From Paraburkholderia sp. (GTDB taxonomy: Bacteria > Pseudomonadota > Gammaproteobacteria > Burkholderiales > Burkholderiaceae), in assembly GCF_026225065.1 (NCBI RefSeq), contig NZ_JAMFSB010000079.1, positions 1-53,336 on the forward strand: a stretch of 53,336 nucleotides of DNA, given 5' to 3'. The notes beneath the pieces were generated by a model. It ran no database searches and had not been told where the DNA came from. It saw only the letters and a list, made by a program, of their open reading frames with translations. Positions 1 to 53,336 of the stretch are shown here, piece after piece. Positions within the stretch are counted from its first letter, which is position 1, and the number at the start of each line of letters is the position of its first letter. A program made the position numbers and the translations under genes.

Positions 1-17
1 ACTGGATCGCGAGCCCC

Positions 18-1373
18 TTGCGGGTTGCCGCAGACGGCACGTTGATCGCCCAGGCACCGAGCAACGCCGCGCCGGAGCAGATGATGGGCAACGGCTCGTC
101 CTCTTCCTCGTCGTCGTCCTCCAGCAGCAGCGAGGGCGGCGAAAGCGGCGAGCCACAGGGCGTCGACGAGTACAACGGCCTCGCGTCCGACAGTAACGGC
201 GACTCGTCCCAGTGGAATCTGGAGGATTACGGCCGTTCCGGTACCGCCTCCGACGACGACGACCTGCCGCCGCTGCAAATCCACGAATCGAGCACTTCGC
301 TGCGCGACCACCTGATGGCGCAGCTGCGCGTCACACAGGCAAGCCAGCGTGACCGGGCGTTGATCACGTTTCTGATCGAGTCTCTGGACGACGACGGCTA
401 CCTGACTGCGACGCTGGAAGAAGTGCAGGCCGATCTGCCTGAAGAACTCGAAGTCGACCTCGACGAACTGAACGCCGCGCTCGCGCTGCTGCACAGCTTC
501 GATCCGGCCGGCGTGGGCGCACGGTCCGCTTCCGAGTGCCTGAAGCTGCAATTGCTGCGCCTCGACGGCTCGGCCACCCGCACGCTCGCGCTCGACATCG
601 TGGCCAACCATCTTGAACTGCTTGCCGCGCGCGATTTCACGCGCCTGCGCAAACACCTAAAGGCGAACGACGACGAGCTGCGCGACGCACACGTGCTGAT
701 CCGCTCGCTCGAACCGTTCCCCGGCGCCGCCTACGGTAAGGCCGAGGCCGACTACGTCGTGCCCGACATCATGGTGCGCAAAACCGGTCAAGGCTGGCAG
801 GCCGAGCTGAACCCGGAGGTCGTGCCGAAACTGCGTATCAATCACCTGTACGCAAACATCTTGCGTAACAACCGCGGCGACCCAGGCAGCGGATCGTTGC
901 GTCAGCAACTCCAGGAAGCCCGCTGGCTGATCAAAAATATTCAGCAGCGCTTCGAGACAATCCTGCGCGTGGCACAGGCTATAGTCGAGCGTCAAAAGAG
1001 CTTTTTTGTGCATGGCGAAATTGCCATGCGGCCCTTGGTTTTGAGGGAAATTGCTGATACGCTGGGCCTACACGAGTCAACTGTCTCGCGTGTGACAACC
1101 GGTAAATACATGCTGACCCCATTCGGGACGCTTGAATTTAAGTACTTCTTCGGATCACACGTTTCGACGGACACGGGCGGCGCTGCCTCTTCAACGGCCA
1201 TTCGCGCGCTCATCAAGCAACTGATAGGAGCGGAAAACACCAAATCTCCTCTTTCAGACAGCCGCATAGCCGAACTGCTGGCGGAGCAAGGATTCGTGGT
1301 CGCACGGCGCACCGTTGCGAAGTACCGCGAAGCCCTGAGAATCCCCGCAGTCAACCTGCGCAAGTCTTTATAG
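18..1373 (+). CDS. rpoN: RNA polymerase sigma-54 factor, 5' truncated by window edge
   Basis: C-terminal RpoN box '[15 protein letters not shown]' and '[24 protein letters not shown]' HTH; the true start lies upstream of the window. Confidence 0.95.
96..131 (+). repeat. Poly-serine codon tract (12 consecutive Ser) in the acidic linker of RpoN
   Basis: tcg tcc tct tcc tcg tcg tcg tcc tcc agc agc agc read directly. Confidence 0.9.
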
Positions 1374-1375
1374 CG

Positions 1376-1455
1376 CGCCCCCAACCTGCCGCTTCGCGTC
1401 AGGCCCCCCGAGGGGGAAAGAAAACTTGGGGCGGCCCGGCGTTTTCTTTAGCCCG
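1376..1455. repeat. Intergenic element with nested inverted repeats, possible Burkholderiales-type intergenic repeat
   Basis: CCCCC-GA-GGGGG core, AAAGAAAAC (1417-1425)/GTTTTCTTT (1441-1449), and outer CCCCAA/TTGGGG arms. Confidence 0.55.
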
Positions 1456-1623
1456 TCGCGTACTGTGGCGGGCATTTTCCGGCCGTTCCGCCCGTTGGCG
1501 GACAGGCCGGCCGATGCGACCTGCCAGTAGTCAGTCAAGGGGGGACGACACAGGCGAGGCGAACGATCGACCGGTACCTGCCCCATCGTGCGGACCAAGC
1601 GGCCACTAGCATGGAGAAGCACT

Positions 1624-1983
1624 ATGAACTTGCAGATCAGTGGACACCATCTCGAAGTAACGCCAGCGTTGCGAGAATACGTGATCACCAAACTGGATAG
1701 GGTGCTAAGACATTTCGATCAGGTGATCGATGGCAGTGTGGTCCTCTCGGTCGACAACCACAAGGAAAAGGTAAAGAGGCAAAAGGTTGAAATCAACCTG
1801 CATGTGAAGGGTAAGGACATCTTTGTCGAGAGCTGTGACGGCGACCTGTACGCCGCGATCGATCTGATGATCGATAAGCTCGACCGGCAAGTCATTCGTC
1901 ACAAAGATCGCCTGCAGGGTCATCAGCACGACGCGATCAAGTATCAAGAGCTGGCGCCGCAACTGGACGTGCCGCCGCAATAA
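1624..1983 (+). CDS. hpf: Ribosome hibernation-promoting factor (HPF/RaiA family)
   Basis: [24 protein letters not shown]...; conserved position downstream of rpoN; internal ATG at 1624 preferred. Confidence 0.92.
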
Positions 1984-2025
1984 GCAGGACCGTGAAGGAT
2001 TAGAGGGATTTTCCCCGACCTAGCT

Positions 2026-2053
2026 AAACCGCCCGGCAACGGGCGGTTTTTCG
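2026..2053 (+). terminator. Rho-independent terminator after hpf
   Basis: AAACCGCCCG-GCAA-CGGGCGGTTTTTCG. Confidence 0.85.
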
Positions 2054-2278
2054 TTGGCTAGAACACATCGCACGACGATCAGGCATTGGCGCGCCGCACC
2101 ATCCATAGTCGCGCTGTTCTATAATGGGCCGGTTACCATAGGGGTCAATCGGGGTTATTCAGCGGGAGTCCTGCGTTTTTTGGGCTCCCAAGCACATCGC
2201 CGTGAGCATTAGTCGAGAATGGAACGCCACTCAAACGCCACAGCGAGGAGTATCCAGGCCACGTTTCCGCCTGCCAAC

Positions 2279-2734
2279 ATGAATCGTTTAGCCAAATTTC
2301 TTCCCCTCGAAAACGTCGTCGTCGGACTATCGGTCACCAGCAAGAAACGCGTCTTCGAGCAAGCGGGCCTGATTTTCGAAAACCAGAACGGCGTCGCCCG
2401 CAGCACGGTCACTGACAATCTGTTCGCGCGCGAGCGCCTCGGGTCGACCGGTCTTGGCGAAGGCGTCGCGATTCCGCACGGCCGGATCAAAGGCTTGAAG
2501 CAGCCGCTCGCCGCCTTCGTGCGCCTCGCCGAGCCCATCCCCTTCGAATCGCCGGACGGTCAGCCGGTATCGCTGCTGATCTTCCTGCTGGTACCCGAGC
2601 AAGCCACCCAGCAACACCTCGAAATTCTCTCGGAAATCGCCCAGTTGCTGTCCGATCGCGAGACGCGCGAACGGCTGCATACGGAAGAAAACCGCGAAGC
2701 ATTGCATCGACTGCTCACTCAGTGGCAACCTTGA
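2279..2734 (+). CDS. ptsN: PTS-Ntr EIIA component
   Basis: EIIA-Ntr signature 'AIPHGRIKGLKQPLAAFVRL'; next to hpf/hprK. Confidence 0.92.
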   Translation: MNRLAKFLPLENVVVGLSVTSKKRVFEQAGLIFENQNGVARSTVTDNLFARERLGSTGLGEGVAIPHGRIKGLKQPLAAFVRLAEPIPFESPDGQPVSLLIFLLVPEQATQQHLEILSEIAQLLSDRETRERLHTEENREALHRLLTQWQP

Positions 2735-2877
2735 TGCATCGGCCCCCATCCGCACGTCGGTCCCCCGCCTGCGAGCGGCCGGGTCCCCGTGTCGAATCCG
2801 GCTCGCGCCGGCTAATCCGGCTGCGCTGACGCAGCCGGCGCATGCGGGGCACAGGCCCACACTGGAGTCACGGACTC

Positions 2878-3846
2878 ATGGATACGTCCAGCATCAACGC
2901 CCAAAGCATTTTCGACGACAACGCCGCCATGCTGAAACTCAGCTGGCTGACGGGGCATGAAGGCTGGGAGCGTGGCTTCTCGGCGGAAACAGTCGCCAAT
3001 GCCACCTCGAGCGCCGACCTTGTCGGCCACTTGAACCTGATCCACCCGAACCGGATCCAGGTGCTCGGCGACGCCGAAGTCGACTATTACCAGCGCCAAT
3101 CCGAAGAAGACCGCTCACGCCACATGGCCGAGCTGATCGCCCTCGAGCCGCCGTTCCTGGTGGTGGCGGGCGGGGTCGCTGCGCCGCCGGAGCTGGTTCT
3201 GCGCTGTACACGTTCATCCACGCCGCTGTTCACTACGCCAATGTCGGCCGCAGCTGTGATCGACAGCTTGCGTCTGTACATGTCGCGCATCCTGGCGCCG
3301 CGCGCCACGTTGCACGGCGTGTTTCTCGACATCCTCGGCATGGGTGTGCTGCTGACCGGCGACTCCGGTCTCGGCAAGAGCGAACTCGGTCTCGAACTGA
3401 TCAGCCGCGGCCACGGCCTCGTCGCTGACGACGCGGTGGATTTCGTGCGCCTCGGGCCGGATTTCGTCGAAGGCCGTTGCCCGCCGCTGCTGCAAAACCT
3501 GCTGGAAGTGCGCGGCCTGGGCCTGCTCGACATCAAGACTATTTTTGGTGAAACCGCCGTGCGGCGCAAAATGAAGTTGAAGCTGATCGTTCAGCTCGTG
3601 CGCCGTCCGGATGGCGAGTTTCAGCGCCTGCCGCTGGAAAGCCAGACCGTCGACGTGCTTGGTTTGCCTATCAGCAAGGTCACCATCCAGGTTGCGGCCG
3701 GCCGCAACCTTGCAGTGCTGGTGGAAGCCGCCGTGCGCAACACGATCCTGCAACTGCGCGGCATTGACACGCTGCGCGACTTCATGGATCGCCAGCGCCT
3801 CGCCATGCAGGACCCGGACAGCCAGTTTCCCGGCAAGCTGATCTGA
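2878..3846 (+). CDS. hprK: HPr kinase/phosphorylase
   Basis: Walker A '[18 protein letters not shown]' and HprK signature region. Confidence 0.94.
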
Positions 3847-3928
3847 AACCGCCCGGTGTGTCCGGCGGCAACGGGGCACGCATGCGGGGACCAGATGCTA
3901 TGATGAAACGTACAGATTTGACGACCTC

Positions 3929-4822
3929 ATGCGCATTATTCTGATCACCGGTATCTCCGGCTCCGGCAAATCCGTTGCACTGAACGCGCTTGAAGACGCT
4001 GGCTACTATTGCGTCGACAATCTGCCGCCGCGCTTTCTGCCGCAACTCGCCACCTACCTCGCAGCAGACGGTTACGACCGTCTCGCTGTTGCAATCGACG
4101 CGCGTTCGAGCGCCTCGCTTGACGACATGCCCGCGATGATCGGCGACCTGTCGCGCGAACACGATGTGCGCGTGCTGTTTCTGAACGCCAGCACGCAGTC
4201 GCTAATTCAACGTTTCTCCGAAACGCGCCGCCGCCATCCGCTCTCCGGTTCCACTGCGCACGACGCAGACGTTGGCCTGCTGACGTCGCTTGAAGAAGCG
4301 ATCGAACGAGAGCGCGAACTGGTCGGAAACCTGGCCGAGTTCGGCCACCAGATCGACACCAGCAACCTGCGCGCGAACGTGTTGCGCGCATGGGTCAAAC
4401 GCTTTATCGAGCAGGAGCACAGCGGCCTCGTACTGATGTTCGAGTCATTCGGTTTCAAGCGTGGCGTGCCGCTCGACGCTGACTTCGTGTTCGACGTGCG
4501 CACGCTGCCCAACCCGTACTACGATCATCAACTGCGCCCGCTCACTGGACTCGACAAACCGGTCATCGATTTCCTCGGCGCCCTGCCCGTCGTGCACGAG
4601 ATGATGGACGATATCGAAACGTTCCTCGCGAAGTGGCTGCCGCACTTTCGCGACGACAATCGCAGCTATCTGACTGTGGCAATCGGCTGCACGGGCGGTC
4701 AGCACCGCTCCGTATTCATTGCCGAGACGCTCGCCGCGCGTCTTGCCAAGCAGGCCAATGTGATCGTGCGGCACCGCGATGCGCCGGTCGACGTCGGCGA
4801 ATCATCAAAGTTAGTGGCTTAA
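3929..4822 (+). CDS. rapZ: RNase adapter protein RapZ (YvcJ family)
   Basis: '[28 protein letters not shown]' and '[15 protein letters not shown]'. Confidence 0.95.
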
Positions 4823-4863
4823 CCGGCCGCATCGCGCGGCCTTAACCCGAAGCGTTGCGCGCC

Positions 4864-5496
4864 ATGTCCTCTACTTCTGTGCTTGCCGATGTGCCGCTGT
4901 TTCCGCTGCACACCGTGCTGTTTCCCGATGGGCTGCTGCCCCTGAAGATTTTTGAAGCGCGCTATCTGGACATGGCGCGCGAGTGTCTGCGCGAACAGAC
5001 TCCGTTCGGCGTATGTCTGCTGAAAAGCGGCGGCGAAGTGGCGCTGCCGGATGAGCCGTCCGTACCCGAAGCGGTCGGCTGTCTGGCTGAGATCGGGGAG
5101 TGCGATGTCGAAACCTTCGGCATGCTGCTGATCCGCGCACGTGGGACGCAGCGCTTCCGGCTGCTATCGCATCGCGCGGAAGCTAGCGGTCTCCTCGTGG
5201 GCATGGCGGAGCCGCTGCCGGACGACGTGCCGCTCGAAGGCAACGAGCTGCTGGCCAAATTTGGCGCTTGCGCGGAAGTGCTGGAGCGGATCATCGCAAC
5301 GATTCGCGAGCGCGATCCGGATAGCTTGCCATTCGCAGAGCCGTTCAAGCTTGAGGACCCGACGTGGGTATCAAACCGGCTCTCGGAAGTGCTGCCGATT
5401 GCCCTGCGGGCGCGGCAAAAGCTGATGGAACTGCCGGATGCCGGCGCGCGCATCGATGTGGTACATCACTACATGCAGCAGCATCAGTTGTTGTGA
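4864..5496 (+). CDS. Stand-alone Lon N-terminal (substrate-binding) domain protein
   Basis: 'VPLFPLHTVLFPDGLLPLKIFEARYLDM' LON_substr_bdg motif, no ATPase domain. Confidence 0.88.
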   Translation: MSSTSVLADVPLFPLHTVLFPDGLLPLKIFEARYLDMARECLREQTPFGVCLLKSGGEVALPDEPSVPEAVGCLAEIGECDVETFGMLLIRARGTQRFRLLSHRAEASGLLVGMAEPLPDDVPLEGNELLAKFGACAEVLERIIATIRERDPDSLPFAEPFKLEDPTWVSNRLSEVLPIALRARQKLMELPDAGARIDVVHHYMQQHQLL

Positions 5497-5563
5497 GGGG
5501 GGCCGCGGCTTTAGCTTTAACGCGGGCACGCACACGCGACACGGCGGGCGCGGGGCACGCCCT

Positions 5564-6694
5564 CTAAAGCAACGACCCGTGCAGGCCATCAAGCAGCTTG
5601 CGCACCGGCGCCGGCACACCGTACGCGTCGATATCGCGCAGCGCCACCCACACGGTTTCGGCGTCACCCAGCGCTAGCGCCGTCTTGACACCCGCCGCAC
5701 GACCCAGTTCCGCGATGCGCGGCTCGATATCCAGGCGGAAATGCGTGAACGTGTGTATGAGCGGCGCAAGCGGCGAGACCGCACCGTCGCCGCCGAATTC
5801 GCGAGCCCGCTTTGCCAACGCCGCTTCATCAGCCGCTTCCGGCAAACTCCACAGCCCACCCCAGATACCCGACGGCGGCCGCTTTTCCAGCATCACGGTG
5901 TCGCCGTCGCACAGCACGAGCATCCATGTGCGGCGCGTCGGCACCGCCTTTTTAGGCCGCGCGGCCGGCAGTTGACGCTGCCGTCCAGTGACGTTCGCCA
6001 CGCAGTCGGGCGCGAACGGACAGCGTTCGCAGTTGGGCTTGCCGCGCATGCACAGGGTCGCGCCGAGATCCATCAAGCCCTGCGTATAAGCGCTCACGTC
6101 GTCGTTACTGGCGTTGGACGGCAACAGCGATTCAGCCAGCGTCCACATGGCATTTTCGACTTTCTTTTCGCCCGGAAAACCTTCGACGCCGAACACGCGG
6201 GCCAGCACACGCTTCACGTTGCCGTCGAGAATCGTGGCCCGCGCGCCGAACGCAAACGACGCAATCGCCGCCGCAGTCGAGCGCCCGATCCCCGGCAATT
6301 CGGCCAGCGCCTCCACCGAGGCCGGAAACGCCCCACCATGCAATTCGACCACCGTCTGTGCGCATCGATACAGGTTACGGGCGCGCGAGTAGTAGCCGAG
6401 ACCGGCCCACAACGCCATCACGTCGTCGATCGGTGCCGCGGCGAGCGCGGCGACATCCGGAAAACGCGCCAGAAAACGCGCGTAGTACGGAATCACGGTC
6501 GACACCTGGGTTTGCTGCAACATGATTTCCGACAGCCAGATGCGATAGGGGTCGCGCGTGTTCTGCCAGGGCAGGTCGTGGCGGCCGTGCTGACGCTGCC
6601 AGGCTACCAGGCGTGCGGAGAAATCGGCGAGAGCGGGCTCGATGGGCAAAACAGGCACGGTGGCCGTCGCGGACGGCGTTAAGCGGGAGGGCAT
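5564..6694 (-). CDS. mutY: A/G-specific adenine glycosylase
   Basis: 'LPWQNTRDPYRIWLSEIMLQQTQV', HhH and 4Fe-4S cluster motif CxxxxxxCxxCxxxxxC. Confidence 0.94.
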   Translation of the reverse strand: MPSRLTPSATATVPVLPIEPALADFSARLVAWQRQHGRHDLPWQNTRDPYRIWLSEIMLQQTQVSTVIPYYARFLARFPDVAALAAAPIDDVMALWAGLGYYSRARNLYRCAQTVVELHGGAFPASVEALAELPGIGRSTAAAIASFAFGARATILDGNVKRVLARVFGVEGFPGEKKVENAMWTLAESLLPSNASNDDVSAYTQGLMDLGATLCMRGKPNCERCPFAPDCVANVTGRQRQLPAARPKKAVPTRRTWMLVLCDGDTVMLEKRPPSGIWGGLWSLPEAADEAALAKRAREFGGDGAVSPLAPLIHTFTHFRLDIEPRIAELGRAAGVKTALALGDAETVWVALRDIDAYGVPAPVRKLLDGLHGSLL

Positions 6695-6702
6695 CGGAAA
6701 AG

Positions 6703-7533
6703 TTAGCGCTGGCAGGTGGGACAAAAGTAAGTCGATCGCTGCCCCTGCACGATCTTTTTTATCGGCGTGCCGCACACGCGGCATGGCAGTCCCGCGCGAT
6801 CATAGACGAAATAATCGAGCTGGAAATAACCGCTTTCACCGTCGCTGCCGACGAAATCGCGCAGTGTGCTGCCGCCTTTTTCAATTGCGGCCGCGAGCGT
6901 GACCCGCACGGCATCCGCCAGCAGGCCGTAGCGGACCAGCGAAACACGGCCAGCGGGCGTCGTGGGCCGGATGCCGGCGCGAAACAGGCTTTCGGATGCG
7001 TAAATATTGCCCACCCCCACCACGATCTCGCCCGCGAGCAGCGCCTGCTTGACGGAGACCTTGCGGCCACGCGTCTCCCGGTGCATCAGCGCGCCAGAAA
7101 AAGCCGGCGAAAACGGTTCGACACCGAGGCTGGCCAGCAATGGATGCTCAAGCACATCGCCGTCTTCGCGCGAGTGCCAGAGGACGGCTCCAAAGCGCCG
7201 CGGGTCACGATAGCGGAGAATGAACTCGTCGAAGATCCAGTCGATATGGTCGTGTTTCGCAGCTTCCGGCAGATGGGGCAGGTTGCGCAGCACGCGCAGC
7301 GTGCCAGTCATGCCCAGGTGCACAATGAACCAGCCGCCGTCGATTTCGAACAGCAGGTACTTGCCGCGCCGTTCGACCTTGCGCACCACGTGGCCCCGCA
7401 AGGTTCTCGCAAGGTCTGCCGGAATCGGCCAGCGCAGCGCGGGGGTGCGGACGTCGACGCGCTCGACCCGGCGTCCGGAGACGTACGGCTCGATTCCGCG
7501 TCGGGTAACCTCAACTTCTGGCAACTCTGGCAT
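6703..7533 (-). CDS. mutM: Formamidopyrimidine-DNA glycosylase
   Basis: [17 protein letters not shown]-terminus and C-terminal zinc finger '[26 protein letters not shown]'. Confidence 0.96.
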
Positions 7534-7620
7534 GTCTAACTGGTCTGCAACTTGCGTGAGTGGTTGTGCGCTTATTGTAGCGAGCGCGTTACAATCGTCC
7601 GAAACATTGAACGGATTTCC

Positions 7621-9462
7621 ATGAACTTGTCCTTCGTGAAGCTGTTTTCGAAGCGCCCGTCACGCGCCGCCCGCGTGCCGCACGCTGTCTCCGCACGACG
7701 CCTTCTCGGTGCGGCGGCGCTTGCCGTGTGGGCGCTCGCCGCCTTGCCGGGGCATGCGCAAGATCCCTCGTCCGATTCGGACGACAACTCCGTGTCCATC
7801 CCCGACGCGCTAGGTGCGCAAACGCCTGAAGACCAGAAAAATCTGCCCGACATTGCCCTGTCGAGTCAGGTCGTGTTCCAGGTGCTCGCGGCCGAAGTCG
7901 CGTTGCAGCGCGATCAACCAGCGCCGGCCTATCAAACGTACCTTGCGCTCGCGCGCGACACGCACGATCCGCGCATGGCGCAACGCGCCACGGAAATCGC
8001 GCTGGCAGCGCAGAGTCCTTCCGACGCCCTCGCGGCCGCGCAATTGTGGCAGCAGTATGCGCCCTCGTCGGAGCGCGCGGCGCAACTCGACGCGTCGCTG
8101 CTCGTTCTGTCGGGCAAGCCTGACGACGCCGAGCCGCTGCTCACGCGCGAACTGGCGAAGGTGCCGGACGCGAATCGCGGCAGCGCGATCCTCGCACTGC
8201 AACTGCTGCTCTCGCGCGGTCCGAATCGTGTCGGCGGCCTGCATGTGCTGCAGGATCTGCTGAAGAACGACATGAACCGGCCCGAAGCGCAACTGGCTAT
8301 CGCCCGTCAGCAAATCGTGGCGGACGACGCGCCGGGCGCACGCAAGTCGCTCGAGCAGGCGCTCGCGTTGAAGCCCGACTATCTGCCTGCGGCGCTCACG
8401 CTCTCGCAAATGGGTCCGGAAGAGCGCAAGGAAGGCATCGCGTCGCTCGAGAAGTACGTCCAGCAAAATCCGAAATCGCATGATGCGCGCCTCGCGCTGG
8501 CGCAGATGTATCTCGCCAGCGACCGTCTCGACGACGCGCAGGCGCAGTTCGTGGAGATGCACAAGGACAACGCGAACGATCTGACGCCGATGATGGCGCT
8601 CGCGCTGATCGCGATCCAGAAGAAGGACTATCCGACCGCGCAGACCTATCTGCAGCAGTACGCGCAGAAAGCGGAGAAGACGACCGGTGCCGATCCGGGC
8701 CAGGCGTACATCTATCTCGCGCAGATCTCGCTCGAGCAGAAGAATGACGCAGCCGCCGGCGACTGGTTGAACAAGATTGCGCCGACAAGCCAGCAATACA
8801 TTCCGGCGCAGATCACGCGCGCCCAGTTGCTCGAAAAGCAGAACAAGCCGGACGAAGCCCGTAAGCTGCTGGCCGGCCTGCAGGCCCCTGACCCGCGCGA
8901 TCAGGCCTTGATCGACCGCACGGACGCCGCCATCCTGTTCGACTCGAAGCGTTATCCGGAAGCGGAAGCGCGCCTGGCGCAAGCCACCGCTGACTTCCCC
9001 GACGACCCCGATCTGACCTACGACTATGCGATGGCGGCCGAGAAGAACGGCCACTACGACATCATGGAAGCGCAGTTGCGCAGGCTGATCGATACGCAGC
9101 CGGACAATCCGCAGGCCTACAACGCGCTCGGCTATTCGCTGGCGGACCGCGGCGTGCGCCTGCAGGAAGCGGACAAGCTGATCCAGAAGGCCGCGTCGCT
9201 GGCACCGAACGATGCGTTCATCATGGACAGCGTGGGCTGGGTCAAATATCGCCTCGGCGACACGTCGGATGCGCTCACGTTGCTGCGCAAGGCCTACAAT
9301 CTGCAGCCAAATGCAGAAATCGGCGCGCATCTTGGCGAAGTGCTGTGGAAGAGCGGCGCGCAGGATCAGGCGCGCGACGCCTGGCGCGAAGCCCGCAAGC
9401 TGGAACCGGACAACGATACGCTCCTCAAAACGCTCGCACGTTTTCAGGTGAACGATCTCTGA
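7621..9462 (+). CDS. Tetratricopeptide-repeat protein, secreted or periplasmic
   Basis: N-terminal signal-like segment; repeated TPR helices; adjacent to lolB. Confidence 0.85.
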
Positions 9463-10136
9463 TGCTCATTTCGAACCGCTCTATCCGCTCCGCACGCTGG
9501 CTCCCCGGCTGGTTCCATTATTCCCAGGCGCCGCGCCGCGCGGCGCTGGGGCTCGCAGCGGCGGCCGTCGTCACGGTGTCCGGCTTGACGGGGTGCGCGT
9601 CGGTGACGCCGCGGCAACCCTCCCTGTCTAATGCCACCACCTCGGTGACGGCACAGACGAGCCGCGCCTATCACGGCCGCTTTGCAATCCAGTACGTCGA
9701 TCAGAACGGCGCGCAACGCAACGCCTACGGCAATTTCGACTGGCAGGAGGCTGGCGACACCGTCACGCTGCAGTTGCGTAACCCGCTCGGCCAGACACTC
9801 GCGATTGTCACGTCGTCGCCAGCCTCGGCCTCGCTCGAACTGCCGAACCGCCAGCCACTCACCGCCGACAACGTGTCCACGCTGATGCAAAATGCGCTCG
9901 GCTTTGCGCTGCCGGTCGAAGGCCTGCGCTACTGGCTGCAGCCATCGGCCGCGCCCACTTCGCGAGCGAAGACCGAGCAGGATCCACAGGATCCGTCGCA
10001 TCTGAAGGAGATCGTCCAGGACGGCTGGACCATCAACTACGTCGCATACGCCGATGCACCGGCCACCGGCCTCAAGCGCGTCAATCTGAACCGCCAGGAG
10101 CCGCCACTCGAAATCAAGCTCGTGCTTGACCAGTAA
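9462..10136 (+). CDS. lolB: Outer-membrane lipoprotein LolB
   Basis: Lipobox 'LTGCAS'; '[24 protein letters not shown]'; start overlaps upstream stop (TGATG); operon with ispE. Confidence 0.88.
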
Positions 10137-10188
10137 CCGGCGACACGCACTAACCGTACGGCCCGCCTGCTGCAATTCGTCTTTACTC

Positions 10189-11070
10189 ATGATCGAAACA
10201 ACCAATTCGCTCCGCGACTGCCTCGCGCCAGCGAAGCTCAATCTCTTCCTGCACATCACCGGCCGCCGGCCGGATGGCTATCACTCGCTGCAGACCGTGT
10301 TCCAGTTGCTCGACTGGGGCGATACGCTGCATTTCACGCGCCGTTCCGACGGCCTCGTCACGCGTAGCAGCGACATCTCCGGTGTGCCGCCGGAACAGGA
10401 CCTGACCGTGCGCGCCGCCCTGCTGCTGAAAAGCCATACGGGCTCGCAGGAAGGCGTCGACATCGCGATCGATAAACGGCTGCCGATGGGCGCCGGCCTC
10501 GGCGGCGGCAGTTCGGACGCGGGCACCACGCTGCTGGCGCTGAACCGTCTGTGGAAGCTCGCTCTGCCGCGCGCAGAATTGCAGGCAATTGCACTGAAGC
10601 TGGGTGCCGATGTGCCGTTCTTTGTGTTTGGAAAAAATGCGTTTGCAGAGGGTGTCGGAGAGGCGTTGGAGGTTGTACAATTGCCGCCGCGATATTTCCT
10701 CGTTGTGACACCCCGGGTTCACGTTCCAACTGCAGCGATTTTCTCCGAGAAATCGTTGACAAGAGACTCAAAACCCCTCACAATCGTGGACTTTCTTGCA
10801 CAAGATAGCTGCAACGCGGGATGGCCCGACAGTTTTGGCCGGAATGACATGCAGCAGGTTGTCGTGGGAAAATACGCGGAAGTTGCGCAGGTGCTTGGAT
10901 GGTTTGACAACGTCGCACCCGCGCGGATGACTGGATCAGGGGCAAGTGTTTTTGCAGCGTTCCAAAATCGCGATGAAGCAGAAGCGGCACAAGCCAAACT
11001 GCCGAGCGGCTGGAACAGCGCGGTAACAGCAAGCCTGGATACACATCCACTCTTCAGTTTCGCGTCATAA
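10189..11070 (+). CDS. ispE: 4-diphosphocytidyl-2-C-methyl-D-erythritol kinase
   Basis: '[30 protein letters not shown]' and GHMP motif '[15 protein letters not shown]'. Confidence 0.95.
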
Positions 11071-11123
11071 GGTTTTGCATCGCCGAGCGGTCCTAAACGC
11101 TCGGGGAAGCTCAAAGTTAGTGT

Positions 11124-11200
11124 AGGGGAGTCGCCAAGTTGGTTAAGGCACCGGATTTTGATTCCGGCATTCGAAGGTTCGACTCCTTCCTCCCCTGCCA
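11124..11200 (+). tRNA. tRNA-Gln (anticodon TTG), CCA encoded
   Basis: Acceptor AGGGGAG/CTCCCCT, anticodon stem CCGGA-TTTTGAT-TCCGG, T-arm GAAGG-TTCGACT-CCTTC. Confidence 0.95.
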
Positions 11201-11245
11201 AAAATTCTCGCAGTTCCTCGCCCCCCAGCCAGAAGCAGGTGCATG

Positions 11246-12202
11246 ATGAGCAGCCATGACGGCCTGATGGTTTTTACTGGCAACGCGAATCCCGCGCTTG
11301 CACACGAAGTCGTAAAAATCCTCGGCATTCCCCTCGGCAAAGCGATGGTCAGCCGTTTTTCGGACGGTGAGATCCAGGTCGAGATTCAGGAAAACGTACG
11401 CGGCAAGGATGTTTTCGTCCTGCAATCCACCTGCGCGCCGGCGAATGACAACCTGATGGAACTGATGATCATGGTCGATGCGCTCAAGCGCGCATCCGCT
11501 GGCCGGATCACCGCTGCTATTCCCTACTTCGGCTATGCCCGCCAGGATCGTCGCCCGCGTTCGGCACGCGTCGCGATCTCGGCCAAGGTGGTGGCGAACA
11601 TGCTGGAAATCGCTGGCGTCGAGCGCATCATCACGATGGATCTGCACGCTGACCAGATTCAAGGTTTCTTCGACATCCCCGTCGACAACATCTATGCGAC
11701 GCCCGTGTTGCTCGGCGATCTGCGCAAGCAGAATCACGAGAACCTGCTGATCGTTTCACCGGACGTCGGCGGTGTGGTCCGTGCCCGTGCACTGGCCAAG
11801 CAGTTGAACTGCGATCTCGCGATCATCGACAAGCGCCGCCCCAAGGCGAATATCGCTGAAGTGATGAACATCATCGGTGAAGTCGAAGGCCGTACCTGCG
11901 TGATCATGGACGACATGGTCGACACCGCCGGCACGCTCTGCAAGGCAGCACAGGTATTGAAGGAACGCGGCGCAATCAAGGTGTTCGCGTATGCAACTCA
12001 CCCGGTTCTGTCGGGCGGCGCGGGCGAGCGCATCGCTGCATCCGCGCTCGACGAACTGGTCGTCACTGATACGATCCCGCTCGGCGAAGAAGCCCGCTCG
12101 TGCGCCAAGATCCGTTCGCTGACGAGCGCAGGTCTGTTGGCCGAAACGTTCTCGCGGATCCGCCGCGGCGATTCGGTGATGTCGCTGTTTGCGGAAAGTT
12201 AA
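11246..12202 (+). CDS. prs: Ribose-phosphate pyrophosphokinase
   Basis: '[28 protein letters not shown]' and PRPP-binding '[16 protein letters not shown]'. Confidence 0.96.
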
Positions 12203-12296
12203 GTATTTGCGAAGGCGCGGCGTGCGCGGTTACAAATCGCACAATGCGCTTTTGCACAATCGGCATGGACGAACGAAGGTTCGTGCCGTCGAGTCT

Positions 12297-12335
12297 GGGG
12301 CCTCAGCCAATCTGGCATGAAGGCCCCGTTTTTAC
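12297..12335 (+). terminator. Rho-independent terminator, either prs terminator or rplY attenuator
   Basis: GGGGCCT-ca-GCCA-atc-TGGC-atga-AGGCCCC-GTTTTTA. Confidence 0.8.
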
Positions 12336-12369
12336 TGCCTGGTCGCGGGCAGTGCATTGGAGATTCAAA

Positions 12370-12996
12370 ATGAAAGTAGTCGCTTTCGAGCGTTCACAGC
12401 AAGGTACGGGTGCGAGCCGCCGCCTGCGTATTACCGGCAAGACGCCGGCAATCGTTTATGGCGCTGGTGCTGAACCGCAAATGATCGAACTCGATCACAA
12501 CGCGTTGTGGCACGCCCTGAAGAAGGAAGTTTTCCATTCGTCGATTCTCGATCTGGAAGTCGGCGGCACGGCGCAACAGGTTCTGCTGCGCGACGTGCAA
12601 TACCATCCGTTCCGTCAGCTCGTGCTGCACGTGGACTTCCAGCGCGTCGATGCAACGAAGAAGCTGCACACCAAGGTGCCGCTGCACTTCATGAACCAGG
12701 AATCGAACCCGGCAGTCAAGCTGTCGAGCGCGGTGATCTCGCACGTTCTGAACGAAATCGAAATCGAGTGCCTGCCGTCGGCACTGCCTGAGTTCCTCGA
12801 AGTCGACCTCGCAACGATCGAAGCAGGTCAAACGCTGCACGCCAAGGACATCGTCCTGCCGGCTGGCGTCGCGCTGATTGCACACATTGAAGCTGAAAAC
12901 CCGGTGATCGCATCCGCGACGATCCCGGCTGGCGCTATCGCTGAAGGCGACGCCGCTGCTCCTGCTGCTGGCGAAGGCGAAACGCCGGCCGCTTAA
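12370..12996 (+). CDS. rplY: 50S ribosomal protein L25/Ctc family
   Basis: [40 protein letters not shown] upstream; located between prs and pth. Confidence 0.95.
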
Positions 12997-13048
12997 GCTG
13001 CATAGAGCGAGCAATCCTCTCGATCCGTTTCAATGGAACGGACGATGT

Positions 13049-13084
13049 GACCCGCCGCGGTTCGCCCCGGCGGGTTTTTTTTCG
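13049..13084 (+). terminator. Rho-independent terminator after rplY
   Basis: CCCGCCG...CGGCGGG followed by T8. Confidence 0.85.
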
Positions 13085-13137
13085 TTTTTTCAGGTCGCGT
13101 GGCACGCCGCCGGCCCTTAACTCATCATGAATCAATC

Positions 13138-13740
13138 ATGATCAAGCTGATCGTGGGGCTCGGCAACCCGGGCGCCGAATACACCGCGACGCGTCACAAC
13201 GCCGGTTTCTGGCTGGTCGATCAACTGGCGCGCGAAGCCGGTACGACCTTGCGCGATGAGCGGCGCTTTCACGGTTTCTATGCGAAGGCCCGTCTGCATG
13301 GCGAAGAGATCCACTTGCTCGAGCCGCAGACGTATATGAACCGCTCGGGGCAATCGGTCGTCGCGCTCGCGCATTTCTTCAAGATCCTGCCCGACGAGAT
13401 TCTGGTCGCGCACGATGAGCTCGACCTGCCGCCTGGCACCGTCAAGCTGAAGCTCGGTGGCGGCAGCGGCGGTCATAACGGTCTGAAGGACATCTCCGCG
13501 CATCTCTCCTCGCAGCAATATTGGCGGCTGCGTATCGGCATTGGCCATCCGCGCGATCTGATTCCGGAAAGCGCGCGTGCCGGTGCGAAGCCGGACGTCG
13601 CCAACTACGTGCTGAAACCGCCGCGCCGCGAAGAGCAGGACGTGATCGATGCGTCAATCGAACGCGCGCTCGTGCAGATGCCGCTCGTCGTCAAGGGCGA
13701 GCTCGACCGCGCGGTGATGCAGCTGCACCGCAGCAGCTGA
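13138..13740 (+). CDS. pth: Peptidyl-tRNA hydrolase
   Basis: '[28 protein letters not shown]'. Confidence 0.96.
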
Positions 13741-13743
13741 AAT

Positions 13744-14835
13744 ATGGAGGCCCGCTTGAGCCGTTACTGGAGTGACATCGTCCACCGCCTGACGCCGTAT
13801 GTGCCGGGCGAACAGCCCGCGCTCGCCCATCCGGTCAAGCTGAACACCAACGAGAACCCGTATCCTCCGTCGCCGCGCGTGCTGGAAGCGATCCGCCACG
13901 AGCTCGGTGAGAACGCGGAATCGTTGCGACGCTATCCCGACCCGACCGCACGCAAGCTGCGCGAGACGGTCGCAGCACACCACGGCATCCGCGCCGAGCA
14001 GGTGTTCGCCGGCAACGGTTCGGACGAAGTTCTCGCGCTGACCTTCCAGGCGTTACTCAAGCACGGCAAGCCGATCCTGTTCCCGGACATCACGTACAGC
14101 TTCTATCCGACGTACGCCGGCCTCTTCGAGGTCGACTACCGGACCGTTCCCGTGGATGACGCGTTCGCCATCCGCGTCGACGACTACGCTTTGCCCAATG
14201 GCGGCGTCCTGTTGCCGAATCCGAACGCGCCTACCGGCCACCCGTTGCCGCTCAGCGAAATCGAAAGGCTGGTGGCGCGGCATGCCGACTCGGTTGTGGT
14301 GATCGACGAGGCATATGTGGACTTCGGCGCACAGTCGGCGATCTCGCTGATCGACCGCTATCCGAATCTGCTGGTGACGCAGACGGTCTCGAAGTCGCGC
14401 TCGCTGGCCGGCATGCGCGTGGGTTTTGCGTTCGGCAATGTGGCGCTGATCGAAGCGCTGACGCGCGTCAAGGACAGCTTCAACTCCTATCCGCTCGACC
14501 GGCTTGCGCAGGTCGCAGCAATTGCCGCCTATCAGGACGATGAGTGGTTTCGCGACAGTTGCGCGAAAGTCATCGCGAGCCGCGAGCGCCTGTCTGCAGG
14601 ACTGACGGGACTTGGCTTCAACGTCGTGCCGTCGGGGGCGAATTTTGTGTTCGCCCGCCACGAAGGCTGCGACGCGGCCACGCTCGCCTTGCGGCTAAGG
14701 GAGAAGGAGATTTTTGTGCGCCATTTCAAGGCCCCGCGCATCGATCAGCATTTGCGTATCTCGATCGGCACTGACGCGGAATGCGATGCGTTGCTGGAAG
14801 CGCTGGAGGATGTGTTTCGCTCGGACGTGGGCTGA
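13744..14835 (+). CDS. hisC: Histidinol-phosphate aminotransferase
   Basis: '[15 protein letters not shown]', '[12 protein letters not shown]', PLP Lys '[15 protein letters not shown]'. Confidence 0.92.
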
Positions 14836-14888
14836 GCGCGCAGGAACGCGAAGGGCGAGGCAGCGCACACGCCGCCAAAACAGGCTGC

Positions 14889-15155
<267 letters not shown>

Positions 15156-15208
15156 TCAGGCCGGCGCGAGGCCGGCTTTCGTTCCGTCAAACCGCTAGTT
15201 TACGCCGG

Positions 15209-15721
15209 TTAAGACTGGCCTGCCTGGCCGTCGTCCTGATCCAGCAAAGCCACTTTGTCCTTCAGCCATTTTTCCACGGACGGGAACACAAACTTGCTGA
15301 CGTCACCGCCCAGTTGCGCGATCTCGCGCACGATGGTGCCGGAGATGAACTGATACTGGTCCGACGGCGTCATGAACATGGTTTCGACGTCGGGCAACAG
15401 ATAGCGGTTCATGCCGGCCATCTGGAACTCGTATTCGAAGTCCGACACTGCGCGCAGGCCGCGCACGATCACCCGGGCGTTGTTGGTGCGGACGAAATCC
15501 TTCAATAGGCCCTTGAAGCTCATTACCTGCACATTCGGGTAATGACCGAGGACTTCGTGAGCGATATCGAGGCGCTCTTCGAGGGTGAAGAACGGCTTCT
15601 TGTTGCGGCTGTCGGCGACGCCTACCACCAGCGTGTCGAAAATGCTCGACGCGCGCCGAACGAGGTCTTCGTGACCGCGCGTCAGCGGGTCGAACGTACC
15701 CGGGTACACGGCGACTACCAT
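15209..15721 (-). CDS. coaD: Phosphopantetheine adenylyltransferase
   Basis: '[21 protein letters not shown]' and 'SSGTIVREI'-like motif '[16 protein letters not shown]'. Confidence 0.95.
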
Positions 15722-15834
15722 GTGACTTCTCCTCTCTTCAGACAAATGGGCACGTCAAGCACGCCCGCAGGACGCGTTTGCCGCCGGTCGCGCGCGTAAC
15801 GGCTAGCCGTCCGGCGCTTGTTTTGGAACGCGCA

Positions 15835-16449
15835 TTATTCCTCATTTTCGCGCTGCAGCAAATGATAGTGGACCACCCCGGCCTTCCCCTGCCGAACGAT
15901 GGTCCACCCCGCCAGCGCGGGCGTCTGTGCGACGTCGAGCGCATCGCCGGCTTCCACATAGAGGAATCCTTCGGCGCTGACAAGCGGCGTCGCCAGTTCC
16001 AGCGCGCGGCCCAGCAGGTCGGAGCCGAACGGCGGATCGAGGAACACCACGTCGAACGAACCGGGTGCGAGGCTCGCCGCAAGGCGCAATGCATCCGCTT
16101 CGGCAACTTCTATCGTGTTGGGCGCGAGGCGAGCCTGATTGGCACGCAATTGCCCGGCCGCCTTACCGTGGCGCTCGACCATCAAGACCCGCGCCGCGCC
16201 GCGCGAAGCCGCCTCGAAGCCCAGCGCCCCGCTGCCGGCGAACAGATCGAGGCACCGCTGGCCGTCGAGGCGCTGGCCGAGCCAGTTAAAGAGCGTTTCG
16301 CGCACGCGGTCGGGCGTGGGCCGCAGGCCGTCGAGGTCGAGGACGGGCAGCGGTGTGCGCTTCCAGTCGCCGCCAATGATGCGGATGGCGTGCGGCTTGC
16401 CGCGATTAGACGGAGCGCTGGACGCGCGGGAGGCAGGAGGACGGGGCAT
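15835..16449 (-). CDS. rsmD: 16S rRNA (guanine966-N2)-methyltransferase RsmD
   Basis: 'RIIGGDWKRTPLPV', 'RPTPDRVRETLFNWL', 'DLFAGSGALGFEA', 'FLDPPF'. Confidence 0.93.
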   Translation of the reverse strand: MPRPPASRASSAPSNRGKPHAIRIIGGDWKRTPLPVLDLDGLRPTPDRVRETLFNWLGQRLDGQRCLDLFAGSGALGFEAASRGAARVLMVERHGKAAGQLRANQARLAPNTIEVAEADALRLAASLAPGSFDVVFLDPPFGSDLLGRALELATPLVSAEGFLYVEAGDALDVAQTPALAGWTIVRQGKAGVVHYHLLQRENEE

Positions 16450-16697
16450 GCAGATTCGAACGGTTAAACGGTTAGGCGATTGCCCACAGGCGCGTTTGCG
16501 CTGGGGTTGGAGAGGCAACGTTACCACAGGGTGAAAAGCATCTCACCTTGGCCGGACGGCTAATGCGGCCAGATCGGACATGCCTGATAAAATAAGCGCC
16601 TTCCAGCGCCTTGCATCCCGCATTGCCACGCTGCCTGCCGCTGCCACCGGGCCCAACCGGTTGCGCGCACCGGCGCTCGCTCTCACCACGCCAGAAC

Positions 16698-17882
16698 ATG
16701 TTCAGCTTTTTCAAACGATTCAAGGGTTCGAAAGACCCCGACGCGACGCCCGAGGAATCGCAGACGGCGCAGGAAGTCGTCACGCCGCAAGCCGAAGCCG
16801 TCGCCGCACGGCCGGCCGTGCCTGCTGCACCAACCGCCCCGCGGCCGGTCAGCAGCATTGGCGCGCAACCTGCATCCGTGAGCGACGTCGAGCCGCTTGC
16901 GCCTCTGCAAGCGGCTCCTGAAGAGGAAACCGGGCTCGAAACCGTAGAGATCGTGCCGCCGCCGTTGCCCGAAGCCGCGGCCAAGAGGTCTTGGCTCACG
17001 CGCCTGAAAACCGGTCTCTCGAAAACCAGTTCGAACCTGACGGGCATCTTCATCAACGCCAAGATCGACGATGACCTTTACGAGGAGCTCGAAACCGCCC
17101 TGCTCATGTCCGACGCAGGCGTCGAGGCCACCGAATTCCTGCTCGAATCGCTGCGTGAAAAAGTCCGCACCGATCGCCTGACCGACCCGCAACAGGTCAA
17201 GGCCGCGCTGCGCACGCTGTTGATCGACCTGCTCAAACCGCTCGAAAAATCCCTGATGCTCGGCCGCGCCCAGCCGCTCGTGATGATGATCGCGGGAGTG
17301 AACGGCGCCGGCAAAACCACCAGCATCGGCAAGCTCGCGAAGCATCTGCAGAGCTTCGACCAATCGGTGCTGCTCGCCGCTGGCGACACCTTTCGCGCCG
17401 CCGCGCGCGAACAGCTTGCGATCTGGGGCGAACGCAACAATGTGACGGTCGTCTCGCAGGAAAGCGGCGATCCGGCCGCGGTCATCTTCGATGCGGTCGG
17501 CGCAGCCCGCGCGCGCAAGATCGACGTGCTCATGGCCGACACGGCCGGACGTCTGCCGACCCAGTTGCATCTGATGGAAGAACTGCGCAAGGTCAAGCGC
17601 GTGATCGGCAAGGCGATGGACAGCGCCCCGCACGAAGTGCTGCTCGTGATCGACGCCAACACCGGTCAGAACGCGCTCACGCAGGTAAAAGCGTTCGACG
17701 ATGCGCTCGGACTCACCGGTCTGATCGTCACCAAGCTCGACGGCACGGCCAAAGGCGGCATTCTCGCGGCCATTGCGCGGCAGCGGCCGGTCCCGGTGTA
17801 TTTCATCGGCGTGGGCGAGAAGGTCGAGGACTTGCAGCCGTTCAGCGCCGAGGAGTTTTCGGACGCGTTGCTCGGCAGCTAA
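16698..17882 (+). CDS. ftsY: Signal recognition particle receptor FtsY
   Basis: SRP GTPase motifs '[16 protein letters not shown]', '[12 protein letters not shown]', '[10 protein letters not shown]'; acidic N-terminal region. Confidence 0.95.
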
Positions 17883-17913
17883 AACAGCGCGGCCGGGCAG
17901 TTCGCCGAAGCGA

Positions 17914-18021
17914 GCCGCAAGATTGCGGCAGCGACAAAGAGGGCGCCTCACAGCGAGCGGCCCCCAAAAGCGCGGACGAATGTCCAACTTTTGGGGTTCA
18001 GTTCACAGAGCGCCCTCTTTG
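17914..18021. other. Multi-hairpin structured intergenic element between convergent ftsY and maiA
   Basis: GCCGCAA/TTGCGGC (17914-17929); outer 12-bp CAAAGAGGGCGC (17935-17946)/GCGCCCTCTTTG (18010-18021); inner CCCCAAAAG (17962-17970)/CTTTTGGGG (17988-17996); apical GGAC-GAAT-GTCC. Confidence 0.8.
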
Positions 18022-18075
18022 CTTTCAGCCGCACCTGGCCACATTGGCTCAGCGGCTCATTGAGTCAAACCCACC

Positions 18076-18720
18076 TCACTCCGCATCTGGCTGCACGCCG
18101 GGCGCCGCGCGCGTGAACGCGTCAAGTTGCAACGCCTGATCGTGAATGCGCTGGATCGTCGGAAACCGCGCCATGTCGGTCTTGAAGCGCTGCGCATTGA
18201 ACACCTGCGGCACGAGACACGCATCGGCCATCGTCGGCGTATCGCCAAAGCAGAACTTGCCGGTGCGCGAATCGCCCGCCAGATGCTCTTCGAGCGTCGT
18301 GAAACCTGCCTCGACCCAGTGGCGGTACCACTCGTCCCTGGTCGCGTCGTCGGCGCCTACCGTGTGCTTCAGATACTTCAGCACGCGCAGATTGTTCACC
18401 GGATGGATCTCGCAGGCCACCTGCAGCGCCACCGAGCGCACATAGGCGCGATCAACCGGCGACTTCGGCAGCAACGGCGGCTCCGGATGCGTTTCCTCGA
18501 GATATTCGATGATCGCAAGCGACTGCGTCAAAACGTTGTCGCCGTCCACGAGGGTGGGCAGGATCGCGTCCGGATTCAGACGACGGTAAGCAGGCTTGAG
18601 CTGCTCGCCGCCATCGCGCAGCAGATGCACCGGCGCATAGTCATACGGCAGCCCCTTCAGATTCAAGGCAATCCGCACGCGATACGCCGCCGAGCTACGA
18701 AAATAGCTGTAAAGCTTCAT
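18076..18720 (-). CDS. maiA: Maleylacetoacetate isomerase (zeta-class GST)
   Basis: 'LYSYFRSSAAYRVRIALNLKGLPYDY' zeta GST SSxxxxRVRIAL motif. Confidence 0.92.
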   Translation of the reverse strand: MKLYSYFRSSAAYRVRIALNLKGLPYDYAPVHLLRDGGEQLKPAYRRLNPDAILPTLVDGDNVLTQSLAIIEYLEETHPEPPLLPKSPVDRAYVRSVALQVACEIHPVNNLRVLKYLKHTVGADDATRDEWYRHWVEAGFTTLEEHLAGDSRTGKFCFGDTPTMADACLVPQVFNAQRFKTDMARFPTIQRIHDQALQLDAFTRAAPGVQPDAE

Positions 18721-18747
18721 ATTGTTTGTCCCCTCCCTGCAGCAGCT

Positions 18748-19446
18748 TCAGATGACGCGTACGCTGAAGTCGCCGAGCCCGTCCACGCCGCCCTTCATCG
18801 TGTCGCCCTTCACGACCGCGCCGACACCTTCGGGCGTGCCCGTGAAAATCAGATCACCGGGCTGCAGTTCGAACAGCGTCGACAGATACGCAATCGTCTC
18901 CGCCACCGACCAGATCAGCTGCGACACATCCGAGCGCTGCTTTTCTTCACCGTTCACGGTGAGCCAGATCGCGCCCTTGTCGACCTGCCCAATCTTCGAC
19001 ACCGGATGGATCGGGCCAAGCGGCGCCGAGTGATCAAAGCCCTTCGCGGTGTCCCACGGACGGCCCAGCTTCTTCGCTTCGGCCTGCAGGTCGCGCCGCG
19101 TCATGTCGAGTCCGAGCGCGTAGCCATAGACATGCTCCAGCGCCTGTCCGACCGGAATGTCCTTACCCGGCTTGCCGATCGCCGCGACCAGTTCCATTTC
19201 GAAGTGGACGTTCTTCGATTGCGTGGGGTAGGGAAATTCACCGGTCTCGCCCGGTGCGACGTAGACCACGGCATCCGCCGGCTTGCTAAAGAAAAACGGC
19301 GGTTCGCGATCAGGGTCGTGCCCCATCTCGCGCGCGTGCGCCTCGTAATTACGGCCCACGCAGTAAATGCGACGCACCGCGAATTGATCGCTGGACCCGA
19401 CGACCGGCACCGCGACTACCGGTGCGGGAGCAAACACGTAACTCAT
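18748..19446 (-). CDS. Fumarylacetoacetate hydrolase family protein
   Basis: '[18 protein letters not shown]', '[14 protein letters not shown]', '[14 protein letters not shown]'; adjacent to maiA. Confidence 0.9.
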
Positions 19447-19775
19447 CCCGTTCTCCAATCTTTAGTAAGCGCCGCGAGCGCGGCAATAAAGCATTTAGTT
19501 TAACGCGAGGGTGAACGGGCTGCGCGCGAACCCGGCAGTCCGGAGGCCTAGCGGCGGTGCCAAGCATGATGTGCCACGGGACGGAAAGCCCCTGACGCTT
19601 GCAGCCTCGTGTCAACTTGCGCAAACGCCATAGATGCGATACTCACTACGGATACCGCTGCGGGTATATCTGCGGAAAGCGCAACTGATCCCGCCGCAGG
19701 CAGCACGAATACCCTTTGAATACCGTGGCCGACGCCGTCAATGCCGAGCCTGGCCACCCAGCCCCACTAAGCCCG

Positions 19776-20741
19776 ATGACCGATACCGCCGATACCGACT
19801 TTCCCTGCGCCCGCTTTATCAAGGAGATTGGCCGCGGCCCGAACGGCGCACGCGCGCTAACGCCCGAAGACACGCACGCGCTCTACAGCGCGATGCTCGA
19901 TGGACGCGTCTCCGATCTCGAACTCGGCGCGGTGCTGCTTGCGTATCGGGTCAAGGGCGAAACCGCCGACGAGCTCGCCGCGATGCTGGCGGCCGCCCAC
20001 GCCTCCTTCGAGCCGATCCAGATTGCGCACGCAGCTTACCGACCGGTTTCCATCCCGAGCTACAACGGCGCACGCAAACAGCCGAATCTCGTGCCGCTGC
20101 TCGCTCTGCTATTGGCCCGCGAAGGCGTGCCGGTGCTCGTGCACGGCGTCACCGAAGACCCGGGCCGCGTGACCAGCGCCGAGATCTTCACCCATCTGCA
20201 GATCGCGCACGCGCAGGACCATGCGGAGATCGAAGACAGCCTCGCCTCGCGACGCCTCGCCTTTGCGCCGATCACCGCGCTCGCGCCGAAGCTCGCGCGC
20301 CTGCTGGTGCTGCGCCGCCGGATGGGCGTGCGCAATTCCACCCATACGCTCGTCAAGATCCTGCAGCCGTTCGCGCCGCCCGGGCTGCGGCTCGTGAACT
20401 ACACGCATCCGCCCTATCGTGACGCCCTGACCCAGTTGTTCGTCACCCATCCGGATGCAGCCGCAGGCGGTGCACTGCTCGCGCGCGGCACAGAGGGCGA
20501 AGCCGTCGCCGATACGCGTCGGCAGGTGCAGATCGACTGGCTGCATGACGGCATCTGCGAAACGCGCGTGGCCGCCGAGCGGTCCTCTGCTGATGCGCCC
20601 GAGGTCGAATTGCCCGAGGCTCGCGACGCCGTCACCACCGCCGCGTGGATCGATGCCGTGCTGCGCGGCGAAGCGCCGGTGCCGAGCGCGATCGAACGGC
20701 AGATCAGTGTGATCGCGGAGATCGCCAGAACCTCGGCGTGA
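19776..20741 (+). CDS. ybiB: YbiB/TrpD2-like DNA-binding protein (glycosyltransferase family 3 fold)
   Basis: TrpD-like N-terminal region 'LTPEDTHALYSAMLDGRVSDLELGAVLLAYRVKGET' and 'RNSTHTLVKILQP'. Confidence 0.8.
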   Translation: MTDTADTDFPCARFIKEIGRGPNGARALTPEDTHALYSAMLDGRVSDLELGAVLLAYRVKGETADELAAMLAAAHASFEPIQIAHAAYRPVSIPSYNGARKQPNLVPLLALLLAREGVPVLVHGVTEDPGRVTSAEIFTHLQIAHAQDHAEIEDSLASRRLAFAPITALAPKLARLLVLRRRMGVRNSTHTLVKILQPFAPPGLRLVNYTHPPYRDALTQLFVTHPDAAAGGALLARGTEGEAVADTRRQVQIDWLHDGICETRVAAERSSADAPEVELPEARDAVTTAAWIDAVLRGEAPVPSAIERQISVIAEIARTSA

Positions 20742-20808
20742 CGGGCTTCGCGCGACCCCGCAGCGCCGCGCGGGCGACCGCGCAACGACGCATTGTGAGC
20801 ATCCGCGG

Positions 20809-20838
20809 TTGACACGCTGCGGCCCGCTCGCATACATT
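20809..20838 (+). promoter_or_regulatory. Predicted sigma-70 promoter for the leuA leader
   Basis: TTGACA (20809-20814), 18-nt spacer, TACATT (20833-20838). Confidence 0.6.
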
Positions 20839-20844
20839 GGACCC

Positions 20845-20919
20845 ATGCGTCACCTTCCGAACACCCTCCGAATTACCTCTGGCCGCCTAGCGCGGCCCCT
20901 ATCGCTACGTCTAGCGTAA
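20845..20919 (+). CDS. Putative leucine leader peptide MRHLPNTLRITSGRLARPLSLRLA
   Basis: 24-aa ORF upstream of leuA with 6 Leu codons, 4 of them CTA clustered at the 3' end; overlaps a long inverted repeat. Confidence 0.7.
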   Translation: MRHLPNTLRITSGRLARPLSLRLA

Positions 20920-20938
20920 GCCAGGCGTAGCGCCGCGC
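20890..20938 (+). promoter_or_regulatory. Leader stem-loop overlapping the Leu codons
   Basis: GCGCGG (20890-20895)/CCGCGC (20933-20938) and CGCTACG (20903-20909)/CGTAGCG (20926-20932). Confidence 0.7.
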
Positions 20939-21039
20939 GTTGGCCGCCCCAGCGGTTCAAGCCCGGTCCTCAAAGTAGTCCCGCAGTTTCCGTTGCACCC
21001 CAAACCGTAGTTCCTTTTACAACCTGTCAGTCGTTTGTG

Positions 21040-21064
21040 TTCGTCCGTTTACCGTTCGGACGAA
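21040..21064 (+). promoter_or_regulatory. Second leader hairpin upstream of leuA
   Basis: TTCGTCCG (21040-21047)/CGGACGAA (21057-21064), 9-nt loop. Confidence 0.65.
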
Positions 21065-21146
21065 TCGCGAAGGTCACATCCGTGGCAGCCCGCCAGCCGC
21101 CCGAGGCCACGCCCCTTCGCATACGACAGAACGAACGAGGCTCATC

Positions 21147-22886
21147 ATGTTGCGCAACCCCGCTGAAAAATACCGACCGTTCCCCGCCGTCCGTTTGACT
21201 GGCCGAAAATGGCCCAGCCGCACGATCCAGCAAGCCCCCATCTGGATGGCCACCGACCTGCGCGACGGCAACCAGTCGCTGATCGAGCCCATGAGCATCG
21301 CGCAGAAGCTTGAGTTCTTCGAGATGCTGGTCAGGATCGGCTTCAACGAAATCGAAGTCGGCTTTCCGTCGGCCTCGCAGACCGACTTCGATTTCGTGCG
21401 CAAGCTGATCGACGAAAAGCGCATTCCCGACGATGTGACGATCCAGGTGCTCGTCCAGTCGCGCGAAGAACTGATCGCGCGCACCTTCGAGGCGCTCGAT
21501 GGCGTGCCGCGCGCGATCGTCCACCTGTACAACGCGATCGCACCGGCGTTCCGCAAGATCGTCTTCAACCAGTCAAAAGACGAAGTGAAGGCGCTCGCGG
21601 TCGAAGGCACGCGGCTGATCAAGCAGTACGCCCAGGCACGGCCGCAGACGCAGTGGACCTACCAGTACTCGCCTGAAACCTTCAGCATGACCGAGCTGCC
21701 GTTCGCCCGCGAGGTGTGCGACGCAGTCGCCCAGACGTGGCGGCCCACGCGCGATCACAAGATGATCGTCAACCTGCCCGCGACCGTCGAAGCAGCCATG
21801 CCGAACGTATACGCCGATCAGATCGAATGGATGGACCGCAATCTCGGCTATAGGGACAGCATCGTGCTGTCGGTGCATCCGCATAACGATCGCGGCACTG
21901 CGGTGGCCGCCGCTGAACTCGCCGTGCTGGCGGGCGCGGATCGCATCGAAGGGTGTCTTTTCGGAAATGGCGAGCGCACCGGCAACGTCGACCTCGTCAC
22001 GCTGGCGATGAATCTTTACACCCAGGGCATCGACCCTGGCCTCGACTTCTCGGATATCGACGCGGTACGCCGCGTCGTGGAGCGCTGCAACCAGTTACCA
22101 GTGCATCCGCGTCATCCGTATGCGGGCGATCTCGTTTATACGGCATTCTCGGGCTCGCATCAGGACGCGATCCGCAAGGGCTTTGCCCAGCAGACGCCGG
22201 ACGCGGTGTGGGAAGTGCCCTATCTGCCGGTCGACCCGGCCGACGTGGGCCGCAACTACGACGCCGTGATCCGTGTAAATAGCCAGTCCGGCAAAGGCGG
22301 CTCGACGTATCTGCTCGAACGGGGCATGGGCTTCACGCCGCCGCGCCGGGTGCAGATCGAGTTCAGCCACACAGTGCAAGCCACCGCGGATAGCAGCGGC
22401 GCCGAGATGAGCGGCGAGGCGATTTGCGCGTTGTTCGCCCGCGAGTACTTCGAGACCGATGGACCGGCGCAGCGCGTCAATGCGTCGACGGTGCGGTGGG
22501 ACGATCGCGACCTCAATGTGGCGGCGGCGAAGCGGCCGCGTGAGCAGTCCGAGGCGCAAGAGGCGCAGCATGAACCGCACGAGCAACACGCCCGGCGCGT
22601 CGCCGCCGCCCTCGCCACGGCCGCGGGGCAAATGATCGAAGTCACCTCAGTGGAAAGCGCACGGGCCACAGATGGCCGCACGGTAGTGTTCGTGGGCTGC
22701 AGGGTCGGGGAGCAGGCGGTTCGCTTCGGCGTTGGAGTTAGCTCGGAAGCCGCGGCGGCAGTCGTGGATGCTGTTGTCAGCGCAGTGAACCGGACAATCG
22801 GAACCAGCGAGGCAGCCGGGACCAGTGTGGCAGGAGTGGCAAATCCGGCGGTGTGGCAAGAGCCTGACCGCAGAGTGGCGGCCTGA
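21147..22886 (+). CDS. leuA: 2-isopropylmalate synthase (LeuA type 2)
   Basis: '[55 protein letters not shown]'; '[14 protein letters not shown]'. Confidence 0.95.
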
Positions 22887-23011
22887 CGACAATCGGCTGG
22901 TCAGCACAGACGCAAAGGCAGGCAACAATCTGAAGAGAGCGCAGCACAATCTGCCGCGCCTACGAGCACGGGTCGCTCACCCAGCGCCCCGGCGAGAGAA
23001 GCCCACCGGCC

Positions 23012-23398
23012 TCACTCGATCGCGCAACGCGTCGCCTGCCATGCGACCAGCCGCCACTCACCGTCTTCCTGTGCATGCAGCGCGGTGTAGGCAATCGGGA
23101 ACAGCAACGCGCCGTTGTTCGCCTCCATCTCGATGAGCGCGCGCCCGGTGACGATCACACAGGTCTCGCGCCCGACCGGCAGCACCTCCTGCGACTGGAT
23201 CTCGATCTGGCGATAACGACGGCGCCCCGCTGTGATTCCGTCGACGAACTGCCGCTTCGTTTCCCGTTTGCCATTCGTGTGGACATAGCTGACGGTCTCG
23301 GAGAGCAGCGAGTCGAGCAACGGTCCGTTGCCATCGACCATCGCTCGAAAGCGGTCGCGCTCGAGCCCACGAATCGCCTCGATCAACTTTGCGGACAT
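23012..23398 (-). CDS. NTF2-like (DUF4440/SnoaL-type) protein
   Basis: 'FRAMVDGNGPLLDSLLSETVSYVHTNGKRETKRQFVDGI' NTF2-like pattern. Confidence 0.75.
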   Translation of the reverse strand: MSAKLIEAIRGLERDRFRAMVDGNGPLLDSLLSETVSYVHTNGKRETKRQFVDGITAGRRRYRQIEIQSQEVLPVGRETCVIVTGRALIEMEANNGALLFPIAYTALHAQEDGEWRLVAWQATRCAIE

Positions 23399-23903
23399 TG
23401 CTCAGCCCCTTTGCCTCGACGGGCCAACAGCGGCCGCAGTCTTAGAAGTTACATTGCAAATATAGCTGGCTGAAATTTATACCAGGTTTGGGCTCTTTGA
23501 TACCGCCGTTCGCGAAGGGCGCCGAACCGGTAGACCGCCAGATGCTGATGCCGACATACGAACCTCACCCTCTTGTCAGTTGTCGAGGGGACGCTGGAAC
23601 ATTGCGACGCGGCCGCGATCCAACCTCAATCGCGGTACCCACTACGCATGGATTGCCCTTGAAAAAGCCGATCCCGGACCCCATATAGAGGGGCCACGAG
23701 CGCAAGAAATCATAAGAAGAATGCCGGAATTCAGCAGACCAATACTCCAAAGTGCCGAAAACTGGTGACTCTCCACCGACGTACGCCCGTCCAGAGCAAA
23801 TCCTACGCTCATCCCCGCCAGAGCGTAGAAAGCGTATGATGCTATTGGAAGTTAAATTTCGATAGCCTAGCGGGAACCATGATACCCCCACACACTCTAA
23901 GTA

Positions 23904-23930
23904 TTAGCACTCGGATATTGAGAGTGCTAA
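23904..23930 (+). promoter_or_regulatory. CIRCE element (HrcA operator) upstream of rpoH
   Basis: TTAGCACTC-N9(GGATATTGA)-GAGTGCTAA, perfect inverted repeat. Confidence 0.92.
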
Positions 23931-23990
23931 CATCCACGCTGGAGTCGAAGTTCGACTGAGCTTTTGGCTGATTCCAAAGGAGTTTTCTAC

Positions 23991-24926
<936 letters not shown>

Positions 24927-24983
24927 CGCAAAACCGCGGCTTTCCGGCGCGGTCCGGAACCCGTCAGCGCTCTGTCAGACATC

Positions 24984-25015
24984 AGCCCTGCCCTCGCAAG
25001 ACGGCAGGGCTTTTG
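24984..25015 (+). terminator. Rho-independent terminator after rpoH
   Basis: GCCCTGCC...GGCAGGGC followed by TTTTGC. Confidence 0.8.
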
Positions 25016-25048
25016 CATTTATACCTTTATAAATCGCGACCCGCTTCC

Positions 25049-25077
25049 TTGACGTAACGCAACGTTGCTTGTATTAG
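25049..25077 (+). promoter_or_regulatory. Predicted cyd operon promoter with a spacer palindrome
   Basis: TTGACG-N17-TATTAG; perfect palindrome GCAACGTTGC (25059-25068) inside the spacer. Confidence 0.55.
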
Positions 25078-25230
25078 TGACGTGGACGGCATGCCTACGC
25101 GACCCAATGCCACAGTCGCGACCCCCTTCGCTGCCAGCCCCTATCTTAATATCGTTATGCACTCTCCAAGCCGTCTGCGCCGCCTGGATCCGGCCGGGTA
25201 AACCGGTGTGAAGTCGACCATCGACCGATC

Positions 25231-25491
25231 ATGACCATAACGCTACACGACAGGAATCCGCCTCGCCCCGGCCTGCGCGCGCGAATCGCCGCCTGGGCGC
25301 GCGGACCAACCTTCGGGCGAGATATCGCCATCGTGCTTGCCATCAAATTTGCACTCCTGATGGTGCTCAAGTACGCGTTTTTCAATCATCCCCTGGCGGA
25401 GAACATGTCCATGCCGCCCGCCCTCGTCGCGCAGGCGTTGCTCTCCGCGCCCGCCCCGCATCCGTCTCAAGGTGATCAACATGCCCGGTAG
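25231..25491 (+). CDS. cydP: Putative cytochrome oxidase small subunit CydP
   Basis: Small single-TM protein overlapping cydA start; 'FGRDIAIVLAIKFALLMVLKYAFFNHPLAENM'. Confidence 0.75.
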   Translation: MTITLHDRNPPRPGLRARIAAWARGPTFGRDIAIVLAIKFALLMVLKYAFFNHPLAENMSMPPALVAQALLSAPAPHPSQGDQHAR

Positions 25492-27079
25492 CGAAGTCGT
25501 CGACCTCTCGCGTCTCCAGTTTGCGGTGACGGCGCTTTATCACTTTTTATTCGTACCCCTTACGCTCGGCCTGTCCTGGCTGCTCGTCATCATGGAATCC
25601 GTCTACGTGATGACCGGCAAGCAGATCTACAAGGACATGACGCAGTTCTGGGGCAAGCTGTTCGGCATCAACTTCGCGATGGGCGTCACCACCGGCCTCA
25701 CGCTGGAGTTCCAGTTCGGCACCAACTGGTCGTACTACTCCCATTACGTCGGTGACATCTTCGGCGTGCCGCTCGCCGTCGAAGGTCTGATGGCGTTCTT
25801 CCTCGAATCGACCTTTGTGGGCCTGTTCTTCTTCGGCTGGCCGCGGTTGTCGCGGGTGCAGCATCTGATCGTCACGTTCCTCGTTGCACTGGGCTCGAAC
25901 CTGTCCGCGCTGTGGATCCTGGTCGCCAACGGCTGGATGAACAATCCGGTCGGCGCCGAGTTCAACTACGAAACCATGCGGATGGAACTGTCGAGCATCT
26001 ACGCCGTGCTGTTCAATCCCGTTGCACAGGTGAAGTTCGTGCACACGGTTTCCGCCGGCTACGTGACGGCGTCGATGTTCGTGCTCGGCATCTCGTCCTG
26101 GTATCTGCTCAAGCGCCGCGACACCGAATTCGCGCTGCGCTCGTTCGCGATTGCGGCCGGTTTCGGGCTCGCATCGACGGTCTGCGTGATCGTGCTCGGC
26201 GATGAATCGGGCTACCGCACCGGCGAAGTCCAGCAGGTCAAACTCGCCGCCATTGAATCGGAATGGGAAACCGCGCCGGCGCCGGCACCGTTCACGATCT
26301 TTGGCATCCCGAACCAGAAGGAAGAGAGGACGGACTACGCGATCCGGAGTCCCTACGCGCTCGGGATCATCGCGACGCGTTCGATCGATGAACCGGTGCT
26401 GGGTCTGAAGGACCTGATCGCGCACAACGAACTACGCATCAAGGACGGCATGATTGCCTACGGTGCGCTGCAGCAGCTCAAGCAAGGCAATGCTACCGAC
26501 GACGCCAAGGTTGCCTTCGCGCTGCACAAGGACAATCTCGGGTACGCGCTGATGCTCAAGCAGTTCACCGCCAACGTCACCGACGCTACGCCGGACCAGA
26601 TCGCCCAGGCGGCGAAGAAGACCATTCCGCCGGTGTTGCCGGTGTTCTTCTCGTTCCGCATGATGGTGGGCCTCGGCATCCTGTTCCTCGTGACCTTCCT
26701 GCTCGCGTTCTGGTTCTGCGCGCAGCGCTCGCTGCTGCTGGACAAGCGCCGTTGGTTCCTGCGCTGGGCGGTGTGGGCGATTCCGTTGCCGTGGCTTGCA
26801 GCTGAGTTCGGCTGGATCGTCGCGGAGCTGGGGCGTCAACCGTGGACTATTGCCGGCATCCTGCCCACTGCGCTGTCGGCTTCGAGCCTGACGGCCAGCG
26901 ACCTGTATCTGAGCATCGGTGGCTTCGTGGTGTTCTACACGGCGCTGTTTGTGATCGAGATCACGCTGATGTTCAAGTACGCGCGGCTCGGTCCGTCGTC
27001 ATTGCATACGGGCCGGTATCACCATGAAACGCCGCCGCCAGATCAGCCGTCCAAACCGTTGACCACCAGGACCGCGTGA
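25481..27079 (+). CDS. cydA: Cytochrome bd ubiquinol oxidase subunit I
   Basis: 'LSRLQFAVTALYHFLFVPLTLGLSWLLVIMES' and 'GWIVAELGRQPWTI'. Confidence 0.95.
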   Translation: MPGSEVVDLSRLQFAVTALYHFLFVPLTLGLSWLLVIMESVYVMTGKQIYKDMTQFWGKLFGINFAMGVTTGLTLEFQFGTNWSYYSHYVGDIFGVPLAVEGLMAFFLESTFVGLFFFGWPRLSRVQHLIVTFLVALGSNLSALWILVANGWMNNPVGAEFNYETMRMELSSIYAVLFNPVAQVKFVHTVSAGYVTASMFVLGISSWYLLKRRDTEFALRSFAIAAGFGLASTVCVIVLGDESGYRTGEVQQVKLAAIESEWETAPAPAPFTIFGIPNQKEERTDYAIRSPYALGIIATRSIDEPVLGLKDLIAHNELRIKDGMIAYGALQQLKQGNATDDAKVAFALHKDNLGYALMLKQFTANVTDATPDQIAQAAKKTIPPVLPVFFSFRMMVGLGILFLVTFLLAFWFCAQRSLLLDKRRWFLRWAVWAIPLPWLAAEFGWIVAELGRQPWTIAGILPTALSASSLTASDLYLSIGGFVVFYTALFVIEITLMFKYARLGPSSLHTGRYHHETPPPDQPSKPLTTRTA

Positions 27080-27150
27080 TTCGCCACCACGTTAAGCACG
27101 CTGACCAGGCTGCAAAAGCTTTCCAAGCTGTATAAAAGGGAAAAATCATC

Positions 27151-28287
27151 ATGGATTACGCAACCCTCAAAGTGATCTGGTGGGTCCTGATCGGTGTCCT
27201 GCTGATCGGCTTCGCGGTTACCGACGGCTTCGATATGGGCACGGCCATCCTGCTGCCTTTCATCGCAAAGACCGATGCGGAGCGACGCATCGTCGTGAAC
27301 ACCGTCGGCGCGACGTGGGAAGGCAACCAGGTCTGGTTCATCACCGCGGGCGGCGCGATGTTCGCGGCCTGGCCGCTCGTCTACGCGGCGTCGTTCTCGG
27401 GCTTTTACTTTGCGATGCTGCTGGTGCTGTTTTCGCTGTTCTTCCGGCCCGTCGGCTTCGACTACCGCAGCAAACGCGAGGACCCACGCTGGCGTAGCGC
27501 GTGGGACTGGGCGCTGTTTATCGGCGGCTTCGTGCCGGCGCTGGTGATCGGCGTCGCCTTTGGCAATCTGCTGCAAGGCGTGCCGTTCGCGTTCGACACC
27601 GACCTCCGCGTCGCCTATCACGGCAGTTTCTTCGCGCTACTGAATCCATTTGCCGTGTTGTGCGGGCTTGTCAGCGTGTCGATGCTGGCCGCGCACGGCG
27701 CTGCATTCGTGAAGATGAAAACGGATGATGTGATTGCGCGGCGTGCGTCGTTGGCTTTGCGCATCGCGTCGCTTGCTGCTGTGGCGTTATTCCTGATCGC
27801 CGGCGTGCTGGTTGCGACGGTGATCGGTGGCTATCAGATCGTCGATGCGGCGCCGTTCGATACGGTCGCCAACCCGCTGCTAAAAAGCGTGGTCGGCGCA
27901 CCCGGCTTGTGGCTCACCAATTACTCCACGTACCCGTGGATGGTCGCGGCGCCGCTGATTGGCGTGGTGGGCGGCGTGCTGGCGTTGCTCTTCGCGAAGT
28001 CGCGCTTCGAGAAGAGCGTATTCATCTGCACTGGGCTGATGATTGTCGGCGTGATCCTGACGGCGGGTTTTTCGATGTTTCCGTTCATCATGCCGTCGTC
28101 GCTGGATGGACGCAGCAGCCTGACTGTGTGGGACTCGACCTCGAGCCAGATGACGCTGCAGATCATGCTGATCGCGGTGATCATTTTCTTGCCGATCATC
28201 CTGATCTACACGAGCTGGGTGTACCGCGTGATGCGCGGCAAGGTGACCGCGGCCGCGCTCGAAGAAAACCGGCACTCGATGTATTGA
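27151..28287 (+). CDS. cydB: Cytochrome bd ubiquinol oxidase subunit II
   Basis: '[30 protein letters not shown]'. Confidence 0.95.
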
Positions 28288-28344
28288 AGCGTCTGGCGCG
28301 TGACGCGGCGGACGTGACTGCAACTGGATTCACAGGAGCGAATG

Positions 28345-28464
28345 ATGTGGTATTTCAGCTGGATTCTCGGTATTGGCGTGGCGCTCTCGTTTGGGATTAT
28401 CAATGTATTGTGGCTTGAGTCGAACCGGCCGGAAGAAGTGGCGGTGAAGCGCAAGGCGGATTGA
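28345..28464 (+). CDS. cydX: Cytochrome bd small subunit CydX
   Basis: 39-aa MWYFSWILGIGVALSFGIINVLWLESNRPEEVAVKRKAD directly after cydB; absent from the supplied ORF track. Confidence 0.9.
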   Translation: MWYFSWILGIGVALSFGIINVLWLESNRPEEVAVKRKAD

Positions 28465-28506
28465 CTAGCGACAGAGGCAGCGTGAATCGCAAACATGGAC
28501 GGCGGT

Positions 28507-28544
28507 AAACGAAGAGCGGCGCCCAAGGGCGCCGCTCTTCGTTT
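28507..28544. terminator. Bidirectional terminator between cydX and nagE
   Basis: 18-bp stem AAACGAAGAGCGGCGCCC-AA-GGGCGCCGCTCTTCGTTT. Confidence 0.88.
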
Positions 28545-28599
28545 CAACATAACTCACCGCAACACAGGAACGCTTAACGCCGCTCCCGCGTCACACGCA

Positions 28600-30378
28600 T
28601 CAGGCCGGTTGAGGCGATACCCCGTCCGTTGCGCCTGCGGCCGGCAGACGCGCCGACAACACCTGCGCATACCGCCCTGCCGCCTCACCAACAACGATGT
28701 GAAACGTATCCGCTGAGATCCACGCAACGTCGAGCACAGCAAGACGCTGACGATCCACCGCAGTCGGATCGCTCACCACGATTCGCAGCCGGGTCGACGC
28801 AATCGCGTCCAACGAAACGATGTTAGTGGCACCGCCGAACACGGCGATCCAGCGTGCCGGATCAGGATCGAGCGGTCCGCTGTGCGAACCCGCAACCGGC
28901 GCGGCGGCCGTAGCTGCCGCAGCAGACACCACCGCAGGCTTCACCTCAACACCACCACCCTGCGCAATCACCGTCCGGATTTCATCCGCGATGATGTCCG
29001 CTTCCGGTCCGATAATCACCTGGACGCTGGTCGCACCGCGCTTCAGCACACCACGCGCGCCGATCGTCTTGAGATCCGATTCCGACACCTTGCTCGGATC
29101 CACCACCGACAGACGCAGACGCGTCGTGCAGGCATCGACGATAGACAGATTGGCCGCGCCACCCAAAGCAGCGATGTAGCGCTGTGCACGCGGCAGAGTT
29201 GCCGCAGCTACCGGCGCAACGAACCCACCCTTGTCGAACGACTCCACCTGCTCGTCAGCACCAGCAGGTTCACGACCCGGCGTGGCCATATTGAACTTGC
29301 GGATGAAGAACCGGAACAGACCGTAGTACGCCACCGCGTAAATCACACCAAGCGGCAGCGCCCACCAGCCTCGCGTCGACAGCCCGTAGTTCAGGATGTA
29401 GTCGATCAGGCCCGCAGAGAACGTGAAGCCGAGGTGAATCCCGAGCGCCGAACAGATGGCCAGCGAAAGGCCCGTCAGCAGCGCGTGAATCACATACAGC
29501 ACCGGCGCGAGAAACATGAAGCTGAATTCGATCGGCTCGGTCACACCCGTCAGCAGCGACGTAAGCGCCATCGAAGCCAGCAGGCCGAACACCATCGCAC
29601 GACGTTCCTTCGGTGCCTCGTGGTACATCGCGAGGCAAGCGGCCGGCAGGCCGAACATCATGACCGGGAAGAAGCCCGTCATGAAAGTACCCGCGGTCGG
29701 ATCACCCGCAAAGAAGCGATGCAGATCGCCTGTCACTGCAGCACCGCCGCCCGGCGGCGTGAACGTGCCAAACACAAACCACGTCAGCGAGTTCAGGATG
29801 TGATGCAGCCCCGTCACCAGCAGCAAGCGGTTCAGCACGCCGAACACGAAAGCGCCGATCGCACCCGCCGTCGTCAGCCAGTGGCCGGCCATATCGATCG
29901 CGGCTTGCACCGGTTGCCACACGTAGCCGAGCACAATGCCTATCGCCAGACAGGTCACCCCCGTGACAATCGGCACAAAGCGCTTCCCTCCGAAGAACGC
30001 GAGGTAGTCGGGCAGCTTGATATCTTTGTACTTGTTGTACAGCATGCCGGCGACGATACCGGCGATGATCCCCGACAACACGCCCATATTGAGCTTGTCG
30101 TTGATGTCCTTCATCACCGCGACTTCGACCAGATAACCGATCGCACCCGCGAGGGCCGCCACGCCGTTGTTGTCCTTCGCGAAGCCGACGGCCACGCCGA
30201 TCGCAAACAGCAGCGGCAGGTTGTCGAAAATCGCGCCGCCAGCGTCGGCGATCATCTTGATGTTCAGTACGTCACTCTGACCGAGTCGCAACAGAAGACC
30301 CGCGACCGGCAGCACTGCAATCGGCAGCATCAGCGCGCGGCCGAGTCGCTGCACCTTCAAAAACGGATTCCCATCCAT
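28600..30378 (-). CDS. nagE: PTS N-acetylglucosamine transporter EIICB with two EIIB-like domains
   Basis: EIIC Glc-family; EIIB 'VDACTTRLRLSV'; second EIIB-like 'LDAIASTRLRIVV'. Confidence 0.92.
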   Translation of the reverse strand: MDGNPFLKVQRLGRALMLPIAVLPVAGLLLRLGQSDVLNIKMIADAGGAIFDNLPLLFAIGVAVGFAKDNNGVAALAGAIGYLVEVAVMKDINDKLNMGVLSGIIAGIVAGMLYNKYKDIKLPDYLAFFGGKRFVPIVTGVTCLAIGIVLGYVWQPVQAAIDMAGHWLTTAGAIGAFVFGVLNRLLLVTGLHHILNSLTWFVFGTFTPPGGGAAVTGDLHRFFAGDPTAGTFMTGFFPVMMFGLPAACLAMYHEAPKERRAMVFGLLASMALTSLLTGVTEPIEFSFMFLAPVLYVIHALLTGLSLAICSALGIHLGFTFSAGLIDYILNYGLSTRGWWALPLGVIYAVAYYGLFRFFIRKFNMATPGREPAGADEQVESFDKGGFVAPVAAATLPRAQRYIAALGGAANLSIVDACTTRLRLSVVDPSKVSESDLKTIGARGVLKRGATSVQVIIGPEADIIADEIRTVIAQGGGVEVKPAVVSAAAATAAAPVAGSHSGPLDPDPARWIAVFGGATNIVSLDAIASTRLRIVVSDPTAVDRQRLAVLDVAWISADTFHIVVGEAAGRYAQVLSARLPAAGATDGVSPQPA

Positions 30379-30462
30379 CTATACCTCCAATCCTTTGTCT
30401 CTTCGTCGAGTCGTTGCTTTACATGGTTGTTGAGCGAAATTCCGCCGTGGACCATGCGGGGT

Positions 30463-33048
30463 TTAGTCCAGCGGCCAGGTTTCGCGGCTCACTGCTCTTA
30501 CCGCCTGCGCCGATTCCAGCGCCAGGACGTCCTGGGCGCGTTGCTGGCACAGCTGATAATCGAGGTTGCGCACTCGCGCCTTGATGCCCGGCACCGACAC
30601 CGGATCCACCGACAGCTCGGTCACGCCCAGGCCGACGAGTAGCGGCACGGCCAGCGGGTCACCCGCCAATGCGCCGCACACGCCCACCCATTTGCCGTGC
30701 TTGTTCGCGCCCTGCACGGTGGCCGCGATCAGGCGCAGCACCGCCGGATGCAGGCCGTCGGCTTGCGCGGCGAGGTCGGCCTGGCAGCGGTCCATAGCCA
30801 GCGTGTACTGGGTCAGATCGTTGGTGCCGATCGACAGGAAGTCCGCGTGTTTCGACAATTGATCGGCCAGCAGCGCGGCCGACGGCACTTCGATCATCAC
30901 GCCGACTTCGATCGCATCGGTGCGACCCAGTTCGCGCGCGAATTCGTCGATGCGCTTGCGCAGATGGATCAGCTCGCCTACGTCGGTCACCATCGGCAAC
31001 AGGATGCGCACGGCGCCGAGCGGTTGCACCGCCAGCAGGCCGCGCAACTGGTCGTCGAGCAGGTCCGGGCGCACTTGCGCGAGACGGATGCCGCGCAGAC
31101 CCAGCGCCGGGTTCGGTTCAGGCGGCAGCGTCAGATAGTCGACTTCCTTGTCTGCGCCCACGTCCAGCGTGCGGATGATCGCGGTACGGCCGGCGAGCGC
31201 ATCGACAATCGACTGATAGCTTTGACGATGCTCGTCGATGGTCGGCGCCGTCGCGCGGTGAATGAACAGCAGTTCGGTACGCAGGAGGCCGACTGCATCG
31301 GCGCCGTTCTCAACTGCAGTCTTCGCATCTTCGAGCGTGGCGATATTCGCGGCCACTTCGACAGCGTGGCCATCGGCGGTCGTCGCCGCCTGTTGCGAAG
31401 TGCGGCGGTTCGCTTCGCGCACACCGGCGAGCCGTGTGCGTTCGACGCGGGCACGTTCGACGTCGAGCGCGGACGGGGCGAATTCGATTCGTCCCGCAGT
31501 TGCGTCAACCACCACTTGAGTCCCTTCGGGAATCGCATGCAGCGCATCGCCCACGGCCACCAGCGCCGGAATGCCGCTCTGCCGCGCGAGAATCGCGGCG
31601 TGCGAGGTGGCGCCGCCACGCGCCATCACGAGCGCGGTGACGCGTGTGCGGTCAAGCGTTGACAGATCGGACGGCGTGAACTCTTCCGCTACCAGCACCG
31701 CCTCATCCGGCAACGTCCGCGCCGCGTTGTTCGAGTAGCCGAGCGCACGCAGCACGCGCTTTTCGAGGTCGCGCAGATCCGCCGCGCGTTCCGCGAGCAG
31801 CGCATCGTCGATTTTCGTCAGGACCGCAATCTGTGCACGGATCGACTCGCGCCACGCGAACCCGGCGCTCTTGCCGAGGCTGATCAGATCGCGCGCGGCA
31901 TCGAGCAGCGTCGGATCCTCGAGCAGCACACGATGTACCGCGAAGATCCCGGCCTCGCCATGCGCGCCGCGTTGCGACGCGTCGCGCACGGTTGAATTCA
32001 GTTCGGCGTCGACAGTAGCCAGCGCTTTGTCGAGCAAACGACTTTCCGCCGCCGATGTGCCGCTCGCAACTTCAGGCGGATCGAGGTCCGCGTCGTCCCA
32101 GCGCACCAGCTTGCCGACCGCAACGCCCGGCGCCGCGCACACGCCGACGAGCGTATTCGGCGCGAGCGGCGCGCCGCCCGTTTGCGCAACCGTTCGCGGC
32201 GCCGGCGAGCTTTGGCGGGCCGGCTTTTCTTCGGCTTCACCATGCGCTTCGCGCAGCAGTTCATGCGCGACCGCTTCAACGGCAGCCGCCGCTTGCGCAC
32301 CGACGCCCAGAATTTCTACAGTCGAGCCCTCACCCGCACCCAACCCGAGCAAGCCAACGACACTTTCAATCGGCGCCTTGCGTCCTTCGTAACGCACTTC
32401 GACGCGTGCATCGAGGCCACGCGCCGCTTCACGCGCTCGTGCCGCCGGCCGCGCATGCAAACCGCCGGCGTGGACCAGCGTCACCGTCTGACGCGCTTCT
32501 TCGGTCACGTTGGTGGCCCGGCGCGAAGCTTCCGCTGCCGCACCGGCGCGCGGACGCAATAGCAGCAGCGGGGTTTCCCCGGCCTTCAGCATGCCGGCGC
32601 CAGCGCGCTCGACGATCTCGAACGCATCCGAGTTGGCAATCGCGATCACCGACACGAGGCTCGGCGCATTGCATGCCACCAGATCCTGGTCGAACTCGAT
32701 CAGCAGATCGCCGGTATGCACGTGCGCACCCTGCGCCACCTTCGGCGTAAAGCCGCGGCCGTTCAGCTCGACCGTATCGATGCCGATATGCAGCAGGATC
32801 TCAGCACCCTCGGCAGTCGCGAGCGTCAACGCGTGGCCCGTGCGCGCGAGATGCGTGACCACCCCGTCGCACGGCGCGACGAGTTGGCCCACCAGCGGAT
32901 CCACGCCAATACCGTCGCCGAACATGCCGCCCGAAAACACGGGGTCGGGCACGTTCGCGAGCGGCACGACCGGACCGGTCATGGGCGCAAGCAAAACAAT
33001 ATGGCCTTGGGATGGGCTCATCAATATGGACTCCTCAGCACGACGCAT
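30463..33048 (-). CDS. nagF: Fused PTS EIIA-HPr-EI protein
   Basis: EIIA 'LLHIGIDTVELNG', HPr 'HAGGLHARPAA', EI 'RGGATSHAAILARQSGIPALV' and PEP-utilizer 'SIGTNDLTQY'. Confidence 0.92.
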   Translation of the reverse strand: MRRAEESILMSPSQGHIVLLAPMTGPVVPLANVPDPVFSGGMFGDGIGVDPLVGQLVAPCDGVVTHLARTGHALTLATAEGAEILLHIGIDTVELNGRGFTPKVAQGAHVHTGDLLIEFDQDLVACNAPSLVSVIAIANSDAFEIVERAGAGMLKAGETPLLLLRPRAGAAAEASRRATNVTEEARQTVTLVHAGGLHARPAARAREAARGLDARVEVRYEGRKAPIESVVGLLGLGAGEGSTVEILGVGAQAAAAVEAVAHELLREAHGEAEEKPARQSSPAPRTVAQTGGAPLAPNTLVGVCAAPGVAVGKLVRWDDADLDPPEVASGTSAAESRLLDKALATVDAELNSTVRDASQRGAHGEAGIFAVHRVLLEDPTLLDAARDLISLGKSAGFAWRESIRAQIAVLTKIDDALLAERAADLRDLEKRVLRALGYSNNAARTLPDEAVLVAEEFTPSDLSTLDRTRVTALVMARGGATSHAAILARQSGIPALVAVGDALHAIPEGTQVVVDATAGRIEFAPSALDVERARVERTRLAGVREANRRTSQQAATTADGHAVEVAANIATLEDAKTAVENGADAVGLLRTELLFIHRATAPTIDEHRQSYQSIVDALAGRTAIIRTLDVGADKEVDYLTLPPEPNPALGLRGIRLAQVRPDLLDDQLRGLLAVQPLGAVRILLPMVTDVGELIHLRKRIDEFARELGRTDAIEVGVMIEVPSAALLADQLSKHADFLSIGTNDLTQYTLAMDRCQADLAAQADGLHPAVLRLIAATVQGANKHGKWVGVCGALAGDPLAVPLLVGLGVTELSVDPVSVPGIKARVRNLDYQLCQQRAQDVLALESAQAVRAVSRETWPLD

Positions 33049-33060
33049 CTGATTTCTCGA

Positions 33061-34077
33061 TCAGTGAGTTTCGGTGACTTTATTCAGATGGCGCGGCGCA
33101 TCGGGGTTGCGTCCGCGTGCGGCGGCGAGACCGGCGGCCATCACATAAAAGGAAAGAATCGCGGCGATCGGATCGAGCGCCGCATGGGCCGTCGTGACGA
33201 GCGGCAGAGAAGCTTCCGGCACATCTTCCGGCGCGGCGAGCAGCACGCGTGCGCCGCGCGCCTGCATGTCGCGGGCGAGCTGGATCAGCCCGGCCTGTTC
33301 GGGTCCGCGCGGGGCGAACACCAGCAACGGGTAGTCGCGATCGATCAACTCCATCGGACCATGGCGCACTTCGGCACTCGAAAACGCTTCGGCCTGGATG
33401 CCCGAGGTTTCTTTAAGCTTGAGCGCCGCTTCCTGCGCAATCGCGAGGCCGAGACCACGGCCGATCACGATCATGCGCTCGATGCCGCGCAATTCCTCGA
33501 CGGCTTTGCTCCAGTCGAGTTTGCCGGCGCTTCGCAGTGCATCGGGCAAACCACCGAGCGCGGCAAGCAATGCATCGTCTTGCTGCCAGTGCGCGACCAG
33601 TTGCGCGGAAATGGACAGCATCGCGATGTAGCTCTTGGTCGCCGCGACGCTCAATTCGGGACCGGCAACCAGCGGCAGATGCCATTCGCAGGCATCGGCC
33701 AGCGGCGATTGCGGTGCATTCACCGCCGCGACTGTCAGCGCGCCGGCTTCACGCAGCGCTGCCATCGTACCGACCAGATCCGGGCTCTTGCCGGACTGCG
33801 AGAACGCCAGAGCAAGCTGATCGCGCACCTTCAGCGGCGCCTGCTGCAACGTCGCGACGGACATCGGCAGCGAAGCGACCGGCAGGCCGATACGGCTCAT
33901 GGTCAGACTCGCGAAATAACTCGCTGCGTGGTCCGAACTACCGCGAGCGACCGTCAGCGCGACATGGCGCGGCTGTTCGGCGAGTCTGGCCGCCAGCGCC
34001 TCTACGTGCGACGTATCCGCAAGCTGCGCGGCGACCACCTCGGCGGACGCCAGCGCTTCGTTAAGCATATTCGACAA
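33061..34077 (-). CDS. SIS-domain glucosamine-6-phosphate deaminase/isomerase (NagB-II type)
   Basis: 'VARGSSDHAASYFASL', 'SQSGKSPDL'; within nag operon. Confidence 0.88.
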   Translation of the reverse strand: MSNMLNEALASAEVVAAQLADTSHVEALAARLAEQPRHVALTVARGSSDHAASYFASLTMSRIGLPVASLPMSVATLQQAPLKVRDQLALAFSQSGKSPDLVGTMAALREAGALTVAAVNAPQSPLADACEWHLPLVAGPELSVAATKSYIAMLSISAQLVAHWQQDDALLAALGGLPDALRSAGKLDWSKAVEELRGIERMIVIGRGLGLAIAQEAALKLKETSGIQAEAFSSAEVRHGPMELIDRDYPLLVFAPRGPEQAGLIQLARDMQARGARVLLAAPEDVPEASLPLVTTAHAALDPIAAILSFYVMAAGLAAARGRNPDAPRHLNKVTETH

Positions 34078-35164
34078 TTGATTCTCCTTCGACGTAAGTC
34101 GCGGTCAGTGCCAGTTCACGATCGAACACGACGATATCGGCCCAGGCACCGCGCGCGAGGCGGCCGCGGTCTTCAATGCCGAGATAGTCGGCGGCATAGC
34201 GCGACAGACGATTTGAAACATCGGCCATAGGCAGGCCGAGCGATACCAGATTGCGCAGCGCCTGATCCATCGTCAGGGTGCTGCCGGCGAGCGTCCCGTC
34301 GGCAAGACGCACCCCGCCCAGACACTTGGTCACGTGCTGGCTGCCGAGACGGTATTCACCGTCGGGCATACCCGTGGCCGAGGTACTATCCGTCACCACG
34401 TACACGCGCGGAATCGCCCGCATGGCGGCGCGGATCGCGCCCGGGTGCACGTGCAACAGGTCGGGGATGATCTCCGCGAATTCAGCGTGCGCCAGCGCCG
34501 CGCCAACCATGCCGGGATTGCGGTGGTGCAGCGGCGACATCGCATTGAACAGGTGCGTGAAGCCGCACGCGCCATGCTTGAGAGCCGCGACCGCGTCGTC
34601 GTAGGTGCCGAGCGAATGGCCGAGTTGCACACGCACGCCGCGTGCTGCAATTTCGGAAATGATGTCCATGTGGCCGGAGATTTCCGGCGCAATCGTGACC
34701 ACGCGAATCGGTGCAATCGACAGGTACTTCAGCACTTCATCAAGCACTGCGGACACCGCAGCGTCCGGCTGCGCGCCGAGCTTGCCTGGATTGATGTACG
34801 GGCCTTCAAGGTGAACGCCCAGCACGCGCGAGCCGCCGGGCGTACGCACGCGGGCCACGTCACCGAGGTTCGCCACCACGTTCATCAGCTCTTCGCGCGG
34901 CGCGGTCATCGTGGTCGCGAGCAGGCTCGTGGTGCCGAAGCGCGCATGCGTGCGCGTGATCGTGTCGATCGCATCGCCCGCTTCCATCACGTCGGCGCCG
35001 CCACCACCATGCACGTGCAGATCGATAAAGCCCGGCAAGATGTAGGGCGCTTCGTTGGTGGACGGATCGACGCGCTCACCTGTGAGCGACGTAATGCGGC
35101 CGTTTTCGTATTCGAGCGTGCCGTGAATCCACCCATCGGTGGTGAGTATGTTTCCGGTCAGCAT
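34061..35164 (-). CDS. nagA: N-acetylglucosamine-6-phosphate deacetylase
   Basis: 'PGFIDLHVHGGGGADVMEAG', 'GVHLEGPYINPGKLGAQ', 'HLFNAMSPLHHRNPG'. Confidence 0.94.
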   Translation of the reverse strand: MLTGNILTTDGWIHGTLEYENGRITSLTGERVDPSTNEAPYILPGFIDLHVHGGGGADVMEAGDAIDTITRTHARFGTTSLLATTMTAPREELMNVVANLGDVARVRTPGGSRVLGVHLEGPYINPGKLGAQPDAAVSAVLDEVLKYLSIAPIRVVTIAPEISGHMDIISEIAARGVRVQLGHSLGTYDDAVAALKHGACGFTHLFNAMSPLHHRNPGMVGAALAHAEFAEIIPDLLHVHPGAIRAAMRAIPRVYVVTDSTSATGMPDGEYRLGSQHVTKCLGGVRLADGTLAGSTLTMDQALRNLVSLGLPMADVSNRLSRYAADYLGIEDRGRLARGAWADIVVFDRELALTATYVEGESIVEYA

Positions 35165-35248
35165 GAGTCTCTCTGATAATACGTAGTGCGATACGTTTCT
35201 GATCCGCGCCGTTCAGCATTGCGCGAGGGTCGCGCCGTTATTGCGCCC

Positions 35249-35983
35249 TTATTGGCGCAGTTCGGCGACAAAATCGTAGTAGTCGTCCCGGCAGTAGGTG
35301 TCCGTCAATTCGATCGCCCGCTGGTCGGCGCTATAGCCGATACGCGTGATCACCAGCAGGGCCGAGCGCGGTTCGATGTCCATCAGCGAAGCAATCTCGC
35401 TCGTTGCGTTGACGGCCCGAAAGTGCTGCAGCGCGCGCACCACCGCCATACCACGCTGCTCAAGATAGCTATAGAGCGACACACCGATGGTCTGTGGGTC
35501 GGGCACGATCGCAGCCGGCAACGCCGAATGTTCCACCGCCATCACGATGCCGTCCGCGCGCCGCAGGCGCCGCAGACTCGTCACCGCTGCGCCCGGCGAC
35601 AGACCGAGATGCACCAGCTCGTCACGGTTAGCCGCGCGGATGCCGCGTTCGAGCCAGACCGAGTCCGGACGAAACCCCCGCTGCTGCATCTTCTTCGTGA
35701 AACCGGTGAGCCGCGACAGCGGATCTTCGACGCGCGGCGTAATGAAACTGCCCGCGCCCGGCGAGCGGCGAATCAATCCCTGTTCAACCAGCAACTCGAT
35801 CGCCTTGCGTGCGGTGATACGCGACACGCCGATCGCATCCGACAGCGTGCGCTCCGACGGCAACGCTTCACCCGCTGACCAGACACCGCAGTGAATGGCG
35901 GTGGCCAGGTTGCGCGCAAGTTGCAAATAGAGCGGCGTGACGTTGCGAGCGTCAGGCATCAATGCGGACCAGCGTGTTTCCAT
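35249..35983 (-). CDS. nagR: GntR/HutC-family regulator of the nag operon
   Basis: wHTH 'PLYLQLARNLATAIHCGVWSAGEALPSERTLSDAIGVSRITARKAIELLVEQGLI' and UTRA domain. Confidence 0.85.
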   Translation of the reverse strand: METRWSALMPDARNVTPLYLQLARNLATAIHCGVWSAGEALPSERTLSDAIGVSRITARKAIELLVEQGLIRRSPGAGSFITPRVEDPLSRLTGFTKKMQQRGFRPDSVWLERGIRAANRDELVHLGLSPGAAVTSLRRLRRADGIVMAVEHSALPAAIVPDPQTIGVSLYSYLEQRGMAVVRALQHFRAVNATSEIASLMDIEPRSALLVITRIGYSADQRAIELTDTYCRDDYYDFVAELRQ

Positions 35984-36032
35984 GGGCTCGGGTCGGTCGA
36001 AAGGAAGAGCGTGGGCTTCGAAGAGAGAGCCC

Positions 36033-36060
36033 ATTATATAACCACAATAATACCAGTCAA
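36033..36060 (-). promoter_or_regulatory. Predicted promoter of the nagRABFE operon
   Basis: On minus strand TTGACT-N16-TATAAT, with spacer GGTATTATTGTGGTTA. Confidence 0.65.
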
Positions 36061-36313
36061 TCGAGTTGTTCCGTGCGGGGGTGATCGCCGTCAAACCTAT
36101 GACAGGAAAGGGAGTCGGGCAGATTTTGGCCGTCTTACCGGGCGTTTCCGATGATCGGTATTTACCCGTATTCGAGATATCTTCTCGGTCTATAGAGAAC
36201 CACTGGTTCGCTACCGCACGGATCGCTCTACCTTGTCTGAGTACTTTTGTAGTACCAATTTGCATGGCCGGTTAGAGTGTACGTTTTACCGCTTTTTACG
36301 CGGTTTTTAGATA

Positions 36314-36324
36314 GGATGTCATCC
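36314..36324. promoter_or_regulatory. Palindrome upstream of the MarR-GNAT gene, candidate operator
   Basis: GGATG-T-CATCC; nearby GTACT-TTTGT-AGTAC at 36241-36255. Confidence 0.35.
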
Positions 36325-36371
36325 AATAGGTTTGTTGTCTGACACCTTCAAGGACTTCCGGGAGCCGTACG

Positions 36372-37298
36372 TTGACCGATTCCGCAGCGCTGCGGCGCGC
36401 TGAGGCCGTCCGCCATTTCAACCGCTTCTACACGAAGCACATCGGTGCGTTGCACGAGCGTCTGCAAAAGAGCGCGTTCTCGCTGACCGAAGTGCGCGTG
36501 CTGCATGAACTGGCGCGCGGGCGCGCGCAGACCGCCACTGTGTTGGGGCGCAATCTCGGGCTCGACAGTGGATATCTAAGCCGCCTGCTCACCAGCTTCG
36601 AACGCCGCAACCTGCTGACGCGGCGGCCGTCGGAGAGCGACGCGCGTCAATCGCTGATCGCGCTCACGGACCAAGGGCATGCCGCCTACGAACCGCTCGA
36701 CACCGCGGCCATCGAAGAAGTGCTGTCGGCGCTGGAGCGCCTCGCGGAAAGCTCGCAGGAACAGTTGATCGGCGCGATGAAACTCGTCGAGCGGTTGCTC
36801 GACGATCAGCCGCGCCGCGGCATCATCACGCTGCGGGCGCCGCGCGCGGGAGAATATGGCTGGCTCGTGCACCGGCAAGCCCTGCTATTTACGCGCGAAA
36901 ACGGTTGGGATCAGACCTTCGAAGGTTTGCTCGCCGGCATCGTCGCGGACTTCACCCAGCATCACGATCCGGTGCGCGAGATGTGCTGGATCGCGGAACA
37001 GGACAATGCGATCGTCGGCTCGGCGATGGTGGCCGGCGTATCGGCCACGGTGGCACGGATCAAGATGCTTTATATCGAGCCCGACATGCGCCGGCTCGGC
37101 ATCGGCACGCAACTGGTCGACGAGTGCGTGCGGTTTGCAAAACGCGCTGGTTACACCAAGCTCACGCTGGCCACCGTCACGACGCTCGAAGAATCGCGGC
37201 GGCTCTGCGAGCGCGCCGGTTTTATCTGCGCCGACGTAGCGCCAGAGATGCGATTCGGTCATCAGCTGGCGGTGGAACGCTGGGAGCGCGATCTGTAG
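36372..37298 (+). CDS. Bifunctional MarR-family regulator fused to GNAT acetyltransferase, TTG start
   Basis: N-terminal MarR wHTH 'LGLDSGYLSRLLTSFERRNLLTRRPSESDARQSLIALT'; C-terminal GNAT 'IKMLYIEPDMRRLGIGTQLVDECVRFAKRAGYTKLTLAT'. Confidence 0.9.
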   Translation: MTDSAALRRAEAVRHFNRFYTKHIGALHERLQKSAFSLTEVRVLHELARGRAQTATVLGRNLGLDSGYLSRLLTSFERRNLLTRRPSESDARQSLIALTDQGHAAYEPLDTAAIEEVLSALERLAESSQEQLIGAMKLVERLLDDQPRRGIITLRAPRAGEYGWLVHRQALLFTRENGWDQTFEGLLAGIVADFTQHHDPVREMCWIAEQDNAIVGSAMVAGVSATVARIKMLYIEPDMRRLGIGTQLVDECVRFAKRAGYTKLTLATVTTLEESRRLCERAGFICADVAPEMRFGHQLAVERWERDL

Positions 37299-37311
37299 GC
37301 GCGTACCTAGA

Positions 37312-38124
37312 TTAGAACGACGGCACAACCGAACCCTTGAACTGGGTTTTGATGAACTGGCGCACATCTTCCGACTGATAAGCCGCGACCAGCTTTTTCA
37401 CCCACGGCTTGTCCTTGTCCTGGATGCGCACGGCGATCAGGTTCGCGTACGGGCTGTGGATGTCCTCGAGTGCGATCGCATCTTTGGTCGGCTGCAGGCC
37501 ACCGGCAAGCGCGTAGTTCGTGTTGATCGCGGCGGCGTCCACATCGGACAGCGAGCGGGGCAACTGTGCGGCGTCCAGTTCGACGAGCTTCACTTTCTTC
37601 GGATTGTCCGCGACGTCGAGCGGCGTCGCGCTGTTGCCGTTCGTACCGGCGCCAGCCTTAAGTTTGATCACGCCTTGTGCCTGCAATAACAACAGCGCGC
37701 GGTTCTCGTTGGACGGATCGTTAGGCACCGCGACCTTCGCCCCCTGCGGCAGATCCTTCAGCGACTTGAACTTCTTCGAATAGATGCCCAGCGGCGAAAT
37801 GTAGGTGAGCCCCGCACTGACGATCTTGTAGCCGCGTTGCTTGACCTGACTATCGAGGTAAGGCTGATGCTGGAAGCTGTTGGCATCCAGATCACCCGCA
37901 TCGAGAGCGGCATTCGGCTGGACGTAATCGTTGAACTCGATGACCTTCACGTTCAGGCCTTCGCGTTGCGCCACTTTCTGGACGACCGCCCAGATTTGCG
38001 CGTCGGGGCCACTGATGGTGCCGACCTTGATGACCTTGTCGTCGGCGTGAGCGCCGAAGCTCGCCACGAGGGCGGCGGAGGTGACAACTGCGGAGAGGGC
38101 TTTGAGGATATTCCTGCGCTGCAT
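37312..38124 (-). CDS. metQ: MetQ/NlpA-family ABC transporter substrate-binding protein
   Basis: 'KVGTISGPDAQIWAVVQKVAQREGLNVKVIEFNDYVQPNAALDAGDLDANSFQHQPYLD'. Confidence 0.9.
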   Translation of the reverse strand: MQRRNILKALSAVVTSAALVASFGAHADDKVIKVGTISGPDAQIWAVVQKVAQREGLNVKVIEFNDYVQPNAALDAGDLDANSFQHQPYLDSQVKQRGYKIVSAGLTYISPLGIYSKKFKSLKDLPQGAKVAVPNDPSNENRALLLLQAQGVIKLKAGAGTNGNSATPLDVADNPKKVKLVELDAAQLPRSLSDVDAAAINTNYALAGGLQPTKDAIALEDIHSPYANLIAVRIQDKDKPWVKKLVAAYQSEDVRQFIKTQFKGSVVPSF

Positions 38125-38290
38125 GTAAATCTCGCTATTTCTGATCGATGTCAGATTCGGGTGAACGGCCGGCGACGCACTACACACGCCACCAGCAGGG
38201 CCGCGAATGGTCTCATAGGCCCGGCGAGAAGTGAAATACCGCTATCGCATATGGGTACACGGGCGAGCGGACGGCACTCGCGCAACGCTT

Positions 38291-38908
38291 TTAATCGAGC
38301 AGGAGCTTGATGTCATGCACCCAGGGCTCGGCGCCCTGGCCATCACGAGCGAAGAGGCGCAGCTTACCGTCCGGATCGAAGACATAGCTGGCGGCCGTAT
38401 GGTCCATTGTGTAGCTGTCGGGCGTCTTGCCTGGCACCTTCGCGTAGTACACGCGGAAGTCTTTCGTCACCTTGGTGAGCTGCGCCTGATCGGCCGGACG
38501 CAAGCCGACAAAGGTCGGATTGAAGGCCGGCACATACTGCGACATCACGGTTGAGGTGTCGCGATCGGGATCGACGGTGACGAACAACACCTGGACACGG
38601 CTCGCGTCCGCGGGCCCCAGTTGTTGCAGTGCCTGCGAGAGTTCGGCCATGGTCGTCGGACAGACGTCCGGGCAATGCGTGTAGCCGAAGAACAGCACCA
38701 CGACCTTGCCCTTGTAGTCCGCGAGCGTGTGGATCTTGCCGCTGGTGTCGGGCAACGCGAAGTCCGCGCCGAACTGCGTGTTGCCGGTAATGTCGAGGTT
38801 CTCGAACGAGGGGGCGGGTTTGCCGCAGCCTGAGGCCAGCACCGCGCCGCCGAGCGCACAGGCCATCAAGGCGGCACGCGCCAGGCGCGCAAGCCGGTTT
38901 GTGATCAT
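38291..38908 (-). CDS. SCO1/SenC family copper chaperone
   Basis: 'FFGYTHCPDVCPTTMAEL' CxxxC and distal His 'MDHTAASYVFDP'; lipobox-like ASGCG. Confidence 0.92.
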   Translation of the reverse strand: MITNRLARLARAALMACALGGAVLASGCGKPAPSFENLDITGNTQFGADFALPDTSGKIHTLADYKGKVVVLFFGYTHCPDVCPTTMAELSQALQQLGPADASRVQVLFVTVDPDRDTSTVMSQYVPAFNPTFVGLRPADQAQLTKVTKDFRVYYAKVPGKTPDSYTMDHTAASYVFDPDGKLRLFARDGQGAEPWVHDIKLLLD

Positions 38909-38912
38909 GGTG

Positions 38913-39818
38913 TTACGCGCCGATCAGGACACGTGCATAGTGATCGATCAGCAACGCGGCGAACAGCAGCGACAGATAGATGATCGAATAACGGAACAGC
39001 TGACGCGCGAGCGTATCGGAGTACTCCCGATAGATCCTCCACGCGTAGGCGAGAAACACGGCGCCGAGCAGCACCGCAGCAACCAGATACACGACACCGC
39101 TCATGCCCGAGATGAACGGCATCAGCGCGACCGCAAACAGGATCACCGAGTACAACAAAATATGCAGCCGCGTGTACTGCTCACCGTGGGTGTTCGGCAG
39201 CATCGGCAGGCCGGCGTCTTCGTAGTCCTTGCGGCGATACAGCGCGAGCGCCCAGAAATGCGGCGGCGTCCATACGAAGATGATCAGCACCAGAATCCAG
39301 GCGTCGCCCGGTACATGCCCTGTGACCGCGGCCCAGCCGAGCGCCGGCGGCATGGCGCCCGAAGCGCCGCCGATCACGATGTTCTGCGGTGTGGCGGGTT
39401 TGAGCAGTAGCGTGTAGACGACCGCATAGCCGACGAAGGTGGCAATGGTGAGCCACATCGTCAACGGGTTGGCGAACGTATAAAGCGTCCACATGCCGAG
39501 ACCGCCGAGCACAGCCGAAAACAGCAGGATCTGTGGGGTGGTGATTTCGCCACGGGCGGAAGGTCGCCATGACGTACGGCGCATCTTCGCGTCGATCTTC
39601 TGTTCGACGAGGCAGTTGATGGCGAACGCCGCACCGGCCAGCAGCCAGATACCGACTGTGCCACCGATCAGCACCGTCCACGGCACCATGCCGGGCGTGG
39701 AGAGGAACATGCCAATGACCGCGCAGAACACAGCAAGCTGTGTAACACGCGGCTTGGTGAGCGCGATGTACTGGGAGATCCGGCTACCGGGGGTCTGGGA
39801 AAGAGTTGTGCTGTCCAT
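38913..39818 (-). CDS. ctaB: Protoheme IX farnesyltransferase (heme O synthase)
   Basis: '[23 protein letters not shown]', '[19 protein letters not shown]'. Confidence 0.95.
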
Positions 39819-39824
39819 GTGGGG

Positions 39825-40934
39825 TCACGCTGGCGCGGCATCGCGCGCAGGCAAGGCGGCGCGGCCGGGACGGCTAGAAGCGATTCGAAAGTTTAGCATA
39901 ACGAGCAGCAGCAGCAGGATCGCGGCGCCCCCGTTATGGGCGACTGCAATCGGCAACGGCCATTGCAGGACAATGTTGGAGAGGCCCGTGAGGAACTGGA
40001 TCAGCACCACCAGCAGCACACCGTCGGCGGGCCGCCGCAGCGATTCGAAGCGACGCACCTTCAGCGCAAACCACAGCAGATAGGCGATCACGACGATCGC
40101 GAAGGTCCTATGGGTCCAGTGGATCGCCACCAGCGCATCCTGGGTGATCATTTCACCGTCGCCCGTCATGCCCAGCGCGCGCCATAGGTGAAAGCCGTGT
40201 GCGAAATCCATCGGCGGGATCCATTGACCGTTGCAGGTCGGGAAATCCGTGCACGCGAGCACCGCGTAGTTGGTACTGACCCAGCCGCCGAGCGCAATCT
40301 GCACGACCAGCAGCGCGAGGCCGGCGAGCGCCGCGACGCGCCATTGCGCGGCCTCGGGTTCATAGGCCGGCAGCGGGGTCTGGCGGGCCGCCAACCAGCC
40401 GAGCATGCCGAGCAAGGCAAGCCCTAGCAGCAGGTGCGTCGTCACGATCACGGGTTGCAGTTTGAGCGTCACAGTCCACGCACCGAACACACCCTGTACG
40501 AGAATCAGTAGCAGCAGCGAAGTGGGCCACCACGGCGAGACGTGCAGCGGGCGGCGCTTGATACGCGCGACCCAGGCGATCAGCATCTGCGCGACGATCA
40601 GCACGCCGATCGCCATGGCGAAATAACGGTGGGTCATTTCGATCCACGCCTTCGTCATGCTGACCGGCCCTGTCGGCATAGCCTGGTTAGCCGCGGCAAT
40701 GGCGGCGTGAGCGATGAATGGCGAGGACGTCCCATAGCAACCCGGCCAGTCGGGACAGCCGAGACCGGAGTCGGTCAGGCGCGTGAAGCCGCCGAACATC
40801 ACCAGGTCCAGCGTCAGGAAAGTGGTGACCCACACCAGCTTGCGGAATTTATTGTCGTCGGCCTTGACCCATATGTAGGACAACGGCAGCAACGCAATGC
40901 ACAAGCCGATCAGGCCCAGTTGCAATACGAACAT
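39825..40934 (-). CDS. ctaA: Heme A synthase
   Basis: 'GGFTRLTDSGLGCPDWPGCYG', 'IEMTHRYFA', 'IHWTHRTFA'. Confidence 0.95.
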   Translation of the reverse strand: MFVLQLGLIGLCIALLPLSYIWVKADDNKFRKLVWVTTFLTLDLVMFGGFTRLTDSGLGCPDWPGCYGTSSPFIAHAAIAAANQAMPTGPVSMTKAWIEMTHRYFAMAIGVLIVAQMLIAWVARIKRRPLHVSPWWPTSLLLLILVQGVFGAWTVTLKLQPVIVTTHLLLGLALLGMLGWLAARQTPLPAYEPEAAQWRVAALAGLALLVVQIALGGWVSTNYAVLACTDFPTCNGQWIPPMDFAHGFHLWRALGMTGDGEMITQDALVAIHWTHRTFAIVVIAYLLWFALKVRRFESLRRPADGVLLVVLIQFLTGLSNIVLQWPLPIAVAHNGGAAILLLLLVMLNFRIASSRPGRAALPARDAAPA

Positions 40935-41024
40935 CTCTCTACCTTCTCGCAAGAAACATAGCGGCCAATGGTGCTACAGACGGTCCAATCCGCGGTACAC
41001 CCAGCCGTGCGATAAAACGCCGCA

Positions 41025-41693
41025 TCAGCCGATGCTCGACCACTTCAGCAGCTTCGTGATGTCACCCTTGATCTTGCTCGGATTCGGATCTTTCGGGAAA
41101 CGCATCATCAGATTGCCGTTCGGGTCGACCACGAAGATGTGGTCGGTCAACGTCGTGCCGGCGTCGACGGGCAGCCATGCGGTCAGTGCCGCCGGATCGG
41201 CGATCAGCTTGCGCGTGTCCGGATAGGCCTTCTGGATCACGTCAGACACGTTGCCTGCGTCGGTGCGCAGCCATACCTCGACCACCCGGTCGCGCTCCGG
41301 CCCCTGGGTTGCGCGTATCTGGCGCATGAAATACAGCTTGGTCGCGCAGGCTTTGTCGCACGCGCTGTTGTCGACCGAAACCATGAGCCATTTGCCACGC
41401 AGCGAAGTGAGCTTCACCGGCTTGCCGTCTTCCCCGGTCACCACCAGCTCATCGGGAATCGGCCGCTGCGGTTCGATCAGCGTGCCGTAGCTGGTGGTGC
41501 CGCCGGTCGGCTTGACGACGTAATAGGTGAAGTACGAGCCGATCACGGGCGCGGCGCACACGAGCGCGATCAGCAGCATCATCCAGCGCCCGCGTTGCCA
41601 TGAGCCTTTGGCTCGCGGCTTGCCGGACGGGACCGCGGGACTGGCGGATTTGCCGGCTCGCGGCGAACGGGGAGTTTGCGTCGACACTACCAA
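41025..41693 (-). CDS. Membrane-anchored SCO/thioredoxin-like cytochrome oxidase accessory protein
   Basis: N-terminal TM, 'SLRGKWLMVSVDNSACDKACATKLYFMRQIR' with CxxxC. Confidence 0.7.
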   Translation of the reverse strand: MVVSTQTPRSPRAGKSASPAVPSGKPRAKGSWQRGRWMMLLIALVCAAPVIGSYFTYYVVKPTGGTTSYGTLIEPQRPIPDELVVTGEDGKPVKLTSLRGKWLMVSVDNSACDKACATKLYFMRQIRATQGPERDRVVEVWLRTDAGNVSDVIQKAYPDTRKLIADPAALTAWLPVDAGTTLTDHIFVVDPNGNLMMRFPKDPNPSKIKGDITKLLKWSSIG

Positions 41694-41769
41694 ACCTCTT
41701 TCAATGATTGCGCGGCGCGAGCGGTCAAGCCGCCGGCCGCGTGCGATGCATTAATCTGCACAACATACG

Positions 41770-42486
41770 TTACGCGCTGGGCGCGTGCTCTTGCTTCGCG
41801 GCGCGCCGCGCGGCATACAAGCCGAACGCGAGCGCCGCGATGGCCATGCCCCACCATTGGAGCATGTAGCCGTAGTTGCGTTCGACGTCGGTATCCGGCG
41901 CAGGCCAATCGCGCACGAGCTTGTCGCCATCGTCGCTCAACTGCTGGATCACGAACGGCTGCAACGGCAGACCGGTCTCTGCAGCGTAAGCGCCCAGGTC
42001 GAGATTCTGCCGGATCGACTGATGCGGGGCCGATCCGCCCTGCCCGAGTTCAAACGCGCGGGTCGCATCGGCACGCGCAATACCTTCGATCTCGATCTGC
42101 CCAGGCGGCGTGACGTACGGCGCGATCACCGTGCGGTCATTGATGTTGCGCGGCAACCAGCCGCGATTGACCAGCACGTAGCCGCCATCAGCGAGTTTAA
42201 AGGGCATCACGACGTAAAAGCCCGGTTGATCGTTATACGGGCGATTGTCGAGATAGACCACCTTGTCGGCGACGAAGCTGCCTCGCACGCGTACCCGGTG
42301 AAACTCGATGTCTTTCAGTGCCAGCGGAGCGCTGCCAATCGGCTCGGCCGGCGCATTTTCGAACTGCGTGATGTGGGCCTGCAGCGCCTCTTTCTGATGC
42401 GCGCGGTCACGCTGCCAAAACCCCAGCCGCACCGTCACCGCAACGACGATCAGAATCAGCAGCGCGGGCAACCAGCGGATCTTCAT
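41770..42486 (-). CDS. SURF1 family protein
   Basis: 'RLGFWQRDRAHQKEAL', 'RVRVRGSFVADKVVYLDNRPYNDQPGFYVVMPFKLADGGYVLVNRGWLP'. Confidence 0.93.
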   Translation of the reverse strand: MKIRWLPALLILIVVAVTVRLGFWQRDRAHQKEALQAHITQFENAPAEPIGSAPLALKDIEFHRVRVRGSFVADKVVYLDNRPYNDQPGFYVVMPFKLADGGYVLVNRGWLPRNINDRTVIAPYVTPPGQIEIEGIARADATRAFELGQGGSAPHQSIRQNLDLGAYAAETGLPLQPFVIQQLSDDGDKLVRDWPAPDTDVERNYGYMLQWWGMAIAALAFGLYAARRAAKQEHAPSA

Positions 42487-42573
42487 CGCGCCTGCCCCGC
42501 CGCTACACGCGGTACAACGCACGGTGCGATAATAACCATATTGCCTTCGCGCTCCTGAATTTCAGCTGATTTC

Positions 42574-42783
42574 ATGCACATTCTCGTTCCCATCGCCTTT
42601 GCCCTGATCATCGCCAGTATGGCCTCGGCGCTGTACTTCATGGTGCACGACAAGGGTAAAACGAAACGCATGGTCTGGTCGCTGGCCACCCGCGTGGGTC
42701 TGTCGATCTCGCTGTTCCTGTTCATCCTGTTCGCTCACTGGATGGGCTGGATTCAGTCGACCGGTATTCCTTACGGCCGCTAG
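42574..42783 (+). CDS. DUF2909 twin-transmembrane protein
   Basis: 'SALYFMVHDKGKTKRMVWSLATRVGLSISLFLFILFAHWMGWI'; opposite strand to the cta genes. Confidence 0.85.
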   Translation: MHILVPIAFALIIASMASALYFMVHDKGKTKRMVWSLATRVGLSISLFLFILFAHWMGWIQSTGIPYGR

Positions 42784-42842
42784 CCGGGTGCGCAAAAATT
42801 TCGCGTCTCCGCGTCCTGGTCTTAGCGTCACTTCCTCGCCAT

Positions 42843-42880
42843 AAGCAAAACGCCGCCCTGACAGGGTCGAGGGCGGCGCT
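42843..42880 (-). terminator. Terminator downstream of ctaE
   Basis: CGCCGCCCT (42851-42859)/AGGGCGGCG (42870-42878), followed on minus strand by TTTTGCTTAT. Confidence 0.75.
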
Positions 42881-43002
42881 GCGTCAGTCCGGCATACTAC
42901 TCGTCGGCTTCGCGATCTGCAGCGAAACCGGCACTCCAAAAGCGTACGCGTAGCCGGTAACTAAAACCCTGGCAAAAAATACTGCGCGCGGGCCGGCAAG
43001 CT

Positions 43003-43860
43003 TTATAGCCAGTACACGACGACATACAGCCCGAGCCACACCACGTCCACAAAGTGCCAGTACCAGGCCGCGCCTTCGAACGCGAAGTGGTGATCCGCCG
43101 TGAAGTGACCGCGAATCACGCGGACCAGCACAACCGTCAGCATCGTGCCGCCGAGGAACACGTGGAAGCCGTGGAAACCGGTCAGCAGGAAGAAGGTCGA
43201 GCCATACACGCCGGAAGACAGCGTCAGGTTCAGTTCGTTATACGCGTGGTAGTACTCGAAGCCCTGCAGGAACAGGAAGCACAGACCCAGCAAGACCGTC
43301 GCGGCCAACCAGCCGATCGTCTTGTTGCGATGGTTTTCACGCAGCGCATGGTGAGCCACGGTCAGCGTCGCCCCCGACGAGAGCAGCAGCGCCGTGTTGA
43401 TGGTCGGCACCGGCCACGGCTGCATCGACTTGAAGCTCGACACCAGCGCTGCCGGACCGTTGTTCGGCCACACCGCCGAGAAATCCGGCCAGATCAGCTT
43501 GTAGTCGAGGCTGCCCAGCTCATGCAACGCAATTTGGCGCGCATAGAACAGTGCGCCGAAGAATGCTCCGAAGAACATGACCTCGGAGAAGATGAACCAG
43601 CTCATGCTCCAGCGGTATGACTTGTCGACGTTCTTGCCGTACATGCCGCCTTCGGACTCGGAGATCGCGTCGCCGAACCAGTGCCACAACGTGTAGAGCA
43701 GCCACAGCAAGCCAGCGAGTACCGTGATGGGCGCCCAGCTTTCGCCGTTAATCCACGCCGCCAGCGATGACAGCATGACCAGCAGCCCGACGGCCGCGCT
43801 GATCGGATGCCGCGACGGATGCGGTACGAAGTAGTACGGGCTCTCGTTTTGACCGCTCAT
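43003..43860 (-). CDS. ctaE: Cytochrome c oxidase subunit III
   Basis: 'YYFVPHPSRHPISAAVGLLVML', 'GFHGFHVFLGGTMLTVVLVR', 'AWYWHFVDVVWLGLYVVVYWL'. Confidence 0.95.
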   Translation of the reverse strand: MSGQNESPYYFVPHPSRHPISAAVGLLVMLSSLAAWINGESWAPITVLAGLLWLLYTLWHWFGDAISESEGGMYGKNVDKSYRWSMSWFIFSEVMFFGAFFGALFYARQIALHELGSLDYKLIWPDFSAVWPNNGPAALVSSFKSMQPWPVPTINTALLLSSGATLTVAHHALRENHRNKTIGWLAATVLLGLCFLFLQGFEYYHAYNELNLTLSSGVYGSTFFLLTGFHGFHVFLGGTMLTVVLVRVIRGHFTADHHFAFEGAAWYWHFVDVVWLGLYVVVYWL

Positions 43861-43989
43861 TCTTGATTCTCCACTTCAGTCCAGTTGTTCCGCTTGACCC
43901 GGTTTAGTCCGGCTGTCTCTTCGGCGATGCGTCGATACCGCACCGCTTCACTCTGATTTCGGAGCCACCTTCGGCCCGCTGTTGCCGCT

Positions 43990-44214
43990 TTACCCCACCA
44001 CCGCACGTACGACCAGAATCAATATGGCGATAAAGATGGCCGCACCGATCAACGCGGCCGCCACCACATGCAGAGGGTTGAGCTGTGCCGCATCCGACTC
44101 CAGGTCGCGCCGCTTGCGCACGCCGAAAAACGCCCAGAACACAGCCTTCATAGACTGGCCAAAGCTGCTCTTTCCAGCGCCGCCGCCATCGCCTTTACCG
44201 CTGTTGTCGCTCAT
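43990..44214 (-). CDS. DUF2970 domain protein
   Basis: 'KSSFGQSMKAVFWAFFGVRKRRDLESDAAQLNPLHVVAAALIGAAIFIAILILVVRAVVG'. Confidence 0.85.
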   Translation of the reverse strand: MSDNSGKGDGGGAGKSSFGQSMKAVFWAFFGVRKRRDLESDAAQLNPLHVVAAALIGAAIFIAILILVVRAVVG

Positions 44215-44253
44215 TACCGTCATCTTCCTTCGCCTACGACAACGTGATCGTCT

Positions 44254-44388
44254 TCAGGAGAAAAAGCTCCGTTTGACGAAGATGCCCACAAAAAAAGCGG
44301 CGGCGACAACAAACATGATCAAACCGAGCCGCAAGTTGCCCGCGCGGATTTGCTCGGGCGTACGTCTTTGTATGGGATTCCGGGTCAT
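44254..44388 (-). CDS. Cytochrome oxidase small assembly protein
   Basis: 44-aa MTRNPIQRRTPEQIRAGNLRLGLIMFVVAAAFFVGIFVKRSFFS between ctaD and DUF2970; absent from ORF track. Confidence 0.8.
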   Translation of the reverse strand: MTRNPIQRRTPEQIRAGNLRLGLIMFVVAAAFFVGIFVKRSFFS

Positions 44389-44507
44389 GCTGGAGTTTCT
44401 CGATACTTCACTTATAAGGAACACCGCTCTGTCACGCTACGACTCTACCGCTTCGCTGCACCCGGTCCGGCTTGCGCCTGGACCGGAATGCCGTTCGGCA
44501 CGATCGC

Positions 44508-46124
44508 TTACTCGACCGTCGGCGGGTTTTCGAACGTGTGGAACGGAGCCGGGCTCGGCACGGTCCATTCGAGGCCCGTTGCGCCGTCCCACGGCTTGTC
44601 GCTAGCCTTCTCAAGCTCGCCGCCGCCGCGGTAAGCCGGCAGTGCGACTGCAAACAGGAAGTACACCTGAGTCAGGCCGAAGCCGAAAGCGCCGATCGTG
44701 ATGACCTGGTTCCAGTCGGTGAACTGCGCCGGGTAGTCGGCGTAACGACGCGGCATGCCTGCGAGACCCACGAAGTGCATCGGCAGGAACGCGAGGTTGA
44801 AAAAGATCATCGAGCCCCAGAAGTGGATCTTGCCGCGCGTCTCGTTGTACATCCAGCCGGTCCACTTCGGCGACCAGTAGTACCAGCCTGAGAAGAGCGC
44901 GAACAGCGACCCCGCCACCAGCACGTAGTGGAAGTGGGCCACCACGAAGTAAGTGCCGTGGTACTGGATGTCGAGCGGCGCCATGGCGAGCATCAGGCCC
45001 GTCAGACCGCCGAACGTGAATACGAACAGGAAGCCCACCGCAAACAGCATCGGGGTTTCGAACGTCAACGAACCGCGCCACATCGTGGCGACCCAGTTGA
45101 ACACCTTCACGCCCGTCGGCACTGCAATCAGCATCGTGGCGTACATGAAGAACAACTGACCCGTCACCGGCATGCCGGTGGCGAACATGTGGTGCGCCCA
45201 GACCATGAACGACAGGATCGCGATCGACGACGTGGCATACACCATCGAGCTATAGCCGAACAGCGGCTTGCGTGCGAACGCCGGGATCACCTGCGACACG
45301 ATCCCGAACGCAGGCAAGATCATGATGTACACCTCGGGGTGCCCGAAGAACCAGAAGATATGCTGGTACATCACCGGGTCGCCGCCGCCTGCCGCGTTGA
45401 AAAACGAGGTGCCGAAGTGGCGGTCGAACAGCAGCATGGTGATCGCCCCGGCGAGAACCGGCATCACGGCAATCAGCAGGTAGGCGGTGATGAGCCATGT
45501 CCAGACGAACATCGGCATCTTCATCAGCGTCAGACCCGGCGCGCGCATGTTCAGGATCGTCACGACAATGTTGATGCCGCCCATGATCGACGAGGCACCC
45601 ATCAAGTGGACCGCGAAAATCGCGAAGTCCATGCCCGGTCCCATCTGCGTGGAGAGCGGCGCGTACAGCGTCCAGCCCGCAGCCGTTGCACCGCCCGGCG
45701 AGAAGAACGAGCCCACCAGCAGAACGGCGGCAACCGGCAGCAGCCAGAAGCTGAAGTTGTTCATCCGCGCGAAGGCCATGTCCGATGCGCCAATCTGCAG
45801 CGGCACCATCCAGTTCGCGAAACCGACGAAGGCCGGCATGATCGCGCCGAACACCATGATCAGGCCGTGCATGGTGGTCAACTGGTTGAAGAACTCGGGA
45901 CGCATGATCTGCAGACCCGGTTCGAACAGCTCGGCACGGATCATCAGCGCCATCACGCCCCCGGAGAGGAACATGGTGAACGAGAAGATCAGGTACAGCG
46001 TACCGATATCCTTGTGGTTGGTGGCATACAGCCAGCGACGCCAGCCATGCGGCGTCCCATGAGCATGGGGGTCACCGTGTACGTGCTCGTGGCCCGCAAC
46101 TACATCGTGTCCAACGCTAGACAT
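44508..46124 (-). CDS. ctaD: Cytochrome c oxidase subunit I
   Basis: 'WFFGHPEVYIMILPAFGIVSQVIP', 'WAHHMF', 'YFVVAHFHYVLV'. Confidence 0.97.
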   Translation of the reverse strand: MSSVGHDVVAGHEHVHGDPHAHGTPHGWRRWLYATNHKDIGTLYLIFSFTMFLSGGVMALMIRAELFEPGLQIMRPEFFNQLTTMHGLIMVFGAIMPAFVGFANWMVPLQIGASDMAFARMNNFSFWLLPVAAVLLVGSFFSPGGATAAGWTLYAPLSTQMGPGMDFAIFAVHLMGASSIMGGINIVVTILNMRAPGLTLMKMPMFVWTWLITAYLLIAVMPVLAGAITMLLFDRHFGTSFFNAAGGGDPVMYQHIFWFFGHPEVYIMILPAFGIVSQVIPAFARKPLFGYSSMVYATSSIAILSFMVWAHHMFATGMPVTGQLFFMYATMLIAVPTGVKVFNWVATMWRGSLTFETPMLFAVGFLFVFTFGGLTGLMLAMAPLDIQYHGTYFVVAHFHYVLVAGSLFALFSGWYYWSPKWTGWMYNETRGKIHFWGSMIFFNLAFLPMHFVGLAGMPRRYADYPAQFTDWNQVITIGAFGFGLTQVYFLFAVALPAYRGGGELEKASDKPWDGATGLEWTVPSPAPFHTFENPPTVE

Positions 46125-46168
46125 GACAATCTCCTAAAGCGAATACTGCGGTGCTGACCATGAACACG

Positions 46169-47830
46169 TCAGGCTGCGGAACTGATCTGAACACGGCGTG
46201 CCTCTTTGGGATCGCTGCCGCCCGTGACCGTTTCCGGCTTCTTTAAAATAATATGGTCTTCGGCAATGCCGGCTGCCTTCAGCGCGTCGCGCACAGCTTG
46301 CGCGCGCCTCTTCGCGAGCTTCGCGTTGAGGTCGGCCGAACCGGTTGTGTCCGTATAGCCCGATAGCGTGAACTTCGCGTCCGGGTGCGCCTTGGCGTAG
46401 TCCGCAGCGGCGGCGACTGCTGCCTGCGCGTCGCCCGGCAGCGTGCTCTTGCCAGTCTCAAAGTAGACGTTGGCCGGCAGGGCTGCCTGCGGTTGCGATG
46501 CTGCTGCGCTGTCCGAACCGCCAGAAGCCGGGGCCGGGGCTGCACCCGCTGCGCCTGACGCGGCGTCGCCGCCCGACGCTGCTGCGGCGCCTGATGCCGC
46601 ATCGGCGCCGCTAGCGGCGGCTGCACCGCTTGCGCCTGCAGCTGCGCCCGCGAGGTGGTCGCCACCTTCAGGCAGCTTGCCATTGCGTGCGTCCGCGACC
46701 TGCTTCGGCTGCAGAATGTCGCCCGTGTGATTGCCCCACGAGTTGCGCTCAAACGTGATGACGGACGCGATTTCGACATCGTTCAGCGTAGGTCCCCACG
46801 ACGGCATCACGTTCTTGCCCTTCAGCACGATGCTCACATGCTGAGCGATCGGGCCATTGGCGATCTTGCTGCCGTCGAGCGCCGGAAACGCACCACCGCC
46901 CTTGCCAGTCGGCTGGTGGCAGACGGCGCAGTTCGCCGCATAGACCTTGCCGCCACGCTCCATCAACTCGGCGAGGGTGTACGTCTTGTTCGGATCGTCA
47001 GCGCCGGCGGCCATTTTCTTCTGCTGGTCGTCGACCCATTTTGCATAGTCATCAGCCGAAAGCACTTCGACGACGACCGGCATGAACGCGTGTTCCTTGC
47101 CGCACAGTTCCGTACAGAAGCCGCGGAAGGTGCCCGTCTTGTCGGCCTTGAACCATGTGTCGCGCACGAAGCCCGGAATCGCATCCTGCTTCACGCCGAA
47201 GGCCGGCACGTACCAGGAGTGGACCACGTCGTTGGCGGTGGTGATGATGCGGATCTTCTTGTCGACCGGCACCACGAGCGGGTTGTCGACTTCCTGCAGA
47301 TAGGTGTCGGTCTTGGGCTGTTCGCCGTCCACCTCGGCACGCGGCGTGGTCAACGTGGAGAAGAAGTTGATGCCTTCGCCCGGACCCTTCACGTAGTCGT
47401 AGTTCCACTTCCACTGATAGCCGGTCACCTTGACGGTGAGGTCAGAGTTGGTGGTGTCCTTCATCGCGATGACCGTCTTGGTGGCGGGCAGCGCCATCAG
47501 CACGACGATGACGAACGGGACAATCGTCCAGATGATTTCAACGGTGGTGCTTTCGTGGAAATGGGCGGCCTTGTAGCCTTTCGACTTGCGGTGAGCAAAG
47601 ACCGAATAGAACATCACGCCGAACACGCCAATGAAGATCACCGTACAGAGGATCAGCATGAACGTGTGGAGGTGATAGAGCTCCTCAGCGATAGCGGTTG
47701 CAGGCGGCTGGAGGTTGATCTCGTTGACGGCGGGGCCGCCAGGACTGTCACCCACTGCCAGCGCGGCACCGGCAAAGAACATCCCGGTAAGCGCCAGCCC
47801 GCCCATCAGGGCTCGCTTGATTGTTTTCAT
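46169..47830 (-). CDS. ctaC: Cytochrome c oxidase subunit II with cytochrome c and C-terminal OmpA-like domains
   Basis: CuA 'GFCTELCGKEHAFMPV'; heme c 'CAVCHQPTGKGGG'; Ala/Ser/Gly linker; OmpA_C 'VYFETGKSTL...GYTDTTGSADLNAKLAKRRAQAVRDAL'. Confidence 0.95.
   Translation of the reverse strand: MKTIKRALMGGLALTGMFFAGAALAVGDSPGGPAVNEINLQPPATAIAEELYHLHTFMLILCTVIFIGVFGVMFYSVFAHRKSKGYKAAHFHESTTVEIIWTIVPFVIVVLMALPATKTVIAMKDTTNSDLTVKVTGYQWKWNYDYVKGPGEGINFFSTLTTPRAEVDGEQPKTDTYLQEVDNPLVVPVDKKIRIITTANDVVHSWYVPAFGVKQDAIPGFVRDTWFKADKTGTFRGFCTELCGKEHAFMPVVVEVLSADDYAKWVDDQQKKMAAGADDPNKTYTLAELMERGGKVYAANCAVCHQPTGKGGGAFPALDGSKIANGPIAQHVSIVLKGKNVMPSWGPTLNDVEIASVITFERNSWGNHTGDILQPKQVADARNGKLPEGGDHLAGAAAGASGAAAASGADAASGAAAASGGDAASGAAGAAPAPASGGSDSAAASQPQAALPANVYFETGKSTLPGDAQAAVAAAADYAKAHPDAKFTLSGYTDTTGSADLNAKLAKRRAQAVRDALKAAGIAEDHIILKKPETVTGGSDPKEARRVQISSAA
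46485..46660. repeat. Degenerate Ala-Ser-Gly-Ala/Asp coding repeat (linker in ctaC)
   Basis: 'AGASGAAAASGADAASGAAAASGGDAASGAAGAAPAPASGGSDSAAAS'. Confidence 0.75.
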
Positions 47831-47920
47831 AGATTCCTTACCCAAATTTTCCATTCAAACCCTCGACCCCGCTGGAAGGCTGCCTCGCGCTCCTCCTGAA
47901 CGGCGCGAGCCTCAATGCGT

Positions 47921-48394
47921 CTAACAACGCCTGAGCCACATGCGCAATTCGCCTGCAAATTGCGCGCGCCGATACTGCGCGAGGTGTTGCCCGATCATGA
48001 TCGTCTGGCCACGCGAAACCAGTTTGATGTGGTCACGCGGCGTTGCGCCCGGCTCGATCCGCACCCAACGTGGATTGAATTCGAACTGGGTGACCTGCTC
48101 CGCACTTACCCGCTCGATCACGAGCCGGTTCGGAAACAGCCTGATGCGTTCGTAATCCACAGCATGACGCGCGTAAATTGCAAAAGCGATACCGACCGCC
48201 ACTAACTCGATGCCGGTGAACGGCAGCACCAGCCAGGCGCCGATCAGATCCAGCATGAAGGCAATCAGCAGCGAAAACACCGCAAGCGACACATAGAACC
48301 ATACGAACTGCCTGGGCGACACCGAACAGTTGCGTTTCATCGTCCAGTCTTTGAGGACCGGTTCCGACTCCGCCAGCAGATCAGATGACGCCAT
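47921..48394 (-). CDS. DUF2244 membrane protein
   Basis: 'MKRNCSVSPRQFVWFYVSLAVFSLLIAF...LFPNRLVIERVSAEQVTQFEFNPRWVRIE'. Confidence 0.85.
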   Translation of the reverse strand: MASSDLLAESEPVLKDWTMKRNCSVSPRQFVWFYVSLAVFSLLIAFMLDLIGAWLVLPFTGIELVAVGIAFAIYARHAVDYERIRLFPNRLVIERVSAEQVTQFEFNPRWVRIEPGATPRDHIKLVSRGQTIMIGQHLAQYRRAQFAGELRMWLRRC

Positions 48395-48672
48395 CGCTGT
48401 CTCCTGCGAGTTGCCTCTTAACCCTGCCCGATACCGTTGCCTTATACCGCTTCGTACCGCCCTTCCCGCTGCCCAGCGCCTCGGGCCTGCCGCTGCGGAT
48501 GTGGGACGCCGAGCGACAAACTGACGCATTATAGGCGCGTTCTATGGCATCCACAAGCAACGCCCTATCGGCCCGCAAGCCAGTCCCGACAAGCCTCTGC
48601 GCCGTTTTGACGCACCTCGGGAAACACTTTCGTCCCGGTAATTTCAGACATAACAGATGCCCTCTTTCCGGT

Positions 48673-49656
48673 TCAACGATTCTTCGACGGGCCTCGTCCA
48701 ATGTCCTCGAGCCGCACGATCCCGTGACCTTCGGCGGTCATTCGTGGCACGGCTTTCCACGCATGTCCGTAGATCACCTCGAACGTCAGGGCAATCGTAC
48801 CGTCCGCCCGCCGACGCGCCTCCAGCGCCGCCAGCAGGGCCGTGTACAAGCGCCGCGACACCGGCCCGGCACCCATGCCCGGGTAGGCCGCAGCCTCGCG
48901 CTCGAACGGATAGGCGCCCCAACGGCGCACATCCGCAAGCAGCGACTGCGGCGACTGATAGGTGATGGTGAGCGTTTCCTGGTCCATCACTGGAATCTCG
49001 AAGCCGCTTTCCACCAGCATATCGCCCAGATCGTGCATGTCCACGAAATCGATCACATGCTTCGCGGACGGCACACCGTGCGCCGCCTCCACTTCGGCAT
49101 AGGCGCCGCGCAGTTCCTTGAGTGTATCGGGACCAAGCGTGCTGAACATTAGCAGCCCCCCTACCTTAAGCACGCGCTGCCATTCGGGAAACACGAGATC
49201 GGGCCGCGAATGCCAGTGCAAGGCGAGGTTTGACCAGATGAATTCGAATGCGTCGTGCGTAAAGGGTAGAGCCGAGAAATCGGCATGCGCGAAGCGCGGC
49301 CCACGCGCGCCGAGCGCCTTGCCGATCGAGGCCGGCAGGAAACGCCGCCAGCTCGTGTCGCCGGCGTCGTGCCGTAGCGCACGGGTCAGCATGGCGTGGG
49401 AAAGATCGGTGCCGAACACCGGTGCTTCGGGGAAACGCTCGCGCAGACCGGGCAGGTCGTCGCCCGCGCCACAACCCGCATCGAGTACGGCGGCCGGGCT
49501 GACCTTGATGTAGTCGAGACGCTCGCGCATACGCTGGGCTATCTCGCGCGGCAGGAACGCAACCTCGTCGAAGGTAGCGGCGCGGCGGTCGAAAATCCGC
49601 TGAAGGCGCCGGGAATCATAGGCCGGACGGCCAGATTTTGCGGGAGTTGAGGACAT
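48673..49656 (-). CDS. BioC-like malonyl-ACP/SAM methyltransferase
   Basis: 'AAVLDAGCGAGDDLPGLRERFPEAPVFGTDLSHAML', 'GGLLMFSTLGPDTLKELR'. Confidence 0.85.
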   Translation of the reverse strand: MSSTPAKSGRPAYDSRRLQRIFDRRAATFDEVAFLPREIAQRMRERLDYIKVSPAAVLDAGCGAGDDLPGLRERFPEAPVFGTDLSHAMLTRALRHDAGDTSWRRFLPASIGKALGARGPRFAHADFSALPFTHDAFEFIWSNLALHWHSRPDLVFPEWQRVLKVGGLLMFSTLGPDTLKELRGAYAEVEAAHGVPSAKHVIDFVDMHDLGDMLVESGFEIPVMDQETLTITYQSPQSLLADVRRWGAYPFEREAAAYPGMGAGPVSRRLYTALLAALEARRRADGTIALTFEVIYGHAWKAVPRMTAEGHGIVRLEDIGRGPSKNR

Positions 49657-49741
49657 GGGGGTCACGCGGACGAAGAGCCCGAAGTATACTCGCTCGCTCC
49701 CTTTCACTCATCGTAACTGGCGTTTTGCGGACGGCCCATCA

Positions 49742-50506
49742 ATGCGATTCCAGGCGTCGGCTTTTTCACCTTGCAGCCGGGTTGCAAAACTTGTAACCCG
49801 GCTGGGATCTTCATGGCCGCGCCTCGTTCACGCCGTCCTGCCGAATCTCTGCGCACTCTGCGGCAATTTGTCGCAGAGTGCGCTTTGTAGAGGCTGCGAC
49901 GACGCTTATGCGAATGAAGCGCGCCTGCGTTGCTCGGTCTGCGCGGTTCCGTTGCCCAGTTCGCGCCGGGGCAGAGGAGCCGGTTACCGGTGTGCGGACT
50001 GTGTCGCCATCGCGCCGCCGTTCGACGCCACGCTCGTGCTAGCCGACTACCGCGCGCCGCTCGACACGCTGGCCGTAGGCCTGAAGTTTCGCGCCCGCCT
50101 GATGCTGGCCGACGAGTTCGCGCAGCGGCTCGCGCGCCTCGCCTCTGAATGGCCCGACTTGATCGCGCCGGTCCCGCTTGCGGCGAGGCGCCTCGTCGAA
50201 CGTGGCTACAACCAGGCATGGCAGATTGCGAAGCCGCTCGCCCGCGCGCTCCGGGTGCGCAGCGACGCTACGCTGATCGCGCGCGTGATCGAGACCGCGC
50301 CGCAGTCGCGGCTGGATCTGGATGCGCGCCGGCAAAATGTTGGCCGGGCGTTTGAAGTCACGGCACCGGTGCGCGGCCTGCACGTGGCCGTGGTCGACGA
50401 TGTCATGACGACCGGCGCCACGCTCGAAGCCCTCGCACACGTGCTGAAGGCCGCCGGGGCGCGGCGCGTGACCAACTTCGTCGCATTGCGCACCCCAAAA
50501 AACTAG
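49742..50506 (+). CDS. ComF family phosphoribosyltransferase
   Basis: Cys-rich N-terminus 'LCALCGNLSQSALCRGC', PRTase 'HVAVVDDVMTTGATLEALAHVLKAAGA'. Confidence 0.93.
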   Translation: MRFQASAFSPCSRVAKLVTRLGSSWPRLVHAVLPNLCALCGNLSQSALCRGCDDAYANEARLRCSVCAVPLPSSRRGRGAGYRCADCVAIAPPFDATLVLADYRAPLDTLAVGLKFRARLMLADEFAQRLARLASEWPDLIAPVPLAARRLVERGYNQAWQIAKPLARALRVRSDATLIARVIETAPQSRLDLDARRQNVGRAFEVTAPVRGLHVAVVDDVMTTGATLEALAHVLKAAGARRVTNFVALRTPKN

Positions 50507-50524
50507 TCTCTACTGGCCTACACC

Positions 50525-50995
50525 ATGTTTAACGTCGTTCTCGTCGAACCCGAAATTCCGCCGAATACCGGTAACGTCATCCGCCTGTGTGCAAATACCG
50601 GCGCTCGTCTGCATCTGATCGAACCGCTCGGCTTTCCTCTCGACGACGCCAAAATGAAGCGCGCCGGGCTCGACTATCACGAGTATGCGCAGATGCACGT
50701 GCATGCCGACTGGGCAGCGTTCGTCGCCAGCGAAACGCCAGACCCGGCGCGGATGTTCGCGTTCACGACGCGCGGCTCGGGCGCGTTTCACGCGCATGCG
50801 TTCTTGCCTGGCGACTGGTTCGTGTTCGGCGCGGAAACCCGAGGCTTGCCGGACAGCGTGCTGGGACAGTTCGCAGCCGAACAGCGTGTGCGGCTGCCGA
50901 TGCGGCCAGGCAATCGCAGTCTGAACCTGTCCAATACCGTGGCGGTGGTGGTATTCGAAGCGTGGCGTCAGGCGGGCTTCGAAGGCGGCGCCTGA
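50525..50995 (+). CDS. trmL: tRNA (cytidine(34)-2'-O)-methyltransferase
   Basis: '[37 protein letters not shown]', SPOUT fold. Confidence 0.95.
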
Positions 50996-51531
50996 CGCAG
51001 CAGAGCTGCCCACCTGGCCAGTTCGGTTTGATAGCGGGCGAACATCGCATCGTCGAAACACGCAAACAGCACACGCTCGATGCCCGGCACGCGTTGCAAC
51101 GTATCGAGCACCGTGCCCACCGCAATACTTACCGCCTGCTCCGCAGGAAAACGATAGACGCCGCAACTGATCGCCGGAAACGCGATGCTCTTACATTGCG
51201 CCTGCCCGGCTAGTTCAAGCGAGCGCCGGTAGCACGACGCCAGCAAGTCGGCCTCGCCTCGGCCGCCGCCGTGCCAGACCGGGCCCACTGCGTGAATCAC
51301 GTGCTTTGCGGGTAACTGGTAGCCAGCGGTGATTTTCGCGTCGCCGGTCACGCAACCACCCAAAGTCTCACATTCGCGCAACAACGCGCGCCCCGCTGCG
51401 CGATGAATCGCGCCGTCCACGCCCCCGCCGCCCAGCAATGACGTATTCGCCGCATTGACGATCGCGTCGACGGCTAGCGTGGCGATATCGACGACGCGCG
51501 CCTCGAGCGAACATTGACCGGATGTGAACAT
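50968..51531 (-). CDS. Macrodomain O-acetyl-ADP-ribose deacetylase
   Basis: '[27 protein letters not shown]', '[24 protein letters not shown]'. Confidence 0.93.
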
Positions 51532-51809
51532 GGAGAACCTCGCCATTCGAAACGCCGATAAGACGTTGACAGCGAAGGGAGGACAACGGTTCAGCGTAAT
51601 TCGGAGCGGGCGGCAGGCTGGGGAAGCGCGCGGATCGCCGGTGTGTCGGTCAGCCGAACGGGCTCATGGCGCGTGCTGCTGCGGCAAGGAATTGGCGCCC
51701 CGTCCAGCTAAGGTTGATGTACGGAGGCTGAACCGTTGTTGAAGTGGATGCGCTCGATGCGCCCGTTGAAGTGCTTGTTGGCGCGCTGGTCGATGCCCTG
51801 ACGCGCCAG

Positions 51810-52808
51810 CTACTCAGCCTTGGCGTCCCGGCGCAGCAGCGCATTGACGGCATCGCGTGGAGCGACCCCATCGAACAGCACCGCGCAGACAGCCTCGGTG
51901 ATCGGCATATCGATCGAATGAGCCCGCGCAATCGCCAACACGGCTTGCGCACAGCGCACGCCCTCGGCCACGTGACCAAGTCCCCCGAGGATATCGTCGA
52001 GCGTGCGCCCAGCGGCCAGTTGCACGCCTACCGTGCGGTTGCGCGACAGATCGCCTGTGGCCGTCAGAATCAGATCGCCGAGGCCCGTGAGACCGGTGAA
52101 CGTTTCAGCCCGTCCGCCGAGCGTCACGCCGAGGCGCGACATCTCAGCCAGACCGCGCGTGATCAGCGCAGCCCGTGCGTTAAGGCCCAGACCGAGCCCA
52201 TCGGCGATCCCCGTAGCAATCGCCAGCACGTTTTTCACCGCACCGCCCACTTCCACGCCGACGAGGTCGTCGCCTGTGTAGATACGCATGGCGCCATGAT
52301 GAAACGCTGCCACGGTTCGCTCGCGACAGCCGGCCGACGCGCTCGCGATAGTCAACGCGACCGGCAGGCCCTGCCCGACTTCACGCGCAAAACTGGGCCC
52401 CGACAATACACCATTGCTGTTATGACCGGCCAGCTCAGCCGCCACGACCTGATGCGGCAGCAACTGCGTATCCGCCTCGAAGCCCTTGCAGAGCCAGATC
52501 ACGTGAGCCGGCACCTTGCCGGCGGCGCGCATGGTCTGGAACAGACCGCGCAACCCAGCCACCGGCGTCGCGACAACGCATAGCGCGTCGCCACCCAACG
52601 CGTGGCTCAACGCCGCCTCGAAATCGGCTTCATAACGAAGCCCGGCCGGCAAAGCAACGCCCGCCAGATAGCGGGCGTTTTCCTGCGTGGCGGCAAGCTC
52701 GGCGACCAGCGCCGGCTCGCGCGCCCACAGCACCGTATCGTGCCGCACCGCCAGGTGGCCCGCGAGAGCGGTGCCCCATGCACCAGCGCCGAGAACGGCG
52801 ACTTTCAT
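51810..52808 (-). CDS. gpsA: Glycerol-3-phosphate dehydrogenase [NAD(P)+]
   Basis: '[20 protein letters not shown]', '[22 protein letters not shown]', '[11 protein letters not shown]'. Confidence 0.96.
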
Positions 52809-52829
52809 ACCCGGCACTGCGCGCAACAC

Positions 52830-53300
52830 TTAGTGCGTGACGCCGTTCTGCGCCGCGCCTTCTTGCGTGCCAAGCTGCGCGAGACGTTGCTCGTACAAGG
52901 CCTGGAAGTTGATTTCGGCGAGGTGGATCGGCGGGAAACCGGCGCGCGTGATCGCGTCCGCGATGTTCGAGCGAAGGTACGGGAACAGGATCGTCGGGCA
53001 AGCGATGCCAACCAGCGGATCGATCTGCTCAGCCGGAATGTTGCGGATATCGAAAATACCAGCCTGCTTGGCTTCGATCAGGAACGCGACCTTGTCCGAC
53101 ACCTTGGCCGTCACGGTACCGGTGACGAGGATTTCGAACACGGTGTCGGCGAGGCGCTCAGCCTTTACGTCGACTTCGACTTCGACCGACGGCATTTCCT
53201 GTTCGAGGAAGATGGCCGGCGAATTCGGCTGCTCGAGCGACATGTCCTTCAGGTAGATGCGCTGGATGTTGAAGAACGGCTGGTTATTCTCGTCGGACAT
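52830..53300 (-). CDS. secB: Protein-export chaperone SecB
   Basis: '[20 protein letters not shown]', '[24 protein letters not shown]'. Confidence 0.97.
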
Positions 53301-53336
53301 GATTGGATATTCCCTGAATATGGTCATTTGCGGCGC

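Follow-up and report, generated by a model that had tools for sequence, protein, structure and literature searches.

A conserved CTA-rich leader ahead of leuA in Burkholderiaceae: a probable leucine attenuator with a leaderless leader peptide

The leuA upstream region and its promoter

The window, meaning the whole stretch of 53,336 nucleotides that was analysed, comes from a Paraburkholderia-like draft genome of 6.4 Mb. About 400 bases separate a ybiB-like gene from leuA, the committed leucine gene, and within them lie a promoter, a short leader ORF and several inverted repeats (Table 1). The ORF, MRHLPNTLRITSGRLARPLSLRLA, contains six leucine codons, four of which are CTA, exactly as described in the initial annotation. 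The expectation expressed there, that CTA would be very rare in this DNA, agrees with the 25 long ORFs of the window, in which 26 of 1,076 leucine codons (2.4%) are CTA. Four CTA codons among six leucine codons would arise by chance with P ~5e-6, an approximate value, as the long ORFs used for the background were picked mechanically. The window has 237 small ORFs that start with ATG, and only the leader ORF carries at least three CTA codons.

The sigma-70 type promoter has the sequence TTGACA-N18-TACATT, as first claimed, and is the one promoter-like site found where 0.1 were expected. Counted from the end of the -10 hexamer at 20838, the predicted +1 is 20845 and coincides with the first base of the leader ATG. 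TTGACA is exact in all 49 related leaders, and the sequence flanking the promoter elements is variable. The distance from the end of the -10 element to the ATG is 6-7 nt in 45 leaders and 8-9 nt in the other four; because it stays between 6 and 9 nt in 49/49, the RNA is predicted to start at or next to the AUG. This spacing argues strongly, on position, for a leaderless ORF with a predicted start site. The pattern TTGACA-N17/18-TANNNT-N5/7-ATG has six matches in the own genome and none with a reversed-pattern control; the other five matches were set aside, since no CTA- or leucine-packed short ORF begins there. The main text of a transcription start-site study of Burkholderia cenocepacia (PMC4603805) makes no mention of leuA.

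Table 1. Features of the leuA upstream region, in coordinates of the window
Feature	Position	Strand	Remarks
Sigma-70 type promoter, TTGACA-N18-TACATT	20809..20838	+	TTGACA 20809-20814, TACATT 20833-20838
Leader peptide ORF, MRHLPNTLRITSGRLARPLSLRLA	20845..20919	+	24 codons; no room for a Shine-Dalgarno sequence; CTA at 20887, 20899, 20905 and 20911; stop UAA 20917-20919
GAATTAC, near-invariant, inside the leader	20871..20877	+	rare Arg codon CGA overlaps its start
Small hairpin GGCCGC/GCGGCC around the first CTA	20881-20886/20892-20897	+	97% paired, little covariation
Outer extension of helix 1:2, GCGCGG with CCGCGC	20890-20895/20933-20938	+	excludes helix 2:3
Helix 1:2, CGCTACGTC with GGCGTAGCG	20903-20911/20924-20932	+	
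Helix 2:3, GCCGCGC with a strand ending CGGT	20932-20938/20961-20967	+	one mismatch in the window
C-rich, G-poor, poorly structured linker	20968..21029	+	candidate Rho-utilisation region
Hairpin TTCGTCCG/CGGACGAA	21040-21047/21057-21064	+	no U-tract after it
Stem CGTGGC/GCCACG	21081..21111	+	apparently common to Oxalobacteraceae and Alcaligenaceae leaders
leuA Shine-Dalgarno, CGAGG	21136..21140	+	
leuA, 2-isopropylmalate synthase	21147..22886	+	TIGR00970 type

Conservation and related leaders

Similarity to leuA was used to gather related loci in named genomes, and the leader peptide itself to gather them in 120 family genomes; conservation was assessed on 49 Burkholderiaceae leuA leaders, 46 of them distinct. 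For conservation of the peptide, gathering loci with the peptide itself is circular; the leuA-collected set agrees, with the leader present in all of the loci L001-L010 and L022. The ATG and the reading frame are kept in 49/49 leaders, with the ORF intact and ending in TAA. CTA occupies codons -7 and -5, counted from the stop, in 49/49 each, and codon -3 in 46/49, with CTG in the remainder; codon -11 is CTA in 42/49, and the seven other leaders comprise six from a clade with a 3-nt deletion, whose CTA lies at -10, and a single leader with CTG. Indels within the ORF are multiples of three, the 22 distinct ungapped sequences contain no in-frame stop, the other frames are not stop-free, and synonymous single-base differences are commonest in the frame of the leader ORF. 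The C-terminal half of the peptide is well conserved. The leader is a real, conserved element. The initial annotation had named a lack of conservation of the ORF or its CTA codons in relatives as evidence against its reading; both are kept in the 49 loci, and the alignment of leuA upstream regions that it proposed brings out, within the Burkholderiaceae, conserved CTA codons and two helices that covary in a shuffle test.

Other leucine-rich leaders precede leuA elsewhere in the Burkholderiales, a wide family that the initial annotation had not noted. In an order-wide sample of 60 leuA genes, a leucine-rich small uORF was found in 23, compared with 8 in shuffles and 3 on the reverse strand, and by the same promoter-ATG rule 10 of these 23 are leaderless vs 1 expected. 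Distribution was judged by this leuA-anchored sampling; genome-wide covariance-model scans, with about a dozen first-look candidates scored per genome, returned few loci and say little on distribution.

Most Oxalobacteraceae leaders (e.g. L015, L021, L036 and L045) carry two tandem ORFs. The first is leucine-rich, has leucines at its end and is leaderless by its promoter, since TTGACA and a -10 element directly precede the ATG; the second is led by a Shine-Dalgarno sequence and ends in LPIGCRA or similar. In Alcaligenaceae leaders the LPIGCRA ORF stands alone. The end of this ORF pairs with a downstream GYYCGGCAGCC (97% paired, 10 two-sided changes, above all shuffles), and the stem is crossed by a GTGGY/GCCAC pairing, near invariant in 32 related leaders, that may either make a pseudoknot or be an alternative pairing. 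The ORF, the covarying stem and the crossing pairing occur together in L014, L017, L049 and other Alcaligenaceae/Bordetella leaders.

Paralogues of leuA have a third leader type, SLLLARSTGLGLLLRAS; the second leuA of the own genome carries the same type, with promoter-like sequence directly 5' of the leader ATG. The leader of this second leuA (L123, G000:C67, gene at 15125-16783 on the minus strand) reads MFAAQTLLSLLLLARSTGLGLLLRASRI, is rich in CTA and is apparently leaderless as well. A further short leader type, exemplified by MQYLSLALLLMSHGQRQ and MSLTSLALLLVLTGHRR, is found at L155, L160, L165, L167 and L168, from other Burkholderiales families.

Competing helices and the C-rich linker

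The leader folds better than its shuffles (z -3.8, 0/100). Both inverted repeats originally noted at the CTA cluster are present, GCGCGG with CCGCGC as the outer extension of helix 1:2 and CGCTACG (20903-20909) with CGTAGCG (20926-20932) within that helix, whose 5' arm includes or abuts CTA codons and whose loop holds the stop codon. In a column-pair scan of the alignment, CGCTACGAC/GGCGTAGCG ranked first and GCCGC/GCGGT second. Helix 1:2 is paired in 96.4% of cells, its 26 two-sided changes being confined to a single pair (A-U, U-A, U-G, C-G), and helix 2:3, which the initial annotation had not seen, is 95.8% paired with two-sided changes in four pairs; the covariation of each exceeds that of 500/500 shuffles, which take no account of relatedness among the leaders. 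For helix 2:3 it is also seen on a longer alignment. The outer arm of 1:2 is 92.5% paired and shows G-U variation only, with no covariation. Compensatory change in 1:2 and 2:3 is good evidence, though short of conclusive.

The two helices meet at 20932, and the outer 1:2 arm is in direct competition with 2:3. The minimum-energy fold of the window leader is the long 1:2 hairpin, and in that of the Burkholderia seminalis leader three hairpins follow one another and 2:3 is formed, so both foldings of the switch are predicted among relatives. The small hairpin around the first CTA, an alternative to the outer 1:2 extension, is present in the B. seminalis fold. GAATTAC pairs with GTAGTTC (21007) in the minimum-energy fold of the window; the idea that GAATTAC pairs with GYAGY repeats, which are described below, was rejected, as the pairing appears in the energy fold but is not supported by covariation and has uncompensated variants such as that of L006.

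The second hairpin recorded further down the leader, TTCGTCCG/CGGACGAA, was located and looks real but, at 83.9% paired, is not above shuffles on the alignment used, in which rows L108-L117 are difficult to place at this hairpin. Across 21040-21111, the window sequence TTACCGTTCGG...CGTGGCAGC is similar to CTACCGATCGG...CGTGGCAG in leaders of the LPIGCRA type, and this stretch is perhaps the relic of a lost second ORF.

No terminator-like site was found in the window leader, and the terminators detected in relatives, in 11/49 leaders, are weak and non-conserved; the original remark that no U-tract follows the hairpins holds both in the window and across relatives. Nor was any strand 4 or terminator pairing with segment 3 found for 2:3 to prevent, which counts against the attenuator model given below. 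In the linker, C exceeds G in 46/46 relatives, with means of 39% C and 14% G. It also bears GYAGY repeats (GCAGTTCC-like), another feature new to this analysis, which lie at 20975, 20983 and 21007 in the window and occur in 2-4 copies per linker among the 46 relatives, with a mean of 3.0 vs 0.12 in shuffles; in most of the listed examples, 8-9 nt separate the first two copies. Rho prefers C-rich, G-poor, open RNA. Because the linker is C-rich, G-poor and open, Rho is the favoured output, and, provided that attenuation is right, composition, a weak predictor, gives Rho-dependent output about an even chance.

The absence of a conserved intrinsic terminator would also suit translational attenuation, in which a leucine-sensing leader gates the leuA ribosome-binding site, as proposed for the actinobacterial LEU element, whose leucine codons pair with the leuA Shine-Dalgarno sequence (PMC1262725). 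In many species GGTCCTC could pair with GAGG of the Shine-Dalgarno, but CCTC is lost in several, e.g. L109, the column-pair scan brings out no covarying helix that involves the leuA Shine-Dalgarno, and the distance from the leader to leuA varies by ~100 nt, all of which makes gating of translation an unlikely explanation.

A probable attenuator and its place among known systems

The leader is probably a ribosome-mediated, leucine-responsive cis attenuator of leuA with a leaderless leader peptide. This reading is favoured because the ORF and its CTA codons are conserved, CTA is rare nearby, the leaderless geometry holds in 49/49 leaders and helices 1:2 and 2:3 overlap, and because other leucine-rich, often leaderless leaders precede leuA elsewhere. 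The leucine attenuator proposed in the initial annotation thus gains support from the retained frame and CTA codons, the promoter-ATG spacing and the covarying, competing helices; the outer 1:2 arm without covariation and the confinement of two-sided changes in 1:2 to one pair count against it.

In the model, we infer the leucine response, the start site, the direction of the switch and the Rho step. RNA polymerase would start at, or no more than 1-2 bases from, the leader AUG, and a ribosome would load at the RNA 5' end without a Shine-Dalgarno sequence. With ample charged Leu-tRNA, the ribosome would clear the CTA codons, finish at the UAA and depart, whereupon segments 1 and 2 would pair as the long hairpin 20890-20938; with 1:2 closed, segment 3 and the C-rich linker would lie open and transcription would end early, most likely via Rho. 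Under leucine scarcity, a ribosome stalled on a CTA codon would mask segment 1, so that 2:3 could form and transcription of leuA would go on.

A small peptide or small RNA could instead act in trans, with control of leuA secondary, as for peTrpL/rnTrpL of Sinorhizobium meliloti, a leaderless attenuator peptide with reported trans roles (PMC7298713). The conserved C-terminal half of the peptide would fit such a role; however, conservation lies partly at the RNA level (the helices and the near-invariant GAATTAC), the element is always found before leuA, and the peptide types of other families share leucine codons, not sequence, so that a primary role in trans appears highly improbable. Least probable of all is that a 5' UTR structure or a binding site for protein has been conserved, with the ORF incidental to it and CTA held by base pairing alone, for although the CTA cluster lies partly in helix arms and the GYAGY repeats resemble a binding array, the CTA at 20899 (codon -7) is invariant in 49/49 outside the covarying helices, the frame is kept and the promoter-ATG spacing is fixed.

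The attenuator reading can be compared with several known systems. Leader-peptide attenuation is textbook biology in enterobacteria, where leuL of leuABCD encodes a leader peptide with clustered leucine codons, including the rare CUA, within competing helices. The present leader shares with leuL the clustered leucine codons, including CUA, before leuA and the competing RNA helices; it differs in having no Rfam match, no U-tract terminator, a predicted leaderless start and a leuA of the TIGR00970 type. In Rho-dependent leader-peptide attenuators, such as the enteric mgt leaders, a short ORF gates early termination and a U-tract terminator is not obligatory; both points would be shared here, with Rho a candidate from composition, whereas the signal and the gene are different.

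Leaderless leader-peptide attenuators are known to us from few cases, namely S. meliloti trpL and the mycobacterial cysteine ORFs. In S. meliloti trpL, the ATG that opens an amino-acid-rich leader peptide ORF is also the 5' end of the transcript (PMC7298713), an arrangement that promoter geometry predicts for the present leader; tryptophan, a transcription terminator hairpin and an alphaproteobacterial host are trpL's own, and no sequence relation between the two leaders was seen. Polycysteine leaderless short ORFs of mycobacteria attenuate downstream genes, as reported by Canestrari et al. 2020 (cited in PMC9031893); these too are leaderless short ORFs rich in the sensed amino acid, but concern cysteine and mycobacteria. 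The actinobacterial LEU element resembles the present leader in that leuA is preceded by a uORF containing leucine codons and by RNA that can adopt alternative structures, with the leucine codon-Shine-Dalgarno pairing as the base stem of a pseudoknot fold (PMC1262725), a pairing that, by the covariation scan, is not conserved here.

No Rfam family matched the window leader or twelve related loci at gathering or relaxed thresholds, a weak sX14 match (13 bits, E 4.6) being attributed to chance. A literature search found no description of a leuA leader in Burkholderiales, and an earlier prediction is possible in comparative studies of proteobacterial attenuators. The leader is probably a leucine sensor of a kind uncatalogued in Rfam or in the papers searched. 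More tentatively, and with some doubt, it may represent an order-wide Burkholderiales class of leucine attenuators with leaderless peptides, in which access of Rho is switched via a repeat-bearing C-rich segment with no intrinsic terminator, including the two-ORF version of the Oxalobacteraceae. If a leaderless leucine attenuator is indeed widespread in the Burkholderiales, placing the sensor ORF at the first base of the transcript would be a recurring design, the control of leuA would be explained across a large bacterial group with soil, plant-associated and clinical members, and a tractable system would be at hand for attenuation without an intrinsic terminator.

Follow-up and report, generated by a model that had tools for sequence, protein, structure and literature searches.

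The closest described relatives of the protein reported here include subunit II of the caa3-type cytochrome c oxidases (CoxB/CtaC, TIGR02866), in which a COX2_TM segment and a CuA domain are followed by a C-terminal cytochrome c, and whose gene shares an operon with COX1 and COX3. The C-terminal domain of OmpA and Pal (PF00691; structures 3td4, 2hqs and 5u1h) has a common fold with an Asp/Arg pair for diaminopimelate (DAP), an Asn and the RRV motifs. In OmpA the DAP is bound by Asp271 and Arg286, a pair that is conserved in a protein with demonstrated peptidoglycan binding (PMC5974059). Domains of this type are also known from MotB and TagL, where an inner-membrane machine carries one in the periplasm at the end of a linker. 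In Paucibacter and other Burkholderiales, H+-pyrophosphatases, which are ion-pumping inner-membrane enzymes, have been described that carry an OmpA-like domain at the C-terminus, and that report calls the domain's role unresolved (PeerJ 2024, PMC11210485). An earlier survey of OmpA-domain hits included “ORF13” of B. pseudomallei K96243, a putative cytochrome c oxidase, which was dropped and not analysed (PLoS One 2009, PMC2716516). Our literature search, which covered mainly papers open without subscription, found no description of CoxB-, CcoP- or PufC-OmpA fusions, of a common subfamily or of a function for them. An initial sequence-only reading of the DNA studied here had guessed that similar architectures might already be in databases, and both orthologues and the 2009 hit are indeed there. 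The fusion architecture is already visible in the data but unexplained, and possibly represents a new principle if the anchor proposed below works.

The DNA analysed is a contig of 53,336 nucleotides from Paraburkholderia sp. (NZ_JAMFSB010000079.1), referred to as the window. It contains a coxB gene that reads as one uninterrupted frame of 561 amino acids with no stop codon inside (Table 1). A TAAGGA sequence lies a few bases 5′ of the ATG at 47830 (Met9), while nothing comparable precedes 47854, and Met9 is therefore the better candidate start, giving a predicted product of 553 amino acids; this agrees with the span of 46169–47830 originally assigned to the gene. Pfam recognises COX2_TM (E 1.5e-18), COX2 (E 1.1e-34), Cytochrome_CBB3 (E 3.7e-13) and, at residues 464–537, OmpA (PF00691, E 2e-14, 54.1 bits against a gathering cut-off of 27.2), and the NCBIfam CoxB model TIGR02866 scores 198.3 bits against a cut-off of 147.7. 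The CuA ligand segment GFCTELCGKEHAFM at residues 245–258 has the Cys-x3-Cys, His, Glu and Met all present, and H212, C247, E249, C251, H255 and M258 are invariant in the CoxB alignment. The sequence-only reading had described a CuA site, a heme c site, an Ala/Ser/Gly/Asp linker and a C-terminal OmpA_C-type domain; the two sites are where it placed them, a variable linker rich in Ala, Ser and Gly precedes the OmpA domain, and the domain itself is the one recognised by Pfam.

Table 1. Features of the coxB locus in the window (aa, residues of the 561-residue frame) and proteins of the Burkholderiales survey that carry the OmpA domain
Feature	Position, loci or families	Strand	Basis
coxB/ctaC ORF, COX2 + cytochrome c + OmpA fusion	46169..47854	-	ORF reading, Pfam, NCBIfam
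Signal peptide, Met9-Ala33, TAAGGA before it	47756..47830	-	sequence; hydrophobic stretch
COX2_TM, membrane hairpin of two helices, aa 44-124	47483..47725	-	Pfam; hydrophobicity
COX2 CuA domain, periplasmic, aa 139-264	47063..47440	-	Pfam
CuA motif GFCTELCGKEH	47090-47122	-	sequence
Cytochrome c domain, aa 298-368	46751..46963	-	Pfam
Heme site CAVCH, aa 309-313	46916-46930	-	sequence
Ala/Ser/Gly-rich hypervariable linker, aa 399-457	46484..46660	-	alignment of orthologues
OmpA-type domain, aa 458-561, short KPExxTG...ARRVE subfamily	46172..46483	-	Pfam, alignments, model
Asp502 codon	46349-46351	-	within OmpA domain
Arg517 codon	46304-46306	-	within OmpA domain
ctaD, cytochrome c oxidase subunit I (COX1), next operon gene	44508..46124	-	Pfam
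coxC/ctaE, cytochrome c oxidase subunit III (COX3)	43003..43860	-	Pfam
DUF2244 integral membrane protein, upstream neighbour of coxB	47921..48529	-	Pfam
H+-pyrophosphatase fusions	L213, L215-L217, L221, L223, L226, L227, L231, L240, L246, L263, L265, L270, L272, L289, L293, L294		
PufC (CytoC_RC, photosynthetic reaction-centre cytochrome) + C-terminal OmpA	f13, f20, f49: L232, L264, L268, L281, L287, L288, L290		
CcoP/FixP of cbb3-type oxidase + C-terminal OmpA	f44: L273, L275, L276		
RND membrane-fusion proteins (adaptors) + subfamily OmpA	f31, f32, f38		
AmtB-type ammonium transporter, N-terminal OmpA behind signal peptide, single case	f5: L229		
Two-heme cytochrome c + subfamily OmpA	f3		
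BON, DUF937 and DUF2853 proteins with subfamily OmpA			
Small proteins, only one membrane helix + linker + OmpA	L218, L222, L228, L230, L241-L244, L247, L282-L286, L295-L301		

The genes are ordered DUF2244, coxB, ctaD, two small ORFs and coxC. With a fused cytochrome c that has a CxxCH site and an operon shared with COX1 and COX3, coxB is the gene for subunit II of an oxidase of the caa3 type, with chemistry established as ordinary caa3, in which the fused cytochrome c and CuA pass electrons into subunit I. Separately, we observed that ctaG/Cox11, the assembly factor for CuB insertion, is absent between ctaD and coxC (43860–44507) in the window and at two further loci (L009 and L010), while it adjoins the corresponding cox operon at L011, L029 and L151. 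PF04442, the ctaG/Cox11 family, had no match in the window's draft genome, which is 86% complete, and none in the entire genomes that contain L009 and L010 (8.0 and 9.2 Mb). The window's ctaD retains its HPEVY/HH motifs despite the missing gene, and a Paraburkholderia clade seems to do without Cox11 when building its aa3 oxidase.

Scanning 84,980 species genomes yielded at least 80 full-length orthologues of the fusion in Paraburkholderia and Caballeronia, including one on the complete chromosome of P. xenovorans LB400 (NC_007951.1). The fusion is therefore real: a single ORF in 80 orthologues, the complete chromosome among them, excludes both an assembly artefact and two adjacent genes misread as one. 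A chance motif is likewise excluded as the source of the OmpA assignment, by the Pfam match together with a match in three-dimensional fold. The structure prediction proposed in the sequence-only reading was run with AlphaFold2, and the model of the last 109 residues reached a mean pLDDT of 84.8, while the full-length model, at 42, is too poor for judging geometry. Searched against the PDB with Foldseek, the domain model gave OprF, E. coli Pal, Burkholderia Pal and TagL (5m38) as top matches, and aligned with A. baumannii OmpA in complex with DAP (3td4, TMq 0.82, 2.0 Å) and with the pentapeptide (3td5, TMq 0.81); a profile search against PDB sequences returned the same OmpA/Pal-type families.

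The coxB product contains the motif TDTTGSADLNAKLAKRRAQAV, as expected from the TDxxGxxxxNxxLxxxRAxxV-type pattern noticed at the outset, and in alignments with this motif and with OmpA/Pal structures D502 and R517 coincide with the DAP-binding Asp271 and Arg286 of OmpA. These two residues are identical in 81 of 81 orthologues, as are N510, R553 and R554. Loss of the binding pocket had been named as the finding that would count against a peptidoglycan-binding domain; instead the pocket appears to be kept, its residues being present, invariant and under purifying selection on a predicted fold like that of DAP-bound OmpA. The early end of the Pfam match, at model position 76–77 of 98, reflects no truncation: the domain closes with KKPETVTGGSDPKEARRV, a shortened form of the canonical ending specific to a subfamily. 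The canonical segment GRAxNRRVE is replaced by the short form KPETVTGGSDPKEARRV with RRV retained, and membership of PF00691 holds on score, fold and pocket, since the canonical ending is typical rather than strictly defining. The shortened C-terminal loop could change the pocket relative to that of canonical OmpA.

We consider it probable that the OmpA domain serves as a portable anchor to peptidoglycan and so tethers the oxidase to the wall. A caa3 subunit II has been extended by a flexible linker that ends in a compact OmpA-type domain. On this reading the domain would hold peptidoglycan by its diaminopimelate, using Asp502 and Arg517, and the inner-membrane oxidase would thereby be tied non-covalently to the sacculus, by analogy with the peptidoglycan-binding domains of MotB stators or of TagL in type VI secretion. 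The tether would fix or slow the oxidase laterally and leave its chemistry unchanged, with the linker serving as mechanical slack; the consequence may be reduced lateral mobility, or an effect on placement or on stability when the envelope is stressed. The topology of the COX2 and cytochrome c domains places the OmpA domain in the periplasm, as first suggested. The linker is 60 residues here and 27–62 among orthologues, and judged by chain length it is plausibly long enough, together with the CuA and cytochrome c domains, to reach from membrane to wall. An alternative role for the domain would be oligomerisation, dimerising the oxidase or linking it to other periplasmic complexes without a strong hold on peptidoglycan. 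OmpA C-like domains, such as that of PA0833, are able to form dimers in solution (PMC5974059), and the carriers of the subfamily include several bioenergetic complexes with a potential to cluster, but the most strictly kept residues include the D and R of the DAP pocket, which dimerisation would not require, and we regard this role as unlikely.

In a 150-genome sample of the family, three genera (g1, g3 and g102) contribute 42 genomes, every one of which has the fusion, and OmpA was found on CoxB in none of the 85 other CoxB-bearing genomes of that sample, representatives of which were read directly. We take the three genera, the window's own and two sisters, to be Paraburkholderia, Caballeronia and, very probably, Burkholderia, and ORF13 of B. 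pseudomallei K96243 is very probably an orthologue of the window's fusion. In a wider Burkholderiales survey CoxB-OmpA fusions were also found across families f1, f38, f46 and f49, and outside the order a phylum sample of 399 genomes showed no OmpA on COX2 in 14 long COX2 ORFs, among the matches listed. The sister genera g103 and g114 have a nearly identical CoxB that keeps the Ala/Ser-rich tail, lacks the OmpA domain and has ctaD close behind; a search 3′ of coxB in these genera found no OmpA remnants. As these genera and most of the order do without the domain on CoxB, it is dispensable for the oxidase.

This pattern could also be produced by a near-neutral passenger, a single fusion passed down to three genera with little effect, as the close sister genera show neither domain nor obvious remnant and the oxidase functions elsewhere without it. 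Over 81 orthologues, however, pN/pS was similar in OmpA (0.186), TM/COX2 (0.179) and cytochrome c (0.157) and higher in the linker (0.41), so that purifying selection on the OmpA domain, as estimated from these sequences, is about equal to that on the catalytic domains. On a tree of the CoxB core, the presence of OmpA must have changed at least 3 times (fewest 5), indicating that the fusion was gained more than once in the order or lost several times, and the module recurs on unrelated partners. A passive passenger is in our view quite improbable, and we retain the wall tether as the preferred reading.

A search of 300 Burkholderiales genomes in which the OmpA domain by itself was the query gave matches in ORFs other than CoxB as well. 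These revealed a single OmpA subfamily with the shortened ending KPExxTG...ARRVE on ten-odd partner proteins, most of them checked by Pfam (Table 1). Using a profile built from 23 such domains (alignment A1, E ≤ 1e-24), the subfamily was found in 59 of 399 Burkholderiales genomes, and among the matches listed in the phylum sample its scores separate cleanly from other OmpA domains (at least 97 bits as against at most 77). Among 176 distinct subfamily domains the Asp is present in 174 and the Arg, Asn and RRV motif in all 176. The genome behind the window has eleven PF00691 matches, and the subfamily is found at one place only, this coxB. H+-pyrophosphatases with the subfamily domain occur in about a dozen Burkholderiales families and in one genome of the same class outside the order (L240). 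The small single-helix proteins are possible donors or stand-alone anchors.

The domain is C-terminal on H+-pyrophosphatase, CoxB and CcoP, and N-terminal on AmtB. The C-termini of H+-pyrophosphatase and CcoP are periplasmic, as is the N-terminus of AmtB (established for E. coli AmtB), and in the DUF937 and DUF2853 proteins a hydrophobic helix separates those domains from OmpA. With orientation taken from family knowledge for AmtB, H+-pyrophosphatase and CcoP, the domain is periplasmic in every case where topology could be judged. Attachment at either terminus follows the topology of the partner, and the module therefore ends in the periplasm, as expected of a peptidoglycan binder. In a tree with three OmpA proteins from the genome behind the window the subfamily forms one clade on a long branch (support 100/99), a separation that leaves derivation from an own-genome OmpA paralogue unsupported. 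Partner types interleave, with CcoP domains next to DUF937 domains within family f44 and the H+-pyrophosphatase domain next to the single-helix ones within one genome (G782), which indicates repeated domain shuffling, with many forks left unsettled by the 106 columns. That proton pumps, electron-transfer proteins and transporters repeatedly carry the domain would also suit an envelope sensor, in which contact with peptidoglycan or its loss is relayed through the linker to alter oxidase activity or turnover. The linker is hypervariable in both length (27–62 residues) and sequence, however, a poor fit with precise allosteric coupling, and a sensor seems very unlikely.

Extended beyond CoxB, the tether hypothesis would have the same subfamily reused as a periplasmic anchor on H+-pyrophosphatase, CcoP, PufC, RND adaptors, AmtB and others. 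The broadest form of the idea is that one dedicated, mobile OmpA subfamily acts as a plug-in anchor in Burkholderiales, through which many of the inner membrane's energy-converting machines (aa3 and cbb3 oxidases, H+-pyrophosphatase, the photosynthetic reaction-centre cytochrome, transporters) are fixed to peptidoglycan, and which gives the bioenergetic membrane a so far undescribed wall-based spatial organisation; this we put forward tentatively, at slightly under an even chance. That one domain has been grafted repeatedly onto proton pumps and electron carriers with no relation to each other suggests that the anchoring of such machines is under selection, and that Burkholderia-type bacteria may pin their inner-membrane energy machines to the cell wall. 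If so, a natural wall-binding oxidase bears on the arrangement of respiratory complexes in bacterial inner membranes and on their freedom to diffuse there, and with close relatives that lack the domain, wall tethering becomes directly testable through one small domain.

Compared with known systems, the subfamily ties the 2024 observation on H+-pyrophosphatases to oxidases and photosynthetic cytochromes. Those enzymes carry the same type of domain, and in our survey the same subfamily, on a different partner, and the accessible text of that report makes no link to CoxB or other carriers. Relative to other caa3 subunits II, the window's CoxB adds the linker and OmpA domain, whereas most Burkholderiales CoxB proteins examined end soon after cytochrome c. 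In contrast to OmpA and Pal, where the canonical ending reads GxG..PVASN...GRAxNRRVE and the carrier is an outer-membrane protein or lipoprotein, the domain here has a short loop and sits on an inner-membrane enzyme. MotB and TagL have the same overall plan, but here the carrier is a respiratory oxidase, for which a comparable role is proposed by analogy.
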